Positions 1 through 64,000 of a stretch of 64,000 nt of DNA are shown piece by piece. The DNA is from Kordiimonas sp. SCSIO 12610 (GTDB taxonomy: Bacteria > Pseudomonadota > Alphaproteobacteria > Sphingomonadales > Kordiimonadaceae): assembly GCF_024398015.1 (NCBI RefSeq), contig NZ_CP073747.1, positions 1,622,501 through 1,686,500 of the forward strand. Reading direction: 5' to 3'. A program made the translations under genes and the position numbers. Positions within the stretch are counted from its first letter, which is position 1, and each line of letters begins with the position of its first letter. A model generated the notes under the pieces. The model was not told the DNA's origin and searched no databases. It was given only the letters and a program-made list of their open reading frames with translations.

Positions 1-246
1 ATTATGATTGAAATCAACCTGATATCGCCGCGCAAACCGTGGGAGGTCAAACCGGCCCATATATTGCCCCTTTGCAGGGATCATAACGGGCGACATGTTG
101 CCTGTCGCTTTGAAAATGCCGCCCAGCAACATGGGGCGGAATTCAATTTTAGCCCCGTATTGGCCTTGAAGTTGGATCAAGCGCTTATAAGCCAGATATG
201 CTGTTGGGCTACCAAAATCAAAATAAAATTCGATTGTTTTTGTCAT
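1..246 (-). CDS. 2-hydroxychromene-2-carboxylate isomerase / DsbA-family protein, partial
   Basis: This is the N-terminal 82 residues of a minus-strand gene that runs off the left edge. The start ATG is at 246, preceded on the minus strand by an AGGA ribosome-binding site. The protein begins with the motif FYFDFGSPTAYLAY, typical of the kappa-class-GST / HCCA isomerase branch of the DsbA thioredoxin fold, where a serine replaces the CXXC cysteine. A glycine-rich LLGGIFKATG segment follows, as in the family. Such enzymes isomerise aromatic-degradation intermediates with glutathione, but many homologues are uncharacterised GSH-dependent oxidoreductases. The family call is good; the substrate is unknown. 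The protein is cytoplasmic, as there is no signal peptide. Confidence 0.8.
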   Translation of the reverse strand, partial: MTKTIEFYFDFGSPTAYLAYKRLIQLQGQYGAKIEFRPMLLGGIFKATGNMSPVMIPAKGQYMGRFDLPRFARRYQVDFNHN

Positions 247-310
247 ATATTTTCCTGCTCGAATGTTTGTATTGCATATGGGGTTTAATCTGTTGGTTAT
301 GCGACTGTGC

Positions 311-1033
311 TTACCATTTTTCAGCCCATGGGCGGACATCGAGTTCAAACGTCCAGGCATTTCTGGGTTGTTTGTGCAGCATCACATAATTATCTGCGAG
401 ATCATCAGGATTAACGACGCCTTCATTTGCTTTGCGTTCGTCGTAATCCGGGATATTTTCCCTGATCCACGCAGTGTCGACAGCAGCGTCAATAATGACG
501 TGGGCGACATGAATGTTCTGTGGTCCCATTTCCCGTGCAAGTGACTGCGCGAGGGCACGCAAGCCATGTTTTGCGCTAGCAAAAGCACCAAACCCTGCGG
601 CGCCGCGCACGCTTGCAGTAGCGCCGGTGAAGATGATTGTGCCGCGCTGTCGTTTGGTCATGTAGCGTGCGGCCTCACGGCCAGTCAGAAAGCCAGAAAA
701 ACAGGCCATTTCCCATATTTTATAAAATTTGCGGCTATCAGTATCCAGGATTGTCATGGGCACGTTCGCCCCAATATTGAAAACGGTTACATCAATTTCA
801 CCAATGTTTTGTTCAATATTGACAAAAAGCTGTTCTATGTCTTCTTCGCGTCTTGCATCGCACGAAAAGGCGTGGGCTTCATGCCCTGCATTAGAAAGTT
901 CGAGAACAAGTGGGTCAAGTTTATGGCCGTTTCGTCTTGCGGCGCAAACCACATATCCTTCTTGGGCGAATTTACGCGTAATTGCACTTCCAATAGCGTC
1001 ACCGGCCCCAATAACTAAAGCAACTTTTTTCAC
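311..1033 (-). CDS. Short-chain dehydrogenase/reductase with Phe at the usual Tyr position
   Basis: Rossmann-fold oxidoreductase of about 240 residues. The cofactor loop near the N-terminus reads VIGAGDAIG, a variant of TGxxxGxG, and the NNAG-like stretch is NIGAN. The usual YxxxK active-site motif appears as FASAK (around residue 155), so the catalytic tyrosine is a phenylalanine while the lysine is kept. I recall SDR homologues with this same change, so it may be a family trait. A GTG at 1033 preceded by GGAGGT is the better start; an in-frame ATG at 1045 would put that ribosome-binding site inside the coding region. The gene follows the SDR fold to its end, but its reaction is uncertain. 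It is transcribed in the same direction as the partial gene to its left, 64 bp away. Confidence 0.82.
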   Translation of the reverse strand: MKKVALVIGAGDAIGSAITRKFAQEGYVVCAARRNGHKLDPLVLELSNAGHEAHAFSCDARREEDIEQLFVNIEQNIGEIDVTVFNIGANVPMTILDTDSRKFYKIWEMACFSGFLTGREAARYMTKRQRGTIIFTGATASVRGAAGFGAFASAKHGLRALAQSLAREMGPQNIHVAHVIIDAAVDTAWIRENIPDYDERKANEGVVNPDDLADNYVMLHKQPRNAWTFELDVRPWAEKW

Positions 1034-1265
1034 ATTACCTCCCATCGGTTAATGAGAGTAGTTTGATGCATCAATGGCATTAAAGTCAAATTTGATAGTG
1101 TATAGTAGATATGCAGCGCTGAATGTCTGTGGTTGATATTTATAACACGTCTTGATCACATAAATTTTTAAAGACGAAATATTCTTGCGAGCTATTATGC
1201 CACCCAGTGAAAATCATTTAAGAGAATTAGATTGCCCGAAGGGGCTGCACTTTTGAGAGGGTGGA

Positions 1266-2027
1266 ATGAAAACACTAATTAAATCAATCGTTGGTTCAGC
1301 AGTAGTCGCCGCCAGCTTGTTCATGGGGTCTGCCGTTACTGCAGATGAACATGTTCCGGCAAGCGCGGACACACAGGCCAAACTAAAAGTACTAATTGCT
1401 GATCCCGATCGACCAGAACGTCATACAAACCGTGATAAATACCGTCATCCGTTAGAAACACTAACATTTATGGGGATTAAGCCAGGCCTTAAAGTCGCTG
1501 AAATATTCCCTGGTGGCCAAGGTGGTTGGTATCGCAGAATTATTGAACCGTTTATCAAGGAAAGTGGGGGCGAGTATTATCCTGTTTCTGGACGGAGCGA
1601 TTGGCCCGCTGAAAGTGTGGAAGACCTTCCGTATGGAACGCTTGATATGGTGTTTGTTTTTCGGGCCCATGGTTTTCTGATTTATGATGAGCCTGCACAG
1701 GAGCATGTTGATGAACTTTTCAAAATGCTTAAGCCTGGTGGTTATTTCGGTATCGTGGATCACGCTGAACGCGAAGAAGTTGAGCAAGATCCGGTTGCAA
1801 AAAATGGATATGTGAAAGAAAGCTATTTCAAAGCGATGGCTGAGAAAGCTGGTTTTAAATTGATCAAGACATCGGACATTAACCGTAACCCTAAAGATAC
1901 GAAACAACATCCAAATGGCGTTTATTCACTCCCGCCAACACTTGCAGGTTGGGTTGGAAACGATAAATTCCGTGCAATTGGCGAAAGCGATCGTTTTACG
2001 CATGTCTACCAAAAACCAGCAAACTAG
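1266..2027 (+). CDS. Secreted class I SAM-dependent methyltransferase-like protein
   Basis: 253-residue protein. Residues 1-26 form a typical signal peptide ending SAVTA before DEH, so the mature protein should be periplasmic. The rest resembles predicted methyltransferases of the COG4798 type: a degenerate motif I (KVAEIFPGGQGGW), an acidic-hydrophobic stretch (LDMVFVFRAHGF) and LKPGGYFGIVDH, which matches the post-motif loop of class I methyltransferases. A strong ribosome-binding site (AGAGGGTGGA) precedes the ATG. A methyltransferase outside the cytoplasm is odd, because SAM is cytoplasmic; the domain may have lost catalysis or use an imported ligand. The gene stands alone, divergent from the SDR gene, followed by a hairpin at 2110-2150. 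Confidence 0.8.
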   Translation: MKTLIKSIVGSAVVAASLFMGSAVTADEHVPASADTQAKLKVLIADPDRPERHTNRDKYRHPLETLTFMGIKPGLKVAEIFPGGQGGWYRRIIEPFIKESGGEYYPVSGRSDWPAESVEDLPYGTLDMVFVFRAHGFLIYDEPAQEHVDELFKMLKPGGYFGIVDHAEREEVEQDPVAKNGYVKESYFKAMAEKAGFKLIKTSDINRNPKDTKQHPNGVYSLPPTLAGWVGNDKFRAIGESDRFTHVYQKPAN

Positions 2028-2109
2028 ATATTAGTTTCTGAACCATCAGATATTTCTAGATATTTGCCAAGGTCAAGTAGGTATCTGACGTATTCAAATA
2101 GTATTATAT

Positions 2110-2150
2110 ACTAAAATAGTGTAGTCTCATTGGGACTGCACTATTTTAGT
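2110..2150. promoter_or_regulatory. 17-bp stem hairpin between methyltransferase and CNMP/FHA gene
   Basis: Left arm 2110-2126 and right arm 2134-2150 are complementary over 17 bp with a single G-T wobble; the loop is 7 nt. The A-rich outer left arm and T-rich outer right arm resemble a bidirectional terminator for the gene ending at 2027. The structure ends only 11 bp before the ATG at 2162, directly abutting its GGGGG ribosome-binding site, so it could also act in the 5' leader of that gene. The sequence alone does not separate these two roles. Confidence 0.6.
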
Positions 2151-2161
2151 TTGGGGGTGCT

Positions 2162-2947
2162 ATGACCGAAATTAAAGGTATGATTGAACTTTCCTATGGT
2201 GAAAGTGATGTTCTGTTCCAGCAAGCAAGTCCAAGCCTTGGTGTCTATATTATTCTGAGTGGTGCCATCGATTTATGGCATGAAGAAGAGGGCGATGCCC
2301 GTCGCAAGATAGCGTCGCTTCATGATGGTGCTTTGTTGGGGGAAACAAGCGTTTTTGATGACACATTGCATTCTGTTACCGCTATTGCGAGCAAACCAAC
2401 AAAAGCCATTTTCATTGATGCCATTACATTCAAGAAGAATTTCGATAACCCTTTGACACGCTTTGTTGTGACAACGCTCGCAGCTCGTTTGCGTTCGAGC
2501 TATGGTGCAACCGACAATAAGCCCGGACAGGCATTTCATGCATACGCCAGTTATGCGGAGCCAGTTATTGTTGGCCAAAGCCCAGAAATATTAAAAAGTA
2601 TTCCAACACCGTTTGAAATAAAGCAGTTTCCCTTTGAAATTGGCTGTAATTTTGAGGCAGATACTGTTGCGCGCAATCAAGGACATCTCTATCTACCGAT
2701 ACCTCCAAACCCTGACCCATTCCTACCTTATCTGGAGATCAGTAGGCGGGATAAGGGATATATCGTCAAAGACCTTGGTACCCATGATGGATTGGTAATT
2801 AACGGGCATCATATCCGAAAGTATAGTGCTAAGGCAGTGGCACCGCTTGTTGTTGGCAGTAATCATATCGTCATTCCTGCGTCTACTCTTCATAAAACGG
2901 AAGAATTGATGTTTGAGATATATGTTCCCTTTCAAGGCCACACCTGA
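2162..2947 (+). CDS. Cyclic-nucleotide-binding domain / FHA-like domain fusion protein
   Basis: 261-residue cytoplasmic protein with no membrane segment. Residues about 8-110 match a cNMP-binding (Crp/EPAC-type) beta roll: VYIILSGAIDLW, then a phosphate-binding-cassette-like DGALLGETSVF and further beta strands (HSVTAIASKPTKAIFIDA). No helix-turn-helix follows. Residues about 180-255 instead resemble a forkhead-associated domain, with LEISRRDKGYIVKDLGTHDGLVINGHHI showing the S/R-rich loop and the GT-x-DG-x-x-ING signature of phosphothreonine binders. The pairing suggests a non-DNA-binding adaptor joining a second-messenger input to a phosphoprotein partner. No kinase is adjacent. The start is set by GGGGGTG upstream of ATG. 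The domain calls are by motif; the function is inferred. Confidence 0.72.
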   Translation: MTEIKGMIELSYGESDVLFQQASPSLGVYIILSGAIDLWHEEEGDARRKIASLHDGALLGETSVFDDTLHSVTAIASKPTKAIFIDAITFKKNFDNPLTRFVVTTLAARLRSSYGATDNKPGQAFHAYASYAEPVIVGQSPEILKSIPTPFEIKQFPFEIGCNFEADTVARNQGHLYLPIPPNPDPFLPYLEISRRDKGYIVKDLGTHDGLVINGHHIRKYSAKAVAPLVVGSNHIVIPASTLHKTEELMFEIYVPFQGHT

Positions 2948-2957
2948 AACTTATCAG

Positions 2958-3491
2958 CTATAGTTTTAATGTTAGATAGGATGAGGTTAGGATGTCGTTG
3001 CCTACTGTTAGCTTAGGGCCATTGCCTGCATAGTTAAAGCCACGGTCTTGGTAGAATGTTTGTGCGCGGTAATTTCTGTTGGATACATTTAACCACAAGC
3101 CTTCTACTCCACGCTTTTGGACGATATCGAGCGCATGGTTATAAAGTCGATTACCGAGACCGGTTCCGTAGGCAGATTTGGCGATATATAAGCGCTTCAA
3201 TTCAGAGGCAAAAACCCGATTGGGTAGGGTAACTATTGATGGCATTGGGATATGCATCAGGATGTAATAACCGTGCAGTGCCGACGCGCTATCAAAGGCT
3301 CCATAGCAATCTGATGCCTTATGAATGATATCTGCTAGCGCAGTGGCTGGTGTATAAGCAGCGCTGCAATAGGCGTCCATATCTTCTTTTGCATGAAGTG
3401 TGTGATAGGCATCATAAAATGCTTGTGTTTGAAACTTGGCCAATTTTTCCGCGTCACATTGCAAAAGGCGTTTGATTTCAAACATTTCCAC
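2958..3491 (-). CDS. GNAT-family N-acetyltransferase
   Basis: 177-residue acetyltransferase. The acetyl-CoA-binding motif A lies around residues 95-115: a beta strand ending LKRLYIAKSAYG followed by GTGLGNRLYNHAL, the R/Q-x-x-G-x-G/A pyrophosphate loop. A C-terminal segment FYQDRGFNYAG is the usual motif B, with the tyrosine and Gly-Phe typical of the fold. The substrate cannot be read from the sequence; homologues acetylate small amines, amino acids or protein N-termini. The start lies 4 bp after the stop of the aldo-keto reductase gene, so the two are very probably co-transcribed on the minus strand. It converges with the CNMP/FHA gene ending at 2947. Confidence 0.88.
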   Translation of the reverse strand: MEMFEIKRLLQCDAEKLAKFQTQAFYDAYHTLHAKEDMDAYCSAAYTPATALADIIHKASDCYGAFDSASALHGYYILMHIPMPSIVTLPNRVFASELKRLYIAKSAYGTGLGNRLYNHALDIVQKRGVEGLWLNVSNRNYRAQTFYQDRGFNYAGNGPKLTVGNDILTSSYLTLKL

Positions 3492-3495
3492 TCCA

Positions 3496-4551
3496 TTACG
3501 GGCAGGGCATTGGGTAAAGTGTCTCTATAGCCTCGATGTCTTTAAGCACATCCTCAGACAATGTCATATCTGCGGTATCCAGCGCGGTCTTTAACTGATC
3601 AAGGTTGGTTGCGCCAATGATGTTTGATGTTAAAAACGGCTGCAGGTTTACAAAGGTGTTTGCCATCTGTGATGGGTCAAGCCCATGTTTTTTCGCAAGA
3701 TCAACATATGCAACAGTCGCAAGTTTGCCTTGCTCGTTAAAATAACGCGGGTATTGATCACCAAACAAGGTCATGCGCGCGCCAGCGGGTTTTGCCCCAC
3801 CAATATACTTGCCTGTAAGGGCACCAGACGCCAGGGGCGAGTATGCCAGCAAACCGCATTCTTCGCGAATTGATGCTTCTGCCATGCCGATTTCATAGGA
3901 TCTGTTTAAAAGGTTATATGGGTTTTGTACCGATGCAACACGCGGCAAGCCAAGTTTTTCAGACAATGAAATCGCATGCATCATTCCCCAACTTGTTTCG
4001 TTAGAGAGGCCAACAGCACGAATTTTACCCGCCTTTACCAATTCCTGCATCGCAGATAATGTTTCTTCCAATTGAATGGACGTATCATTTTCAGAGTGCT
4101 TGTACCGCAAATAGCCAAAGAAATTTGTGCGGCGTTCAGGCCAGTGAATTTGATAGAGATCAATATAATCGGTTTGAAGACGTTTAAGGCTTGCGTTACA
4201 AGCCTCAAGCACGGACTGGCGGTCAAGTCGAGGGCCATTTTTATGAAGGTGCGGGCGCATATAGTCAAATGACGGACCAGGTCCGGCAACCTTACTTGCA
4301 AGGATTATGTCTTTGCGTTTTCCCGTTTTTTGAAACCATGTTCCAATGATTTCTTCGGTTCTGCCATAGGTTTCAGCGCGTGCTGGCACCGAATACATTT
4401 CAGCGGTATCAAAGAAATTAACGCCGTGATCTACAGCCATGTCCATTTGGTCATGGCCTTCTGCCTCAGTATTTTGTTGACCAAAGGTCATTGTTCCAAG
4501 GCATATTTTGCTGACACTCATGTCAGTGCGACCAAGGCGTCTATATTCCAT
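3496..4551 (-). CDS. tas: Aldo/keto reductase, Tas-like
   Basis: 351-residue NADPH-dependent aldo-keto reductase close to E. coli Tas in length and motifs. It opens with EYRRLGRTDMSVSKICLGTM and has GVNFFDTAEMYSVP with the catalytic Asp and Tyr, ILASKVAGP with the lysine and LYQIHWPERRTNFFG with the histidine. NEC-type cofactor residues are conserved near the C-terminus (NIIGATNLDQLK), and it ends YPMPCP, as Tas ends with a similar proline-rich tail. The product is cytoplasmic and should reduce small aldehydes or ketones; Tas was found as a suppressor of tyrosine auxotrophy, but its physiological substrate is unclear. It lies 35 bp downstream of grxD and 4 bp upstream of the acetyltransferase gene. 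Confidence 0.9.
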   Translation of the reverse strand: MEYRRLGRTDMSVSKICLGTMTFGQQNTEAEGHDQMDMAVDHGVNFFDTAEMYSVPARAETYGRTEEIIGTWFQKTGKRKDIILASKVAGPGPSFDYMRPHLHKNGPRLDRQSVLEACNASLKRLQTDYIDLYQIHWPERRTNFFGYLRYKHSENDTSIQLEETLSAMQELVKAGKIRAVGLSNETSWGMMHAISLSEKLGLPRVASVQNPYNLLNRSYEIGMAEASIREECGLLAYSPLASGALTGKYIGGAKPAGARMTLFGDQYPRYFNEQGKLATVAYVDLAKKHGLDPSQMANTFVNLQPFLTSNIIGATNLDQLKTALDTADMTLSEDVLKDIEAIETLYPMPCP

Positions 4552-4586
4552 GATAAACCCTGTTTTATGTATTGTGTTTAGCGCGA

Positions 4587-4919
4587 TTAATTCGCTTTAA
4601 TGCCCTTGTCAGTAACCATCTGCTGAAGCTCACCGCTTTCGAACATTTCACGCACGATATCACAGCCACCAACAAACTCACCTTTGATATAAAGCTGCGG
4701 GATTGTTGGCCAATCGGAAAATGCTTTGATGCCATCACGGAGTTCCGGGTCTTCTAGAACATTATAGCTTTCAAAGGGAACAGCCATATGCTGAAGAACC
4801 TGCCCAACAACAGATGAAAAACCACACTGTGGGAAAATAGGTGTGCCCTTCATAAAAAGAACGATGTCGTCTTTGTTTACATAGTCCTGAATTCGGTCGA
4901 ATACTGGATTGTCGCTCAT
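4587..4919 (-). CDS. grxD: Monothiol glutaredoxin Grx4/GrxD
   Basis: 110-residue monothiol glutaredoxin. The defining CGFS active site is at about residue 33 within FPQCGFSS, followed by the family's conserved WPTIPQLYIKGEFVGGCDI, which carries the cis-proline TIPQ and the GG-C-D glutathione-binding turn. This class carries a glutathione-ligated [2Fe-2S] cluster shared with BolA proteins and takes part in iron-sulfur trafficking and iron sensing rather than disulfide reduction. The bolA gene lies immediately upstream on the same strand (137 bp gap), the expected partner. The full family length is present. Confidence 0.96.
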   Translation of the reverse strand: MSDNPVFDRIQDYVNKDDIVLFMKGTPIFPQCGFSSVVGQVLQHMAVPFESYNVLEDPELRDGIKAFSDWPTIPQLYIKGEFVGGCDIVREMFESGELQQMVTDKGIKAN

Positions 4920-5056
4920 TATACTATCCTTACAAATATTTCTCTAAGAGGTATGCTTTTCCTTACGATTTTCAAGCAAGAAAAAGATCACCCAGACATA
5001 AGTTTTAATATCGTTTATTGGCCTTTATCAGGCGAAAATCAGGTTTGAGTATGAAA

Positions 5057-5290
5057 CTACTCTGGAACACTTGTTTGAAGTGCGAGCGCATGCAATTCAC
5101 CGCCCATGCGTCCTTTCAGACTTTTGTAGACCATTTGATGTTGCTGTACGCGGGATTTACCTTCAAAACCCTCATAGATAACATGAGCAGCATAATGATC
5201 TCCGTCGCCTCTCAGGTCTTCGATTGTTACCTTGGCACCCGGTAGGTCTTCTTCAATAAACTTTACAATATCTTCTGCGAGCATTGCCAC
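5057..5290 (-). CDS. bolA: BolA family transcriptional/iron-sulfur regulator
   Basis: Start chosen at GTG 5290, giving a 77-residue protein MAMLAEDIVKF..., the usual length and N-terminus for alphaproteobacterial BolA; an AAGGGG ribosome-binding site lies 8 bp upstream. An in-frame extension to 5371 has no homology to the family. Conserved features are VTIEDLRGDGDHYAA, the FEGKSRVQQHQMVY stretch with the invariant histidine that ligates the shared cluster, and GGELHALALQT at the C-terminus. BolA pairs with the monothiol glutaredoxin encoded next to it to bind a [2Fe-2S] cluster. In many Alphaproteobacteria this pair directly follows purL; here about 5 kb of other genes intervene. Confidence 0.94.
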   Translation of the reverse strand: MAMLAEDIVKFIEEDLPGAKVTIEDLRGDGDHYAAHVIYEGFEGKSRVQQHQMVYKSLKGRMGGELHALALQTSVPE

Positions 5291-5442
5291 AGCTATTCCC
5301 CTTGGTCGGTTGTTGGTCTCAATTCGGTAATTAATGTCATATTTAGCCCGTCTTGAAACTGGTTTCACCATATAATTTCTAAAAAGTTATATTTTCTGGG
5401 TTTGCGCAATGTTTGAAGCCATGTGATAGTGAATGAATATCC

Positions 5443-6681
5443 ATGATAGCTAAGAACAAACCTGAGTTAATGTCCGAACCAACCTGCATGATCATTACGA
5501 CGCATTTTCTGCCGTTAATCGGTGGGGCGCAGTCTGTTTATGATGCACTCGCAAGGAATTTAGCTGATCAGGTTTCAGTTTTAACGGCATACACAGATTA
5601 CACAACCGAACGCAGCGTTGATCGCTGGCAGGAATTTGACAAATCCTGCCCATACCCGATTGCTAGGCTCAAAGAAGTCAGGCTACCAATGCAATCAAAC
5701 GATGCGCGTAGCATTTTTTCCAAGGCAATATCCCTATACAAAGAGCATAATTTGCGTGCCAAGGTTTTGAATACGATTGAACGGCAGGAAAAAACCAATC
5801 CCGTTGATATATATTGTATTGGTGCGCTCGATGCGCTTGGTTGGCTAGTCCAGGATATACAAGTGCGGTTTCAGAAAAAAACAATGCTCTATATCCACGG
5901 CGAGGAAGTATCGCAAAAACCTTATAATGATCGTGCGTATGCGCGTCGCATAAAGGCGATAGAGGCGGTGGACCATATTGTTGCAGTCAGTGATTTTACA
6001 AAACAATGCCTTGTGAAAGCCTATGGTGTGGCCCCTGAGAAAGTTTCCGTTTTAACAAATGGGGTTGATTTTAATCGTTTTGCCTCAGCCAGCCATCCCA
6101 TTAGCAATGACCGTGAAATCAAAACTTACGACCTCACTATTTTAAGTGTTGGACGATTGGTAGAGCGCAAGGGCTTTGACCGGCTTATTCAGGCGTTCAG
6201 CCGTATTGACCTTAAAAACCACAATGTACAATTACGAATAATCGGTGAAGGCCCCTATAAAAAACATCTGCAACAATTAGTTTCTGACTATAACCTTGAA
6301 GGTCGAGTTATCTTCGGTGGTGCAGTCAATGATGGTGAGTTGGTTGCGGAATATAAAAATGCCGATATTTTTGCGATGCCAAATCGTACACTTGCAGACG
6401 GTGATACCGAAGGGCTGGGGTTGGTTTTCCTTGAGGCAGCGGCCTCGAAAACCGCACTCTTGGGCGGCAATGCTGGTGGTGTTCCAAGTGTCATCACGAA
6501 CGATGAAACAGGTCTTTTGGTGGACGGGCGTGACGTTGATGAAATCTATCAAAAACTGATGATTTTGATAGAGAATTCAAGCCTTCGCAGTCGGTTGGCA
6601 CAAAATGCATATGAGTATGCAAAAAGTCAGGATTGGAGGCTGAAGGCAATAGAATTTCAAACGATCCTCAAGAATATTTAG
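5443..6681 (+). CDS. Glycosyltransferase family 4 (GT-B fold)
   Basis: 412-residue glycosyltransferase. The N-terminal Rossmann half begins near residue 16 (MIITTHFLPLIGGAQ, the GG donor-side loop). The C-terminal half has LSVGRLVERKGFDRLI, the linker typical of the GT4 nucleotide-sugar domain, then RIIGEGPYKKHL, and the EX7E-type motif as EGLGLVFLEAAA. It probably adds a sugar to a lipid-linked or secreted glycan precursor on the cytoplasmic side of the inner membrane. No clear ribosome-binding site precedes the ATG at 5443; an in-frame ATG at 5470 is an alternative. The gene is the first of a plus-strand group running to 8965, closely followed by the aspartic protease gene. Confidence 0.9.
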   Translation: MIAKNKPELMSEPTCMIITTHFLPLIGGAQSVYDALARNLADQVSVLTAYTDYTTERSVDRWQEFDKSCPYPIARLKEVRLPMQSNDARSIFSKAISLYKEHNLRAKVLNTIERQEKTNPVDIYCIGALDALGWLVQDIQVRFQKKTMLYIHGEEVSQKPYNDRAYARRIKAIEAVDHIVAVSDFTKQCLVKAYGVAPEKVSVLTNGVDFNRFASASHPISNDREIKTYDLTILSVGRLVERKGFDRLIQAFSRIDLKNHNVQLRIIGEGPYKKHLQQLVSDYNLEGRVIFGGAVNDGELVAEYKNADIFAMPNRTLADGDTEGLGLVFLEAAASKTALLGGNAGGVPSVITNDETGLLVDGRDVDEIYQKLMILIENSSLRSRLAQNAYEYAKSQDWRLKAIEFQTILKNI

Positions 6682-6692
6682 GTGTTTTTAGT

Positions 6693-7631
6693 ATGCGTAC
6701 CTTTGAATATTTTCGACTTCTAATAGTTCGGATGTTTTTGATTTTCTGTTCCATCAGTTTTTTGAATATATCCGTTTGGGCCTTTCAGTCAAAACCACTC
6801 GCTGAAATACCGATGGATATCATTCGCGGCGATATGGTCATCAACCTGTCGATCGAAGGTCATAGCTATCGTTTTGTCATTGATACTGGTGCAACAAATA
6901 CTGTGCTCCTGAGGCATTCAGGAACATCCGCTTTTGATAATTTGGGGAAAGTGGGGCAGATCGAACTGTTGATGCCGTTGCTGGATCAAACCGTTGACGC
7001 AGACAGATTACAGTCCTTGACTGCGAAGGTCGGTGCAAGTGAATTTGCCATAACAAATGCAGCTCTTTTAAACTGGAAGGATACCGGGCTTTTTAGTCGC
7101 GAGGCCAATATATTTTATGACGGAATATTGGGAAGTGACCTTTTTGATGCCTTTATTGTGGAAATTGATCAGGCATCAAAAATGCTGCGCTTACACGATA
7201 ATGCTAGGCCTATAACCAATGAAAATGGATTGATTATCCCCTTAAAAAATGATGCGGGCCTTTTGACCACTAGTATCGATATTGAATTATCAGAGGGCGT
7301 TTGGGCGCGGCGGGTTTTAATCGATACCGGTTTTCCCGGTAGTTTAAACCTTTATGGCCTTTCGGACAAAATGATAAAGGCACTGACTGAACGATATGGT
7401 CCCCATAGCGGAAATGGGCGGCGTGTTGCGTTTTTGGCGGCAAAATGCAGGCTTGCAAATATCCGTACTGTTGCTTTCAGGGAGAAATTAAATGGGCTTC
7501 CGGATATTGATGGAATTATCGGCATTGATTTTTTGCGTCATTTCAGATTTGCCCTTGATTATCAAAGGGATACATTGCACCTTCTTGGCCTAAGTGAACC
7601 GGAATGTAGGGCAGGGTTTGAGGTAGAATGA
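6693..7631 (+). CDS. Retropepsin-like aspartic protease with two DTG motifs, secreted/anchored
   Basis: 312-residue protein with an N-terminal hydrophobic segment (about residues 8-30) that acts as a signal peptide or anchor, placing the body outside the cytoplasm. It carries two aspartic-protease triads: FVIDTGATNTVL with Asp64 and VLIDTGFPGSLNL with Asp211. Each is followed by a GILGSD or GIIGID stretch, the hydrophobic-hydrophobic-Gly signature of retropepsin monomers. So one chain holds two retropepsin-like halves and could form a pseudo-dimeric active site as pepsin does. The start at 6693 is set by AGGTG 8 bp upstream. It lies 11 bp after the glycosyltransferase and its stop overlaps the next start (ATGA). 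The substrate is unknown. Confidence 0.78.
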   Translation: MRTFEYFRLLIVRMFLIFCSISFLNISVWAFQSKPLAEIPMDIIRGDMVINLSIEGHSYRFVIDTGATNTVLLRHSGTSAFDNLGKVGQIELLMPLLDQTVDADRLQSLTAKVGASEFAITNAALLNWKDTGLFSREANIFYDGILGSDLFDAFIVEIDQASKMLRLHDNARPITNENGLIIPLKNDAGLLTTSIDIELSEGVWARRVLIDTGFPGSLNLYGLSDKMIKALTERYGPHSGNGRRVAFLAAKCRLANIRTVAFREKLNGLPDIDGIIGIDFLRHFRFALDYQRDTLHLLGLSEPECRAGFEVE

Positions 7632-8485
7632 AATCATCAATTCAGTTTGAAATGCTGCAAGGGCCAGCGGGCGCAGAGATACCTGTTGCATCATATCCGG
7701 TTCAAAATGCACGCGGTATTTTATTGATGTTGCCTGCGATGGGTGTCCGCGCAAGCTTTTACCGCCCTATGGCGGAGGCGCTTAATCAACAGGGTGTTTC
7801 CGTGTTCCTTATGGAACAGCGGGGGCACGGGCAAAGTCCATACAGGGCATCACGGAAAACAGATTTTACGTGCAGAGAATATATCGAAGAAGATATCAAA
7901 ACGACCGTTGCATGGATCAAAGGGCAAAGCGATAATGCCATCCCCCTCTATCTTGGTGGGCACAGTATGGGCGGGCATATGACAGCGTCCTATGTTGGCC
8001 TTTTCGGTGATGATGTGGACGGCATGATGATCATAGCATGCGGGCTACCGCACGCTGAGGCATTTGATAACAAGGTCGCGAAAAGACTTACAAAATTATC
8101 ACGTCTTTTGCCCTTCATCCTTTTCTTCTGGGGATATTATCCCGGCGAAAAAATAGGCTTTGCGGGAAACGAATTTAGGTCTTTCATGAAAGACTGGTTA
8201 GGAATGGTGAAGACAGGGAATTATCAATTCAGTGGTATTGATGCGGATATCGAAAAGGGCATTCAAGTGTTTGATAAACCTGTTCATGTTTTTTCAATTG
8301 AAGGCGATGATTTTGCACCTGTAAAATCAGCATTGGCAGTGACTGACAAGTTTAAAAATGCCACTGTGCATCACAGGCATTTACTGGCATCTGATTTAAA
8401 TAATCAGATCGGACATTTTGATTGGGTTCGAGGTATGAATGTTGGGGGCTCAGTTATTGCGGATGCGCTTTTCAGCAAGGATTAA
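7628..8485 (+). CDS. Alpha/beta hydrolase, monoacylglycerol lipase-like (S33)
   Basis: 285-residue alpha/beta hydrolase without a signal peptide. Key features are an LLMLPAMGV oxyanion region, GHGQSPYR, and the nucleophile elbow GGHSMGGHM near residue 120. Two candidate aspartates follow in the FSIEGDDFAPV region and a histidine lies in NQIGHFDWV near the C-terminus, completing a Ser-Asp-His triad. The serine aminopeptidase S33/lysophospholipase branch fits best. The start codon overlaps the aspartic protease stop by 4 bp, so translation is probably coupled. The substrate is likely a small ester or lipid, not assignable from sequence. Confidence 0.87.
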   Translation: MKSSIQFEMLQGPAGAEIPVASYPVQNARGILLMLPAMGVRASFYRPMAEALNQQGVSVFLMEQRGHGQSPYRASRKTDFTCREYIEEDIKTTVAWIKGQSDNAIPLYLGGHSMGGHMTASYVGLFGDDVDGMMIIACGLPHAEAFDNKVAKRLTKLSRLLPFILFFWGYYPGEKIGFAGNEFRSFMKDWLGMVKTGNYQFSGIDADIEKGIQVFDKPVHVFSIEGDDFAPVKSALAVTDKFKNATVHHRHLLASDLNNQIGHFDWVRGMNVGGSVIADALFSKD

Positions 8486-8494
8486 GGGAGAACT

Positions 8495-8965
8495 ATGATG
8501 AGTAATGATAATCATGATGCGCTAACAGGGTATGTTGACCCCACACGGGAAGCCTTTGAGTTATTTAAGAATTTACCTCGTGATGTCCCTGTGAATATGA
8601 TTAATTTTCTTCGGTTTCGCAAACACGCGCGTTACGAAGACGGGCATGAACTGGCGGGTAATAACCTTTCAGGTGCGGAAGCATATGCAAATTATGGTCG
8701 GGAAAGTGGTCCAATTTTTCAGCGTGTTGGCGGGAAAATTATCTGGCGCGGTGAGCCTAAATTAATGCTGATTGGTCCAGCGGCCAAGCGCGGTGAGGAA
8801 GCGTGGGACATGACATTTATCGCAAACTATCCAACCGCAGGTGCCTTCCTTGAAATGGTAACAGACCCTGATTACCGTATTGCGGTAAAGCACCGCCAGG
8901 CAGCCGTTGCTGACAGCAGGCTCATTCGTTGTCATCCACAGGAAGATAGCGACGTATTCGGCTAG
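8495..8965 (+). CDS. DUF1330 family protein
   Basis: 156-residue protein resembling DUF1330 / ferredoxin-like (dimeric alpha-beta barrel) proteins. It has the typical PVNMINFLRFRKHARY beginning of the first strand, the AYANYGRESGPIF helix, GGKIIWRGEPKLMLIGP, and the FLEMVTDPDYRIAVKHRQAAVADSRLI-type final part, where the Y-x-x-A-x-x-x-R segment is characteristic. A strong AAGGGAG precedes the two ATGs at 8495 and 8498. It sits 9 bp after the hydrolase gene and ends the plus-strand run. No enzymatic role is established for the family. Confidence 0.8.
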   Translation: MMSNDNHDALTGYVDPTREAFELFKNLPRDVPVNMINFLRFRKHARYEDGHELAGNNLSGAEAYANYGRESGPIFQRVGGKIIWRGEPKLMLIGPAAKRGEEAWDMTFIANYPTAGAFLEMVTDPDYRIAVKHRQAAVADSRLIRCHPQEDSDVFG

Positions 8966-8987
8966 GAACAGTTTATATAAAAAAATA

Positions 8988-9015
8988 CCCCAAGGATTTC
9001 ACTGTTTGCTTGGGG
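8988..9015. terminator. Possible weak terminator hairpin after the DUF1330 gene
   Basis: CCCCAAG at 8988-8994 pairs with CTTGGGG at 9009-9015 (7 bp, 14-nt loop), just after the DUF1330 stop at 8965 and between convergent genes. No T-run follows on the plus strand; on the minus strand the copy would be followed by T-rich sequence (from the A-run at 8979-8985). It is therefore a better terminator for the minus-strand lipoprotein gene ending at 9100. Confidence 0.4.
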
Positions 9016-9099
9016 GGGATAAACAGCTTCACCCTTGAGGTATCACTTGCAACAACCATGGTCGCTATATAATCAATACGGCCATGGAAATATTTTGGA

Positions 9100-9639
9100 T
9101 CACTCTGACCCCATTTCAGCAAAATTCAGGATGTCTTCAAAGGACATACCGTTCATCATATCGCCCATACTTTCATAGACAATATCTTCGGCTGATTTGC
9201 CGCCGGCGATATCCTTGGCTTTATCAAGAAGGCCGCTAGCATTTGATCCGCCGCTTTCACCACTATCGCTAACCGCTTCCTTCGCGAGCATTGCCATGGC
9301 GTTTGTTAACGCGCCTTGTTGCTCTGGTGTAAGTAGCTTTTGCATATCGCTTAAGCTGGATTTGAAACTGTCGAGCGAGCTTGTATCAAGCGTTGGTATT
9401 GCGTTTGTAAGGTCGCTTGCAGCTTCACTGGCTTTATCAGCTATATTCTCAACTGCTACTTTGGCTTCATCAATCAGGTCTGGGGCTTTTGTTTCTGCGT
9501 TAGAAGATGCATCGTCTGCAGCCTCTGATGCTGCTACGCCTTCTTTCGCCATGTCCTCAGTGGATTTACTATCGTCTGATCCGCACGCCGCGAGTGCAGA
9601 TATACTCAAAAGGGCGGCAAACTTGAAACATACGTTCAT
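9100..9639 (-). CDS. Hypothetical alanine/serine/aspartate-rich lipoprotein
   Basis: 179-residue protein with a lipoprotein signal peptide: a hydrophobic stretch ending in the lipobox LAAC at residue 19, followed by GSDDS. Asp at +4 and Ser/Gly at +2/+3 do not give a firm sorting signal. The mature chain is low-complexity, rich in Ala, Ser, Asp, Glu and Lys with long predicted helices (KVAVENIADKASEAASDL), so it may form a coiled rod in the periplasm. I recognise no domain. A very strong GGGAGGAG precedes the ATG, suggesting abundant expression. It lies alone on the minus strand inside a mainly plus-strand stretch. Confidence 0.75.
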   Translation of the reverse strand: MNVCFKFAALLSISALAACGSDDSKSTEDMAKEGVAASEAADDASSNAETKAPDLIDEAKVAVENIADKASEAASDLTNAIPTLDTSSLDSFKSSLSDMQKLLTPEQQGALTNAMAMLAKEAVSDSGESGGSNASGLLDKAKDIAGGKSAEDIVYESMGDMMNGMSFEDILNFAEMGSE

Positions 9640-9658
9640 ATACTCCTCCCATTTTTAA

Positions 9659-9677
9659 ATCAGAGTCTCTCTCTGAT
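9659..9677. promoter_or_regulatory. Small dyad upstream of the lipoprotein gene
   Basis: ATCAGAG (9659-9665) and CTCTGAT (9671-9677) form a perfect 7-bp inverted repeat with a 5-bp spacer, about 20 bp upstream of the minus-strand lipoprotein start at 9639 and its ribosome-binding site. It may be an operator or a leader hairpin; no known consensus is recognised. Confidence 0.35.
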
Positions 9678-9798
9678 ATCTAATGATAGCATAAATATGC
9701 CTAAGAGGGGAGGTTAAACTAAGGTTTATATTGATCTTGAAACATTTCGAGAAAAGCCAATGTGGTGTACTATCTGATAAAACGCACAAGGGGGAATA

Positions 9799-10407
9799 AT
9801 GCGTAAATTAATTTGGGGGGTGTTTGTGATAGTTTGCATGATGTGGTTGGTTACGTACTGCTCCACGTCAGTGTATTTTCCAAACAGTTATTACTCGAGA
9901 AAAGATGGTAGTTCATTAGCAAAAGAGTATTTTGCTCAGGCATTGGACCGAATGAATGAACCTTCTCTCTATCAAACTGCCCTTAACACAAGTTCTTCAG
10001 TATATAGACTGTTATGGCTACCAAGCCATGACGATGCGGTTGTTATTCGAATAAAGGTATCAAAGCAAAACGTTACCATACGTTCTAAGGTGTTAGAATG
10101 GGATGGCGATAAAAGCTCAAACTCTATAATCAAGGCGAATATTTTAAAGGATATATCAGCTAAAGATATGAGTGAATTGGCGCTGAAATTGGAACAGTCT
10201 GATTGGCTTCGCGGTTTAGGTAGGCCTAATAATTCTTTAGAGTTTGACGGTTCTTATTGGGTTTTTGAGATTGTTGATAACAACAAGTATCGAGTGATTG
10301 ATCGTTGGTCGATCTCATCAAAGAGTAATAAATTCGATGAGCAACTGTACGAGATAGGAAAAGATTTTATCGAATTAAGTGGGCTTGATTTTGAGCATGT
10401 GTATTAA
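9799..10407 (+). CDS. Hypothetical membrane-anchored protein
   Basis: 202-residue protein that I do not recognise. It has an N-terminal hydrophobic segment (about residues 4-22) ending VTYCSTS, which may be a lipobox-like cysteine or simply a signal anchor. The rest is a soluble alpha/beta region with several aromatic residues (YWVFEIVDNNKYRVIDRW) and no cysteine pairs or catalytic signature. Base composition is visibly more AT-rich than the purL operon that it faces, which may point to acquisition. A GGGGG-type ribosome-binding site lies upstream. It ends against purL with a shared terminator at 10408-10444. Confidence 0.65.
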   Translation: MRKLIWGVFVIVCMMWLVTYCSTSVYFPNSYYSRKDGSSLAKEYFAQALDRMNEPSLYQTALNTSSSVYRLLWLPSHDDAVVIRIKVSKQNVTIRSKVLEWDGDKSSNSIIKANILKDISAKDMSELALKLEQSDWLRGLGRPNNSLEFDGSYWVFEIVDNNKYRVIDRWSISSKSNKFDEQLYEIGKDFIELSGLDFEHVY

Positions 10408-10444
10408 CAGACAGATAGGTGCTAATTTAACATCTATCTGTCTG
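10408..10444. terminator. Bidirectional terminator between 9799-10407 and purL
   Basis: Left arm 10408-10421 and right arm 10431-10444 pair over 14 bp with one G-T wobble around a 9-nt AT-rich loop. The arm begins at the base after the plus-strand stop, and a T-rich run (10448-10455) follows it on the plus strand. The purL stop is at 10455-10457, so the hairpin serves both convergent genes. Confidence 0.8.
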
Positions 10445-10454
10445 CTATTGTTTC

Positions 10455-12650
10455 TTACTCAGCGGCGTTCATGTAATTCGGGAACCAGCCCTCATTTGCG
10501 CTGCGGAGGTCATTAAGCGATAGGTTAACAACACCGTCGTTCACGCTGATACTATCGCCGCCTGTTGTACCAAGATCGGTAACAGTGATGCCGCTATTGA
10601 TGGCTTCAGCACCGATTTTCTCAGCGACCGTGCTATCAACTGCAATCAGGTATCTTGCCTGTGTTTCACTGAAGAGGTGTGTATGAAGCGGCAGGCGATC
10701 ACCAAGCGTGATGGTTGCGCCCATATTGCCCGCAAGTGCCATATCAGCAAGTGTTGCGATCAGGCCGCCATCCGATAGGTCGTGGCAGGTATCCACATCA
10801 CCGCTTTCAATGAAGCCGCGAACGAAATCACCGTGCTTGCGCTCAAGATCAAGGTCCACAACAGGCGGTTCACCCGCTTGCTCACCCATGATCTCTTTTT
10901 GATACAGCGATGCACCAAGCTCGTCCTCGGTTTTACCAATCAGAAGAATGGTTTGATCTGCTTTCTTAAAGCCGATTGTTGCCATCCGGTCTGAGTTTTT
11001 CATCACACCCACACCACCGATTGCAGGGGTTGGCATAATACCAGAACCATTGGTTTCATTATAAAGCGACACGTTACCGGACACGATCGGGTACTCGAGC
11101 GCGCGGCAGGCATCGCCCATGCCCTCAAGGCATCCAACAAACTGGCCCATGATTTCCTTACGCTCAGGATTGCCGAAATTAAGGCAGTTGGTGATGGCAA
11201 GTGGTTTGCCACCAACAGCCGTAATATTCCGCCATGTTTCAGCAACTGCTTGCTTACCGCCTTCATACGGGTTCGCATAGCAATAGCGCGGCGTTACGTC
11301 CGTAGAGATCGCAAGCGCCTTTTCTGTGCCGTGTACACGAACAACGGCTGCGTCGCCGCCCGGGCGCTGGATCGTATCGCCCATGACCATATGATCATAT
11401 TGTTCCCAAATCCAGCGACGTGACGCGAGGTTAGGCCCACCAACAAGGTCAAGAACTGCTTTGTTGAGGTCTTTTGGTGCAGTCACGTCGGCCTTGCCAC
11501 GGTTTTCCGTGTAAACATACGGGCGTTCATATTCTGGTGCGTCTTCAACAAGGCTGTTGATCGGCATATCGCCCACAACTTCACCGCCAAATGTAAGCGT
11601 AAGGTTGCCAGTATCCGTGATCTCACCGATAATAGCGAAGTCCAGCTCCCATTTCTCAAAGATGGCTTTTGCCATTTCTTCGCGGCCCGGCTTAAGGACC
11701 ATGAGCATGCGTTCCTGACTTTCGGACAGCATCATCTCATAGGGTTGCATGTTTTCTTCGCGTTGCGGTACGTTATCGAGGTTCAATTCGAACCCAACAC
11801 CGCCTTTTGACGCCATTTCCACGCTAGAAGACGTAAGGCCCGCGGCCCCCATATCCTGAATAGCGATGATCGCATCTGTCGCCATTAATTCAAGGCAGGC
11901 TTCGATCAAAAGTTTCTCGGTGAACGGATCACCAACCTGAACGGTTGGGCGTTTTTCCTCACTGTCCTCGGTAAATTCGGCCGACGCCATTGTCGCGCCG
12001 TGAATACCATCGCGGCCGGTTTTGGAACCCACATAAACAACGGGGTTTCCGACACCAGCGGCAGCGCAGTAAAAAATCTTGTCCGTGTCCGCAAGGCCCA
12101 CAGTCATGGCATTCACAAGGATATTGCCATTGTAGCTCGCGTCGAAATTGGTTTCGCCGCCAACGGTTGGAACACCCACACAGTTGCCGTAGCCGCCAAT
12201 GCCTTCCACCACACCTGCGACAAGGTGGCGGGTTTTTGGGTGATCAGGTTCACCGAACCGAAGTGCATTCATGTTGGCAACCGGGCGTGCACCCATGGTG
12301 AACACATCGCGCAGGATACCGCCAACACCTGTGGCAGCGCCCTGATAGGGTTCGATATAGCTTGGGTGGTTATGGCTTTCCATCTTAAAGATCGCGGCCT
12401 GACCATCACCGATATCGATAACGCCCGCGTTTTCGCCCGGTCCCTGGATAACCCATGGGGCCTCTGTTGGGAGTTTTTTCAGGTGAAACCGTGATGATTT
12501 GTATGAGCAATGCTCTGACCACATTACGCTATAGATGCCAAGCTCGGTATAGTTCGGTTCGCGGCCCATCGCCTTAACGATGCGGTCATACTCTTCTTCG
12601 GTTAGCCCATGTTCTTTTACAAGTTCAGGGGTGATTTTAATATCGTTCAT
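10455..12650 (-). CDS. purL: Phosphoribosylformylglycinamidine synthase, large subunit
   Basis: 731-residue small-type PurL, which works with separate PurQ and PurS subunits to convert FGAR to FGAM with ATP and glutamine in purine synthesis. Visible motifs are [16 protein letters not shown] near the N-terminus, [20 protein letters not shown] with the ATP/Mg-binding histidines, the [10 protein letters not shown] turn, and the second AIRS-type repeat with [11 protein letters not shown] and [15 protein letters not shown]. The start ATG at 12650 is preceded by AAGGGAG at 8 bp; that site lies inside the last codons of purQ, and only 13 bp separate the two genes, so purQ and purL translation is linked. 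Confidence 0.98.
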
Positions 12651-12663
12651 AGCAGTCACTCCC

Positions 12664-13326
12664 TTAGCCCAATGCATTCATAACGGATGTAAACAGCGCA
12701 CGACCATCCGAACCACCAAGCGCTGGTTCGATCATCCGCTCGGGGTGTGGCATCATGCCAAGCACGTTGCCTTTGCCGTTTAACACGCCAGCAATATTTT
12801 GCTGCGAGCCATTGATGTCTTGCGCGTAAGTGAAAGCAATCTGACCTTCGCCTGAGAGGCGGTTCAGTGTCTCATCGTCCGCAAAATAATTACCGTCATG
12901 ATGGGCAACTGGGATAGTGATCTCTTGGCCTAATGCATATTCGCTTGTAAACATGCTATCTGCATTTTCGACCTTAAGTGTCACGTCGCGGCATACGAAC
13001 TTAAGCTTGGCGTTACGCATTAGCGCACCCGGTAAAAGACCCGTTTCCGTCAGAACCTGAAAGCCGTTACAAACACCAAAAACCGGCACGCCTGCTTCCG
13101 CGCGTTTGATCACTTCTTTCATGACTGTTGAACGCGCAGACATTGCGCCGCAGCGAAGATAATCGCCGTAAGAGAACCCGCCGGGTAGAGCGATGAAATC
13201 AACCTTTTCAAAGTCGCTTTCGCCGTGCCAGACCATGTTTGGCTTTACCCCTGTAATTTTTTCAAGGGCAACAGCCATATCCCGGTCACAGTTTGATCCC
13301 GGAAATACGATGACTGCTGATTTCAT
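12664..13326 (-). CDS. purQ: Phosphoribosylformylglycinamidine synthase, glutaminase subunit
   Basis: 220-residue class I glutamine amidotransferase. It begins [16 protein letters not shown], the PurQ hallmark. The nucleophilic cysteine is in VFGVCNGFQ (about residue 88) and the catalytic His/Glu are in MMPHPERM near the C-terminus. It supplies ammonia to PurL through the PurS-bridged complex in the cytoplasm. The ATG at 13326 is used because an in-frame upstream extension to 13389 overlaps purS; a GGAG ribosome-binding site is placed inside the purS 3' end. It lies 5 bp after purS. Confidence 0.98.
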
Positions 13327-13331
13327 GTGTT

Positions 13332-13571
13332 CTACTCCAGCTCGATGCTGTAGTTTTCGATAACTGTGTTCGCGAGAAGCTTTTGGCACATGGCTTCCAC
13401 GTTTTCACGGGCCTTAGCAGCGTCGCTTTCAGCGAGGTCAAGTTCGATATATTTGCCTTGGCGGGCACCATCGACACCGTCGAAGCCAAGATTACCGAGA
13501 GCGTGCTCAATCGCTTTCCCTTGCGGGTCGAGAACACCGTTTTTAAGAGTAATATGAACGCGAGCTTTCAT
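13332..13571 (-). CDS. purS: Phosphoribosylformylglycinamidine synthase subunit PurS
   Basis: 79-residue PurS, matching the usual family length of about 80. It starts [20 protein letters not shown] and contains [10 protein letters not shown] followed by VRQGKYIEL-type residues and the C-terminal acidic helix with ENYSIELE, all typical of the small bridging subunit that docks PurQ on PurL. It lies 3 bp downstream of purC and 5 bp upstream of purQ, so the operon order is purC-purS-purQ-purL. Confidence 0.97.
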
Positions 13572-13574
13572 TGC

Positions 13575-14345
13575 CTAGCTATCCTTTTTGGCTTGATGGT
13601 CTGCAATTTCGGTGATGTCTGCGTTTGGCAAAATGCCCAGGCGCTTGGCAACTTCCTGATAGGCTTCCATTTCACCGCCGAGGTCACGGCGGAAACGATC
13701 TTTATCCAGCTTTTCACCGGTTTCCATATCCCAGAGGCGGCAACCGTCTGGGCTGATCTCGTCAGCGAGGATCGTGATGCAATCTTCGCCTTCGTAGTAA
13801 CGGCCAAACTCAAGCTTGAAATCAACAAGCTTTATACCGATGCCTGCAAAAAGGCCGGAGAGGAAATCGTTCACACGAAGTGCATAATGATGCATTTCTT
13901 CGATCTCGATCTCGTTCGCCCAGTCGAACACAAGAATATGCTCTTCTGCGATAACCGGATCACCGAATTCATCTGACTTATAGCAATATTCTACAAGCGG
14001 ATGGGGTAGCGGTGTTCCTTCCTCAATACCGAGGCGCTTACAGATGCTGCCAGCGGCAATATTCCTTACAATAATTTCAACCGGAATGATTTCAACGGCC
14101 TTAATCAATTGTTCGCGCATGGACAGGCGCTTGATAAAGTGGTTTGGAATTCCGATATCGCTAAGGCGACCAAAGATATATTCGGAAATATGGTTGTTGA
14201 TGACGCCTTTTCCGGTCAAGGTGCCTTTCTTTTCGGCATTGAACGCAGTTGCGTCGTCTTTAAAATATTGGATGATCGTGTTTGGCTCTGGCCCTTCGAA
14301 AAGAATTTTGGCCTTGCCTTCATAAAGTTTGTTGCGGCGGGACAT
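13575..14345 (-). CDS. purC: Phosphoribosylaminoimidazole-succinocarboxamide synthase
   Basis: 256-residue SAICAR synthetase, which joins CAIR and aspartate with ATP. Motifs seen are [13 protein letters not shown] at the N-terminus (the family's ATP-binding glycine loop), [17 protein letters not shown], and [28 protein letters not shown]-type residues containing the substrate-binding DEISPD. It is the first gene of the minus-strand purine operon; its ribosome-binding site is AAGGAG, about 11 bp from the ATG. The 262-bp divergent gap to the DUF1476 gene must hold the operon promoter, but I see no confident promoter hexamers or purine riboswitch there. Confidence 0.98.
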
Positions 14346-14607
14346 GAGAGTGTCTGCTCCTTATGGCTCGCAGGGTGGCATTTCTGGATGCGGGCGGAAC
14401 ATAACCGAAGACGACCCTTTCGACAATGTTTCTGTAACAATTTTGTCTAAAAAATCATCAACCTTCTATGTTTATGGCCTTTTGTGGATTTTAATTACTT
14501 TAAAGGCCTTGATGTGAGCAATTTTTGGTTTATCTCTGATATAGATATGCTAGAGAATCGGCATATGAAATTGCCTATCAAAAGGCACAGTAAAAAAGGA
14601 TAGTCCT

Positions 14608-14928
14608 GTGACAACATTTGATGATCGTGAAAAAGCATTTGAAAGCAAGTTTGCACATGATGCAGAAATTATGTTCAAGGTCCGTGCGCGCCGTAACCGG
14701 CTTTTTGGTGAATGGGTTGCAGGGGAACTCGGTATTACAGGTGATGATGTAGCAGCATATGCAGGTGATGTGGTTGCAGCAGACCTGGAAGAAGAGGGTG
14801 ATGACGATATCATTCGTAAAATTGCTGCTGATTACGCTGAAAAAAATGTTGCCTTTAATGCGGATGCTGCGATTGCAAAATTGAACGAATTTCTCGGTGT
14901 TGCCAAAGAGCAAATGATGAACGAGTAA
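14608..14928 (+). CDS. ATPase inhibitor subunit zeta (DUF1476)
   Basis: 106-residue protein of the DUF1476 family, the zeta subunit that inhibits hydrolysis by the alphaproteobacterial F1F0-ATPase (first shown in Paracoccus). The N-terminus FDDREKAFESKFAHD is the inhibitory helix, followed by the four-helix domain with RRNRLFGEWVAGELG and the C-terminal AKEQM tail, as in the family. The start is a GTG at 14608 with AAGGA 8 bp before. It is monocistronic, with a strong terminator at 14951-14990. It is a good lineage marker. Confidence 0.95.
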   Translation: MTTFDDREKAFESKFAHDAEIMFKVRARRNRLFGEWVAGELGITGDDVAAYAGDVVAADLEEEGDDDIIRKIAADYAEKNVAFNADAAIAKLNEFLGVAKEQMMNE

Positions 14929-14950
14929 AGTTCTAAATACTCGTTAAGAA

Positions 14951-14990
14951 AAAGGCTACTGAAACGATTTTCAGTGGCCTTTATTTATGG
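14951..14990 (+). terminator. Intrinsic terminator after the zeta subunit gene
   Basis: A 14-bp stem with one G-T wobble (arms 14951-14964 and 14969-14982) and a 4-nt loop, with T-rich sequence (CCTTTATTTAT) at its 3' side, 22 bp after the stop at 14928. Confidence 0.88.
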
Positions 14991-15007
14991 TGTTTTCGTA
15001 TATTTTT

Positions 15008-15670
15008 TTAAGCCTTGATATAGGCTAATTTTCTTTGCCTGCGAACAATGTAATACATGGCAGGAATAATGACCAAGAAGCCAATTGGCTCTGGAACTGT
15101 TACGGGGGCATTTCGCGCAAACTCAATAACTGTTTCAGCACGACGGACGAGTGTTCCGCTGAAGAATGTGTTCACGAGATTGCCATTCGGCAATTGAACA
15201 AACTGCCTGCCTCGCACCAGAAGGCTTAGTTGAAGTGTATAACTTCCCGGCGTTGGGAAAAACGCGCTTGCAGCGCCGCTGTTGATCGTAAAGTTCAGAC
15301 CATCGGCAACATTAGTTCCGAAAGTTGTGTTTTCAGTGAACCCATTGACAGAGCTTACATCGACACCAAGGCCAAACAAGGCAACGGTGGTACCTTCTGC
15401 GAGCGGGTCCTGACCTTGCGGGCTAACGCGCCATGCCAAAGCGAAATCCGACAAATCATTTAATTCACAGAGCGAAAAATTCTCAAACGAAGACCCGCAG
15501 CCATTAAAAGTGATGTCATCACCAAATGTAACTGGATCATATATCCCTGGATCAGCCTGGAAGTTTGCGGGATTAACGGGCCTTGAACCCTGAGCAGTTA
15601 CAGTTGCGCTGATGATAAGGGCAGATGTAATTGCAATACAATTCTTAATTAAATTCGAAACGCGTATCAT
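15008..15670 (-). CDS. PEP-CTERM sorting domain protein, exported
   Basis: 220-residue exported protein. Residues 1-26 form a signal peptide ending ATVTA before Q. The middle is a beta-rich domain with no catalytic signature. The C-terminus is a clear PEP-CTERM tag: VPEP, then a hydrophobic span (IGFLVIIPAMYYIV) and a basic tail RRQRK. Proteins of this type are sorted by exosortase and often accompany exopolysaccharide systems. No exosortase is present in the window. The start at 15670 gives a standard signal peptide; an in-frame ATG at 15712 is possible, but neither has a strong ribosome-binding site. It is divergent from the TPR gene, sharing the 131-bp promoter region. Confidence 0.8.
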   Translation of the reverse strand: MIRVSNLIKNCIAITSALIISATVTAQGSRPVNPANFQADPGIYDPVTFGDDITFNGCGSSFENFSLCELNDLSDFALAWRVSPQGQDPLAEGTTVALFGLGVDVSSVNGFTENTTFGTNVADGLNFTINSGAASAFFPTPGSYTLQLSLLVRGRQFVQLPNGNLVNTFFSGTLVRRAETVIEFARNAPVTVPEPIGFLVIIPAMYYIVRRQRKLAYIKA

Positions 15671-15801
15671 AAACTCTGAAATCCGTGTTAAATACTGTTC
15701 AAACAATATCATTTCTTAATACTATACAAACTATTAATATGCAATGAATTGGTATTCATATGGTTAACGACAACAGGCTAGGGGCTGAAGAGTATTTCTT
15801 T

Positions 15802-17757
15802 ATGCAGATTAGATATTCAATTTTAAAAGCATCGTTGATTTTATTGTTTGTATTGAGTTCTTTCGGGGAAAATATCGTTCTGGGCGAAGGAAATGATATC
15901 GATACGGCGTCCGAGCCTGTTCAGGCTGCACGTACCTTGTTCGCACAAGGGGAACTGGCAGAAGCTATTAAACAGCTTAAAGCCATTGAAGAAACGAGCA
16001 GTGACCCGAACGATCATTTGAACATCGCTGAAATCTATAATGCGCTTCAGGATGGGATAGCAGCTGAAGTTGCCGTTGATAAGGCGATCGAATTGGGTGC
16101 TGATTTGAGTATCGCCCGCGTCTATAAAGCAAGGGCGTTATTGGTTCAGCGTAAGTTTCAAACCGCACTTGCTCTTTTTCGTGCGTTCGACATACCAGAA
16201 GAGCTCTCGGGTAAAGGGCTACAAGCGCAGGCAGAAGCGTTTTTTGGAGCAGGGCAATATGAAGCGGCGAATGAAATATTTAGAACCGTATTAAAAAATG
16301 ACCCCGAAAACCTCGAAGCCTTAAAGGGACTGGCGCAGGTAGCATTGCAAACTGGTAACTTAGCAGCAGCAAAGACAATAGCAGAAAAGGCGCAGACCAT
16401 AGATGCTGACGATACAATCGTGCATTATGTTTTGGGATCAGTCAGCCGGTTTGAAGGAAATACCCATGACGCCAGATCACACCTGAACAAGTCAATCGAG
16501 CTTTTCCCGCAGAATATCTTGTCGCTTCTCGAGCTTGCTGCAATTGAAGTTGCGGAGAAAAAGTTTGAGGCTTCGAACTCACTTCTGGATCAGGTTTACA
16601 TATTATATCCGGAACATCCGCAGGCTATTTATATTTCAGCTCAAATAGAAGCCTTAAAGGGCGAGTATGTTGAGGCGGAAATTCTTTTAGTCAAACTAAC
16701 ACAATATGCGAGTGTGTATCCGCCCGTGAACCATTTATACGGCATTGTGGCCTATCGGTTGGAGAATTATTCAACGGCTATTAGTAATTTGCGGAATTTC
16801 CTCGAGGTTGTCCCCTCACACAGGGAAACGCGCCTTGTGCTGGCAGATAGCTATAAGCAAAGAGTGCTCTACCGTGAAGCATTGGCTGTTTTGATGCCGT
16901 TGCTCCCTCCATCAAACCCAAAGGGTGATTTTGATGCTTTGATGTTGGCAGCGTCGGTGGCGACGAGTGCCGGGAAGCCCGATGACGGATTGAAGTATTT
17001 GCTACAAGCATCAAATATAAAAACGGGCTCGACTGAGAGCGCGGAATCGATCGATAAAAAGCTGGTTTATTCAAACGTCCTAGCTGGAAACTATGAAACA
17101 GCAGAAACCATTTTGAAACAAATCCAGAAATCGCAAAGCGAGCCAGCCTCAAATGAGGACAGAGTTCAGGATTTGATGGTTCTTGCGAATATTCAAATTA
17201 AAAAACGCGCCTACGATGAAGCCCTGGCTACCGCTAAGACGTTGATATCGCTGAGCCCTGATAAGCCTGAAGCCTATAATCTTTTGGCAGGGATTTATTC
17301 TCAGGCCAATAGAATTACTGAGGCGGTTGAGGCTTATTCGAAAGCACTTGAATTGAACGATACCTATATTTTGGCACGCCGAAATCGGGCACTTTTGTAT
17401 ATAAGAACAAATGAACTGGATTTGGCTTCAGCGGATCTATACGCAGTGCTGGAAAAACAAGCAGAGGATATCCGTGCCCGCGCAATTTTGGGACGCGTTG
17501 AGTTGCTCAGGGAAAATTATACTTCAGCGATTAACAATCTTGAAATTGCCCAGGAAGCATTTCCTGGCTCGTTGGATGTAACTGTCGATTACATCGAAGC
17601 TCTGTTTTTGGGTGGGTATGTGTCCAAAGCATTATCTGAATTGGATAAAGCGAACGAACTGGAATTTGCGAATAATAACCCGGCCCTTGTTAAAAGGCTA
17701 AAGAGGATATCAAAGGAAATTTTATCGCAAAGTGATAAGGATGGGCAAAATAACTGA
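15802..17757 (+). CDS. Large tetratricopeptide-repeat protein, exported
   Basis: 651-residue protein with an N-terminal signal peptide (residues 1-30, ending around NIVLG), so exported or periplasmic. The remainder is an array of at least a dozen TPR helix pairs, for example AVEAYSKALELNDTYILARRN and ALATAKTLISLSPDKPEAYNL, each with the alternating Ala/Gly/Tyr/Pro pattern. The architecture is like the PrsT TPR proteins that occur with exosortase systems, but the length and sequence do not allow that call. ATG 15802 gives a normal signal peptide; an ATG at 15760 lacks a ribosome-binding site. It is followed 109 bp later by a signalling module. Confidence 0.82.
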   Translation: MQIRYSILKASLILLFVLSSFGENIVLGEGNDIDTASEPVQAARTLFAQGELAEAIKQLKAIEETSSDPNDHLNIAEIYNALQDGIAAEVAVDKAIELGADLSIARVYKARALLVQRKFQTALALFRAFDIPEELSGKGLQAQAEAFFGAGQYEAANEIFRTVLKNDPENLEALKGLAQVALQTGNLAAAKTIAEKAQTIDADDTIVHYVLGSVSRFEGNTHDARSHLNKSIELFPQNILSLLELAAIEVAEKKFEASNSLLDQVYILYPEHPQAIYISAQIEALKGEYVEAEILLVKLTQYASVYPPVNHLYGIVAYRLENYSTAISNLRNFLEVVPSHRETRLVLADSYKQRVLYREALAVLMPLLPPSNPKGDFDALMLAASVATSAGKPDDGLKYLLQASNIKTGSTESAESIDKKLVYSNVLAGNYETAETILKQIQKSQSEPASNEDRVQDLMVLANIQIKKRAYDEALATAKTLISLSPDKPEAYNLLAGIYSQANRITEAVEAYSKALELNDTYILARRNRALLYIRTNELDLASADLYAVLEKQAEDIRARAILGRVELLRENYTSAINNLEIAQEAFPGSLDVTVDYIEALFLGGYVSKALSELDKANELEFANNNPALVKRLKRISKEILSQSDKDGQNN

Positions 17758-17866
17758 ATGAAGTTAGACAAATTAAACAAGCTTTAAGATTATTTTATTA
17801 GAAATGAGAATCGTGAACATGCGTAACTGTTTGCTGGTTCAAAACAATATTTAATGGATTTGATTT

Positions 17867-18169
17867 ATGGAATACCGTATCGAAAATAACGCTGGTGATC
17901 TTCGTGTCATTTTTTCAGGTGATATAACATTCACACAAAATGTGTCTTTTCGGAATATGCTGAAAGATATTTCTTCTCAGTCTGCTAATTCCTGCGTTTT
18001 CGACTTGAACGGCGTCGGTATGGTTGATTCTGCTGGCCTCGGAATGTTCCTGATCGCTAAAGAACAAGCGGATACCGGTGGATGGAAACTACACCTTGCT
18101 GGTGCTACAGGCCATGTAGCGAGCATGCTAAAACTTACTAAGCTGTCTGAGATTATTGAAGCCAGTTAA
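17867..18169 (+). CDS. STAS-domain anti-sigma factor antagonist
   Basis: 100-residue single STAS domain. Near the middle lies VDSAGLGMFLIAK, with the phosphorylatable serine in the D-S-[AG]-G-x-G motif shared with SpoIIAA and RsbV; the strand VRVIFSGDITF-like start (DLRVIFSGDITF) is also typical. When dephosphorylated this protein should bind the kinase encoded at 19428-20345 and free its target; the PP2C phosphatase encoded next door would reactivate it. The three genes are consecutive and co-directional, with gaps of 53 bp and a 4-bp overlap, a complete partner-switching module. Confidence 0.92.
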   Translation: MEYRIENNAGDLRVIFSGDITFTQNVSFRNMLKDISSQSANSCVFDLNGVGMVDSAGLGMFLIAKEQADTGGWKLHLAGATGHVASMLKLTKLSEIIEAS

Positions 18170-18222
18170 TAGGGTGCATCGCCTCCATAGAGTGTAACTG
18201 TAATTCCATGACGGGGGTCGAA

Positions 18223-19431
18223 ATGGATTCTGCTCATTCAGTCACAGAAGGTAATTTGCTGAAGACAATTCTCGGCGCGAATATTCTTGTCGTTGATGAT
18301 ATGCAGTTAATGCGCAAAATGATTGGCATGTGCCTCGAACGAGCAGGCTACAGCAATATTTCCTTCGCTGAAGACGGTGACGACGCCCTTAAAATGATCA
18401 GTGAAGGCATGCCTGATCTTGTCATTTTAGACCTTAATATGCCTCGCATGTCTGGTTACGAAGTGTGTAAGGCATTGCGCGCGAACCGCGAAACAGAAAA
18501 CCTTCCGATCCTTGTACAATCCGCATCAGAAACACCTGAAGAGCGCGTAGAAGTTTTTGCGTCAGGTGCAACTGATTTTGTCTCCAAGCCTATTAACCAA
18601 CCGGAACTCTTGGCACGGGTTCAAATGCACCTTGAAAACAGGTTCATGATCCAAAATCTTTCGGACTTCCATGATCATATGCAGCGTGAATTGTCGTTAG
18701 CCAAAGAAATGCAACATGCGCTTTTGCCTCAGGATAGTTTGATCGAAGAGGTTGAACAAAAGGCCGGAATGGTGATTGAGGCCGAGTATCAGGCATCCTT
18801 TGAACTTGGTGGTGATTTATGGGGTTTGTGGCCCATTGATGATACATCATTTGGTATGTTTGTGCTGGATATATCCGGGCACGGAGTTGGGGCTTCCTTA
18901 AATACCTTTAGGGTTCAGGCAACCATGGGTCGTCACAAACATCTCTATCATGATCCGGCTGCCTTTTTATTAAATTTGAATAGTGACTTGGTTGAAAGCT
19001 TTCCTCTTGGTCAATTCGGAACCATGTTTTATGCGGTGATTGACACGGAAAGCGGCGCTATTACCTATGCGGGTGCTGGTGCCCCTCGGCCATTTATCAT
19101 ATCTGACGACAATGTTCGCACTTTGGATAGTGCAGGAACGCCGATCGGAATAATTGCTTCCGCAACATATGAAAATCTGACAGATCAATTGAACGAAGGC
19201 GAAAGCCTGTTTTGTTATTCAGACGTTTTAATTGAAACACCTTTTTCTAATGGTGAAATGTTGGGTGAAAACGGACTGCGTGATCTCGTTTCATCCAAAC
19301 GATCTGAAGGCGTTGGTGAGAAACTTGTTGAAAAACTTCTCGCCACGTTTTTCGAGGAAATACAAACATCATTACCGGATGATTTAACCGCCGTTGCCTT
19401 TCATAGAACAAAGAAGGTTGCAGGATCATGA
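18223..19431 (+). CDS. Response regulator with PP2C-type serine phosphatase output (RsbU-like)
   Basis: 402-residue protein. Residues about 20-135 are a receiver domain with ILVVDDMQLMR (acidic pair), DLVILDLNMPRMSG (phosphoacceptor Asp) and VSKPINQPELL (Lys). After a coiled linker (about 140-180, ELSLAKEMQHALLPQD, the usual N-helix of RsbU phosphatases) comes a PP2C/SpoIIE domain with GGDLWGLWPIDDTSFGMFVLDISGHGVGASL, holding the metal-binding aspartates. It should dephosphorylate the STAS protein next door when its receiver is phosphorylated. Start at 18223: GGGGG lies just upstream, whereas ATG 18208 would contain that site within its coding region. It overlaps the next gene by 4 bp. Confidence 0.9.
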   Translation: MDSAHSVTEGNLLKTILGANILVVDDMQLMRKMIGMCLERAGYSNISFAEDGDDALKMISEGMPDLVILDLNMPRMSGYEVCKALRANRETENLPILVQSASETPEERVEVFASGATDFVSKPINQPELLARVQMHLENRFMIQNLSDFHDHMQRELSLAKEMQHALLPQDSLIEEVEQKAGMVIEAEYQASFELGGDLWGLWPIDDTSFGMFVLDISGHGVGASLNTFRVQATMGRHKHLYHDPAAFLLNLNSDLVESFPLGQFGTMFYAVIDTESGAITYAGAGAPRPFIISDDNVRTLDSAGTPIGIIASATYENLTDQLNEGESLFCYSDVLIETPFSNGEMLGENGLRDLVSSKRSEGVGEKLVEKLLATFFEEIQTSLPDDLTAVAFHRTKKVAGS

Positions 19432-20345
19432 GCGGCGATGACCTTCTGATTAGCAACAGTTCGAAAGCAAGTGTTGCAGCCATAACGAATTGCCCCGTGC
19501 ATGGGGAAAAGCTTCTGGGGTTGTCGTGTCACGATTTTGAAATCGTAATTTGTGCTTCTTTCGAAGAAGTCGCTAAACTTTTCCATAGCCCGAACTCAGA
19601 GTTAACGATGATCATTATCGCGGCCGACGTCACAACCGAATTGGCAGTTGATTATTTGAATAGATTTCAGAACACGCCTGATTATCAAAACCTGCCAGTA
19701 ATTGTTATCAGGCCGGAAGATAATGATGATGATGAGCTTGAACTTCTCTCAAATGGCGCACTTCAGATTATTGATGAGGCTATAGCCTATACGGATACAA
19801 TGACAAATAATGTCATCCGCATCATTAAAAAGTCCAGCAAGCTAATCGAGCTTGAAGGTGCAATTAGCAGACACAAATGCGCGACGAGCAATATAAGTTA
19901 TGCTCGCTTCAAATTTAAAACGCGCGAGGAAGCAAATAATATTGCCTTGTTGCTATCGAATAACATGGCGCAACCAACGCTTGCTTATACAGGATTGCTA
20001 GAGCTTCTTTTAAACGCGGTGGAGCATGGGCTTTATGGCTTTGGTACAGAGCGTAAAAGCAAGCTTATTAACGCGTGTCAATTTGAAGAAGAAGTTTCAA
20101 AACAAAAAGCAATCGTCAGCGAAGATAACCGGTTCGTTAGTTTAGAGTTTCAGAAAACGGATGAAGACTATCGGTTTATCATTTTGGATGATGGCGATGG
20201 TTTTGATTTCACACGCATGGAAACCGTCGATACAGCGAATATTGATCGCAAAAATGGCCGCGGTGTCATGATGGCAAAACATTGCTTTGATAGCCTACAA
20301 TATTCAGAGGGTGGCCGCTGCGTTACGGCTACAATATCCCTTTAG
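19428..20345 (+). CDS. Partner-switch serine kinase (RsbW-like HATPase) with N-terminal receiver-like domain
   Basis: 305-residue protein. The C-terminal third is a GHKL ATPase: LLELLLNAVEHGLYGFG is the N box, ILDDGDGFDF the G1 box, and NGRGVMMAKHCFD the G2 lid. This is the type of kinase that phosphorylates STAS antagonists. The N-terminal half (residues about 25-140) looks like a receiver fold, with MIIIAADVT and LPVIVIRPED in the positions of strands 3 and 4, but the aspartate phosphosite is unclear, so it may be a pseudo-receiver. The kinase would hold a downstream target (sigma factor or enzyme). No target is encoded in this cluster. Translation is coupled to the phosphatase gene (ATGA). 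Confidence 0.82.
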   Translation: MSGDDLLISNSSKASVAAITNCPVHGEKLLGLSCHDFEIVICASFEEVAKLFHSPNSELTMIIIAADVTTELAVDYLNRFQNTPDYQNLPVIVIRPEDNDDDELELLSNGALQIIDEAIAYTDTMTNNVIRIIKKSSKLIELEGAISRHKCATSNISYARFKFKTREEANNIALLLSNNMAQPTLAYTGLLELLLNAVEHGLYGFGTERKSKLINACQFEEEVSKQKAIVSEDNRFVSLEFQKTDEDYRFIILDDGDGFDFTRMETVDTANIDRKNGRGVMMAKHCFDSLQYSEGGRCVTATISL

Positions 20346-20350
20346 TCGTT

Positions 20351-21247
20351 CTAGCGTTTCCCTGCAAAAGCATCGCGGTGTTCGATCAGCATATCATTCA
20401 GATAATCGAACATAGCTCTAATGCGTGCGCTGCGCTTAAGGTCAGCATGGCTTACCAGCCAGATATCAGCAGAAAACACTACATGCTCGTCAAATAGTCG
20501 GACGAGGTTTTCGTCCTTGGAAGCGAGAAAACACGAATAAGCACCAATCCCATACCCCTCGCGAACAGCGGTGGACAAAGCAAGCATGTTATTTGACCTG
20601 AAGGCTGAAGCATTGCCATTCAGCATGTTCTTGCGTGAATATGTATTTGTGTAGGCAAGCATTTCATCGTGTGGAAGGATGATATCATGATCGTTTAAGC
20701 TCGTTAGGCTTTCTGGTTTCCCTTTCCTTTCAATATAGTCTTTGCTGGCGTAAAACCCATAATTCATCGTTACCGTCTTTTTGGCAATCAGGTCGTTTTG
20801 CTCTGGCCGGAACATTCTCATGGCGATATCGGCTTCGCGCCTTAGAAGGTCCGCCGTATTATTTTCGACTTTCACTTCAACAGTGATGCCCGGAAACTTG
20901 TCTCTGAAAGGGCGGATACATTTTACAAGCCATTCTGCACCAATAATTTCAATAGCAGAGACAACAACACTTCCCTTGAGGGCTTCATCACGTCCAGTGA
21001 TCAGGCGTTCAATTGCATGCACATCATCACTCATATGACGAATATGGTCGATTAGTTGTTCACCGAGGCCCGTTAGTTCCAGCCCATTTCGTGTTCTTGC
21101 AAAAAGTTCTGCACCAACTGTTTCTTCAAGTGCCGTCAGGCGCCGTGATAGCGTAGGTTGGCTGACATTTAATTTGGGGGCGGTCGCTGACAGGCTGCCA
21201 TGTTCGGCCATTGCTAAAAAATATTTCAAGTCATCCCAGCTTAACAT
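20351..21247 (-). CDS. LysR-family transcriptional regulator
   Basis: 298-residue LysR-type regulator. The N-terminal winged helix-turn-helix (MLSWDDLKYFLAMAEHGSLS, then SATAPKLNVSQPTLSRRLTALE) is followed by the linker helix and a periplasmic-binding-protein-like effector domain with the typical VRPFRDKFPGITVEV and ADIAMRMF pieces. It is of the branch often found with single-gene targets. It is transcribed divergently from the small ORF and TPR gene at 21334-21929, and its own start lies close to a dyad at 21260-21277; such regulators often repress themselves and control the divergent gene. The inducer is unknown. Confidence 0.92.
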   Translation of the reverse strand: MLSWDDLKYFLAMAEHGSLSATAPKLNVSQPTLSRRLTALEETVGAELFARTRNGLELTGLGEQLIDHIRHMSDDVHAIERLITGRDEALKGSVVVSAIEIIGAEWLVKCIRPFRDKFPGITVEVKVENNTADLLRREADIAMRMFRPEQNDLIAKKTVTMNYGFYASKDYIERKGKPESLTSLNDHDIILPHDEMLAYTNTYSRKNMLNGNASAFRSNNMLALSTAVREGYGIGAYSCFLASKDENLVRLFDEHVVFSADIWLVSHADLKRSARIRAMFDYLNDMLIEHRDAFAGKR

Positions 21248-21259
21248 TGCATCGCCTTT

Positions 21260-21277
21260 TTATTCATAAATGAATAA
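21260..21277. promoter_or_regulatory. Likely LysR-regulator operator
   Basis: TTATTCAT (21260-21267) and ATGAATAA (21270-21277) are perfect 8-bp inverted arms with a 2-bp spacer, 13 bp upstream of the LysR ATG (21247). It contains an AT-rich dyad of the T-N11-A class bound by LysR regulators. A second, weaker copy, AATTCATATTTGAA, lies at 21302-21315 on the side of the divergent genes. Confidence 0.6.
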
Positions 21278-21333
21278 GTAAAATTCAATATACAACACTT
21301 TAATTCATATTTGAAGGCTTTATATCGAAGTTT

Positions 21334-21450
21334 ATGAGTGCAGCGGCAGGAAATGCGGCAGGAAATGCGGCAGGAAACATGACGGGCTGTGGCTGTACTC
21401 GTGAACATAAAGGAAAGGAAATTTTATGTTGTACCGATTTACAAAACTGA
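21334..21450 (+). CDS. Candidate small protein with Ala-Ala-Gly-Asn repeats and Cys-rich end
   Basis: A 38-codon open frame starting ATG at 21334. It reads as MSAAAGNAAGNAAGNM, then TGCGCTREHKGKEILCC and a short end. Its 5' half consists of the three tandem 12-bp repeats. It has no clear ribosome-binding site and overlaps the start of the TPR gene at 21426 in another frame. The Cys-Gly-Cys and Cys-Cys pairs would suit a metal-binding or modified peptide, but the frame may equally be a by-product of the repeat in the 5' leader of 21426-21929. No family is recognised. Confidence 0.25.
   Translation: MSAAAGNAAGNAAGNMTGCGCTREHKGKEILCCTDLQN
21343..21378 (+). repeat. Three tandem 12-bp repeats in the leader of the TPR gene
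   Basis: GCGGCAGGAAAT occurs three times head to tail at 21343-21354, 21355-21366 and 21367-21378 (the last ending C instead of T). The unit is a multiple of three bases, so it encodes AAGN-type repeats in frame. GC content is above that of the surrounding AT-rich leader. The copies include GGCAGG elements that could bind a ribosome or a protein. Confidence 0.9.
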
Positions 21451-21929
21451 CTGCGGTCTTAATCACGATGTCTATAAGTTTTAGTTTAGCAGCCGAGGCG
21501 CAAAGTACGAAAGTTTACCACATGGCGCGTGATAAAAATATTGAGCGGGGCATGAAAGCTATTTCTGACCAGAATTTTGAGAAAGCATCGCATAACTTAT
21601 GGCGGGCTGCCAATTCCAATCAAACCAAAACGCGTCAGGTAACAATTTATAATAATATCTGCGCGGTGGAATTTGTACTGGAACGCTATGAAAGTGCTCT
21701 TAATGCGTGCGACAAGGCCTTGAAACTGGACCGCATCAATTGGCGTGTACTGTTAAACCGCGGAAATATTTACAGAGAAACAGGTTATTTTGATAAAGCA
21801 CGATTAGATTACAGGGCCGTTTCTAAGCTTCGGCCAGGCGAACCCATGTTACCCGAAGCCCAAAGGTCCCTCGCAATTAAGGAACAAAAGCTGTTAGCGA
21901 CCAAAGTCGCGGTTGTTACATCCCATTAA
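21426..21929 (+). CDS. Exported TPR-containing protein
   Basis: 167-residue protein. Residues 1-25 are a signal peptide (SISFSLAAEA before QS). Two to three TPR helix pairs follow, clearest in SALNACDKALKLDRINWRVL and LNRGNIYRETGYFDKARLDYRAV. The repeat pattern suggests a periplasmic adaptor. Divergent LysR regulator 20351-21247 probably controls it. An AAAGGAAAGGA ribosome-binding region precedes the ATG. Proteins of this size and layout are common in Alphaproteobacteria with no known partner. Confidence 0.78.
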   Translation: MLYRFTKLTAVLITMSISFSLAAEAQSTKVYHMARDKNIERGMKAISDQNFEKASHNLWRAANSNQTKTRQVTIYNNICAVEFVLERYESALNACDKALKLDRINWRVLLNRGNIYRETGYFDKARLDYRAVSKLRPGEPMLPEAQRSLAIKEQKLLATKVAVVTSH

Positions 21930-21972
21930 GAAAATAATCAGCCAAATTAATAATAAAATATTTGTAAGATAA

Positions 21973-22022
21973 ATTTCGCTCCCCATACTAAAGATATAGG
22001 CCAATTTACGAGGGAGCGAAAT
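21973..22022. promoter_or_regulatory. Inverted repeat covering the ribosome-binding site of the 22023 gene
   Basis: ATTTCGCTCCC (21973-21983) and GGGAGCGAAAT (22012-22022) form a perfect 11-bp inverted repeat separated by 28 nt. The right arm contains the GAGGGAG ribosome-binding site and the first two bases of an ATG at 22021. In RNA this would hide translation initiation; as DNA the two half-sites lie about four helical turns apart. Promoter-like hexamers (TTGTAA near 21962, CATACT near 21984) raise the alternative that transcription starts inside the loop. Confidence 0.6.
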
Positions 22023-23549
22023 GTGCCAACACCACGACAAGCGAACGTGATGAATAAATTCATAGATGTATCACAAATCATAAAACGAAAACTGGCAGGA
22101 TTAACAAGTTTTGCAGCCCTGTCATTGAGCGTTAGTTTATCAGCCCATGCTTTACCACTACAAACAACGGGTGCGGGATTTACGCCAGTTAGCGAAACCC
22201 AGTGTTTTCTCGCTGGTTCAACCGAGAGGCTGGACTGCAAAACCTATCACCTTCCATTGGATTACAGTGATCCAAATGGTGACACAGTTGAGGTCTTTGC
22301 TGCCGTTATGCCCTCGCGTGGCGGTAAAGCAGCAGGCGACCCATTGGTTCTATTGGCTGGGGGCCCGGGGCAGGCAGCAAGTGAAGTTATTCAGTTGGTT
22401 GATGTTGCCTTTGGCGATCTTCGAAACGGTCGGGATGTTTTGATTGTTGATCAACGGGGAACAGGGCGTTCGCACCCGATTTCATGTAAAAATGTCGATA
22501 GCGAAATTGTAACGCTAGAAGATTATTCAGAAGGTGTAAAAGCCTGCCGTGAGGCAGAGCCGCTCCCTGTAAGGCATTTTAACTTTGATAATATTATTCG
22601 TGACCTCGAAGAAATCAGAGCGTCCTTGGGATATGAAAAATTAAATTTGTGGGGCATTTCGTGGGGAACGCGATCTGCTGCACATTACCTGCGTAGATAT
22701 CCTGATCGGGTTCGCAGCATTGTTGTGGACGGTGTTCTGCCGCCACAGGTTCCGCTCGTTGCGACCGTCGCGGATAGCGTAGAGCGTGCAAAAAGATTAT
22801 TGGTCGAAGACTGCGAAAAAAGCCTTGCTTGTATCGCCAGGTATCCTGATATTGATGGAATGATTAATAGATTACTGGATAAAGCAAAATCAGGTGATTT
22901 GGTTTTTGATGGTATTAACCCCTTAACGAATGAACGTGAAACAACGGAAATTAATTTTATAGGTGCAGTTAACGGCTTGCATGCATTATTCTATAATGCT
23001 GATGCGACAACCTCCATTCCTTATATGTTAGACGAAGCCTTGAAGGGAAATCTAAATCCGTGGCTTGTTTTCTCCTTTAATGCATCAACAGATGAACCTC
23101 CAATTTATCCGGGATCGTTTTTGTCGATATTCTGCGGTGAAGAAATGAGCAAGGTAACTGCCGCGTCTGCAAAGGCTGCTGGTAGCGATAGCTTTGCCGA
23201 AGACGCGCATTACCAACTCTGGAATGCAGGCTGTGAAGCGTGGGATTATGTTCCCGCAGCTGAGGACAGCCATGAAATATTAGAAAGCGATGTACCAACG
23301 CTTGTTTTGTCAGGAAACCTTGATCCAATCACCCCTCCTATGATGGGTGACGAGTGGGTAAAGAGCTTCAGCAACAGCAGGCATATCGTTGTGAATGGTA
23401 CCGGGCATAATACAAGTTTTACAGCCTGTATGCCGGGACTAATTACCAGCTTTATCAAAAACCTTGATGTGGATGCTTTGGATACTGGCTGCATGGATCA
23501 CCTGAAACGGTTACCGATTATTACGGGCCCAAATGCAACTGTTCAGTAA
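22023..23549 (+). CDS. Secreted alpha/beta hydrolase, tripeptidyl-aminopeptidase-like (S33)
   Basis: 508-residue exported hydrolase. The signal peptide (around residues 24-43, LTSFAALSLSVSLSAHA) precedes a catalytic domain with LLAGGPGQAAS (oxyanion loop), VDQRGTGRS and the nucleophile elbow in LWGISWGTRSA. The C-terminal TAP domain carries the Asp (SGNLDPITPP) and His (NGTGHNTSF) and paired cysteines (CGEEMSKV... CEAWDY) that could form disulfides. It probably releases amino acids or peptides in the periplasm. The GTG at 22023 suits the GAGGGAG site; an in-frame ATG at 22050 would give a shorter, more standard signal peptide. It is followed closely by the NatAB-like exporter. Confidence 0.9.
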   Translation: MPTPRQANVMNKFIDVSQIIKRKLAGLTSFAALSLSVSLSAHALPLQTTGAGFTPVSETQCFLAGSTERLDCKTYHLPLDYSDPNGDTVEVFAAVMPSRGGKAAGDPLVLLAGGPGQAASEVIQLVDVAFGDLRNGRDVLIVDQRGTGRSHPISCKNVDSEIVTLEDYSEGVKACREAEPLPVRHFNFDNIIRDLEEIRASLGYEKLNLWGISWGTRSAAHYLRRYPDRVRSIVVDGVLPPQVPLVATVADSVERAKRLLVEDCEKSLACIARYPDIDGMINRLLDKAKSGDLVFDGINPLTNERETTEINFIGAVNGLHALFYNADATTSIPYMLDEALKGNLNPWLVFSFNASTDEPPIYPGSFLSIFCGEEMSKVTAASAKAAGSDSFAEDAHYQLWNAGCEAWDYVPAAEDSHEILESDVPTLVLSGNLDPITPPMMGDEWVKSFSNSRHIVVNGTGHNTSFTACMPGLITSFIKNLDVDALDTGCMDHLKRLPIITGPNATVQ

Positions 23550-23572
23550 TCATCAAGCGCAAGGAAAATATA

Positions 23573-24307
23573 ATGATTGTTATAAAAGATATTGCGAAAT
23601 CCTTTGGTGATGTCAAAGCGGTTCGCGGCGTTAGTTTTAACGCGGAAAATGGAAAAATTACAACCCTTTTGGGGGCAAATGGCTCTGGTAAAACAACAAC
23701 CTTCAGAAGTGTAACAGGCCTGATGAAGCCTGATGCTGGCACGGTTCATATCGATGATATCAATGTTCGTGAACGTACGCTCGAGGCTCAGGCGCGATTG
23801 GGTGTTTTCCCTGACCAGTTTGGTCTTTATACGCGGCTGACTACTCGCGAGCATATTGCGTATTATGCTGAACTTCACGGCCTCTCTGGAAGTGCGCTTG
23901 AAGATGCAATTAATGATGTTGTGAAGCTCATGAGCATGGAAGACATCATTGACCGTAAAACCGAAGGGTTTAGTCAGGGGCAACGTATGAAGGTGGCACT
24001 CGCACGCGCGATTGTGCATAAGCCACAAAATATCATTCTCGATGAACCAACCCGTGGCTTGGATGTCATGAATATCAGGCTTCTTAGGGATATATTACTA
24101 GCCTTGAAGGAAGAGGGGCATTGCATCCTTCTCTCGAGCCATGTGATGGCAGAAGTGGATGCGCTTTCGGATCATATCGTAATTATGACTGACGGCCTTA
24201 TCTGCGCAGACGGCACATCCGCATCACTCGTGTCTGAAAGCGGGCAGGAGAATTTGGAAGAAGCTTTTGTTTATTTAACTGAGCAAGCGAAAAGGAATGC
24301 AGCATGA
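23573..24307 (+). CDS. natA: ABC transporter ATP-binding protein, NatA-like
   Basis: 244-residue ABC ATPase. Walker A is GANGSGKTT (about residues 38-46), the signature is SQGQRMKVALARA, Walker B is NIILDEPTRGLD, and the switch histidine is in LLSSHVMAEV. The branch with EGFSQGQ and PTRGLDV resembles ABC-2-type exporters such as sodium-exporting NatA. It overlaps the permease start by 4 bp, so the pair forms one exporter. The preceding hydrolase gene ends only 23 bp before. Substrate assignment to sodium is by similarity in layout only. Confidence 0.88.
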   Translation: MIVIKDIAKSFGDVKAVRGVSFNAENGKITTLLGANGSGKTTTFRSVTGLMKPDAGTVHIDDINVRERTLEAQARLGVFPDQFGLYTRLTTREHIAYYAELHGLSGSALEDAINDVVKLMSMEDIIDRKTEGFSQGQRMKVALARAIVHKPQNIILDEPTRGLDVMNIRLLRDILLALKEEGHCILLSSHVMAEVDALSDHIVIMTDGLICADGTSASLVSESGQENLEEAFVYLTEQAKRNAA

Positions 24308-25479
24308 TGACCCAGTTTAAAATTGTATTCCTGAAGGAATTGAAAGACGCGATCCGCGACAAGCGCGCAATCATGGCAGTATTATCCTATGCTTTACTTG
24401 TCCCCTTATTCTTGGGATTTGTGGGCTGGCTTGCAACCCTGGATCAACCAGTTGAATCAGTAAAAACACAGTTGGCGATCGCTAATATAGACAGCGCGCC
24501 GGGCTTGGTTGCGTTTGTTGAAAAAAACGGAATTAATGTTATTGGTGCAGACAATATTGATCCGAACAATGTGGCAATTCCAGAAAGTGCAGAGGCTTTA
24601 TTGGTTATCCCGCTTGATTTTCAGGACAATCTTGCGAAAGCGAAAATCAGTAAACTAGCGCTTTATGTGGACAATACGACCCGCGAACGCGCTGAACGCG
24701 GGACCGAGGTTGAGGCTGTTTTGACACAGTATAGCCAATATGTCGGCCTGAACAGATTGATCGCCCGTGGCATTCCTCCTAATCTTGTGTCACCATATCG
24801 CGTCAGCAAAGCAGACGTGTCGGAAAGCAAATTCTATGAAAAGCTTTTGATTAGTGGTCTGTCGATGATGCTTATCATTGCGCCGATCGTGGGCGGGATG
24901 AGTGTCTCCCTTGATACGCTTGCGGGTGAACGTGAACGCCAAAGCCTTCAAACCCTTTTAACGCAGCCAGTGTCATCAAATGCTTTGATTTTCGGCAAGT
25001 GGGCTGTTGTTAGTTTATTCTCGTTTGTGACGGTTATGCTCATGAGTTTTGCTTTGATAATCATGTATGTAACGCTGGTCGCGGACAAACTTCCTTTCAG
25101 TCTGGGGATTGGGTTACCGGGCTTCCTAATCGCATTTTTCCAGCTTGGTATTTTCTCCATGTTTGTTGCGAGCCTTTTGATGACGGTTAGTATCCATGCA
25201 AAAAGTTTTAAGGAAGGGCAGACCTACATGCAGCTTCTTAACTTCGTGCCTGTGATGCTGGCGTATGTGAAAATATATGCAGATAGCAGTTTGCCGGATG
25301 CTGCCCGCTTTGCACCGTTCATTGCTGATATCGAAAGCCTGAGCACGTTACTCGTTGATGGAAGTGTGCAGGCAGCGTATTTCGCGACGTCGCTTGGTGT
25401 TGCCTTTGTGGGAACTATTTTGTGTATTATGTTCACGTCTAAAAGGCTCTCGAGTGAGAAGCTTTTGGATGAGGTCTAG
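24304..25479 (+). CDS. natB: ABC transporter permease, NatB-like
   Basis: 391-residue ABC-2-type permease. A first membrane helix (about residues 20-45) is followed by a large extracytoplasmic domain with QLAIANIDSAPGLV and VIPLDFQDNLAKA, and then five helices from about residue 185 (MLIIAPIVGGMSVSLDTLAGERERQSL carries the family's conserved GERE(R)-x-x-x-L-x-x-L loop between helices). That layout matches the NatB/YhaP exporters. The start overlaps natA (ATGA). There is a second ATG 3 bp later; either is plausible. It should form the membrane channel with 23573-24307. Confidence 0.88.
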   Translation: MMTQFKIVFLKELKDAIRDKRAIMAVLSYALLVPLFLGFVGWLATLDQPVESVKTQLAIANIDSAPGLVAFVEKNGINVIGADNIDPNNVAIPESAEALLVIPLDFQDNLAKAKISKLALYVDNTTRERAERGTEVEAVLTQYSQYVGLNRLIARGIPPNLVSPYRVSKADVSESKFYEKLLISGLSMMLIIAPIVGGMSVSLDTLAGERERQSLQTLLTQPVSSNALIFGKWAVVSLFSFVTVMLMSFALIIMYVTLVADKLPFSLGIGLPGFLIAFFQLGIFSMFVASLLMTVSIHAKSFKEGQTYMQLLNFVPVMLAYVKIYADSSLPDAARFAPFIADIESLSTLLVDGSVQAAYFATSLGVAFVGTILCIMFTSKRLSSEKLLDEV

Positions 25480-25507
25480 GTATCACATGTCATTCCCAGA
25501 GTAAGGT

Positions 25508-26020
25508 GTGAAGCCTGTGGGCATCGAAAAAACGCTTAAGAATTATAGCGGTATGTTGAGCCGGATCGTCGCAAGTTATGAGGCTGATCCGGTTCTTCAG
25601 CAGGAAGTGATGCAAGAGGTTTCACTGGCAATATGGCGTGCCTTACCCAAATTTAGGGGCGAGGGCAGCGAGAAGGCCTTTGTGGCACGCGTAGCGCAAA
25701 ATATTTGCCTCACGCACGTGCGGAAAGAAGTAAGAAGACCGCGAAGTGTCGAGCTTGATTATGATATGAAAAGCGATGTCGCGTCGCCGGAAGAACAAAC
25801 CGAAAAAGAACAGCAACGGGAAAAACTGCTACATGCGGTCAGGGGGCTACCCCTTCCTATGAAGCAGGTGGTGACTTTGGCCCTTGAAGGGTTTAGCCAC
25901 AAAGAAATTGGTGCAGCGCTTGCGATTAGTGAAAACAATGCAATGGTCCGTTTCAGCAGGGCAAAGGGCGAGTTAAAGAAAGCGCTTGAAGCACAAAATC
26001 AGCCAGAAGGAATAGGGTAA
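25508..26020 (+). CDS. RNA polymerase sigma factor, ECF-type
   Basis: 170-residue sigma factor. Region 2 lies at about residues 18-85 (QQEVMQEVSLAIWRALPKFRGEGSEKAF with the -10-recognition helix), and region 4 at about 110-160 (LPLPMKQVVTLALEGFSHKEIGAALAISE), the -35-recognition helix-turn-helix. No extra regions are seen. GTG 25508 has its AAGG too close; GTG 25517 would give better spacing from the same site. The next gene encodes a membrane protein that may be its anti-sigma factor. It follows the exporter by 28 bp, suggesting it controls or is controlled with it. Confidence 0.9.
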   Translation: MKPVGIEKTLKNYSGMLSRIVASYEADPVLQQEVMQEVSLAIWRALPKFRGEGSEKAFVARVAQNICLTHVRKEVRRPRSVELDYDMKSDVASPEEQTEKEQQREKLLHAVRGLPLPMKQVVTLALEGFSHKEIGAALAISENNAMVRFSRAKGELKKALEAQNQPEGIG

Positions 26021-26035
26021 TGAGGGTGTTTGATA

Positions 26036-26650
26036 ATGTCTGATAATGATCAAAGCCCTGATTGGGATAACCTACAGGGGTTGTGGCAGGATGCCCCTGC
26101 TATTGACCCTACGCGCTTGTTTCGAAAGGCGCGGTTTGCATGGTGGCGCGTGCGGATAACATTGTTTTTAAACCTTGCAATATGCGTGATTGGGGAACTT
26201 CTTTGCGCCTTTGTTTTAATTAAAAACATATCCTTGGCTTCAAACGTTTTTGGTATTGTCGGGTTATTGTTTTGCTGGGTAACCGCTTGGTTCACCTATA
26301 AACATCTGAGAAGTTCCTTGGGTGATATGTCAAGCGAACCAGAAAAACTCCTCGAACTTCAAATCAAGCAGTTGAACGGTTTAATCGCCTTTGCCAGATT
26401 CAATATCAAAATGACTTATTATGGAATGGTATTTTCAGCGGTTGCATTCTGGATGTTTTATGAAAAACATGGTGTGTTTTTCCCGACAGAGCAGATGTCA
26501 GGCATGCAAACGTTTGTAAATGGTGTGATGTGGGGGATACCAATTGGTATTCTATTGTGTCCTTTTATATACGGGCGGTTTATTAAAAGGAAAACACAAG
26601 AACTGTTAGGGCTTGAGGCCAGCCTTGCGGCGCTTAGGGCCGCAGGCTGA
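26036..26650 (+). CDS. Membrane protein, probable anti-sigma factor
   Basis: 204-residue protein with a cytoplasmic N-terminus (WDNLQGLWQDAP, resembling the short helical tails of anti-sigma factors) and four predicted membrane helices at about 45-65, 70-90, 125-145 and 160-180. I recognise no defined family; the link to the sigma factor is inferred from position (16-bp gap), topology and the tail. Start at ATG 26036 (AGGG 9 bp before), not the in-frame TTG 26030. Its 3' end holds a stem-loop at 26621-26648. Confidence 0.6.
   Translation: MSDNDQSPDWDNLQGLWQDAPAIDPTRLFRKARFAWWRVRITLFLNLAICVIGELLCAFVLIKNISLASNVFGIVGLLFCWVTAWFTYKHLRSSLGDMSSEPEKLLELQIKQLNGLIAFARFNIKMTYYGMVFSAVAFWMFYEKHGVFFPTEQMSGMQTFVNGVMWGIPIGILLCPFIYGRFIKRKTQELLGLEASLAALRAAG
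26621..26648. terminator. Stem-loop in the 3' end of the 26036 gene
   Basis: AGCCTTGCGGC (26621-26631) and GCCGCAGGCT (26639-26648) pair over 10 bp with one bulged T. It lies inside the last codons and ends at the stop of the plus-strand gene, facing the convergent chemoreceptor gene. No T-run follows on either strand, so this would be an imperfect terminator or an mRNA end-stabilising hairpin. Confidence 0.4.
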
Positions 26651-26663
26651 CATCATGAGTTGG

Positions 26664-28211
26664 CTAACTATTTTGCTTCAAGCTTTCGACAAACGCCTGA
26701 GAGCCATCTTTCAGATTATTAGCGAGTTGATTTAAAGCTTCGGACGCTGTCCGCAAATCTGTGGACATATTGAGTGTCTCTTGAATACTACCAGAAACAT
26801 TCGAAACTGATCCAGTTGCAGCTTGCGTCCCGTCAGACGCCAAAGCGGCGCTTCTTGCGATCTCACGTGTTGCAGAATCTTGCTCCTCAACTGCGGCAGC
26901 GATTGATGTGGATCCTTGGCTAAGGTCTTCAATAACGCCGGTAATTGTTGAAATAGACTGAACTGCCGACCCTGTTGCATTCTGCATTGCCGTGATTTTA
27001 GACTGGATCTCATCCGCTGCATTCGCTGACTGGCTCGCAAGGCTTTTGACTTCGCTCGCTACAACAGCGAACCCTTTACCGGCTTCACCAGCGCGCGCGG
27101 CCTCAATGGTTGCGTTCAATGCCAGAAGGTTAGTTTGCTCTGCGATATCTGAGATCAGGGCAACCACCGTACCAATGCTGTCCGCTTCCTTCGAAAGCTC
27201 CGTAATTTCTTCATTTGTTCTACGGCTATGCTCAACTGCATCATTGGACGCCTGGTTTGCGTGTGCGACCTGCTGGGCGATTTCAGCAACAGAAGCTGAG
27301 AGCTCTTCTGCGCTTGCTGCAACAGTTTGAACATTCTCGGATGCGGTAACAGTTGCATTGGAAACAGAACTTAGGTTTTGTTCACCGTCCGCAGAAGCGT
27401 TAGTGATTTGCTCTGCTTTAACATTCAGGTCGGCTGCCGCAGTAACAATTTCTTCTACTGTTTTAGTGATAGAAGCTTCAAAATTTGCAACAATGCTCTG
27501 GAGGCGTTCACGCTCAACCTCGGCCATTCTTGCGCGTTCCTGCTCTTGCGCTTCGGCGGCAAGCCTTGCTTCCTCTTGCGCTTGTTCTTTGTCCGCCATT
27601 AGGGCTTTGGCTTCTTCTGCGGTTGATTCTGCTGCAACTTTCAGTGTCTCAGCTTCCTTCACCGCGTCCAAGGCTTCCTGATGCGCTTTATCGGTCGACG
27701 AGAAGAGGTCTTGAACTTTGTGGGCGATCCACATCAAAACAACGGCTTCCGTTGCCAATATGCCGGCGTGCAATAGAACGCGGCTGAATTTAGCGCCTTC
27801 CGGGAATACATATGTTTCGGCAATTAAAAACGTGAGTACATGATGGACGGCAACAACGGCGGTTGCAACCAATATGATACGCCAAGAACTGTATGAAACA
27901 AGGATGGCAAGAGCAGCAAAGAAATACATATGCATATCTAACTGCCATTCGTCACCGCTAAACATCGCAAGATTAAGCGCCACAATGAGCATCAGGCAAA
28001 CACCTGTTACATAGCTTGTTGTTTCCGAATGGGGATCAAGCTTGTGCGCGACGAAATTCAGGATGGCAAAAAGAGCGGTGCCACCTGTGGCCCACCAAAC
28101 ACCCGGAAGATCATTCATTATTCCCAAAACCGGGACCGTTACGATATGCAATAATAAGTAATATTGCATAAAGTTTGCGACTTGCTCCCTGAGTTTTACC
28201 AAGCTATTCAT
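26664..28211 (-). CDS. Methyl-accepting chemotaxis protein with multi-helix membrane domain
   Basis: 515-residue chemoreceptor. The N-terminus (residues 1-170) contains about six hydrophobic helices with no sizable periplasmic loop, so the input domain is within or very near the membrane. A coiled-coil ([19 protein letters not shown]) leads to the MCP signalling domain; the hairpin tip [28 protein letters not shown] is nearly invariant. Methylation-helix glutamine/glutamate pairs are also present. No CheA, CheW or CheR genes are in this window. The small gene 28247-28546 lies 35 bp upstream on the same strand. It probably senses a membrane-related or redox cue. Confidence 0.92.
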
Positions 28212-28246
28212 AAATATTTCCTACTGAATCAATTCTGATTATGCGT

Positions 28247-28546
28247 TTACCCGCAGGCTTTGAAGCCATTTGGATTGAATATAAACCAGACCTTGTTAGA
28301 GATCTGTTCAGTGTTAAGTTCCTTTTGATCACCCTCCAGGATGATAATATTCTCTCTATCGTTGAAGCCTACATAGGACAAAGACGTAGCTTTTAGTGTG
28401 TCCAACACTTCTGCCCGTGATAAAGAGGGGTGAAAAAATACACCAAAAACCCGCTGATTAGGATCAGGAGCAAAGATTGTGGCAAAGACAAAAAATATAC
28501 CAAGTACGGTTGTTAGAAATAGAATATGTCCTGATTTTACTCGCAT
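28247..28546 (-). CDS. Hypothetical small membrane-anchored protein
   Basis: 99-residue protein with one N-terminal hydrophobic helix (about residues 8-27, LFLTTVLGIFFVFATIF), followed by a soluble tail that I do not recognise (SRAEVLDTLKATSLSYVGF, then a beta-rich end with IIILEGDQ). The topology predicts a tail in the periplasm. It is next to the chemoreceptor gene and may be transcribed with it. No clear domain. Its ribosome-binding site (AGGTGAT) is good. Confidence 0.55.
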   Translation of the reverse strand: MRVKSGHILFLTTVLGIFFVFATIFAPDPNQRVFGVFFHPSLSRAEVLDTLKATSLSYVGFNDRENIIILEGDQKELNTEQISNKVWFIFNPNGFKACG

Positions 28547-28604
28547 GAATCACCTCAATCACTTAAATGTGAGTATGCGTTATAATCATTAAAAAGCTGT
28601 TAAA

Positions 28605-30539
28605 TTATTCCCGAATTAAAGCACGGGCATTAAACCTATATGGGCTTAGATATCGCCATAGATCATAGGATAATGGCGTTGGTTCGCCGCAGATTTGTGC
28701 CGCTAAATATTCACTTAATAAGGGCGCGTATTGATAACCCTTTGATCCAAAACCTGTTATTAAATACAACCCGTCTTGATATGTGGGGCTTCCCAAACCT
28801 CTGGTTAGGGCATCCTTCTTCAACAAAGCATACTGAGCGTCACATTTTTCCCAGTTTGGAACACCGCCAACAATGGGTAGAAAATCAGGTGTGTTTGTTC
28901 GAATGCCGTTCCAAGATGATAGGTGAGCGGCGTCAGCGATATCAATATTTAAATGAAGCTTCAGATTATCCAGCAATATATTGCTTATTGCTTTGGAAGG
29001 ATTAGCTTCCTTTGTTGGCAGTTCTGATAGCTTTTCGAAACTGGAACCAAGAACACGAATGTCACCGTATTTATCAGTCTTGCAGCATGCGGAAATATGA
29101 TCACCGTACGAAAGAATATGATTTGGAAGGTCAAGGCCTTCTGCCTCGAGTATCTCGACCTGACCAGCGCTGAATGTATAACAATTGGGCGATAGCGCGG
29201 CATGGTGCGGTGTATTTTGACCCGTGGCTAGAATAACCAAATCAAAATCAAATTGTTTGCCTGTATGGTCGCAGACTTTCCATTTTGACGCAGAAGGAAT
29301 GATCTGTTCGATATGCGTATTTATAACAGGTATCTGATCCAACAATTCGTTTAAAAGGCTTTGGGTGTCAATCGTGCTGGCCCGTTTGAACGTTAAAATA
29401 TCGTCTGTTAAGGAAGCCCAATCATCACCCCACTTTATGGTTTCATATAGTTTACGGTTACGTTGAAGTTCCTGAGCGTCAAAAGCCAGATAATCAAGCC
29501 TATCATCCCCATACATATGAGTTTTGAGCACTGGGTGACTAAGGGCATAAGCATAGGCGCTCACTTGAAATGACCTGAGCGGACCAATTTCTCTATTTAT
29601 CCGGGGGGCCATAATTGCCGCAGGAATTGAACTCGCTGTTTTTTCTTCAGGCGACTTGAAAACAGTTACATTCCGCGTCCGTGATTTTAGCGCATAAGCA
29701 ATCATGCTGCCAGCAATGCCGCCACCAATAACAGCAATGGATCCATCTGGTTTTGCGAGTGGCGGTAATGCCCAGTCGGGTAATAGTTTGCGATGTATGT
29801 TTGGTTTTAGGTCGCTAGGGCCATAATATTCACCAACTAGCCTTTCGCGCTTTCGACCATACCCCGGGGTTTTGCGCATTTCAAAGCCGCGATCGGCAAG
29901 GCCGCGTTTTACAAACCCTGCTGCGGTAAATGTCGCTAGTTTCGCCCCTTGTCTTGATAGACGTGCGACATTGTCAAAAACTGTGTCATTCCACATGTCT
30001 GGGTTTTTCGCGGGGGCGAAGCCATCAAGATACCATGCATCAACCTTGGCATCTAAATGCGATAGAGCGCTGTCTGCTTTTCCAAAAATCAGAATAAGCG
30101 TGATATGTCCATCGTCAAAATGGCGGACATGATGACCATTTTCTGGGGGCGGCCAGCTATCGATCAATTGATCTGATATATCTTCCAGTTCGGGAAAGCA
30201 TTTATGGGCATTTTTCAGCGCAGTGCGGCTTAATGGCATGGCCTCCACAGAAATAAATGTCAGGCGCCCACTTGCGTTGCTTTCCCGCCAGCTTTTCCAG
30301 GTGGTTAGAAAATTTAATCCTGTTCCAAATCCTGTTTCAGCAATTACGTAACGAGGTTGATTACACCAGACATCAGGTGCGCCTATGCCTTCCAGAAAGA
30401 CAAAACGGCTTTCCTCAAGGCCGTTATCAACGGAAAAATAGATATCATCATAGGCTTTGGCAATGGGCGTGCCGTCGCGCCATTCAAGATCATTCTCATT
30501 GAGCGGTCTTATGGCTTCCTGCTTTTCGTTATTATTCAT
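28605..30539 (-). CDS. mnmC: Bifunctional tRNA wobble-uridine modification enzyme MnmC
   Basis: 644-residue fusion enzyme. Residues 1-250 are the MnmD methyltransferase: WRDGTPIAKAYDDIYFS, ETGFGTGLNFL (SAM loop) and WYLDGFAPAKNPDMW. The second part is an FAD-dependent oxidoreductase starting IAVIGGGIAGSMIAY, with the C-terminal GFGSKGYQYAPLLSE typical of the DAO fold. MnmC removes carboxymethyl from cmnm5s2U34 and methylates nm5s2U to give mnm5s2U in tRNA. The ATG at 30539 starts the homologous part; the in-frame extension to 30665 matches nothing. The intergenic stretch to the gamma-carbonic anhydrase gene is short (92 bp). Confidence 0.95.
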   Translation of the reverse strand: MNNNEKQEAIRPLNENDLEWRDGTPIAKAYDDIYFSVDNGLEESRFVFLEGIGAPDVWCNQPRYVIAETGFGTGLNFLTTWKSWRESNASGRLTFISVEAMPLSRTALKNAHKCFPELEDISDQLIDSWPPPENGHHVRHFDDGHITLILIFGKADSALSHLDAKVDAWYLDGFAPAKNPDMWNDTVFDNVARLSRQGAKLATFTAAGFVKRGLADRGFEMRKTPGYGRKRERLVGEYYGPSDLKPNIHRKLLPDWALPPLAKPDGSIAVIGGGIAGSMIAYALKSRTRNVTVFKSPEEKTASSIPAAIMAPRINREIGPLRSFQVSAYAYALSHPVLKTHMYGDDRLDYLAFDAQELQRNRKLYETIKWGDDWASLTDDILTFKRASTIDTQSLLNELLDQIPVINTHIEQIIPSASKWKVCDHTGKQFDFDLVILATGQNTPHHAALSPNCYTFSAGQVEILEAEGLDLPNHILSYGDHISACCKTDKYGDIRVLGSSFEKLSELPTKEANPSKAISNILLDNLKLHLNIDIADAAHLSSWNGIRTNTPDFLPIVGGVPNWEKCDAQYALLKKDALTRGLGSPTYQDGLYLITGFGSKGYQYAPLLSEYLAAQICGEPTPLSYDLWRYLSPYRFNARALIRE

Positions 30540-30631
30540 TGCAGTTTGATCGTGATTGTTATTTGTTGATGAACATTCTAGGTTTCTTAAATTATAAGTT
30601 ACGGAATAGAAAGCCAAATAAGGAAAATCAT

Positions 30632-31159
30632 ATGTTGTACGAGTTGGACGGTATTGCACCATCATTGGAGGACGAGAGTGTTTGGATCGCTGATTCTGCC
30701 TCTGTTATTGGGAACGTAACGATGAAACCCCGTTCAAGTGTATGGTTTGGTGCCACACTTAGAGGGGATAACGAGCCCATCACTATCGGCGCGGACAGTA
30801 ATGTGCAGGACAATGCGGTCATCCATACAGACCCAGGAGCGCCAACAATAATTGGGGACGGCGTGACAATTGGCCATTTGGTTATGTTGCACGGGTGTGA
30901 AATTGGTAACCAAAGCCTGATTGGTATGGGAACAACTATTCTCAATAAGGTCAAGATTGGCGCGCGGTCAATTGTTGGTGCTGGAAGTTTAATCACTGAA
31001 GGAAAAGAATTTGAAGACGAATGTCTGATTGTGGGGTCGCCAGCAAAGGTCGTACGTAAATTAAAAGATCATGAATTGCTGTTGTTGGAAAAATCAGCGG
31101 AAATTTATGTTCATAATGCGCAGCGGTTTTCCAAAGGGCTGAAACCGATTAAAATTTAA
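30632..31159 (+). CDS. Gamma-class carbonic anhydrase-like hexapeptide protein
   Basis: 175-residue left-handed beta-helix protein of the YrdA/PaaY type. Hexapeptide repeats run from about residue 20 to 150. The three zinc-ligand histidines are in AVIHTDPG, TIGHLVMLHG (two histidines). The N-terminus MLYELDGIAPSLEDESVWI is typical. AAGGA lies 8 bp before the ATG at 30632, so an upstream in-frame extension is discarded. Function ranges from carbonic anhydrase to thioesterase; not resolved here. Divergent from mnmC. Confidence 0.9.
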   Translation: MLYELDGIAPSLEDESVWIADSASVIGNVTMKPRSSVWFGATLRGDNEPITIGADSNVQDNAVIHTDPGAPTIIGDGVTIGHLVMLHGCEIGNQSLIGMGTTILNKVKIGARSIVGAGSLITEGKEFEDECLIVGSPAKVVRKLKDHELLLLEKSAEIYVHNAQRFSKGLKPIKI

Positions 31160-31247
31160 CCTCATTTTAAGACACAAGTGCTTAACGTAGGTCAAAATTG
31201 ATGATTGTAATTCTTGCTGAGTAGCAGAAAGTTCGTTGGGTCAGTGT

Positions 31248-32204
31248 ATGAATAGTGAAACAGTTAGTGGTGCTGCTGTAAAAAATGTAGATGTCGCTGC
31301 ACGGATAGAGATTGCCCGCAAAGTTGGCGTGATTTTGTCTGGTGAACACCCTGCATCTGACCGTGAAGCAGCCTTGCAGTTGGCGACCGTTCTTGTTGAA
31401 GACGCTGCTGTATCTGTTCGTGAAAAGCTTGCGAAAGAGTTGGCTCTTTGTACATTTTTGCCGGAAAATATTATTAATCAGATTACTTGCGATCTCGATT
31501 CTGTTGCCGTGCCGTTTCTTGTTTCCTCAAAAGCATTGGATGACGAATTTTTAAACGAGTTAGTCCTTGAGAGTAATAAGGCTATCCAAACCGCGATTGC
31601 GAGCCGCGAGAGTATTTCTGAAATGTTGGCCTACAGTGTTTGTGATGTTGGTGCACTGGAAGCTGTTGATACGCTTGTGGGTAATGATGGGGCCAAGTTA
31701 TCTATCCGTTCATGCGAAAAGGTTATAGATCGTTTTCCGGATGAAGTTGGCTTGATGGAAAAACTGGCCCAAAGGGCTGATCTTCCGATTAATGTTGTCG
31801 AACGTATCGTTTTTAAAGTTTCTGAGAGCTTTAGTGAATATCTGGTTGATCGTTTTAAGCTTGCCCCTGACTATGCAGAATATTTGATTACCCTTGCCAA
31901 GCGCCAGGTGTTTGCACGGTCCGCCAGTGTGATTTCATCGAAGGAAGCGATGAACTACCTTCGGCAATTACACAAAAAGAACGGTTTAAACTCAGAACTG
32001 CTATTGAGTGCCCTGCAGCATAAAAATTTGAAATTTTTTATCGCAGGCTTAGCCGTTTTACTGAACGCCGAATATGAAATGACAGAAAAGCACTTGGTTA
32101 CGGGTGAAAGTGAGGCACTAGCAAAAATGCTAAACACTATTGGGTTTGCAAAGTCTATCTGTGGTGTTTTGATGATTGCCTACGATCGGTTGATTAACGA
32201 GTAG
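31248..32204 (+). CDS. DUF2336 domain-containing protein
   Basis: 318-residue all-helical protein. The DUF2336 region has repeated HEAT-like helix pairs, clearest in REKLAKELALCTFLPENI, ISEMLAYSVCDVGALEAV and EKLAQRADLPINVVERIV. Such proteins are common in Alphaproteobacteria and have no assigned role. ATG 31248 is chosen over in-frame TTG 31236. It is cytoplasmic, with no membrane helices. It ends shortly before a hairpin at 32231-32259 that also touches the start of the aminotransferase gene. Confidence 0.8.
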   Translation: MNSETVSGAAVKNVDVAARIEIARKVGVILSGEHPASDREAALQLATVLVEDAAVSVREKLAKELALCTFLPENIINQITCDLDSVAVPFLVSSKALDDEFLNELVLESNKAIQTAIASRESISEMLAYSVCDVGALEAVDTLVGNDGAKLSIRSCEKVIDRFPDEVGLMEKLAQRADLPINVVERIVFKVSESFSEYLVDRFKLAPDYAEYLITLAKRQVFARSASVISSKEAMNYLRQLHKKNGLNSELLLSALQHKNLKFFIAGLAVLLNAEYEMTEKHLVTGESEALAKMLNTIGFAKSICGVLMIAYDRLINE

Positions 32205-32230
32205 ATTCTTTCCTCCTCTCCTATTACTGT

Positions 32231-32259
32231 CACCTGAAATTTAAGTTCTCAGGTGTTTT
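32231..32259 (+). promoter_or_regulatory. Stem-loop over the ribosome-binding site of the aminotransferase gene
   Basis: CACCTGA (32231-32237) and TCAGGTG (32249-32255) pair perfectly over 7 bp, followed by TTTT (32256-32259) and then the ATG at 32260. The AGGTG of the right arm is the only ribosome-binding candidate. The structure can thus be a terminator for DUF2336 ending at 32204 and a translation gate for the aminotransferase. Confidence 0.55.
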
Positions 32260-33399
32260 ATGTTTATTCATACCCAGCGTTCGCTTTTCGATATTCCTAA
32301 TGATGTTTGCTACTTAAATGCAGCATACATGACCCCACTCACGAAAAAACAAACCGAGATTGGCGGTAGCGGCATGGCCAAAAGCGCGAGGCCGTGGAAT
32401 TACAGCGAACAGGATTTCTTCACGGACGTTGAGGGTGTACGCGGTCTTGCAGCTCAGATTTTAACTGTTAGTTCTCATGATATTGCAATCGTACCTTCCG
32501 CGAGTTACGGAACGGCGACTGCCGGATTGAATATGCCTGTGAAACAGGGGCAAGTTATCTTGATGGTGGAGGATCAATTTCCTTCCAATGTTTATGAATG
32601 GACAAAGCTTGCAGAAGAGGCGGGCGCAGAATTGGCCTTCGTTAAAACGCCTGATAATCATGACTGGACAACTGCGATTGTCGAAGCCATTCAGGAATAC
32701 GGAGAGAAAATTGCTTTCGCGGCGCTTGCGAATGTGCACTGGGCATCGGGTGCAAAACTTGACTTGGGAATCATATCACCAGCCTTGAAAAAGATCGGGG
32801 CAGGGCTGGTACTTGACCTTACTCAGTCAGTTGGCGCTATGCCGATAAACCTCGCAGAAATTGATCCAGATTTTGCCGTTTGCGCCAGTTATAAGTGGAT
32901 GATGGGGCCATATGGTCTGGGTGTTTTATATGTCGCGCCAAGGCACCAACATGGAAAACCGATTGAGCAAAACTGGATTAATCGCCAGGGCAGTGAGAAT
33001 TTTGCAAATTTGGTAAATTATCAGGATCAATATCAAGAGGGGGCTCGGCGATTTGATTTTGGTGAAAGATCCAATTTCATTCTCATGCCTGTGTACAAGG
33101 AAGGTTTGCGGCAACTTCTCGAATGGGGGATTTCCAATATTTCCTTCACACTTGGTGAAATAAACAGACGCATCGAAACAATAGCGCTGAATAATGGATT
33201 ACGCTCTATCGATAGCGATTACCGAAGCCCGCATATGATGGGTATTGAGCTTGGCGGCGATGCAGAACGATACGCAGCGAAGCTTAGGGCTGAAAACATA
33301 TTTGTCAGTATTCGCGGTAGCATGTTGCGCGTTGCCCCGCATTTGTGGGTAAATGACCATGACATGGAACGATTTGAGAAGGTAATGACCAGTCTGTAA
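32260..33399 (+). CDS. Aminotransferase class V, cysteine desulfurase/kynureninase-like
   Basis: 379-residue PLP enzyme. The beginning MFIHTQRSLFDIPNDVCYLN AAYMTPL-type stretch is the family's small domain; the lysine that binds PLP sits in CASYKWMMGPYGLG, preceded by LVLDLTQSVGA with the PLP-contacting aspartate. The lack of a nearby iron-sulfur system and the overall form make it a class V enzyme of uncertain substrate, perhaps a selenocysteine-lyase- or kynureninase-like protein. It is likely monocistronic. The hairpin at 32231-32259 precedes its start. It is cytoplasmic. Confidence 0.85.
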   Translation: MFIHTQRSLFDIPNDVCYLNAAYMTPLTKKQTEIGGSGMAKSARPWNYSEQDFFTDVEGVRGLAAQILTVSSHDIAIVPSASYGTATAGLNMPVKQGQVILMVEDQFPSNVYEWTKLAEEAGAELAFVKTPDNHDWTTAIVEAIQEYGEKIAFAALANVHWASGAKLDLGIISPALKKIGAGLVLDLTQSVGAMPINLAEIDPDFAVCASYKWMMGPYGLGVLYVAPRHQHGKPIEQNWINRQGSENFANLVNYQDQYQEGARRFDFGERSNFILMPVYKEGLRQLLEWGISNISFTLGEINRRIETIALNNGLRSIDSDYRSPHMMGIELGGDAERYAAKLRAENIFVSIRGSMLRVAPHLWVNDHDMERFEKVMTSL

Positions 33400-33406
33400 G
33401 TGTTTC

Positions 33407-33428
33407 ATTTTGGCACACGTGTCAAAAT
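33407..33428. promoter_or_regulatory. 22-bp palindrome 90 bp upstream of a sigma-54-type promoter
   Basis: ATTTTGGCACA and CGTGTCAAAAT form a near-perfect dyad (one G-T wobble, one central mismatch) from 33407 to 33428. It starts 8 bp after the aminotransferase stop and lies 89 to 111 bp before the promoter at 33517. That distance suits an enhancer site for a sigma-54 activator. It could also be a terminator, although the loop is too tight and only an A/T-tract is present. Confidence 0.45.
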
Positions 33429-33436
33429 AGAACAAA

Positions 33437-33451
33437 ATTCTGTTTCAGAAT
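33437..33451. promoter_or_regulatory. Second dyad upstream of the sigma-54-type promoter
   Basis: ATTCTG-TTT-CAGAAT: two perfect 6-bp arms around a 3-bp spacer, 8 bp after the first dyad. With that dyad it makes two closely spaced palindromes upstream of the -24/-12 promoter, as is common for activator-binding sites. An AT-rich stretch (33482-33515) that could bend DNA or bind IHF lies in between. Confidence 0.4.
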
Positions 33452-33516
33452 AAAACGAACTTATACGTGCAATAATGAGAATTTTTTTAAGTTATTGATT
33501 TATATATAAAAAATAG

Positions 33517-33534
33517 TTGGCACGCCTGCTGCAA
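33517..33534 (+). promoter_or_regulatory. Sigma-54 (-24/-12) promoter
   Basis: TTGGCACGCCTGCTGCAA. The GG of the -24 element is at 33519-33520 and the GC of the -12 element is at 33531-33532, exactly 12 bp apart; TGGCACG and TGCA match the consensus TGGCACGRNNNTTGCW at all but two positions. Transcription would start near 33543, the first base of a stem-loop. It reads on the plus strand into a region with no protein gene. Confidence 0.7.
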
Positions 33535-33542
33535 ATATACTG

Positions 33543-33671
33543 GTGTCTCTAAGATTTTTGCCTGAGATCAGTGAGACACAGTTTTGAGTAGGGCGCTGAT
33601 TATTTTGCCTGAATATGATAGCGCTTAAACTACGCGGCGGATAAAGATAGCTTTATCCGCCCGTTTTTTTT
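33543..33671 (+). ncRNA. Candidate sigma-54-dependent small RNA
   Basis: Predicted transcript of about 129 nt between the -24/-12 promoter and the intrinsic terminator. Two stem-loops are visible: GTGTCTC (33543-33549) with GAGACAC (33573-33579), and GGCGCTG (33592-33598) with TAGCGCT (33619-33625, with two G-T pairs). Both loops display the same ten bases TTTTGCCTGA (33556-33565 and 33603-33612). The terminator is the third hairpin. There is no credible protein frame; the only short one (ATG 33615, nine codons) lacks a ribosome-binding site. Repeated loop sequences are typical of regulatory RNAs that bind a protein or ribosome-binding sites. The RNA is inferred from promoter, structure and terminator only. 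Confidence 0.6.
33636..33671 (+). terminator. Strong intrinsic terminator of the small RNA locus
   Basis: GGCGGATAAAG (33636-33646) and CTTTATCCGCC (33651-33661) pair perfectly over 11 bp with a 4-nt loop, followed by CG and eight consecutive T (33664-33671). Orientation is plus strand, so it ends transcription coming from the left and not the minus-strand dehydrogenase gene that stops at 33694. Confidence 0.92.
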
Positions 33672-33693
33672 GTGTTTCAGCCATCAGTATAAA

Positions 33694-35115
33694 TTAAATA
33701 AAAAGTGCGCCCGGGTTCATTATGTTGTTGGGGTCAAGCGCCTGTTTAATTGCACGCATTGCTGCGATTTCAGTCGCTGGTTTCAGGCGCGAAAGTTCGC
33801 CTTTCTTCAGGGTGCCAATTCCGTGCTCGGCTGAAATTGATCCCCCAAATGAAACTGTGATGTCGTGGACGATCTCATTCATGCGCTGCCATTCCCCGAG
33901 AAAGGTAGCTTTGTCAGCATCTTTTGGCTGCATGATGTTATAGTGCAGATTGCCGTCCCCCAGATGACCGAAGGGTGTAGGACGTGCGTCTGGAAAATGC
34001 TTCGAGATCGCTTCATTCGCAATATTTAGAAATTCAGGAACTTTTGCGACAGGCACAGAAATATCATGCTTGATACTGCCACCTTCATGTTTTTGTGCTT
34101 CTGACATGCTTTCCCGAAGTTTCCAAAAATCAGCTCGTTCGCTAATGGACTTCGCGATGACTGCGTCTTCAACAAGGCCAGCGTCGATGAAATCAGCTAA
34201 CTTGTTTTCAAGCATAGTTTGCAGTGGCGTGTTTTCGCTGCTTGTTCCAAGCTCAAGCAAGATATACCAAGGGTGATTGCCTTCTAATACAGGACGTGTC
34301 CCTTCGATATGCTCTAAAACCATGTTTATGCCGCTCAATGGCATAATTTCAAACGCAGAAAGAGTTTCCGAAAAGCCTTCTTTTACTCGCGACAAAATAT
34401 CGAGCGCATTTTCTGCACTTTGAACAGCAATCCATGCAGTTGTGATGTTGTTTTCAACAGGTACCAACTTCATCGAAGCTTTGGTGATAATGCCCAGCGT
34501 TCCTTCTGCTCCGATCAGTAATTGTTTGAGGTCATAGCCTGTATTGTCTTTCCGAAGTGTGCTTAAGTCGCTGAAAATTTCACCGTTCGGCAGAACAGCT
34601 TCTATGCCTAGAATGAGGTCGCGCGTTGTCCCGTACCGCACGACATGCACCCCGCCAGCATTCGTTGATATGATCCCACCGAGGGTGCAGCTACCCTCGG
34701 ACGCCAAGGATAAAGGAAAATGGCGACTAAACCGCGTTGCCTCAGTTTCTAATTCAGCAACTGTGTATCCTGCATCTGCGGTGATTGAATAATCCCTGTC
34801 GTCAACTGCGATGTGGTTTTTGATGCGTTTGGTGCTTAAAATAATTTCCGCGCGTTTTGACTCAAGCCCAGCTATCCCACCACCGACAAGGCCAGTGTTG
34901 CCGCCTTGTGGCACGATGGCAAGTGAATGTTCGTTGCAATATTTTACTATTCGGGAAACATCCTGCACCGATGATGGTTTCAAAAGTAGATTGCTGGACC
35001 CTTTAAATTTATCACGCCATTCATGAAGGTGTGGCTCTATTTCCTCTTGGTCTGTAGAGACAGACTTGCTGTCTAGCATAGCATAAAAGGCATGAATGTG
35101 GGCTTCTGAGATCAT
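33694..35115 (-). CDS. FAD-linked D-2-hydroxyacid dehydrogenase (D-2-hydroxyglutarate/D-lactate type)
   Basis: 473-residue flavoprotein. The FAD_binding_4 domain has VPQGGNTGLVGGG (pyrophosphate loop) and GTLGIITKASMKLVP; the C-terminal FAD-oxidase domain has HLGDGNLHYNIM and SAEHGIGTLKKGELSRLK, the zinc- and substrate-site signatures of D-2-hydroxyglutarate, D-lactate and glycolate (GlcD) dehydrogenases. Membership of the D-2-HGDH branch is probable from length and start. It is cytoplasmic or loosely membrane bound. It lies 7 bp downstream of the threonylcarbamoyl-AMP synthase gene, so they are an operon. Confidence 0.9.
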   Translation of the reverse strand: MISEAHIHAFYAMLDSKSVSTDQEEIEPHLHEWRDKFKGSSNLLLKPSSVQDVSRIVKYCNEHSLAIVPQGGNTGLVGGGIAGLESKRAEIILSTKRIKNHIAVDDRDYSITADAGYTVAELETEATRFSRHFPLSLASEGSCTLGGIISTNAGGVHVVRYGTTRDLILGIEAVLPNGEIFSDLSTLRKDNTGYDLKQLLIGAEGTLGIITKASMKLVPVENNITTAWIAVQSAENALDILSRVKEGFSETLSAFEIMPLSGINMVLEHIEGTRPVLEGNHPWYILLELGTSSENTPLQTMLENKLADFIDAGLVEDAVIAKSISERADFWKLRESMSEAQKHEGGSIKHDISVPVAKVPEFLNIANEAISKHFPDARPTPFGHLGDGNLHYNIMQPKDADKATFLGEWQRMNEIVHDITVSFGGSISAEHGIGTLKKGELSRLKPATEIAAMRAIKQALDPNNIMNPGALFI

Positions 35116-35122
35116 GATTGCT

Positions 35123-36124
35123 TCATTCGTTGCCGTTAGAGTTTAAATGATGGTCCGTATCGGTATCTGTTTGTGGGCGCGGGGCTGCTGCGCGCTTGAT
35201 ACGATCATTAATCGCGAGGCCAATACCCGTTAAAGGAATTGGGGCAATGGCAATTTTATCGGCACTTTGGTCCGCTTTCCCGATTGCTGTGAACAGCTTC
35301 TTTGCGGCTTCGCTTAGGTCGCCAGTTTCGCTTAAATTGAAGTTGCCTTTAACCTCACCAAACCCGATATGATATTCACCAGCGAGAGCTGTTTTTGCAT
35401 TTAGGCGTATGAGCGCGTCGGGCGCATAGTGGCTTTCCAACTGGCCGGGGGCCGTGATGTGATTGCTGTTGTTGTCTAAAATGTCTTTGTTTGATGCGTC
35501 AGCGATTTCATCCGATGTGATCGTGCCGGGCCTTAATAATCTGATGACGTCGTTTTGATCGATTGAAATGATAGTGGACTCGATACCGAGGTCTGTCGCC
35601 CCGCCGTCGATGATCATTTCAATTTTACCATCAAGGCCACTTCGAACGTGCTCAGCGGTAGTTGGTGAAATCTTGCCAGATGGGTTCGCGCTCGGCGCGG
35701 CAAGAGGTAAGCCGGAACCTTTAATCAAAGACCGCATTGCGGGATGGTTTGGGCATCGAACCGCGAGCGTAGAAAGCCCTGCCGAAACGGTTGGAGCGAT
35801 TTGCGTTGGTGTTCTTTGAGGTAGTACGAGTGTGAGGGGGCCGGGCCAAAATTTCTCCATCAGCAATTTTGCAGTCTCAGAAACCTCGACAAGAGACTCG
35901 GCCATGGAAATATCAAGTACATGGCAAATGAGGGGGTTATTTGATGGTCTTCCTTTAACCTGATAGATTTTTTTTACAGCTTCATCATTTGTTGCATCAG
36001 CGGCCAAACCATACACGGTTTCCGTAGCGGCGGCGACAAGGTTTCCACTTCGTAAAATGGCTGTAGCCCTTGCTATTGCTGGGCTGTCATCACAAGAAAC
36101 TACTTGAGTTATCATATCGGTCAT
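35123..36124 (-). CDS. Threonylcarbamoyl-AMP synthase (Sua5/YrdC)
   Basis: 333-residue Sua5-type protein with the YrdC domain plus the C-terminal Sua5 domain. The active region has VAAATETVYGLAADATND and KIYQVKGRPSNNPLICHV (the K-x-R/S-x-x-N nucleotide site), and the C-terminal domain resembles HYAPDALIRL. It makes threonylcarbamoyl-AMP from threonine, bicarbonate and ATP for t6A37 tRNA modification. The start is ATG 36124 or 36115; neither has a visible ribosome-binding site. An in-frame extension to 36241 is not conserved. Upstream divergent gap of 148 bp to the acyl-CoA dehydrogenase. Confidence 0.94.
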   Translation of the reverse strand: MTDMITQVVSCDDSPAIARATAILRSGNLVAAATETVYGLAADATNDEAVKKIYQVKGRPSNNPLICHVLDISMAESLVEVSETAKLLMEKFWPGPLTLVLPQRTPTQIAPTVSAGLSTLAVRCPNHPAMRSLIKGSGLPLAAPSANPSGKISPTTAEHVRSGLDGKIEMIIDGGATDLGIESTIISIDQNDVIRLLRPGTITSDEIADASNKDILDNNSNHITAPGQLESHYAPDALIRLNAKTALAGEYHIGFGEVKGNFNLSETGDLSEAAKKLFTAIGKADQSADKIAIAPIPLTGIGLAINDRIKRAAAPRPQTDTDTDHHLNSNGNE

Positions 36125-36272
36125 GCACAAATCTAAGTTATTAATGAAACATATTAAACCATTTAGAACAGTTTTTTCGTATCTTTTACAGTGAAGATAC
36201 CTAGCACAGAATAATGATTTGCCAACGATTTGTTCAACCAAGTCGTGAAGCGTTTGGTCTTAGGATAGTTTG

Positions 36273-38069
36273 ATGAGTGAATATAAAGCCCCTTTGGAAG
36301 AAATCAGGTTTGCCCTTGAAGTGTCAGCGGGCCTGAATGAATGGACTGATATCCCCGCGTTCGTGGAAGCCGGTGAAGATCTGGTTGGTGCCGTTCTCGA
36401 GGAGGCTGGCAAGCTCGCGCGTGATGTGATCGCGCCTACTAATGTGATTGGTGACCAGGAAGGGGCAACCTTACAGGAAGACGGGACCGTTAAAACCCCT
36501 GATGCCTTCAAGGCCATGAATGAAGCGTTTGTTGAAGGTGGCTGGCCAACCCTTGCGTTTGAACCAGATTACGGTGGGCAGGGGCTTCCGGGCAGCCTTG
36601 CCCTTGCTGTTAGCGAAATGGTGACGTCTGCCAACATGGCCTATAGCCTCAATCCAATGCTGACCTCTGGTGCAATCGAAGCGATAGCAGCACATGGTTC
36701 GGATGAGCAAAAAGCGATGTATCTGCCAAACATGATCGCGGGAACATGGACGGGCGCCATGAACCTGACGGAATCAGGTGCTGGTTCAGATGTTGGTGCG
36801 CTGAAAAGCAAGGCGGAAGCTTTGCCGGATGGTTCTTATAAAATCACAGGGCAAAAAATCTTTATAACATGGGGTGATCATGATCTTGCGGAGAATGTCA
36901 TTCACTTGGTGTTGGCGCGCTTGCCGGGTGCACCCAAGGGAACCAAGGGAATTTCAATGTTCATTGTACCCAAGTTCCATGTGAACGACGATGGAACGTT
37001 GGGCGACCGTAATGACGTTCGTTGTGTCAGTTTAGAGCACAAACTCGGTATCCACGGTAGTCCAACATGTGTTATGTCCTTCGGTGATAATGACAACTGT
37101 ATTGGATATTTGGTTGGTCGTGAGAACGAGGGCATGCGTAACATGTTCACGATGATGAACCATGCACGCATCAGTGTTGGCCTCGAAGGTGTTGCCATAT
37201 CAGAGCGCGCTTATCAGCATGCGGTTTGGTATGCCGAAGATCGTGTTCAATCGGCGTCCATTGACCGAACAGGCCCAGACGCTGTTGCAATTATTCAGCA
37301 TCCTGATGTGAAACGTATGTTGATGACCGTTAAGGCAACAACCGAGGCTGCACGCGCGATCATTTACCGTAATGCTTGGGCCCTTGACCGTGCCCACAAA
37401 GCAGAAGACGCAGATGTTCGCAGGCAAGCGAGCGGTGAAGCAGATTTATTAACACCGATATCCAAGGCCTATTCTACGGACATTGGGGTTGAAAACACCT
37501 CTACGGCACTTCAGGTCTTTGGCGGTATGGGGTTCGTCGAAGAAACTGGTGCTGCACAGCATTACCGCGATTCCAGAATTGCACCGATTTACGAAGGAAC
37601 GAATGGAATTCAGGCGCTTGATCTTGTTGGGCGTAAGCTCAATATGGACGGCGGTGAACATTGGCGCGCCTTAATTGAGGAAATGCGCACTTTTTGTTCT
37701 GAAAATGCATCAAATCCGTCAATTGATATTGCCGCGTTGGCAAGCGCGGTTGAAGCGCTCTCTGAGGCAGCAGAAGCGCTCTTTAGTAATGGGTTTGAAC
37801 GTATTGTTGACACAGCGTCCTCCGCGACACCTTATCTAAGGATGTTTGGAACCGTTGTTGGTGCCTACCTTCTGTCCTTACAGTCACTTGAAGCGTCCAG
37901 ACGGCTGGAAGCCAATACAGGCAATCCAGAGTTTTTGAAAACCAAGCAATTAACGGCGAACTTCTTCATCGAACAAATTTTGCCAGTTGGGACTGCACTT
38001 TTGAAACCAGTTTTGGCAGGTGGGTCAACATTATCTGAAATTTCTACGGAAATGTTTGCAAGACAGTAA
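36273..38069 (+). CDS. Acyl-CoA dehydrogenase, long (DmdC-like) form
   Basis: 598-residue acyl-CoA dehydrogenase of the extended class. N-terminal helices, then NLTESGAGSDVGALKSKA (substrate/FAD contact) and GQKIFITWGDHDL; the FAD/adenine contact is in FGGMGFVEETGAAQHYRD, and the catalytic glutamate is in IAPIYEGTNGIQALDLVG. A C-terminal extra helical domain (about 470-598) marks the DmdC/3-methylmercaptopropionyl-CoA dehydrogenase-like group, which is widespread in marine bacteria. Substrate not assignable. The start at 36273 (ATG after TTG) has AGGA 8 bp upstream. It is followed by the MBL gene. Confidence 0.92.
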   Translation: MSEYKAPLEEIRFALEVSAGLNEWTDIPAFVEAGEDLVGAVLEEAGKLARDVIAPTNVIGDQEGATLQEDGTVKTPDAFKAMNEAFVEGGWPTLAFEPDYGGQGLPGSLALAVSEMVTSANMAYSLNPMLTSGAIEAIAAHGSDEQKAMYLPNMIAGTWTGAMNLTESGAGSDVGALKSKAEALPDGSYKITGQKIFITWGDHDLAENVIHLVLARLPGAPKGTKGISMFIVPKFHVNDDGTLGDRNDVRCVSLEHKLGIHGSPTCVMSFGDNDNCIGYLVGRENEGMRNMFTMMNHARISVGLEGVAISERAYQHAVWYAEDRVQSASIDRTGPDAVAIIQHPDVKRMLMTVKATTEAARAIIYRNAWALDRAHKAEDADVRRQASGEADLLTPISKAYSTDIGVENTSTALQVFGGMGFVEETGAAQHYRDSRIAPIYEGTNGIQALDLVGRKLNMDGGEHWRALIEEMRTFCSENASNPSIDIAALASAVEALSEAAEALFSNGFERIVDTASSATPYLRMFGTVVGAYLLSLQSLEASRRLEANTGNPEFLKTKQLTANFFIEQILPVGTALLKPVLAGGSTLSEISTEMFARQ

Positions 38070-38171
38070 ATGGCAATATTGTATCGATTGCTTAATGCGA
38101 TGTTGCTGAGTACAACACAAACATTATGCTTACTTATTGTGTTTTGTGGCACTCAATAAAAGGGACAGACT

Positions 38172-39359
38172 ATGGCAGATGAGCCATTACAAAAGGTTGA
38201 AGGCGATAAAACAAGTGATGTTACGGATCATCGAACTGGCCGTGTTGATCCGCTTGCAAGTTTGACAGTACTTTATGATCATGTTCCTGAAGGTGAGGCT
38301 GTCATTGAGGTTGCAAAGGGTGTTTACTGGGCGCGTCTTCCCCTGCCGTGGTCGTTGGACCATATCAATGTTTATCTGTTCAAAGAAGATAATGGCTGGA
38401 CCGTTGTTGATACTGGTGCAAATGGATCGCGCGGTAGAGATGTTTGGGAAAAACTATTCAGCTCTGTCATGAACGGTGAACCGATTGTGCGTGTGGTTGC
38501 AACACACATGCACCCTGATCATATCGGGCTTGCGGGTTGGCTGGTTGAAAAATTTGATAGTGAATTTGTCATAACCCAAGCTGAATATTTATTATCAAAT
38601 ACGCTTTGGCTTGGCGCTAGTGATGTTTTCCCCGAAAGTGAACTGAACTTCCTATTGGAGCATGGTCTTGACCCGCAATTCGAAGCGATGGTCAGGGCGG
38701 CTGGTTATTCTTCCTACAAAAAAGGTGTTTACAAACTGCCTAGTCAATACCGCAGGATTGAGGACGGCAGCGAAATAACCTTCGGTGGACGTAATTGGAA
38801 AGTTATCATTGGTCGCGGCCATTCTCCAGAGCACGCGTGCTTATATTCCTTGGATGGTGAATTGTTGCTATCTGGCGATCAGATACTCCCTGAAATAACA
38901 TCGAATGTTTCGGTTCATGCCCGTGAACCTCAGGCGAACCCACTTGCGCAGTGGATATCGTCCTTGAATAGAATGCTCGGGATTACAAGCAATCCCATCG
39001 TTCTGCCATCGCATGGGCCAGTTTATAGGGGGCTTGAAGAACGGCTGAACGCACTGATCGAAGGGCACTATAATAAGCTCGTTAAATTGCATGCTTATTT
39101 GGATGAACCAAAGTCGTCAGTAGAGTGTTTCCCTGCTTTGTTCCGTCGAAAAATTACTGGTATGGACTTTTTCCTCGCGCTCGGTGAGACAGTAGCCCAC
39201 TTGCATTTACTGCGGTCCCTTGGCCTTGCGGAAGAAAGCAAAGATGGTAGGTTGGTGAAGTTTGTGCGCAAAGGCGAATTAAATACTCAAGAATTATTAA
39301 ACGCTATTGAAGCTTTGCCGGGAATTAATCTCAGGCCATTATCGGATATTATGCCGTAG
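38172..39359 (+). CDS. MBL-fold metallo-hydrolase with C-terminal winged-helix-like domain
   Basis: 395-residue protein. Metal-binding motif HxHxDH appears as THMHPDHIGLAGW (about residue 115), the second histidine region as GRGHSPEHACL, the bridging aspartate as LLSGDQILP, and the third histidine as LPSHGP. The C-terminal part (about 300-395) is helical and fits the winged-helix tail of glyoxalase-II-like/MBL-WH proteins. Likely a thioester or phosphate-ester hydrolase. Context with an acyl-CoA dehydrogenase suggests acyl-CoA thioester cleavage, an inference. AAAGGGA ribosome-binding site precedes the ATG. Confidence 0.87.
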   Translation: MADEPLQKVEGDKTSDVTDHRTGRVDPLASLTVLYDHVPEGEAVIEVAKGVYWARLPLPWSLDHINVYLFKEDNGWTVVDTGANGSRGRDVWEKLFSSVMNGEPIVRVVATHMHPDHIGLAGWLVEKFDSEFVITQAEYLLSNTLWLGASDVFPESELNFLLEHGLDPQFEAMVRAAGYSSYKKGVYKLPSQYRRIEDGSEITFGGRNWKVIIGRGHSPEHACLYSLDGELLLSGDQILPEITSNVSVHAREPQANPLAQWISSLNRMLGITSNPIVLPSHGPVYRGLEERLNALIEGHYNKLVKLHAYLDEPKSSVECFPALFRRKITGMDFFLALGETVAHLHLLRSLGLAEESKDGRLVKFVRKGELNTQELLNAIEALPGINLRPLSDIMP

Positions 39360-39460
39360 TAAGCATCGTCGTCACAAGAATATCAAATAAATAGTCTTTG
39401 CCTTCATACAAGGAAGTCCTATAAAGCAATACAAATCGACCTTTAAATTTGGAACCCTAT

Positions 39461-39730
39461 ATGAGCAACGAACCTAACGCGCAACATTCTGATTTTGAAG
39501 ACATCAAAGACATGACTTTTGAAGTAGCGATGGCTCAGCTTGAAGAGGTTGTTCGTAAGCTTGAAAATGGTAGTGTTTCCCTTGAAGATTCGATCGAATA
39601 TTACACTCGTGGTGAAGCTTTGAAAAAGCATTGCGAGGCAAAGCTTTCTGAAGCAGAGGCGCGTATTGAGAAGATCACACTCGCAAAAGACGGTACACCA
39701 ACGGGTGTTGAACCGTTTGAGGCGGGATAG
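39461..39730 (+). CDS. xseB: Exodeoxyribonuclease VII small subunit
   Basis: 89-residue XseB. It carries MTFEVAMAQLEEVVRKLENG, then SVSLEDSIEYYTRGEALKKHCE and a helical end with AEARIEKI, all characteristic. It combines with XseA (not in the window) to degrade single-stranded DNA. ATG 39461 is chosen; an upstream in-frame TTG has no support. It is the first gene of the isoprenoid cluster xseB-ispA-dxs, the standard bacterial order. Confidence 0.95.
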   Translation: MSNEPNAQHSDFEDIKDMTFEVAMAQLEEVVRKLENGSVSLEDSIEYYTRGEALKKHCEAKLSEAEARIEKITLAKDGTPTGVEPFEAG

Positions 39731-39734
39731 GCGC

Positions 39735-40640
39735 GTGCCCGCTATTCATCATAACGGTGCCCTCGAAGCAGCTCTAAAGGCGACGTCATCCGCTGTAGAA
39801 CGGATTTTAACGCCAATATTACATAAACCATCCGGTCTTGAAGCCCGCGTTGTGGAAGCAATGCATTATGCGGTGTTTTCTGGTGGTAAGCGTTTGCGTC
39901 CATTTTTGGTTCTGGCGAGTTCCGAGCTGTTTGACGTTGACCGAAAGCGGGCCCTTCGTGTAGCGGCAGCGATAGAATGTGTTCATTGTTATTCGCTTGT
40001 TCATGATGACTTGCCAGCAATGGATGATGATGACCTCCGCCGGGGTAAGCCGACGGTGCATATAAAGTACGATGAAGCAACAGCAATACTGGCTGGGGAC
40101 GCGCTTTTAACGTTAGCGTTTGAAATTTTATCGGCGCCAGAGACGCACGATGATCCAAATGTTCGCCTAGAACTCGTTAGTGCACTCGCTAAGGCATCTG
40201 GGTATCAAGGGATGGTCGGCGGCCAGATGATAGACTTGATGGCAGCGGATTATGAATTGGATCAAGCGGCTGTGTGTAGACTGCAACAAATGAAAACCGG
40301 TGCCCTTATCAGCTTTTCTGTCGAAGCAGGGGCTATCATGGGACATGCGAGCACGAGCGCCAGAGCCTCCTTGCAGGGGTATGCGAGGGATTTGGGCCTT
40401 GCGTTTCAGGTTGCTGATGATCTGTTGGATGCTGAGGGTAGTATAGAAGCTACAGGCAAAGCCGTTGGCAAAGATGCTGCTGCCGGGAAGGCAACGCTTG
40501 TCAGTATAATGGGGTTAGAGCGTGCGAAGCAACAAGCAAATATGCTAACCGATCAGGCTATTGATCATTTATCAGGTTTTGATGACCGTGCATCGCTTTT
40601 GCGTGCTGTCGCACATTTTGCTATAAATCGTCACACTTGA
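39735..40640 (+). CDS. ispA: Farnesyl/geranyl diphosphate synthase
   Basis: 301-residue trans-prenyltransferase. First aspartate-rich motif: LVHDDLPAMDDDDLRRGKPT; second: QVADDLLDAEGS; GGKRLRP near residue 50 completes the isopentenyl-diphosphate site. It makes farnesyl (or geranylgeranyl) diphosphate for quinones and membrane lipids. A GTG at 39735, 4 bp after the xseB stop, is used; the overlap and AGG-containing site support it. The length is typical for the IspA group. Confidence 0.95.
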   Translation: MPAIHHNGALEAALKATSSAVERILTPILHKPSGLEARVVEAMHYAVFSGGKRLRPFLVLASSELFDVDRKRALRVAAAIECVHCYSLVHDDLPAMDDDDLRRGKPTVHIKYDEATAILAGDALLTLAFEILSAPETHDDPNVRLELVSALAKASGYQGMVGGQMIDLMAADYELDQAAVCRLQQMKTGALISFSVEAGAIMGHASTSARASLQGYARDLGLAFQVADDLLDAEGSIEATGKAVGKDAAAGKATLVSIMGLERAKQQANMLTDQAIDHLSGFDDRASLLRAVAHFAINRHT

Positions 40641-40703
40641 TTCTCACTTTGGCCGTAATGATATATCAGGTATAAAAATAATAAAATTACAAAGGATACT
40701 GTC

Positions 40704-42638
40704 TTGAGCGGAAGACTAGAGACACCATTACTCGATCAGGTTAAGTCCCCTGATGAATTGCGTAAACTTGAAAAGGGCCAGCTTCGACAAGTTGCGGATG
40801 AATTACGTGCAGAGATGATCGACGCGGTCTCCGTGACTGGTGGGCATTTCGGCGCTGGACTAGGCGTTGTAGAGCTAACGGTTGCGCTTCATTATGTTTT
40901 CAATACACCAGAAGATCGTCTGATTTGGGATGTGGGACATCAAGCCTATCCGCATAAGATTTTAACAGGACGGCGTGAGCAAATCAGAACCATCCGTCAG
41001 GGTGGTGGTTTGTCCCCGTTTACCAAAAGGTCTGAAAGCGATTATGACCCGTTTGGGGCAGGACATTCCTCTACTTCAATAAGTGCGGCGCTTGGTATGG
41101 CGGTTGCGAACAAAATGTCTGATAAGCCGGGGCGCGGGATTGCCGTTATCGGTGACGGGGCAATGAGCGCTGGCATGGCCTATGAAGCTATGAATAATGC
41201 TAAGCAAGCGGGTAACCGCCTTGTTGTTATTCTGAATGATAACGAGATGTCTATCGCCCCTGCGGTTGGTGCGATGAGTGCGTATCTCGCCAAAATCCTA
41301 AGTAGCCGTTCGTTTTTATCGCTACGGGACTTAGGCAAAAAGATTGTTTCGCATTTTCCCAAGCCAATAGCCGACACCGCAAGGCGTGCGGAGGAATATG
41401 CGCGCGGTATTGCGACAGGCGGGACGCTTTTTGACGAACTTGGTTTCTATTATATTGGGCCGATTGATGGCCACAATATGGATCACCTTTTACCCGTTTT
41501 GGAAAATGTACGAGACGCGCAGGATGGTCCTATCCTTATCCATGTTGTGACGGAAAAAGGCAAAGGCCATCCGTTTGAGACACCGAACCTTGAGAAATAC
41601 CACGCGGTTCCCAAGTTTGATGTTGTGACGAAAGAGCATCAAAAATCGAAACCGAGTGCACCAACCTATACCAACGTATTTGCTGATGCTTTGATTAAGG
41701 AAGCAGCAATCGATGATAAAATAGTCGCTATCACGGCGGCGATGCCATCAGGCACAGGTATTAACAAGTTTGAAGAAAAATTCCCGGATCGCACGTTTGA
41801 TGTTGGTATCGCGGAACAGCATGCTGTCACATTCGCTGCAGGCCTGGCGGCAGAGGGCTACAAACCTTTCGCAACGATTTATTCCACATTCCTGCAACGG
41901 GCCTATGATCAGATCGTTCATGATGTCGCCGTTCAAAAATTACCAGTTCGCTTTGCGATTGACCGTGCTGGTCTCGTCGGTGCGGACGGGCCAACCCATG
42001 CAGGTAGTTTTGATGTAACCTACCTTGCGAGCTTGCCGCATATGATTGTGATGGCTGCGGCGGACGAGGCTGATCTGATGCACATGGTGGCAACAGCAGC
42101 GTCGATTAATGATAAGCCATCAGCAGTTCGATATCCGCGCGGCGAAGGTCGTGGTGTTGCATTGCCTAAAAAGGGTGAAATCCTTGAAATTGGTAAAGGC
42201 CGTATTGTCAAACAAGGTAGTAAGGTCGCGATCTTGTCACTTGGTGCACGTCTTGATGAGGCATTAAAGGCTGCTGATGAACTGGAGGCTAAGGGCCTTT
42301 CAACCACTGTCGCTGACGCACGCTTTGCAAAACCGATTGATGAAAAGCTTATTAGAGACCTTGCAGCCAGCCATGATGTTCTTTTGACAATCGAGGAAGG
42401 ATCAATCGGCGGCTTTGGTGCGCATGTTATGGATTATCTTGCAGACGAGGGTATTCTTGATGGTTCCTTAAAAGTGAGGGCCCTCAAATTGCCTGATGTG
42501 TTCCAAGATCATGGTAATCCGGCTGATATGTATGCCGAGGCTGGTCTTGACGCAAAAGGAATTGTGGCAAGCGTTTTGAAGGCGCTCGGTCATAATTCGA
42601 TTGGTCAGGAAACGATTGAGCAAACGGCTAGGTCTTAA
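40704..42638 (+). CDS. dxs: 1-deoxy-D-xylulose-5-phosphate synthase
   Basis: 644-residue Dxs, the first enzyme of the MEP isoprenoid pathway; it condenses pyruvate and glyceraldehyde 3-phosphate with TPP. The TPP-binding motif [16 protein letters not shown] is at about residues 150-165; [14 protein letters not shown] and [20 protein letters not shown]-type segments ([20 protein letters not shown]) are present. A TTG start at 40704 has AAAGGA 7 bp before and aligns with the normal Dxs N-terminus. It follows ispA in the same direction. Confidence 0.97.
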
Positions 42639-42685
42639 AGCAGGCCTAATTTACAGTAACTCAATATTAACTCTGGAGGCAGGCG

Positions 42686-43432
42686 ATGGCCGGTAAAATC
42701 CGTGTGGATGTTGCGCTTGTTGATCGCGGGCTTGTGGAAACCCGAGCAAAAGCACAGGCTCTTATTATGGCTGGCGTTGTTTTTTCTGCTGAGGTCAAGA
42801 TCACAAAAGCTGGCCATCAAATTAAGGAAGACCAGCCGCTTGAAGTGCGGGGTAAAGATCACCCATGGGTTAGCCGTGGCGGCCTTAAGCTTGAGAAGGG
42901 TTTAAAACATTTTGATATTGACCCGAAAGGGTTCACGGTCATTGATGTTGGGGCCTCAACGGGTGGTTTCACTGATGTCGCGCTTACAAATGGTGCCACA
43001 CATGTTTACGCGGTTGATGTGGGGCGTGGTCAGTTAGCATGGAAACTCAGAAATGATGATCGGGTTACGGTTCTTGAGAAAACGAACGCCCGTTATTTAA
43101 CCGAAGCAGAAATTCCGAATGCCCCCGACCTTATTGTATGCGACGCCAGTTTTATCTCGTTGAAAACGGTTCTGCCTGCTGCGCTCGCTCTTTTAAAGGA
43201 TGGCGGTCATTTGATAGCGCTGATTAAACCGCAGTTTGAGGTTGGCAAGGATAATGTGGGGAAGGGTGGTGTTGTTCGTGACCCAGAATTGCATAAGGCT
43301 GTCTGTGAAGATATTTCGGATTGGTTGGGTGGATTACCGGGGTGGCATGTCGCCGGTATTACTGAAAGTCCGATTAAGGGGCCTGAAGGTAATATTGAAT
43401 TTCTGATTCACGGAATTAAAACCGGAAAGTAA
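42686..43432 (+). CDS. tlyA: TlyA-family rRNA methyltransferase
   Basis: 248-residue protein. An N-terminal S4 RNA-binding domain (RVDVALVDRGLVETRAKAQA) precedes a SAM-dependent methyltransferase domain with DVGASTGGFTDVAL and the motif ALIKPQFEVGK. TlyA proteins 2'-O-methylate cytidines in 16S/23S rRNA; earlier annotations call them hemolysins. AGGAGGCAGGCG-type ribosome-binding region (CTGGAGG) precedes the ATG. Only 2 bp separate its stop from the next gene, so they are co-transcribed. Confidence 0.93.
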   Translation: MAGKIRVDVALVDRGLVETRAKAQALIMAGVVFSAEVKITKAGHQIKEDQPLEVRGKDHPWVSRGGLKLEKGLKHFDIDPKGFTVIDVGASTGGFTDVALTNGATHVYAVDVGRGQLAWKLRNDDRVTVLEKTNARYLTEAEIPNAPDLIVCDASFISLKTVLPAALALLKDGGHLIALIKPQFEVGKDNVGKGGVVRDPELHKAVCEDISDWLGGLPGWHVAGITESPIKGPEGNIEFLIHGIKTGK

Positions 43433-43434
43433 TT

Positions 43435-44694
43435 ATGCGATTTTCGCTGACAATTGATAAAATCGGTAGTAGCGGCGATGGTATCGGCCAATATGACGGT
43501 AAGTTGGTTTTCGTTCCTTTTGCATTGCCAGAAGAAGACGTGATCGTTGAAAAGGTCAAAGAAAACAAAAACGGAATTACTGCGCGGTTAGTTTCAATTG
43601 AAAAAGAAAGCCCTGAGCGTATCAGCCCGGTTTGTAAACACTTTACGCAATGCGGTGGCTGTCAGGCGCAACATATGTCGCGCAATTTATACACACAATG
43701 GATGAAGGATAAGGTGCTTAAGCCGCTTTCAGGCCATGGCCTTGATACGTCAACCGTATCAGCACCGATTATAACCAAGGAACGCACGCGGAGGCGGTTA
43801 GCGCTTCGGGCAAGAAAAACCGAGAAAGGCGTTATAGTCGGTTTTAACGCGCGCGAAAGCCACACGATTGTAGATATCCAAGAATGTATTGTAGCGGAGG
43901 ATGATTTAGTTAAATTATTTGATCCGCTAAGAGATGCTCTGCATAGGATTTTACCAAAAGCGGGCAAAGCTGAAATTCACCTCACAAATACGAAGACAGG
44001 CGTTGATATTCTTTTCAAGGCAAGTGTTTCGTTATCCTTGGCGGACCGCGAAGTTCTGACAGACTTTGCGGAGAAGTATGATATTGCCGCAATTCATTGG
44101 CTTGCTGATGACTTTTTAGACCCCGTACTGATAAGTCGTGAGCCACTTATTGATATTGATGGAACCAATGTTCCTATTCAACCTGGTGGTTTCATTCAGG
44201 CAAGCGAGGAAGGCCAAAAGCTTCTTATTGATCAGGTCCGTGAATGGGCTTCATCTTCGCGTAGAGTTGCTGATTTGTTTTCAGGTATTGGAACCTTTAC
44301 GTTTGCACTGGCAAAAAAAGCTCAGGTCTTGGCGGCGGAAGGAAATGCAGAGGCGATGAATTGCCTTGTTGCTGCACGGAACGCATCTAGTCATCTAAAA
44401 CAAATCATCACCCGTAAAAGGGATCTGTTTATCAAACCGCTTATGCCGGAAGAACTGAATCAGTTTGATACGGTTGTCATCGACCCACCGAGGGCAGGGG
44501 CTAAGGAACAAGTGGACAGAATATCTTCATCGGATATTTGTCGCGTAATAAGTGTTTCCTGCAATCCAAATACTTTTGCACGTGATGCAGAATTATTAAA
44601 TAAAAGTGGTTTTAAAGTTGAAAAAATTATTCCTGTTGATCAATTCCTATATTCTCAACATATTGAAATAATTGCATTAATTGTTAAAAAATAA
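43435..44694 (+). CDS. Class I RNA methyltransferase, RlmD/RumA-like
   Basis: 419-residue enzyme. The N-terminal TRAM domain (residues 1-55) is followed by VCKHFTQCGGCQAQH, a three-cysteine region of the [4Fe-4S] cluster, and a methyltransferase domain with RRVADLFSGIGTFTF (SAM loop) and the catalytic Cys motif SVSCNPNTFARDAEL near the end. It methylates C5 of uridines (m5U) in 23S rRNA or a related RNA. Which uridine cannot be told. It lies 2 bp after tlyA. The genes end before a 186-bp gap with two palindromes. Confidence 0.9.
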   Translation: MRFSLTIDKIGSSGDGIGQYDGKLVFVPFALPEEDVIVEKVKENKNGITARLVSIEKESPERISPVCKHFTQCGGCQAQHMSRNLYTQWMKDKVLKPLSGHGLDTSTVSAPIITKERTRRRLALRARKTEKGVIVGFNARESHTIVDIQECIVAEDDLVKLFDPLRDALHRILPKAGKAEIHLTNTKTGVDILFKASVSLSLADREVLTDFAEKYDIAAIHWLADDFLDPVLISREPLIDIDGTNVPIQPGGFIQASEEGQKLLIDQVREWASSSRRVADLFSGIGTFTFALAKKAQVLAAEGNAEAMNCLVAARNASSHLKQIITRKRDLFIKPLMPEELNQFDTVVIDPPRAGAKEQVDRISSSDICRVISVSCNPNTFARDAELLNKSGFKVEKIIPVDQFLYSQHIEIIALIVKK

Positions 44695-44770
44695 ACTAAA
44701 GATTATTCATCACGCCTTCAATATTTTTGCTCACATTTTAGTGAAATATTTACTAATTGGCCTGCATATC

Positions 44771-44782
44771 TGTTCATGAACA
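44771..44782. promoter_or_regulatory. Perfect 12-bp palindrome upstream of the porin operon
   Basis: TGTTCATGAACA is self-complementary and lies 99 bp before the GTG of the porin gene (44881). It may be a binding site for a dimeric regulator; no consensus is recognised. It precedes the larger palindrome at 44815-44852 by 32 bp. Confidence 0.5.
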
Positions 44783-44814
44783 TTAACAAAAAATCCTAGC
44801 AAAACTGCGGGACT

Positions 44815-44852
44815 CATAACTTTTGTTCTTAGTACTATAACCAAAAGTTATG
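44815..44852. promoter_or_regulatory. 38-bp nested palindrome upstream of the porin operon
   Basis: CATAACTTTTG (44815-44825) and CAAAAGTTATG (44842-44852) are perfect 11-bp inverted arms. Their centre, 44833.5, is also the centre of an AGTACT palindrome (44831-44836), so two dyads are nested. The right arm ends 28 bp before the GTG start. It could be an operator for a tetrameric or dimeric regulator, or a 5' leader hairpin. Confidence 0.65.
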
Positions 44853-44880
44853 CTTGGATGGAAATCAGCGGAGTATTAAC

Positions 44881-46347
44881 GTGGGCATCAAAACGATCCT
44901 TGGATCAACAGTATCAGCAACCGTTCTTTTGGCAACTGGTGCAGTGGCAGAAAGCCTAGATCCAATTGAGCCAATCACTCAAAGTCAATATCAAGAAACG
45001 AAAAGCAGTGCTTGTGCAAAACCTGGAAATCCATACAAAGGCGTATTTTATGCCAATGATTTTCGGTACCTTGAGCAAGAATGTTATACAGGCGAAGGCG
45101 ATGACGCGCTAACCAAGTTTGGTAACAGCCTTAAAAACATCAAATTACGGGATGATATTACTCTTGATATTGGTGGTCAGTACCGTTTGCGCTGGCACAC
45201 TGAAAATAATCATGCCGGCACGCGCCTGAACGGTGAAGATAATGATTTTCTTCTCAGCCGCTTGCGTGTTTACGGTAGCCTGCGGTTTGGTGACCATGTT
45301 CAGGTTTATGGTGAAATCATTGATGCTGCCAGTATTGGTGAAGACCGCCCGCCGCGCGGTATTGAAGTTGACCGCTGGGACCTTTTGAATGGTTTTGTCG
45401 ATGTGAACTTTGACGTTGCCGACACAAAAATCAACGTGCGTGCAGGCCGTCAGGAATTGCAATTTGGCCAGCAGCGTCTTATTTCGCCGCTTGATTGGGG
45501 AAATACCCGCCGCGCATTCGATGGTGTCCGTGTAACGGCGAAAAGAGGCGATTTTACGTTTAATGCGTTCACGGTTAGCCCGCGTACAGTTTTGCCAAAT
45601 GACAGTAACCCAACAGACCGAAGCCAGGACTTTGATGGTCTTTCGCTTCAGTATAATATCCCGGGTCATGAATTTGAGCTTTATAGCCTGAGATACGATG
45701 AAGATGATCCAGAGCGGACACGTTTTGATTATTACACAACTGGTCTTCGCTGGAAGGGCCGTGAAGGCAATGTGCTCTTTGAAGCTGAAGGTGGTATACA
45801 GCGTGGTACGTTTGGACCGCAGGCTCTGAGCGCAGAATATCTTACACTTGGCCTTGGTTACGATTTCAAGGATGTAGCGTGGAAGCCGACAGTGTGGGCA
45901 TACTATGATTATGCGAGCGGCGACGACGATCCAAACGACGGTGTTGATGGCCGCTTCCGCCAGCTATTCCCACTTGCCCATGCATGGCTTGGCCTGATTG
46001 ACCTTGTTGCACGTGAGAATATCGAAGCGTTTAGAATCAGTGCCGTAACACGCCCTGCAAAAGGCGTCACATGGGTTAATCAATTCCATAAATTCAACTT
46101 GGCGTCTGCCCAGGAAGGCTTGTTTAACGCAGGTGGCGGTCGTATTCGCTTTGACCCGACAGGTCAGGCAAACTCCGACGTTGGGTTTGAGTATGACACG
46201 TTCGTCAACTTCAAGCTTCTACAGCGCATGAGTTTGATTGTGGGTTATTCACACTTTGCTGGCGGTGATTTTATCGACGCAACAAATCCACAAGGTGTAT
46301 CTGGTAACGCTGATTTCTTCTACGTTCAGTGGACAACTAACTTTTAA
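44881..46347 (+). CDS. Alginate-export-family outer-membrane porin
   Basis: 488-residue protein with a signal peptide (residues 1-24, TVLLATGAVA before ES). The rest is beta-barrel-like: alternating aromatic and polar residues, with GGQYRLRWHTENN, RLRVYGSLRFGDHVQVYGE and a C-terminal FFYVQWTTNF ending in a final phenylalanine, the usual OMP end. This fits the Alginate_exp/AlgE-like porin family. A GTG start at 44881 has CGGAG 9 bp before; an upstream TTG is unsupported. It probably lets a polysaccharide or oligosaccharide or small acid through the outer membrane. First gene of a three-gene operon with gaps of 19 and 9 bp. Confidence 0.85.
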   Translation: MGIKTILGSTVSATVLLATGAVAESLDPIEPITQSQYQETKSSACAKPGNPYKGVFYANDFRYLEQECYTGEGDDALTKFGNSLKNIKLRDDITLDIGGQYRLRWHTENNHAGTRLNGEDNDFLLSRLRVYGSLRFGDHVQVYGEIIDAASIGEDRPPRGIEVDRWDLLNGFVDVNFDVADTKINVRAGRQELQFGQQRLISPLDWGNTRRAFDGVRVTAKRGDFTFNAFTVSPRTVLPNDSNPTDRSQDFDGLSLQYNIPGHEFELYSLRYDEDDPERTRFDYYTTGLRWKGREGNVLFEAEGGIQRGTFGPQALSAEYLTLGLGYDFKDVAWKPTVWAYYDYASGDDDPNDGVDGRFRQLFPLAHAWLGLIDLVARENIEAFRISAVTRPAKGVTWVNQFHKFNLASAQEGLFNAGGGRIRFDPTGQANSDVGFEYDTFVNFKLLQRMSLIVGYSHFAGGDFIDATNPQGVSGNADFFYVQWTTNF

Positions 46348-46366
46348 TCCGTAAAGGCAATCGCTC

Positions 46367-47272
46367 ATGTTTAAATTAGTATCAAGTATAGTAATTTTTG
46401 CAGGCGTTCTTGGGTGTTCGACTTCCGCGAACGCCCAGGCGACACCGTCTGATGTATTGGTTTCGGTTGAAACGGCGCAGAATGAGCTGCGCCTTTTGTA
46501 TGATGCAGATATGCAGGAAGTACCTTCAGCGAAGGTCACATCATCTGCGCCCAGACGACCAAGGCACGTTTATTTTAAAGCGCGGGAAGTCTATCAGAAA
46601 GTTAAGGCCTTGAAGGAAATGAATGGCCTGACTATGGCTGATTTACCCGAGGTGCCAAAACGTGAAATTCGACCAACAGAAGTTAAAGAACTGGTCGATA
46701 ATATCAGAAAAAACCTTGGCGATATTAAAGCGAAATATTTCGTTGTTTCAGAGGCAACAACTGCGGCAAAGAAAAATGGTAAGGGGCCAACGGATGTTTA
46801 TCTTGGCTTAACTTACACAAGCCAGTTAATCGACGGCCTCGATATGCCGAATGTGGTTCCAAACGATGTGTACCGCGTGGCACTTGCGGTTCTGGAGGAA
46901 GCACGTGTGATTTCCAGAGCGCAAAACGGATCACGTAGTGAAGCCGAGCTTGAATTGGTCGCAACAGGCAAGAAGCCGGTTGATGTGTATAATAACGGCG
47001 AAACACTTCTGAATTTGATTAGTGATATGTCTCAAAACAAAGAGGGGTATGAAATTCCTGCGGGTGTTGTTCTTCCGAATAGGCCATCAGGAAATATTAC
47101 ACCGGGCCATGTCATGGACTTGATGAGCAACACGCTTGCAGAACTCAGCGCGCTTAAAGCGAAACTTGGTATCGCTGAAAGTGCTGCAAACCAGCCCGCT
47201 CAAGCCGGGAAAACACCATCAAACGTATTTGATGTGATTGAAACAACCAAAGCTGTTCTCTCAGGCATATAG
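46367..47272 (+). CDS. Secreted protein with eight internal repeats
   Basis: 301-residue exported protein of no recognised family. The N-terminal signal peptide ends at ANA before Q25 or as a lipobox around VLGC17. The mature protein consists of eight repeats anchored on a Pro-x-(Asp/Asn/His/Glu)-Val-(Tyr/Phe/Leu) motif with prolines at residues 27, 65, 103, 141, 165, 204, 246 and 284. The first four are exactly 38 residues apart, the rest 24-42. Each repeat continues with a helix containing a hydrophobic ladder, as in PTDVYLGLTYTSQLI and PSNVFDVIETTKAVL. It lies 19 bp after the porin and 9 bp before the chemoreceptor gene, so it is probably a periplasmic partner of one of them. Confidence 0.7.
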   Translation: MFKLVSSIVIFAGVLGCSTSANAQATPSDVLVSVETAQNELRLLYDADMQEVPSAKVTSSAPRRPRHVYFKAREVYQKVKALKEMNGLTMADLPEVPKREIRPTEVKELVDNIRKNLGDIKAKYFVVSEATTAAKKNGKGPTDVYLGLTYTSQLIDGLDMPNVVPNDVYRVALAVLEEARVISRAQNGSRSEAELELVATGKKPVDVYNNGETLLNLISDMSQNKEGYEIPAGVVLPNRPSGNITPGHVMDLMSNTLAELSALKAKLGIAESAANQPAQAGKTPSNVFDVIETTKAVLSGI

Positions 47273-47281
47273 GTGGGGATT

Positions 47282-49234
47282 ATGTTAGAACAAATTAAAA
47301 ATATGATGTCAGGCCTTAATGGTAAAATTCTGACACTTGCGGGATTACCAGTGATCGTCATCGGATTGATTGCCTTCATCGGGAATACGATCATCAGTGG
47401 GACTTTCTCGTCTACCCAGGAACAATTGGAAACCTTGAATAGTCAGGTTGCCCAAGCGGATAAATTATCAACTGTCGTTGAAACATCAAACGCTCAGGCA
47501 CAGCGGTTGGCAGCAGATATTGCCCGTACGCACCAAACTATGTTGATCACCCGGAACGCTGGGCTGGCAACACAAACGGTTACCAAAAAGCAAACATTGG
47601 CTGAGGAACTAAAGTCGCTCAATGCATCTGTATCTGCCCTTAGGTCTTTCCTTGAAAAAGGCGGCTATGTTCCTGCCAATATCGATCAAGCGCTAGCAGA
47701 GACATCGGAAGCGAAATTTAATTTGGATAGCCGGAAAATATTTTTCCAGCTTGTTCGTCTAAGTGAAACCGTTGCTAACCAGTTTGATCTGTTTGCAAGT
47801 GCGAATGGCCGAACAATTTCGTTGGCACAGGCGGGCAACTTTGCAGGTGCGAATGCAAACTTTCAATTCGAAGAAACAGCGCGTTTAAATGCGTTTAATG
47901 GCGGGCTTGCTCGTCTTGCAAATGCGCTTGAAGGTTCGATTGTAGAGCTGAAACGTCAAACTGATCTTGAGCGTACGACCCTTAATGAAATGTCTGGTGA
48001 TGATATTTCCAGCACTATTGTTTTCGTCATGATCTTAATTGTTATTTTGATCATAGCTATCATTTTCGGCGCTTCCTTCTTTACATCAAAGGTGATCATC
48101 ACCCCAATCCGTGCTCAGGTTGGTGCAATGAACGAACTTGCGGCAGGCCGTATGGATGTGGATATTCCTGAAGCCAAAGATACTGACTTGGCGCAGATTG
48201 CCAAAGCCCTATCTGCCTTTAAAGCTGGTTTGGTTGAGAAAGCTGAGCTTGAAGAACAACAAAAGCAAGCGGAAGCCGAAGAGCGCGCACGTCAGGAAAA
48301 CGAACAAAAACTTGCTCGTGAACGCGAAGAAGAAGAGCGTGAGCGTGAACGCCGCGCAAGCGAAGAAGTTCGTGAACGTACTGAACGCATGGAAGCATTG
48401 ATCAGCGGGTTCGAGACAAGTATTGGTGATGTTCTGGCATCTGTTGCTGACGCATCAAACGCACTTGAGCAATCAGCAGGCACGATGCGCCAGGTTGCAT
48501 CCGACAGTGAAATTCAAAGTAGTGAAGTTGCTGCGGCCTCTACGCAGGCATCGTCGAACGTATCCTCAGTGGCAGCAGCCAGTGAAGAGATGGCAGCATC
48601 AGTGCAGGAAATCAGTCGTCAGGTTGTGACCTCTAGTGATATGACGCGTCAAGCAACATCACAGGCGGAAGAAACTGATAAACTGGTTCAGAAACTTGCT
48701 GAAAATATTTCGAAGATTGATGATGTTGTAACCCTTATCAATGATATCGCGGATCAGACAAACCTACTTGCTTTGAACGCGACCATTGAAGCTGCGCGGG
48801 CAGGGGACGCCGGTAAGGGGTTTGCGGTTGTAGCATCGGAAGTAAAAGCCCTCGCGAGCCAGACAGCGCAGGCAACTGATGATATCCGCCGTCAAACCAT
48901 GACTGTTAAAGGTATGAGTGACGAAGCATCCCGGGGTATGGCAAGCATGCTTTCTGTGTTCCAGCAAACAACCGAGATTGCGGGATCAATCGCGGCAGCG
49001 GTTGAAGAACAGAACGCTTCAACGATAGAAATATCGCAGGCTGCTGGCGAAGCTGCAAACAGTACGGATAGGGTTAGCCTGAATATCGGTGACCTTAAAA
49101 ATGGTACACAGAATGCACGCTCTGCATCCGAGCAGGTATTTGAAGCCTCATCACTATTGTCATCGCAAAGTGAAAACCTTCAGCAAGTTGTGGAGAGTTT
49201 CCTCCGTGATATTGCTACTGCGCAGTCGGCATAG
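47282..49234 (+). CDS. Methyl-accepting chemotaxis protein with periplasmic sensor
   Basis: 650-residue chemoreceptor. A first membrane helix (about 15-37, [17 protein letters not shown]) and a second (about 243-265, [17 protein letters not shown]) enclose a periplasmic helical domain of roughly 200 residues with no Cache or PAS motif recognised. A HAMP domain ([19 protein letters not shown]) follows and a coiled coil, then the signalling domain with [28 protein letters not shown]. The start ATG 47282 follows GGGG by 3 bp. It is the third gene of the porin operon. A terminator at 49269-49305 ends the operon. No che genes are near. Confidence 0.93.
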
Positions 49235-49268
49235 TTCGCTTTACCGCACAGTATATTGACAAAATTAT

Positions 49269-49305
49269 AAGCCTGTCCTTTGATAGATCAGAGGGCAGGC
49301 TTTGT
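49269..49305 (+). terminator. Intrinsic terminator after the porin-repeat-chemoreceptor operon
   Basis: AAGCCTG (49269-49275) pairs with CAGGCTT (49296-49302), extended inward by CCT/AGG and TGAT/ATCA segments with two internal mismatches. It is followed by TTGTTT and lies 34 bp after the stop at 49234. Confidence 0.8.
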
Positions 49306-49351
49306 TTATGGAGCCAATTATTTTTCTGGTTCGATAATTTGGGGAATGGCA

Positions 49352-49969
49352 ATGAAAAACAAAACCGAATATATCGTTTCGTTAACCGCGATGGTTACGG
49401 CGGTTGTTGCTGTTTTTGTGGCAATTCTTCAAACGAACGTTATGAAGGAAGAAAGCGCAGCCGAACGGGAGCATATGCGCCTTTCGGTAACGCCCTCAAT
49501 GTGGATGTCCCGTTCGATCCTTGATCGCGGTCAGGAAAACTTTTCTACCTATTCCTATGAATTCAAAAATCAAGGTTTGGGCCCCGCAATTGTTGAAAAA
49601 TTTACCATCGAGTACGACGGCAAGTATGCGGTTGATTGGTATGATTTATTCAGTAAAGTCAGCAGTGATATCGACGGTGAAGACAAAATAAAAGGACGCT
49701 TGTTTCCTGCGAATACATCAAGTGTTTCACCGGGACATGTTATCCCGGCGGGTGAGGCTGTAACCCCCTTACAGCTCAATAATGATCTAGAAATCATCAC
49801 TTTACTTCTGAAGGGCAATGACAAGCTTAAAATATCGCTTTGTTATTGTTCGTTTTATAATGATTGCTGGAATGTTTCAGGACTGAATACGCGGCCAGAG
49901 CCTGTGAAGATGTGCAAATCAGAAGCACCGGATTTTAATAGTTCATCGTTGAGAGTTAGTGCTGGGTAA
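49352..49969 (+). CDS. Hypothetical membrane-anchored protein
   Basis: 205-residue protein with one N-terminal hydrophobic segment (about residues 8-30, VSLTAMVTAVVAVFVAIL), then a soluble beta-rich domain facing the periplasm. The domain includes MRLSVTPSMWMS and LSLCYCSFYNDCWNV with paired cysteines. I recognise no family. Start at ATG 49352, with GGGG 7 bp before; ATG 49346 has the site too near. Its stop overlaps the 3' end of the convergent immunity gene by 14 bp. Confidence 0.6.
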   Translation: MKNKTEYIVSLTAMVTAVVAVFVAILQTNVMKEESAAEREHMRLSVTPSMWMSRSILDRGQENFSTYSYEFKNQGLGPAIVEKFTIEYDGKYAVDWYDLFSKVSSDIDGEDKIKGRLFPANTSSVSPGHVIPAGEAVTPLQLNNDLEIITLLLKGNDKLKISLCYCSFYNDCWNVSGLNTRPEPVKMCKSEAPDFNSSSLRVSAG

Positions 49970-50348
49970 GGTTATCATAGTTAGATACTTCTTTGTAATT
50001 ATGAAATTCCCATTCGCCATATCTGTCTATTTCTTTTGCTAATTCTTCCCATGTATCACATTCAAATCTCGCTATAAGTTTTTTGATAGCGGTTTCAATG
50101 AGCTGCCAATCAAATTTCTCGATTATGATTAGGTTTTTATCAATAATAAAATCATTGGATTTCAGACTATGCTCTAACCACTTGGGAGAGCATACTTGGA
50201 ACGTGAACATTTCCGCTCCTTTGCCATGTTCAGGTCCTATTTCCGCGACGATATCCGCCCAGAAGTCTTCTTGGTCTTCTGGTTGAGATTGGCCATCCGG
50301 TATTACAGAGCTCCATATACCGTCCAAATGTGCCTTCACTGTATTCAC
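49956..50348 (-). CDS. Imm8-family immunity protein, orphan
   Basis: 130-residue protein. Sequence features match the Imm8 family: FTFQVCSPKWLEHSLK, LIIIEKFDWQLIETAIKKLIARF and a final TWEELAKEIDRYGEWEFHNY segment with the WEFHNY end. Such proteins usually protect cells from a polymorphic toxin. No toxin gene is nearby. It overlaps the preceding hydrolase gene (start 50348, hydrolase stop 50345-50347) as a translational coupling and faces the hypothetical gene at 49352. The toxin neutralised cannot be told. It may be acquired as a defence against neighbouring toxins. Confidence 0.75.
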   Translation of the reverse strand: MNTVKAHLDGIWSSVIPDGQSQPEDQEDFWADIVAEIGPEHGKGAEMFTFQVCSPKWLEHSLKSNDFIIDKNLIIIEKFDWQLIETAIKKLIARFECDTWEELAKEIDRYGEWEFHNYKEVSNYDNLTQH

Positions 50349-51298
50349 CTCTTTTTGAGAAAAGTTCTAACAGCTTCCAAGGTTTTCTCGGGAATTTCTT
50401 CCATTGGGATGTGGCCAGCGTTTTTAAAAACAACAAGTTCGCTATTTTTGATCTCTCGGTCCATCACGCGGCCTGCCTCTACAGGGATCAGGTTATCGTC
50501 CTCGCCCCATATAATCAGGCTAGGGACATTGATTGTGCTTAGGTCAATTTCTGTGCGGTCAGCACGGTATCCGGCAAACCGTTTACCTGTTGCCTCACGG
50601 TTGCCGGGATACCGCACAAGTTCCCAGTAACGATCGATCATTTTGTCATCAATAACCGCATGGTTGGTGAAGGTTTTCTTCAACCCTTCGGCGGAAAGGC
50701 TGCGAGGCGTAATATTGCCGATTATCCAGTCCGTATACCAACGGCCCGCCAGCCGGAAAGCAAGCGGGGGGTCGGTTTTTGCTTCTTCCTTGACGGGTAA
50801 TTTGGCACCGGACGCATCAACAAGGATCAATGAGTTTACAAATTCAGGATACTTTTGGGTGAAATAGAGGCTGATGCCGCCGCCCATGCTGTTCCCGCCC
50901 AAAACAAAGTTTTGAAGGCCTAATGTTTGAACAAATTCATGAACAAAATTGCTCATACCCTTATAGCCATACATGCCAGCGGGTGTTGGCCCCGTAAGGC
51001 CGTGCCCAGGAAGGTCTACTGTGATAATTCGGTAATCTGCTTTTAGGTCACTAACCCACGCTTCCCAAGTATGAAGCGATGAATTTGAACCATGCAAGAG
51101 GACAATTGGTGCTGCGTTCTTATCCCCTTCATCACGGAAATGGGCTGTTGCACCGGACGGTAATTCGACAAAGGTTGAAGCCCCATAAGCATATTTTTCG
51201 CGGAGGTCTTCGGGCGCAATGTCTGGTGTCCACGCAATAACGATCGCGAGTGAAAAGGTCACAAAAACAATGGCGAAAAGAACACGAAAAATCTGCAT
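50345..51298 (-). CDS. Alpha/beta hydrolase, membrane-anchored
   Basis: 317-residue alpha/beta hydrolase with an N-terminal hydrophobic segment (about residues 5-22) that would anchor or export it. The oxyanion loop is in VLLHGSNSSLHTW; the nucleophile is the serine in LGGNSMGGGISLYF; the acid is in IIWGEDDNLIP; the catalytic histidine is in FKNAGHIPMEE. The branch resembles epoxide hydrolase/haloalkane dehalogenase-like or esterase enzymes. Substrate unknown. The gene precedes the immunity gene with a 4-bp overlap. Its leader (51299-51330) forms a hairpin that hides the ribosome-binding site. Confidence 0.88.
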   Translation of the reverse strand: MQIFRVLFAIVFVTFSLAIVIAWTPDIAPEDLREKYAYGASTFVELPSGATAHFRDEGDKNAAPIVLLHGSNSSLHTWEAWVSDLKADYRIITVDLPGHGLTGPTPAGMYGYKGMSNFVHEFVQTLGLQNFVLGGNSMGGGISLYFTQKYPEFVNSLILVDASGAKLPVKEEAKTDPPLAFRLAGRWYTDWIIGNITPRSLSAEGLKKTFTNHAVIDDKMIDRYWELVRYPGNREATGKRFAGYRADRTEIDLSTINVPSLIIWGEDDNLIPVEAGRVMDREIKNSELVVFKNAGHIPMEEIPEKTLEAVRTFLKKR

Positions 51299-51330
51299 AA
51301 GCTGCCCCTCTTTGGATTTGGGGGAAGCTT
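51299..51330 (-). promoter_or_regulatory. Leader hairpin over the ribosome-binding site of the hydrolase gene
   Basis: Read on the minus strand, AAGCTTCCCC and GGGGCAGCTT pair over 10 bp with one mismatch, with a 12-nt loop; the ATG (51298) follows directly. The GGGG of the 3' arm is the only ribosome-binding candidate, so initiation requires the hairpin to open. Confidence 0.5.
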
Positions 51331-51398
51331 AACGATAAATATTGATTGTTGCAAATCGGGTTTTTACTTGGCGCATGCTTATATGCATGGACGCGGTC

Positions 51399-52475
51399 CT
51401 ATAATTCACACTGGGCCTTGTGCAGCATTTTATGATCCGCAAGTACGCATGCCATCATCGCCTCTGCCACGGGGACCGCGCGAATACCCACGCATGGATC
51501 GTGACGACCTTTCGTCATAACGTCAACCGCATTACCGTCGGTATCAATGGATTTACGCGGTGTCAGGATCGAACTTGTTGGCTTTACTGCAAAGCGGGCA
51601 ACAACTTGCTGGCCCGTTGAAATACCACCTAAAATACCGCCTGCGTTGTTGGACATAAATTGAGGCCCGCCATTCGCTGCTGGTACCATTTCGTCGGCGT
51701 TTTCTTCGCCTGTCAGTGCGGCGGCTTCCATGCCTGCGCCAATTTCAACGCCTTTAACGGCATTGATGCTCATTAATGCGGCTGAAAGGTCGGTGTCGAG
51801 TTTCGCATAAATGGGAGCACCCCATCCGGCGGGAACGCCGTCTGCGACAACTTCGATAATTGCACCAATTGAGCTTCCGTTTTTGCGGATTTTGTCAAGC
51901 TCATCTGCCCATAACTCGGCAGCAACCGGATCGGGGCAAAGAAGTGGGTTGTTGCTAACCTCATCCCAATCGAGGCGGTCACGATCAATCTTGTGCGGGC
52001 CCATTTGAACCATGCCTGCGCGAATTGTAATACCATCTCCAAGTATCTTTCGGGCGATAGCCCCAGCTGCAACCCGCATTGCGGTTTCGCGTGCGCTAGA
52101 GCGTCCGCCGCCCCTATAGTCACGGATACCGTATTTGGTAAGGTAGGTGTAATCAGCGTGGCCAGGGCGGAAACGTTTGGCGATGTCGCCGTAGTCTTTG
52201 GAACGCTGGTCGGTATTTTCGATCATTAACTGAAGCGAGGTTCCGGTTGTTTTGCCTTCAAAAACGCCGGACAAGATTTTGACTTCATCGGCTTCTTTGC
52301 GCTGCGTCGTATATTTGCTTTGACCGGGCTTTCTTTTGTCCAGAAATGCTTGAATATCGGCTTCGCACAAATCAAGCATGGGGGGAACGCCGTCCACGGT
52401 GCAACCAATGGCTGGCCCGTGGCTTTCACCCCATGTTGTGAAACGGAATAGTCTGCCAAACGTATTGAAGGACAT
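51399..52475 (-). CDS. aroC: Chorismate synthase
   Basis: 358-residue chorismate synthase, last step of the shikimate pathway; uses reduced FMN to make chorismate from EPSP. Signatures: [20 protein letters not shown] at the N-terminus, [22 protein letters not shown] (the FMN-binding motif), and the final [11 protein letters not shown]. Start is ATG 52475; the in-frame extension to 52547 is not conserved. It lies 23 bp downstream of fabI on the same strand, in a well-known alphaproteobacterial order. Confidence 0.97.
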
Positions 52476-52498
52476 AGATTTTCCAGCATTTTTTTTCG

Positions 52499-53308
52499 TT
52501 AATTGGAAACGAAGACTTTCATCGATTCTTCGTCGGTTGGCATGCATGTTGTGCTGAAACCACCATCCACATGATGGGTTTCACCGGTTACACCAGAAGA
52601 CAAATCGGACAAGAGATAAAGACCGGCACCAGCAACGTCATCAAGCGTAATATTACGCTTCATTGGTGCGTTCTTTTCATTGTATTTTAAGAGCATACGG
52701 AAATCACCCACGCCAGAAGCCGCAAGCGTTTTCATTGGCCCTGCTGAGATCGTATTCACACGGATATTCTTTTCACCCAAGTCACGCGCCATATAGCGGG
52801 TACTGGCTTCAAGTGCTGCTTTTGCAACGCCCATCACATTATAATGGGGAACCACTTTTTCAGAACCATAATAGGATAGGGTGATCATCGAACCGCCATC
52901 TGTCATCAGTTTTTCAGCGCGCTGTCCAACAGCAACAAAGCTGTAGGCGGAAATATTCATCGTCATCAGGAAGTTATCGAGCGATGTGTCGATATAGCGG
53001 CCGCGCAGTTCAGACTTGTCTGAATAGCCAATCGCATGAACGAGGAAATCAAGTTTGCCCCATTTTTCCTCTAACTTTTTAAAGACAGCGTCGATGGACG
53101 CACCATCAGACACATCACATTCTTCAACAAAATCCGAACCAACAGAGTCAGCAAGCGGTTGAACACGTTTTTTAAGCGCGTCACCCTGATAGGTAAAGCC
53201 CACATGCGCCCCTTGATCGGCACACGCTTTTGCAATGCCCCAAGCCATTGAGCGATCATTGGCAACACCCATGATCAATCCTTTTTTGCCTTCCATTAAT
53301 CCGCTCAT
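52499..53308 (-). CDS. fabI: Enoyl-[acyl-carrier-protein] reductase (NADH)
   Basis: 269-residue FabI, reducing enoyl-ACP in the fatty acid elongation cycle. It begins with a [19 protein letters not shown] nucleotide loop (GxxxxxSxA) and has the Tyr-x6-Lys active site as [11 protein letters not shown]. The C-terminal [13 protein letters not shown] matches the family. AAGGA precedes two adjacent ATGs at 53311 and 53308; the second has the better spacing. It is the gene upstream of aroC and downstream of the yihY-like gene. Confidence 0.97.
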
Positions 53309-53364
53309 CATTAGTTCCTTTAATTTTCTCGTTGTTTCTGCGGTTAATCCGAGGATCAAGCGAC

Positions 53365-54267
53365 TTATGCGTCCGGCTTGATGTCGTCCTCTGTCAAATC
53401 TTGTTCGCTCTTTATAGCGCCTTGTTCAAATTTGTCTCTATAATATGTATAGGCGGCGTTGAGTTCAGCCCCCATCACAAACCCGATGCTCACGATAAAG
53501 CAAAACAGTTGCATGATCACAACGCCTGCAAGCGAACCGTATGTGACATCATAGTTATCCGCATATTTCAAATATACCGAAAGCCCTTTGGCAGTGGATA
53601 ATAGGAAAATCAAACTCAGGATCGTGCCCGGTATGCGTTTGGGTTTTTTAATCTTGCGCGGCGTTAGGACAAAATAAACGCCAAATAATCCCAGAAGCAG
53701 GATTGAAGGGCTAACGAAAATGCTTAGGTAGCTCCATAACGTGTCGATACCATCGTTGACAATATCGGGAAACAGACTGGTTGTTGCTTTAAAGATGGCA
53801 GGGCCCAGGACAAGGATCGACATTGCCAATATGACGGTAACTGCACCAAAAATCACGACAGCGAGGCTCTCAAGTCGGCGTAACCAGATTGCGGGCGCGT
53901 GTTCGCGGCCAAATGCTTTCACAATCACACCACGTGCGGCCTCAACACCGTTTGCAGCGCCCCATATTGCAAACAGAATGGAGCCCGTCAGGATTTCAGC
54001 CCCTGTGTTTTTGATAATTCCCTGAACCGGCCCTCGGATAACGCTGGATACCTCAGGCGGCAATACCTCAAACATAAAGTTGATCGCTTCAAGGCCGCGT
54101 TCTGTTTGACCAAGGAAGCCAGAAATTGCCACAAGGAAAATGATGAATGGAAACATAGATAGCATCGCAAGAAATGCCATATTGCCTGCCGCAGCCATCC
54201 CGCCATTATCGAAATATTTCGATATGGCATATTTGATGACTTTGTAATGTTTCCTGAGACTGTTCAT
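53365..54267 (-). CDS. YihY/BrkB-family inner-membrane protein
   Basis: 300-residue membrane protein with about six predicted helices. Family features are GGMAAAGNMAFLAMLSMFPF and then SGFLGQ near the start and AALNGVEAARGVIVKAFGRE-like loops (GAANGVEAARGVIVKAFGRE). The C-terminal tail is hydrophilic. The family (formerly ribonuclease BN) is a transporter-like protein of unknown substrate. It sits 57 bp upstream of fabI and 63 bp downstream of the dnaJ-like gene. Confidence 0.9.
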   Translation of the reverse strand: MNSLRKHYKVIKYAISKYFDNGGMAAAGNMAFLAMLSMFPFIIFLVAISGFLGQTERGLEAINFMFEVLPPEVSSVIRGPVQGIIKNTGAEILTGSILFAIWGAANGVEAARGVIVKAFGREHAPAIWLRRLESLAVVIFGAVTVILAMSILVLGPAIFKATTSLFPDIVNDGIDTLWSYLSIFVSPSILLLGLFGVYFVLTPRKIKKPKRIPGTILSLIFLLSTAKGLSVYLKYADNYDVTYGSLAGVVIMQLFCFIVSIGFVMGAELNAAYTYYRDKFEQGAIKSEQDLTEDDIKPDA

Positions 54268-54329
54268 GTGGTTTAATATGGGTGCCTGATCGCTTGTGAA
54301 TAAGGTTTGAATTTAAAATCTATATCGCT

Positions 54330-55298
54330 TTACAACAAACCGGAATTTTTACGAAGCGCCGGGCCGTTACCGCCTTTCCAGTTTTTAAGCGCTTTTTCCA
54401 ATTCCAGATCACGAGTTTTAGGCAGCATTACCTTCAGGCTTACATACATATTCCCAACCTGATCGCGCTTTTTCACGCCTTTTCCTTTCAGGCGCAGGCG
54501 TTTGCCGGTTGAAGAGTTGCGTGGAACACGGATTGTTAGCCGTCCCTTTGGGGTTGGTACCTCAATATCACCACCCAGCACTGCTTCATCAAGCGAAATC
54601 GGGAGTTCGAGGTGAATATCCAGCCCCTCACGCGTATAGTATGCATGCTCGCTTACATGGACCTCAACGAGCGCATCGCCTTTTTCTCCACCCGCAATAC
54701 TAGGGCCACCTTGTCCCGTTAACCTGACGACCTGACCGTCTTGTATTCCTTCGGGGATTTTTATATCGATGGACCGTCCATCATTTAATTTAAGCCGTCT
54801 GCTGCCACCCGTGATCGATTCCTCAAATCCAATGGTAATCGTGTAATTGATATCAAGGCCTTTGCGGCGGCCGGCTTCCTTATACGGATTGGTTTTTTGC
54901 TTGCCCTCAGACTTCTGTGAAGATTTCTTCTTTTTGCGAAAGCCACCAAAATTAAAAAAGTCAGAAAACAGGTCTTCGGCTTCTTCAAAATCAAATGGGT
55001 TTTTACCGCGAGCGCGGTGGGCGGACGCCCGTTGGTTTCTTGCGTTTTGAGCGGCGGCATCGAAAGCAGATTGCTGATTGCCATCCGCGTCAATTTCGCC
55101 GCGATCATATTTGTTACGAAGGTCTTTGTCGCCCAGTATGTTATACGCAGCGGTGACTTCCTTAAAACGCTCGGCAACGCGCTCGTCATCTTTATTCGTA
55201 TCAGGATGAAGCTTCTTTGCGAGGGCACGGTAAGCTTTCTTGACATCGGCGTCAGATGAGCCTCGTTTGACACCCAGAATTTGATAAAGATCACGCAT
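54330..55298 (-). CDS. DnaJ-like co-chaperone (CbpA-type)
   Basis: 322-residue protein. Residues 1-70 form a J-domain with YQILGVKRGSSDADVKKAYR and the HPD motif in KLHPDTN. A Gly/Lys-rich linker follows. The C-terminal part (about 150-320) carries the DnaJ substrate-binding domains, with LEAPISLDEAVLGG-type residues (LELPISLDEAVLGGDIEVPTP). No zinc-finger is present, so CbpA-like. It should stimulate DnaK. It is divergent from pdxH, with an AT-rich dyad in between. Confidence 0.93.
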   Translation of the reverse strand: MRDLYQILGVKRGSSDADVKKAYRALAKKLHPDTNKDDERVAERFKEVTAAYNILGDKDLRNKYDRGEIDADGNQQSAFDAAAQNARNQRASAHRARGKNPFDFEEAEDLFSDFFNFGGFRKKKKSSQKSEGKQKTNPYKEAGRRKGLDINYTITIGFEESITGGSRRLKLNDGRSIDIKIPEGIQDGQVVRLTGQGGPSIAGGEKGDALVEVHVSEHAYYTREGLDIHLELPISLDEAVLGGDIEVPTPKGRLTIRVPRNSSTGKRLRLKGKGVKKRDQVGNMYVSLKVMLPKTRDLELEKALKNWKGGNGPALRKNSGLL

Positions 55299-55364
55299 AT
55301 ATCGTTTTGAACTCTTACGTCACAGGTTAGTTTGCAACTATAGTATAGCTGTTTTTTATTTCTT

Positions 55365-55390
55365 AATAGATATTTTCTTTGATATCTATT
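55365..55390. promoter_or_regulatory. AT-rich dyad between dnaJ-like and pdxH genes
   Basis: AATAGATAT (55365-55373) and ATATCTATT (55382-55390) are perfect 9-bp arms with an 8-nt spacer, midway in the 182-bp divergent region. It may be an operator or a promoter element. Confidence 0.4.
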
Positions 55391-55480
55391 TCAATATGAT
55401 CTGACACATTGAAAATCTTGTATTAAGAAAAAGCGCTGTAAGCAATTGGCACACTTATTTTTAGACAACGGAATATATAA

Positions 55481-56083
55481 ATGACTGAGCAAAATGTTGA
55501 ATTTGGCAAGCCTTTTGAAACTTTCGGTGAATGGCTCGAAGAAGCCAAGGCGAGCGAAATCAATGATCCGACGGGCATGGCGCTCGCGACCACGACGCCC
55601 GATGGTCGGCCAAGTTTGCGTATGGTGCTTTTGAAGGGGTGGGATGAACGCGGTTTCGTTTTTTATACCAACCTTGATAGCCGTAAAGGTGGGGAACTGA
55701 AAGATAATGCAAGCGTCGCCTTGTTGTTTCACTGGAAGTCGCTGCGCCGTCAAATCAGAATTGAAGGCCAAGTGAGCCCGGTTACAAGTGAAGAAGCGGA
55801 CGAATATTTTGCGTCTCGCCCGCGCGCAAGCCGTATCGGTGCTTGGGCATCAAAGCAATCATCACCTATGCAGGGAAGGTTTGAGTTTGAAGCCGAGATC
55901 GCGAAATACACAACTAAATTCGGTGTAGGGGAAATCCCACGACCGGAAAACTGGTCAGGGTTTCGGGTGAAGCCTCAGGCTTTTGAATTCTGGCGCGACC
56001 GTAAATTCCGCCTGCATGAACGGCTTCAGTATGACTTGGTGGACGGTGAAAACGGCTGGAAAATCACTGAACTTTACCCCTAG
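55481..56083 (+). CDS. pdxH: Pyridoxamine 5'-phosphate oxidase
   Basis: 200-residue FMN enzyme that makes PLP from PNP or PMP. It carries MALATTTPDGRPSLRMVLLKG (FMN site), GFVFYTNLDSRKGGEL and the C-terminal FEFWRDRKFRLHERLQY with the R-x-H pair, typical of PdxH. It is the plus-strand neighbour of the dnaJ-like gene in a divergent arrangement common in Alphaproteobacteria. Confidence 0.97.
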   Translation: MTEQNVEFGKPFETFGEWLEEAKASEINDPTGMALATTTPDGRPSLRMVLLKGWDERGFVFYTNLDSRKGGELKDNASVALLFHWKSLRRQIRIEGQVSPVTSEEADEYFASRPRASRIGAWASKQSSPMQGRFEFEAEIAKYTTKFGVGEIPRPENWSGFRVKPQAFEFWRDRKFRLHERLQYDLVDGENGWKITELYP

Positions 56084-56200
56084 AAAATTCATTGTTTAAA
56101 GATAATTGCTTTTTGGCTTGGCATTATCATTTTCTCTGATTAATCTCTGTCATTAACTTTGCAGCATTGGGAAGTGAAGCAAGGGAGAGGGAGATAAATT

Positions 56201-57652
56201 ATGGATAATGCATCTTTTGACGCTGGAAGTGCAAACATAGCAGAAATTCTGGCATCCCAGCGCGCTGCTTATCTTGCTGATGGGTATGTAAGCGCTGAGG
56301 TTCGGATTGACCGTCTGAGGCGGGTTCTTGGCATTATCCTTAAACATCAGGATGATTTCATACGTATCATCAGCGAAGATTTTGGCAATCGTTCAGCGGG
56401 AACAACATTATTTGCGGATGTTGTGGCAAGTGTTGGGGCAATTCGTGATGCGATCAAACATGTCAAAAAATGGATGAAACCCTCAAGGCGGTCACTCGCG
56501 TTTCCATTTGGCTTTTTGGGGGCGAGGGGGCAGGTGACCTCGCAGCCTAAGGGTGTTATTGGCCTTATAACGCCCTGGAACTTTCCGATGACGATGGTTT
56601 TCGTACCACTTGCCCAGATGCTTGCAGCGGGTAACCGTGTTATGATCAAGCCTTCGGAACATACACCGAAAACATCTGCCTTTTTTGAAAAGGTATTCGC
56701 CGAAGTATTCGATAAACAAGAAATTGCTGTCATTAATGGTGGGGTCGAAGTGAGCCAGGTGTTTTCAAGCCAGCCATTTGACCATTTAATGTTTACCGGA
56801 GCGCCCTCTATCGGCAAACTGATCATGCGTTCTGCCAGTGAAAATCTGGTTCCAGTTACCCTCGAGCTTGGTGGGAAAAGCCCGGTATTAGCGGGTAGAA
56901 GCGCAAATATGGACATGACGGCGTCGCGGGTAGCAATGTGGAAAAACGCGAATGCGGGTCAGATTTGCTTGGCTCCTGATTATATTAACGTACACAAGGA
57001 TCAGGAAAGCGCCTTTGTTGAAAAATACACAAATGCTGTAACCTCTATGTTTCCAACGATGCTGACAAATGATGATTATACATCAATCATATCAGCGCGG
57101 CACCGTGAACGTCTTGAGGGATATTTGGACGATGCGCGCGAAAAAGGTGCTGATGTTCGCATTATCAATCCTGCTAATGAAGATTTCAGCGGGCAAAATC
57201 AGTCTAACAAAATACCACCCGCTCTCATATTAAATCCAACCGATGATATGAAGGTGATGCAGGAAGAAATATTTGGACCCATTTTGCCTGTTCGCACTGT
57301 TGAAAGCGTTGATGAAGCGATTGGGTATGTAAACGGTCGCGAACGGCCCCTGGCGCTGTATTATTTTGGTGATGATAGTGCGGAAGAGGCGAAAATTGTT
57401 AACTCCACTACATCTGGTAGCGTTTGTATCAATGATCTAGTTTGGCAGGGCGGACAGGAAAACCTTCCTTTTGGCGGCGTTGGAAACAGCGGTATGGGCC
57501 ATTATCATGGATATGATGGCTTCCTGGAATTTTCGCATCAGAAATCTGTTCTAAAACATCCAAAGCTTGATCTTAATAAGCTTATTGGTTTGATCCCTCC
57601 TTACGGTGACGGGAAACTGGAACGGAATATGAAAAGCAGAATTGGCAAATAG
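56201..57652 (+). CDS. Aldehyde dehydrogenase (coniferyl aldehyde dehydrogenase-like)
   Basis: 483-residue NAD(P)-dependent aldehyde dehydrogenase. Motifs: VIGLITPWNFPMTMVFVPL, the catalytic glutamate in TLELGGKSPVLAG, the catalytic cysteine in NAGQICLAPDY, and LPFGGVGNSGMGHYHG near the C-terminus. The family of coniferyl aldehyde dehydrogenases (CalB) fits the sequence best, but fatty or medium-chain aldehydes are equally possible. AAGGGAGAGGGAGA precedes the ATG. First gene of a run that leads to an iron-type alcohol dehydrogenase and two SDRs. Confidence 0.92.
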   Translation: MDNASFDAGSANIAEILASQRAAYLADGYVSAEVRIDRLRRVLGIILKHQDDFIRIISEDFGNRSAGTTLFADVVASVGAIRDAIKHVKKWMKPSRRSLAFPFGFLGARGQVTSQPKGVIGLITPWNFPMTMVFVPLAQMLAAGNRVMIKPSEHTPKTSAFFEKVFAEVFDKQEIAVINGGVEVSQVFSSQPFDHLMFTGAPSIGKLIMRSASENLVPVTLELGGKSPVLAGRSANMDMTASRVAMWKNANAGQICLAPDYINVHKDQESAFVEKYTNAVTSMFPTMLTNDDYTSIISARHRERLEGYLDDAREKGADVRIINPANEDFSGQNQSNKIPPALILNPTDDMKVMQEEIFGPILPVRTVESVDEAIGYVNGRERPLALYYFGDDSAEEAKIVNSTTSGSVCINDLVWQGGQENLPFGGVGNSGMGHYHGYDGFLEFSHQKSVLKHPKLDLNKLIGLIPPYGDGKLERNMKSRIGK

Positions 57653-57693
57653 CGTCTGTTATTTCTCTTACAAGTGATTAGGTGGATTAAGAT

Positions 57694-58842
57694 ATGAATT
57701 TTGCTTTTGATACGGTGGCCTCTATCCTTGTGGAAGACCATGGTGCATCTAATCTAGGGGCAATATTAAAAGGGCGCTATAAGCCAGTTCCTTGTTTTGT
57801 CGTTACTGACAAGGGCCTGAGGTCGCTCGGGCTTTTGGATCAAGCTATTTCATCCCTGAAAGCAAATGGCTTTGCCCCCATTATTTATGATGATGTCGTC
57901 GCTGACCCACCGGAAGCAAGTATTCATGATGCTGTAGATGCCGCGAAACAGAACGGCTGCGAGCTTGTTATTGGCTTTGGCGGCGGTAGTTCCATGGACG
58001 TTGCCAAACTCGTGGCTGTGCTATTGAAGGGGCAGCAAGACCTTTCAACGATGTATGGTATCGGTCAGATTACATCTGATCGTGTTCCACTTGTTCAAAT
58101 ACCAACCACATCAGGTACGGGCTCTGAAGTGACGCCCATCTCAATTGTTACGACGGGTGAAACGACAAAAATGGGCGTTGTTGACCCCATATTATACGCT
58201 GACCTTGCGATACTGGATGCGACATTGACCCTTGGGTTGCCTGCGCATGTAACGGCAGCCACTGGGATTGATGCGATGGTTCATGCGTTGGAGGCATACA
58301 CGACCAAGCACAAGAAAAATCCTATTTCTGACGCACTCGCGCGGCAGGCTTTCAGCCTTTTGGGGTGGAATATATTACGTGTGTGTTCCGACGGAAAAAA
58401 TCTGGATGCACGCCGCGATATGCTAATCGGCGCAATGCTGGCGGGGCAGGCGTTTGCGAACGCTCCTGTTGCTGCTGTTCATGCACTTGCTTATCCGCTG
58501 GGAGGGCATTTCCATGTGCCGCACGGTCTCTCGAACTCTTTAGTGCTGCCATATGTTATGGAATTCAATATGGAGCAGGCTGGCGATGCTTATGGTGAAT
58601 TGGCGGCGATCTTAGACCTCAAGAGCCAGAACGGACAGAGTGCAGCCAGCGCCCTTGTCCAGTGGTTTAGAAATGTTGCCAGTGAAGCGGGTATTGAAAC
58701 ACGGTTACGGGACGTTGGTGTAAAAGAGAGCGACCTTGATATGCTTGCGGATGATGCGATGCTTCAGACACGGTTGCTTGTTAATAACCCACGAGAAGTA
58801 ACGCGCGGTGACGCCTATAAAATTTATGAGGCAACTTGGTAA
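57694..58842 (+). CDS. Iron-containing alcohol dehydrogenase
   Basis: 382-residue type III alcohol dehydrogenase. NAD-binding: VIGFGGGSSMDVAK; TTSGTGSEVTPISIV; metal ligands in AVHALAYPLGGHFHVPHGLSN and the aspartate near ILDATLTLGLPAH. The reaction is the interconversion of alcohols and aldehydes, fitting its upstream aldehyde dehydrogenase. Its stop overlaps the start of the thioesterase gene (TAATG). Confidence 0.93.
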   Translation: MNFAFDTVASILVEDHGASNLGAILKGRYKPVPCFVVTDKGLRSLGLLDQAISSLKANGFAPIIYDDVVADPPEASIHDAVDAAKQNGCELVIGFGGGSSMDVAKLVAVLLKGQQDLSTMYGIGQITSDRVPLVQIPTTSGTGSEVTPISIVTTGETTKMGVVDPILYADLAILDATLTLGLPAHVTAATGIDAMVHALEAYTTKHKKNPISDALARQAFSLLGWNILRVCSDGKNLDARRDMLIGAMLAGQAFANAPVAAVHALAYPLGGHFHVPHGLSNSLVLPYVMEFNMEQAGDAYGELAAILDLKSQNGQSAASALVQWFRNVASEAGIETRLRDVGVKESDLDMLADDAMLQTRLLVNNPREVTRGDAYKIYEATW

Positions 58843-59276
58843 TGAAGCGTGGTGATGCAAGACCATACGATGCCTATAAGCATTTTGCTCCTATCCAGAC
58901 CCGTTGGATGGATAATGATGTTTATGGGCATGTGAATAACGTAGTTTATTATAGTTATTTCGACACGCTGGTTAACGAATATCTGATCAATGCTGGCGTT
59001 CTTGATATTCATAGCGGCGATACAATTGGCCTTGTTGTCGAAACATCTTGTAATTATTTCGCACCTATTGAATTCCCGCAAACCATCAAAGGTGCAATCG
59101 GTGTTTCAAAGGTTGGAACATCGAGCGTTCGCTATGAAATTGGCCTGTTTGACGGGGCAGAGCAACCCGTTGCAGCGGGTCATTTTATTCATGTCTATGT
59201 AGATAGAAAAACAAGAAAATCAAAACAGTTATCAAGTGATTCTATCAAAACACTTGAAGGAATAAAATTCGACTAA
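58842..59276 (+). CDS. Acyl-CoA thioesterase, 4HBT hot-dog fold
   Basis: 144-residue hot-dog protein. The start of the 4HBT family is visible as TRWMDNDVYGHVNNVVYYSYFD with the catalytic-site aspartate near residue 25 and the helical region containing VNEYLINAG. Start at ATG 58842 overlaps the ADH stop (TAATG), so translation is coupled. It should cleave short- or medium-chain acyl-CoA thioesters. Confidence 0.9.
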   Translation: MKRGDARPYDAYKHFAPIQTRWMDNDVYGHVNNVVYYSYFDTLVNEYLINAGVLDIHSGDTIGLVVETSCNYFAPIEFPQTIKGAIGVSKVGTSSVRYEIGLFDGAEQPVAAGHFIHVYVDRKTRKSKQLSSDSIKTLEGIKFD

Positions 59277-59337
59277 GGGTGCTATTAATGACCTGAGCAG
59301 TCAGGGCGTGGCATTTGAATAGGAAAGGTATCCAACG

Positions 59338-60141
59338 ATGGATGTAAAAGATAAAGTTATCATTATCACAGGCGGCGCGAGCGGTATCGGGAAGGCGCTT
59401 GGTGAACTGTTTGCTCGTGAGGGGGCAAAGGGTGTAGCCCTTGCCGATATGAATGCGTCTGGCGCGGAGGCAGTAGCCGCATCAATCGGTGATAACGCAA
59501 AAGGATACGCGCTCGATGTTACGGACGAGGCCGCGGTTCAGACAGTCGTTGACGATGTTGAAGCAACATTTGGACCTGTTGACATCTATGTCTCAAATGC
59601 TGGTATTATCTTCTCGGACGCACCTGATTGGACCGCAATCAGCCAAACCAACGAACAGTGGCAGAAAATTTGGGAAGTGAATGTGTTTGCCCATATTCTT
59701 GCGTGCCGCGCGGTACTTCCAAAAATGTTGGAGCGTGAGGGCTGTGGTTTCATCGTGACGGCGTCTGCCGCTGGCCTTCTGAGCCAGATCGGCGATACGT
59801 CCTATTCAACGACAAAGCACGCAGCCGTTGGTTTTGCTGAAAGCCTAGCCATCACGCACGGTGATGACGGCCTTTATGTGGCTGCACTTTGCCCGCAAGC
59901 GGTTGCCTCCAACATGACGAAGGGCGCGGAAGAAAGCTCTGCGGCAGGGGACGGCGTTATGCCAGCGGAAGAGTTTGCAGGCCGTGTGTTGGAGCAAATG
60001 CGCGCTGGTAAATTCATGATCCGACCACACGAGCAGGTTGAGGGGTATTTCCTCAATAAAGCCAAGGATTATGATCGCTGGGTTGGTGGTATGCGAAAAT
60101 TCCGTCGTATGCAGATGGAACGCACTGGTAAGCCGATTTAA
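59338..60141 (+). CDS. Short-chain dehydrogenase/reductase
   Basis: 267-residue classical SDR. TGGASGIGKALG (cofactor), NAGII, then the catalytic serine in VTASAAGLLS and YxxxK as YSTTKHAAVG. An LCPQAVASNM region follows. C-terminal part is extended compared with classical SDRs, ending in a FRRMQMERTGK tail. It probably oxidises or reduces a hydroxyl/keto group of an acyl or other lipid substrate, consistent with the neighbouring genes. Confidence 0.92.
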   Translation: MDVKDKVIIITGGASGIGKALGELFAREGAKGVALADMNASGAEAVAASIGDNAKGYALDVTDEAAVQTVVDDVEATFGPVDIYVSNAGIIFSDAPDWTAISQTNEQWQKIWEVNVFAHILACRAVLPKMLEREGCGFIVTASAAGLLSQIGDTSYSTTKHAAVGFAESLAITHGDDGLYVAALCPQAVASNMTKGAEESSAAGDGVMPAEEFAGRVLEQMRAGKFMIRPHEQVEGYFLNKAKDYDRWVGGMRKFRRMQMERTGKPI

Positions 60142-60212
60142 TTGGTAAACCAATTTTTGCCTAAATAATTTAATCAATATACTGAATTTGACAGATCAAG
60201 GAATAAAGAAGC

Positions 60213-60980
60213 ATGGATTATACAAAGTTAATGGATTTCACAGGCAAGGTTGTTTTTGTCAGTGGTTCTTCACGCGGAATTGGTGAGGCGATTGTGCGTG
60301 CGTTCGCTGCCAATGGTGCTGATGTTATTGTATCATCCCGTGATCAGGCTGTTTGTGACGCGGTTGCTGAAAGTATCCGTGCTGATGGCGGCAAAGCGGC
60401 GGGTAAGGCCTGCCACGCTGGTCGTATGGAAGATATTACAGCAGTTTTTGACTGGATTAAGGAAACCTATGGTCGCCTTGATGTGTTGGTGAACTGCGGC
60501 GGCACAAATCCATTTTACGGTAATATCGGCGAAACGCCAGAGGCTGCGTTTGACAAAACAATTGATGTCAACCTAAAGGGTCCTTTTTATCTGTCGGCGA
60601 AGGCGGTTGAGATGATGCAGGGGCAGGGCGGCGGTGCCATTGTGAATGTTGCGTCGATCAATGGTATTAAGCCGGGTCATTTACAGGGCGTATATTCTAT
60701 GACCAAATCGGCAATGATTAATATGACACAAGCTTTTGCGCGTGAATACGGCAAGGATAAAATCCGTGTTAATGCCATTTGCCCCGGATTTATCGATACC
60801 AAGATGACCGCCGTCTTTACAGCCAATGATAAGCTCGTTGATCAGTATACAAGCAGTTTCCCAATTCAGCGAGTTGGTAAACCAGAAGATATGGTTGGCG
60901 GCGTGCTGTATTTGGCGTCAGACGCTGCGGGCTTCACAACAGGCACAACTCTGACAATGGATGGCGGGCACCTGGCCTAG
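60213..60980 (+). CDS. Short-chain dehydrogenase/reductase
   Basis: 255-residue classical SDR: SGSSRGIGEAIV, NCGG in place of NNAG (VLVNCGGTNPF), catalytic serine in NVASINGIKP, and YxxxK as YSMTKSAMINM. The C-terminal end has LASDAAGFTTGTTLTMDGGH, typical of FabG-like and 3-hydroxyacyl enzymes. The sequence is similar to 3-oxoacyl-ACP reductase-like SDRs. It is followed 56 bp later by the APH-like kinase. Confidence 0.93.
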   Translation: MDYTKLMDFTGKVVFVSGSSRGIGEAIVRAFAANGADVIVSSRDQAVCDAVAESIRADGGKAAGKACHAGRMEDITAVFDWIKETYGRLDVLVNCGGTNPFYGNIGETPEAAFDKTIDVNLKGPFYLSAKAVEMMQGQGGGAIVNVASINGIKPGHLQGVYSMTKSAMINMTQAFAREYGKDKIRVNAICPGFIDTKMTAVFTANDKLVDQYTSSFPIQRVGKPEDMVGGVLYLASDAAGFTTGTTLTMDGGHLA

Positions 60981-60993
60981 ACCGCGGCTACCA

Positions 60994-61022
60994 GATTTGT
61001 GTTCAGCCGGATTTGTGTTCAG
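60994..61022 (+). repeat. Short direct repeat between SDR and phosphotransferase genes
   Basis: GATTTGTGTTCAG occurs twice (60994-61006, 61010-61022), a 16-bp period. The second copy leads directly into the AAGGA ribosome-binding site of the 61036 gene. It is most likely a local slippage duplication. Confidence 0.85.
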
Positions 61023-61035
61023 TAAGGATAACACT

Positions 61036-62109
61036 ATGAGTGAAGAATTAAATAAAACGATTGATGTCCGTGAAGGTGAAGAGCTTGACATCGGTACCAT
61101 TGATAAACTGATCAAAGAAAGGGTTGAGGGTGTTACGGGAACACCCGAGGTTCGACAGTTCCAAAGCGGACAGTCCAACCTGACATATTCGATTGTGTAT
61201 GGCGAAAAGCGGCTTGTGCTAAGGCGCCCCCCTTTCGGGACTAAACCCAAATCAGGTCATAGTATGATCCGTGAGTTTTCGGTGATGAATGCCCTGCGCC
61301 CAGTTTTTCCTGCTGTTCCAGAAACATATTTTCATATGGATGATGAAACCAGCCCGATCGGTGCCGAATTTTATGTGATGGAACAGGTCGCAGGCTGGAA
61401 GCTTGGTCGTAAAATCCCTTCAGACTGGAATTTTTCTGAAGAGGACACACACAAGCTCGGCATTACTTTTTTTGAAAAGCTGATGGATCTTCACAAGGTG
61501 GATTATAAAGCGATCGGTCTTGGTGATTTTGGCAAGCCAGAAGGCTATGTGGAACGCCAAATTAAGGGCTGGAACGGCAGGTATCAGCGCGCACACACGG
61601 ATGACGTGGAAACATTTGAAGATGTGATGAAGTGGCTTGAGGATAATATGCCTGAAACAGAGGCTGGGCATGCCATTGTTCACGGTGACTATCGCCTCGA
61701 TAACGTGATCCTGAATGAAAAGAATCCTTTCCATATTGATGCAATTCTTGATTGGGAAATAAGCGCGCTTGGTGACCCATTGATGGACCTTGGGAATACG
61801 CTTGCTTATTGGATAGAGGCCGATGATCCTGCGGCCAGCCGCGCGATGAATATGCAGCCAAGCGACGCACCGGGTATGCCAACACGCGCCGAGATCGTTG
61901 AGCTGTACGCCAAACGGACAGGCTTTGACCTTAGTAAATTTGATTATTATCTAGTTTACGGGATTTTCCGTCTCGCGGTTATTCTACAACAAATTTACTA
62001 TCGCTATTATCATGGTCAGACCAAGAATAAAAACTTTGCTGGCTTTGCCATGCAGGTAAATGCCCTTGGTAATCGCGCTCGTGACCTGATTGCTCAGGCG
62101 AATATTTAG
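61036..62109 (+). CDS. Phosphotransferase family protein (ACAD10-like/APH fold)
   Basis: 357-residue aminoglycoside-phosphotransferase-fold protein. QFQSGQSNLTYSI (nucleotide loop), IVHGDYRLDNVIL (Brenner-type catalytic motif, with the Asp of HGD) and AILDWEISALGDPLMDLG with the Mg-binding DW-E. These proteins commonly sit beside acyl-CoA dehydrogenases and SDRs and are thought to phosphorylate hydroxyacyl-CoA or related substrates. Start at ATG 61036, AAGGA 8 bp upstream. Confidence 0.9.
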   Translation: MSEELNKTIDVREGEELDIGTIDKLIKERVEGVTGTPEVRQFQSGQSNLTYSIVYGEKRLVLRRPPFGTKPKSGHSMIREFSVMNALRPVFPAVPETYFHMDDETSPIGAEFYVMEQVAGWKLGRKIPSDWNFSEEDTHKLGITFFEKLMDLHKVDYKAIGLGDFGKPEGYVERQIKGWNGRYQRAHTDDVETFEDVMKWLEDNMPETEAGHAIVHGDYRLDNVILNEKNPFHIDAILDWEISALGDPLMDLGNTLAYWIEADDPAASRAMNMQPSDAPGMPTRAEIVELYAKRTGFDLSKFDYYLVYGIFRLAVILQQIYYRYYHGQTKNKNFAGFAMQVNALGNRARDLIAQANI

Positions 62110-62141
62110 CGTAAATTTGATAAAACAAATGGGGTAACGAT

Positions 62142-62795
62142 ATGAATATTGTTTTTGCACTTTTCGATATGGTTACCCAGTTGGATTTTACGGGGCCTGC
62201 GCAAATTCTAAGTAGGCTTCCAAATGCAACTGTTCATGTTGCTGCGAAGAAAGTCAGACCAATTCAAACGGACTCTGGTTTTTCCATAAACCCATCAACC
62301 AGTTTCAATGAATGCCCGCAGGCAGACATATTATGTGTTCCAGGTGGCTTCGGGGTTCCTGACGCCATCGAAGAGGGCACTATTGTTGAATTCTTCAAAA
62401 GGCAAGCAGGCGGTGCAAAATATATAACGTCTGTATGTACTGGCGCCTTTATTTTAGGGGCTGCTGGCCTATTGGAGGGCAAGCGAGCCACCACCCACTG
62501 GGCTTATACTGATTTACTAAAGGACGTTGGTGCACGGTACACAGAGGGCCGTGTTGTTGTTGACGGTAATACCTACACAGGTGGCGGTGTAACGGCAGGG
62601 ATTGATTTTGCGCTTATGCTTGCAAGCGAGGTGGCAGGCAAACAGGTTTCTGCAAGTCTTGAGTTAGGCTTTGAATATAATCCCATGCCACCGAACGGTT
62701 CTGGTCACCCAAGCATTGCACCCGATGAAATAGCAGGCCCAATGAAAGACAGGTATGTGGAGAATGTCGGGATGATGGCAAAAGCCATCGCCTAG
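62142..62795 (+). CDS. DJ-1/PfpI-family protein (isonitrile hydratase-like)
   Basis: 217-residue DJ-1/PfpI glutamine-amidotransferase-like protein. The nucleophile elbow is YITSVCTGAFILGAAGLL, with the cysteine at about residue 100, the acid residue before it, and ATTHWAYTDLL afterwards, in the form typical of the isonitrile hydratase (InhA)/ThiJ group. Converges with the tesB-like gene (6-bp gap). Confidence 0.9.
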   Translation: MNIVFALFDMVTQLDFTGPAQILSRLPNATVHVAAKKVRPIQTDSGFSINPSTSFNECPQADILCVPGGFGVPDAIEEGTIVEFFKRQAGGAKYITSVCTGAFILGAAGLLEGKRATTHWAYTDLLKDVGARYTEGRVVVDGNTYTGGGVTAGIDFALMLASEVAGKQVSASLELGFEYNPMPPNGSGHPSIAPDEIAGPMKDRYVENVGMMAKAIA

Positions 62796-62801
62796 AATTA
62801 T

Positions 62802-63665
62802 TTATTCTTCTGGCTTTAATCTTAACAGGCATTCCTGTGCCGTAGAGGCAATCAAACGACCATCCCGCGTATAGAGCGCACCGCGTGCAAGACCACGGCC
62901 TTTTCCTGTCCAGTATCCTTCTGTTTTATAGTAAATCCACTCGTCTACTCTGAAGCTATTGCGGTGGAACCAAACGCTGTGGTCAAGGCTTGCAACGGTT
63001 TTAAGGCGTGGGTCACGTGGGATCATCGCATGAGGGCGTAAGTTGCTCGACAGAAAAGCAAAATCGGACGCATAGGCGAGAAGGCGTTGATGCAGTGTAG
63101 TATCACCTTCAATCGTATCCTTCCAACGCACCCAATATCCGGTAACCGGGTCTTTGGGGTGCGGATTTTCAAGGTCCATGCGGTCGATTGAACGCATTTC
63201 TGTTGGCATGTAAGCGCGTTTTTTAGGGTCGCTACCCACTGCACGCAGAATGCGGGCATAATATGCTTCATCATCGTCTAGATCTTCGGGTTGCGGCACG
63301 TCTGGCATATCGATTTGGTGGGCTACACCGTCTTCTCCGACATGGAAGGATACCGCCACCGTGAAAATGGCTTCACCGTCCTGTATGGCGACAACGCGGC
63401 GCGTTACAAAACTTCTGCCATCCCGGATCGGATCTACATCATAAATGATCGGGCGATCTGCCTTGCCGGGGCGCAGGAAATAGCTGTGAAGCGAGTGTGG
63501 CTTGTATTCAGGGTCAACAGTGAGGCAAGCCGCTTCCATGGCTTGTGCCACAACATGCCCACCGAACACATGGCGGTTTGGCCACTGGTTAGGCTCTCCT
63601 CTGAAAAGAAGTCTGTCGATCTGCTCAACCTTGAGGCCTTCAAGTATACTTGCCACACTTGTCAT
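62802..63665 (-). CDS. tesB: Acyl-CoA thioesterase II (TesB-like)
   Basis: 287-residue double hot-dog thioesterase. Features of TesB: RLLFRGEPNQWPNRHVFGGHVVAQAM at the N-terminus, the second hot dog with LDHSVWFHRNSFRVDEWIYY, and RGLARGALYTRDGRLIASTAQE with the conserved GxxxG and Q. It hydrolyses medium- to long-chain acyl-CoA. It lies just after the class II aldolase gene in the same direction, about 30 bp away. Confidence 0.95.
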   Translation of the reverse strand: MTSVASILEGLKVEQIDRLLFRGEPNQWPNRHVFGGHVVAQAMEAACLTVDPEYKPHSLHSYFLRPGKADRPIIYDVDPIRDGRSFVTRRVVAIQDGEAIFTVAVSFHVGEDGVAHQIDMPDVPQPEDLDDDEAYYARILRAVGSDPKKRAYMPTEMRSIDRMDLENPHPKDPVTGYWVRWKDTIEGDTTLHQRLLAYASDFAFLSSNLRPHAMIPRDPRLKTVASLDHSVWFHRNSFRVDEWIYYKTEGYWTGKGRGLARGALYTRDGRLIASTAQECLLRLKPEE

Positions 63666-63695
63666 AAAATATCCTGAGTTTTCTATTTATTATTG

Positions 63696-64000
63696 TTAGT
63701 CGCGGAAACTGCTGTCCATACGGTCCAGTTTACGCAGTAGCGCTGGCCAAACCAGTAGATCAGCACCGTTTGCGCCGGCAACAGCCTGTAAGTCATTAAT
63801 GGTATTTTGAATAGATTCTTCACTAGGATGCTGAATTTCAGCGCCAGCGGTTTGTGTAAGAATTTGAATTTTACAGGCCTTTTCAAGGAAATACATCAAT
63901 TCAAACGCCTGTGCGATAGATTTGCCCGCAGTTAGCGTGCCATGGTTTCTAAGCATAAGGGCATTTTTCTCACCCATATCAGCGACAAGGCGCTCTTTTT
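63696..64000 (-). CDS. Class II aldolase/adducin family protein, partial
   Basis: C-terminal 101 residues of a minus-strand gene that begins beyond the right edge. ALMLRNHGTLTAGKS contains the second metal-binding histidine motif (RNHG) and the class II aldolase family's substrate loop; FELMYFLEKACKIQI is the following helix. The first metal-binding motif and the start are outside the window. Substrate unknown; such proteins act as aldolases, epimerases or dehydratases of sugars or act in methylthio pathways. It precedes tesB by about 30 bp. Confidence 0.85.
   Translation of the reverse strand, partial: KERLVADMGEKNALMLRNHGTLTAGKSIAQAFELMYFLEKACKIQILTQTAGAEIQHPSEESIQNTINDLQAVAGANGADLLVWPALLRKLDRMDSSFRD

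Follow-up and report, generated by a model that had tools for sequence, protein, structure and literature searches.

The window, a stretch of DNA of 64,000 nucleotides, encodes an outer-membrane porin, a repeat protein and a methyl-accepting chemotaxis protein (MCP), which follow each other in this order and in tight succession on the same strand (Table 1). Reading of the ORFs reveals a gap of 19 bp between the porin stop codon and the repeat gene, and a gap of 9 bp between the repeat gene and the ATG of the MCP gene, which is preceded by GGTGGGG; the alternative GTG start would reduce the second gap to 0. Both gaps, a palindrome upstream of the genes and a terminator behind the third one had been described in a first-pass annotation of this DNA and were seen again. 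Its gene identities were borne out by Pfam matches of the porin to Alginate_exp and of the chemoreceptor to MCPsignal (103.4 bits, cut-off 34.6). No RNA families or tRNAs were found within the 64,000 nucleotides; CheA was found in the genome.

Table 1. Features of the three-gene locus, in positions of the window.
Feature	Position	Strand	Basis
Conserved block, probable promoter region	44744..44795	+	Window 44695-44960 aligned to L006 5545-5795 (sister species)
Inverted repeat	44815..44852	+	Pattern search, folding
Outer-membrane porin, Alginate_exp family (PF13372)	44881..46347	+	Pfam 1.3e-70; signal-peptide-like N-terminus; longest ORF from TTG 44854
Secreted eight-helix repeat protein, 301 aa	46367..47272	+	ORF list, motif count, AlphaFold2 model
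Repeat 2 of the repeat protein, residues 65-85	46559..46621	+	Alignments A2 and A3
Methyl-accepting chemotaxis protein	47282..49234	+	MCPsignal 1.6e-29; alternative GTG start 47273
Predicted MCP periplasmic sensor domain, TM1 to TM2	47384..48016	+	Hydropathy, alignment A7, AlphaFold2 model
Intrinsic terminator 3' of the MCP gene	49269..49302	+	15-pair stem, TGTTT tail

The block upstream of the cluster that is conserved in the sister species is a probable promoter region; the consensus scan listed no sigma-70-like site inside it. The inverted repeat consists of the arms CATAACTTTTG and CAAAAGTTATG, separated by a spacer of 16 bases, and has one match in the window, while 100 shuffles contain no match. 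When only this element is folded, it reaches a z of -2.80 relative to shuffles, and a hairpin of different sequence is located at the same place in the sister species (z -2.87); with more flank, z is only -0.51 in the window and -1.60 in the sister species. The element is possibly a 5'-leader hairpin or an operator for the three genes. The terminator scan returned 9 terminator-like sites compared to a shuffled mean of 5.1, and the stem behind the MCP gene is the longest.

The match to PF13372 spans residues 104-479 of the longest porin ORF and covers the barrel; the protein is a full-length member of the family. Translation appears more likely to start at the GTG than at the upstream TTG, since reading of the sequence reveals GCGGAG in front of the GTG and a signal-peptide-like stretch behind it. 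The porin is 88% identical to that of genome G001 and only a distant relative of the L007 porin. When compared with 10 other PF13372 proteins and that of L007, the porins of the window, G001, L097 and L165 yield mutual best BLAST scores; tblastn against plasmids stays below these scores, reaching at best 114 with the window porin and 117 with the L097 porin, and a scan of viral contigs gave no match. Alginate or uronates had been suggested as ligand. This is unsupported, since the idea goes back to the name of the porin family. The search for PL7 alginate lyase gave no match, and neither did its controls. Visual inspection of the ORFs at 42.0-52.5 kb revealed no alginate biosynthesis genes, the neighbours that would be expected of an AlgE alginate-secretion porin.

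The repeat protein begins with a predicted signal peptide of approximately residues 1-23, as read from the sequence. The VLGC in this region would suit a lipoprotein; however, this reading is unsupported because Q replaces C in the sister protein. The motif P-x-[DNHE]-V starts at residues 27, 65, 103, 141, 165, 204, 246 and 284, in line with the eight repeats counted previously, while 20,000 shuffles of the protein contain it 0.35 times on average and at most 4 times. The best conserved of the eight is repeat 2, which reads PRHVxQKAxEVxxKVxxLR in alignments A2 and A3. In a confident AlphaFold2 model (pLDDT 87.9, pTM 0.84), the protein is all-helical and each motif begins one helix; strands are absent from the model, which thus does not predict the two-lobed alpha/beta fold of bilobal binding proteins such as TorT, LuxP and MBP. 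The repeat protein had no Pfam match over the cut-off, including to TPR, HEAT or similar helical repeat families, and no match in NCBIfam (searched with the window proteins), PHROGs or the PDB sequences, and no plasmid match was found. Foldseek with the model gave no match at E 0.001 or better, and the best VIA-align Z was 6.0 over 104 residues, a range called ordinary by the tool. Titles and abstract openings of open-licence PMC articles contain no description of a P-x-[DNHE]-V family, which is weak evidence of absence. A few candidate matches were rejected. PADLOC gave PglZ alone (0.059) for the window protein, and a defence system was dismissed; Asparaginase (0.022, under the cut-off) was taken as a helical chance match, as were PexRD54_WY (7.8e-05; 22.9 bits, cut-off 27 bits) and phrog_13662 (0.0021), both obtained with the L018 protein, a doubled form of the repeat protein.

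The predicted periplasmic domain of the MCP lies between two transmembrane helices, for which the hydropathy maxima fall at residues 19-37 and 249-267. A putative HAMP domain behind TM2 scores 22.7 bits in the window and 24.2 bits in L006, both under the 25-bit cut-off, and 41.2 bits, over it, in L007. No Pfam sensor domain over the cut-off was found in the window MCP. Its periplasmic domain is all helical in the AlphaFold2 model and shares the motif RT[IL]xLx(5)FxxAxxNFxFEE with its counterparts in alignment A7, which comprises four partners; Foldseek with this model returned weak helical matches and none at E 0.001 or better. RPW8, under the cut-off at 5.9e-05, was taken as a helical chance match.

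Inspection by hand covered 58 repeat genes, which belong to Alpha- and Gammaproteobacteria, Campylobacterota and Nitrospinota. In 49 of the 58 cases, the gene that follows on the same strand codes for a membrane sensor; these sensors include MCPs, histidine kinases, diguanylate cyclases and others. The first set contributes 44 of 49 and the second set, nine loci from relatives of the single genome G589, five of nine; the count excludes L008 (a near-copy of L007) as well as L012 and L014, which duplicate the loci L006 and L007, and the gammaproteobacterial matches G538, G609 and G638 (E 4.8e-5 to 1e-4) were left out. Automatic labels gave a same-strand downstream sensor for 37/47 repeat ORFs compared to 22/411 of the remaining ORFs with at least 120 aa from the same loci (Fisher p 6e-30). 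The gap between the repeat gene and the ORF that follows on the same strand, whether or not this encodes a sensor, is 25 bp or less in 39/45 cases, many of them overlapping. The family is rare: it occurs in 5/98 relatives, in 2/385 Alphaproteobacteria with the narrower A1 profile, in 23/369 Gammaproteobacteria (some of these matches are weak) and in 5/249 and 5/24 members of two other phyla. The check suggested in the first-pass annotation asked whether a porin and an MCP invariably flank the repeat gene. This arrangement holds for only a few loci; what recurs is the position of the repeat gene directly upstream of a membrane sensor.

The remaining nine genes have no directly downstream same-strand sensor. 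In L015, a CHASE kinase is encoded upstream, in L022 a kinase lies one gene further on, and the L120 repeat gene runs into a kinase fragment; no sensor was present among the neighbours seen in L093, L105 and L166. L165 has only a porin beside the repeat gene, and L167 and L169 have TonB receptors and no sensor. These nine genes would suit a structural or envelope-stress protein whose only tie to the sensor is co-regulation and co-inheritance. We regard such an explanation as highly improbable; the clades of the repeat tree and the homology groups of the sensor periplasmic regions coincide with no exception on the labelled rows, the output has changed in L013, and the gaps are tight to the point of overlap.

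The homology groups were derived from the partner sensors. According to hydropathy, 43/45 partners have two transmembrane stretches, one N-terminal and one further on, with an extra weaker peak in a few; the sensor of L009 is multi-TM, and one L116 partner shows a single TM. Clustering of the periplasmic regions by phmmer, blind to the repeat proteins, sorted 44/45 partners into clusters of 21, 7, 6, 4 and 2 and four singletons (L116_5757, with no N-terminal TM in its ORF, was left out). The repeat tree comprises the 41 blocks over 240 residues with a classified partner, and 37 of its rows, from four of the clusters, were labelled, with singletons omitted. The cluster labels require three changes, the least possible, while 200 shuffles gave a mean of 15.8 and a minimum of 14. 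An earlier labelling of the same tree by profiles (3 changes; shuffled mean 17.5) is partly circular, as the profiles were built from five partners of the window kind and the 12 of the doubled form. The partner in L013 is a kinase, and its periplasmic part shares homology with that of the window MCP, so here the output was exchanged and the periplasmic pair retained. On account of gene linkage and co-variation, the link between repeat protein and sensor, and with it the sensing half of the earlier reading, is well supported.

The porin half of that reading is partly supported. A barrel recurs in separate lineages, but it is a minority feature: barrels of four kinds adjoin at least 10 of the 58 repeat genes, a lower bound given that the Pfam scans covered part of the flanking genes. 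PF13372 neighbours are found in the window, L006, L007, L097 and L165, a CopA-CopB fusion in L009, a divergent OprD gene at 98 bp in L117 and TonB receptors in L123, L167 and L169. The order varies, with repeat gene, MCP and porin in L097 and porin and repeat gene without an MCP in L165; given these orders and the separate lineages, barrel neighbours are not confined to this genus. A porin that is always present was ruled out, and a sensor is the usual partner of the repeat gene.

The four barrel kinds, together with the three loci that have a barrel and no sensor (L165, L167 and L169), could be explained by a trans-envelope adaptor, which would respond to the state of the barrel instead of a free ligand, coupling the occupancy of the porin or receptor to the inner-membrane sensor. 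We consider this unlikely, as no barrel was recognised adjacent to most repeat genes. In many genomes of this kind TonB receptors are frequent, and some of these neighbours may therefore be due to chance. Moreover, the repeat-linked porins are not recovered as a single clade in a tree of 29 porins, on which the label needs 4 changes compared to a shuffled mean of 4.8; forcing four of them together was not rejected (p-AU 0.325). This tree took in 11 of 12 plasmid stretches; L170 and L140 were dropped, as the ORF filter found no match, and L143, L144 and L146 were left out.

Uptake through the porin is plausible. It was also considered that the repeat protein binds a ligand mainly for uptake or scavenging and that the sensor is a secondary client, comparable to maltose-binding protein and Tar. 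The porin in the same cluster would fit, as would a FecCD permease gene 484 bp upstream in L118, a substrate-binding-like gene directly upstream in L021 and upstream genes resembling a sugar ABC system in L016 (the latter two named by eye). However, no permease is recognisable among the ORFs of 42.0-52.5 kb around the window genes, and among the neighbours seen sensors are the rule and transport genes a minority, which makes this role quite improbable.

As genes of its relatives adjoin those of membrane sensors in a wide range of unrelated bacteria, the repeat protein probably assists in sensing the surroundings, a helper role that is undescribed for it. We favour, as reasonably likely, a periplasmic co-receptor or sensing adaptor that docks on the periplasmic domain of the transmembrane sensor encoded by the adjacent gene. 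This co-receptor model builds on gene linkage, the export-type N-terminus, the predicted fold and the match of the repeat clade to the homology group of the sensor; docking, ligand, signalling direction and the role of the porin are what we infer. The repeat protein would be exported and fold into eight helices, each capped by P-x-[DNHE]-V, and would dock on the periplasmic domain of the MCP. Either loaded with ligand or empty, it would shift this helical domain, and the signal would then pass via TM2 and HAMP to the signalling tip of the MCP and CheA. In this genus, the co-clustered porin would probably admit the sensed molecule. The relatives would serve Cache-type and other two-TM kinases as well as cyclases, which would make the output interchangeable and the periplasmic pair the conserved core. 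Several observations count against the model. The periplasmic domains of the partners are of at least four unrelated-looking kinds, all of which one docking mode must cover, and the L009 sensor and one L116 partner depart from the two-TM layout. Nine repeat genes have no sensor directly downstream, the family is rare, and a cassette passed on as one unit can yield both linkage and congruent trees without any contact. A wider and rather doubtful extension is that P-x-[DNHE]-V proteins, sometimes with about sixteen repeats, are a general undescribed third component of bacterial transmembrane signalling, a periplasmic module shared by MCPs, histidine kinases and diguanylate cyclases, and that in several lineages they link an outer-membrane barrel to an inner-membrane sensor, so that the cell would sense what its own porin admits or holds. 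Since the repeat gene and the sensor gene are adjacent, the pairing is directly testable.

So far, bilobal binding proteins are the known secreted partners in indirect sensing. If the co-receptor model is true, an all-helical partner family exists across several phyla, many "orphan" kinases and chemoreceptors miss a component, and ligand screens with the sensor domain alone would overlook ligands. In TorT-TorS, LuxP-LuxQ, XylFII-LytS, MBP-Tar and PstS-CtpL, signalling is indirect: the kinase or chemoreceptor is contacted at its periplasmic domain by a secreted protein. Such sensors use several sensor-domain types, and the ligand-binding proteins are described as bilobal (PMC6321045). The repeat protein would resemble the TorT, LuxP and MBP kind as a secreted partner that binds a kinase or chemoreceptor, but it differs in its predicted all-helical fold, in which every repeat contributes one helix, and in that no named family was found for it. 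SPH1118 of Sphingomonas sp. A1 is described as a periplasmic pectin-binding protein that is needed for chemotaxis to an acidic polysaccharide and is predicted to be part of an ABC transporter (PMC7055323). The combination of a periplasmic protein and chemotaxis would be alike, whereas the window gene has no recognisable adjacent transporter and any link of its product to a polysaccharide is conjectural. In comparison to MCP sensor domains with a 4-helix bundle, the periplasmic region of the window MCP is predicted to form long helices from TM1 to TM2, and NarQ and the ligand-binding domain of MCP2201 are among the PDB matches listed for it, with weak scores. The window porin matches the Alginate_exp porins over its full length, but shares its gene cluster with a repeat protein and an MCP.

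The three genes, their gaps, the inverted repeat and the terminator described in the first-pass annotation are all present in the window, which lies in a genome assembled as a single contig of 3.50 Mb. According to Pfam, the porin is a full member of the Alginate_exp family and the third gene encodes a methyl-accepting chemotaxis protein (MCP); CheA is encoded in the same genome. Because of their spacing, the three genes are inferred to share one transcript. The leader hairpin occupies the same position in the sister species (L006) and has a different sequence there, and an RNA hairpin therefore fits better than a fixed operator. By folding energy, the hairpin stands out clearly when folded by itself and weakly once longer flanks are included; a search of the window for RNA families and tRNAs found none.

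Features of the window and of loci of relatives carrying repeat genes (empty cells: nothing reported)
Feature	Locus	Position	Remark
Leader hairpin (inverted repeat)	window	44815-44852	
Leader hairpin	L006	5633-5675	
PF13372 porin	window	44881-46347 (+)	upstream of repeat gene
Repeat protein gene	window	46367-47272 (+)	
MCP gene	window	47282-49234 (+)	
Terminator	window	49269-49302	
ORF past terminator	window	49280-49969	N-terminal hydrophobic stretch; no Pfam family over cut-off
PF13372 porin	L006		upstream of repeat gene
PF13372 porin	L007		upstream; partial match over cut-off
PF13372 porin	L097		after MCP; gaps 12 and 15 bp by coordinates
FadL/TodX-type outer-membrane transport gene	L097	9477-10952	two genes upstream of repeat gene
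PF13372 porin and repeat gene	L165	4920-7054	porin upstream, no MCP; convergent adenylate/guanylate cyclase gene downstream
Multicopper oxidase-CopB fusion, repeat gene, MASE3 hybrid kinase	L009	3562-10492	genome of window's family
OprD	L117		divergent
Repeat gene, then TonB-dependent receptor	L167	6894-9269	receptor downstream; no sensor directly adjoining
Repeat gene, then TonB-dependent receptor	L169	2959-5271	receptor downstream; no sensor directly adjoining
TonB receptor	L123		382 bp upstream
Repeat-HisKA ORF	L120	5828-6598	genome of Nitrospinota search; repeat protein continues in-frame into HisKA fragment
Zeta-toxin-like gene	L022	4441-5013	Gallionella MAG; separates repeat gene from its sensor kinase
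RNase HII gene	L099	3865-4434	directly upstream of repeat-MCP pair
RNase HII gene	L100	7508-8077	as L099; related genome

The P-x-[DNHE]-V motif of the repeat protein starts at residues 27, 65, 103, 141, 165, 204, 246 and 284, and shuffling of the mature sequence yielded at most four motifs versus the eight observed. In an AF2 model based on a 13-sequence alignment (pLDDT 87.9, pTM 0.84), each of the eight motifs begins one helix. Conservation is highest in repeat 2 (PRHVxQKAxEV), which can also be read within the second block of the doubled forms. The protein has no Pfam match over cut-off, no NCBIfam or PHROGs match and no significant match in a PDB sequence search; Foldseek returned nothing for the model at E 0.001, an absence that does not prove a new fold.

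The nearest named relative found, an uncultured Kordiimonas (L012), encodes a repeat protein that is 80% identical. The family was detected in 5 of 59 relatives by single-sequence search and in 5 of 98 with the alignment profile A3, while the narrower profile A1 matched 2 of 385 Alphaproteobacteria. Further tallies, which like these three include the centre genome, gave 23/369 for the class of an Oceanospirillum (some matches weak), 5/249 for the phylum of a Sulfurimonas, 5/24 for the phylum of a Nitrospinota bacterium and 9/196 for the relatives of genome G589. Named carriers include Kordiimonas laminariae, Oceanicola sp. S124, three Oceanospirillum species, a Sulfurimonas and a Gallionella.

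Most repeat genes are followed by a sensor gene. With automatic labels, assigned by sequence comparison, a same-strand MCP, kinase or GGDEF ORF lies downstream of 37/47 repeat ORFs in the first set versus 22/411 other ORFs of at least 120 aa from the same loci (Fisher p 6e-30). Inspection raised this to 44 of 49 repeat genes: an MCP masked by a spurious ORF (L016), a HAMP-GGDEF protein (L108), an MCP split in two frames (L109), a PAS sensor after the second copy in L116 and a Cache-HAMP-PAS protein (L119) were added, and two repeat ORFs masked by the overlap filter (L106, L124) were recovered. In the second set, a sensor is found downstream in five of nine cases (MCPs in L161-L164, a split MCP in L168; none in L165, L166, L167 and L169), resulting in 49/58 for both sets combined. 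Either an assembly chimera or a genuine fusion could account for the repeat-HisKA ORF of L120.

Repeat proteins and sensor domains also co-vary. Profiles were first used to divide the partners into a helical "fee" kind, to which that of the window belongs, a Cache kind and others, and these labels require three changes on a tree of 41 repeat blocks versus a shuffled mean of 17.5. Since the label profiles had been built from some of the very partners tested, a blind test was run, in which the periplasmic regions of 44 partners were cut by hydropathy and clustered with phmmer at E 1e-3, leaving the repeat proteins unused. This gave clusters of 21, 7, 6, 4 and 2 members and four singletons. The four clusters with tree rows need just three changes, the minimum for four labels (shuffled: mean 15.8, minimum 14 in 200), so that repeat clades match sensor-domain groups without exception over 37 labelled rows. 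The same match would be expected of a cassette passed on as one unit; contact between repeat protein and sensor would be the simplest reason for the cassette staying together. In L013, within the window's group, a kinase stands where the MCP would: the output was exchanged, with the pair of repeat protein and periplasmic domain retained. The doubled form requires one change on the repeat tree, and all 12 partners of doubled proteins fall into the Cache cluster (Pfam: HK_sensor_dom_bact in 9, dCache_1 in 8); among 33 partners of shorter forms, HK_sensor_dom_bact was matched in 9, dCache_1 in 9, 4HB in 3 and MASE3 in 1.

At least 10 of the 58 repeat genes have an outer-membrane barrel gene beside or within their cluster. 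The trio of porin, repeat protein and MCP, proposed in the first-pass annotation to form one sensory pathway, recurs in a gammaproteobacterium, where the gene order differs; by our estimate, which was not computed, chance hardly explains this for a porin family of which a single-sequence search of relatives detected one or two members in each genome. The porin tree is compatible both with a single origin and with separate origins of the repeat-linked porins. In L009, the repeat gene is flanked by a multicopper oxidase-CopB fusion on one side and by a MASE3 hybrid kinase on the other, which suggests copper as a signal there. For alginate as the signal, the name of the porin family is the sole support.

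The simplest account is that the repeat protein is a putative periplasmic co-receptor, which would dock on its sensor; in Kordiimonas, the porin may deliver the signal. In role, it would resemble TorT, LuxP and maltose-binding protein, as presented in PMC6321045; its predicted build, however, differs from theirs.
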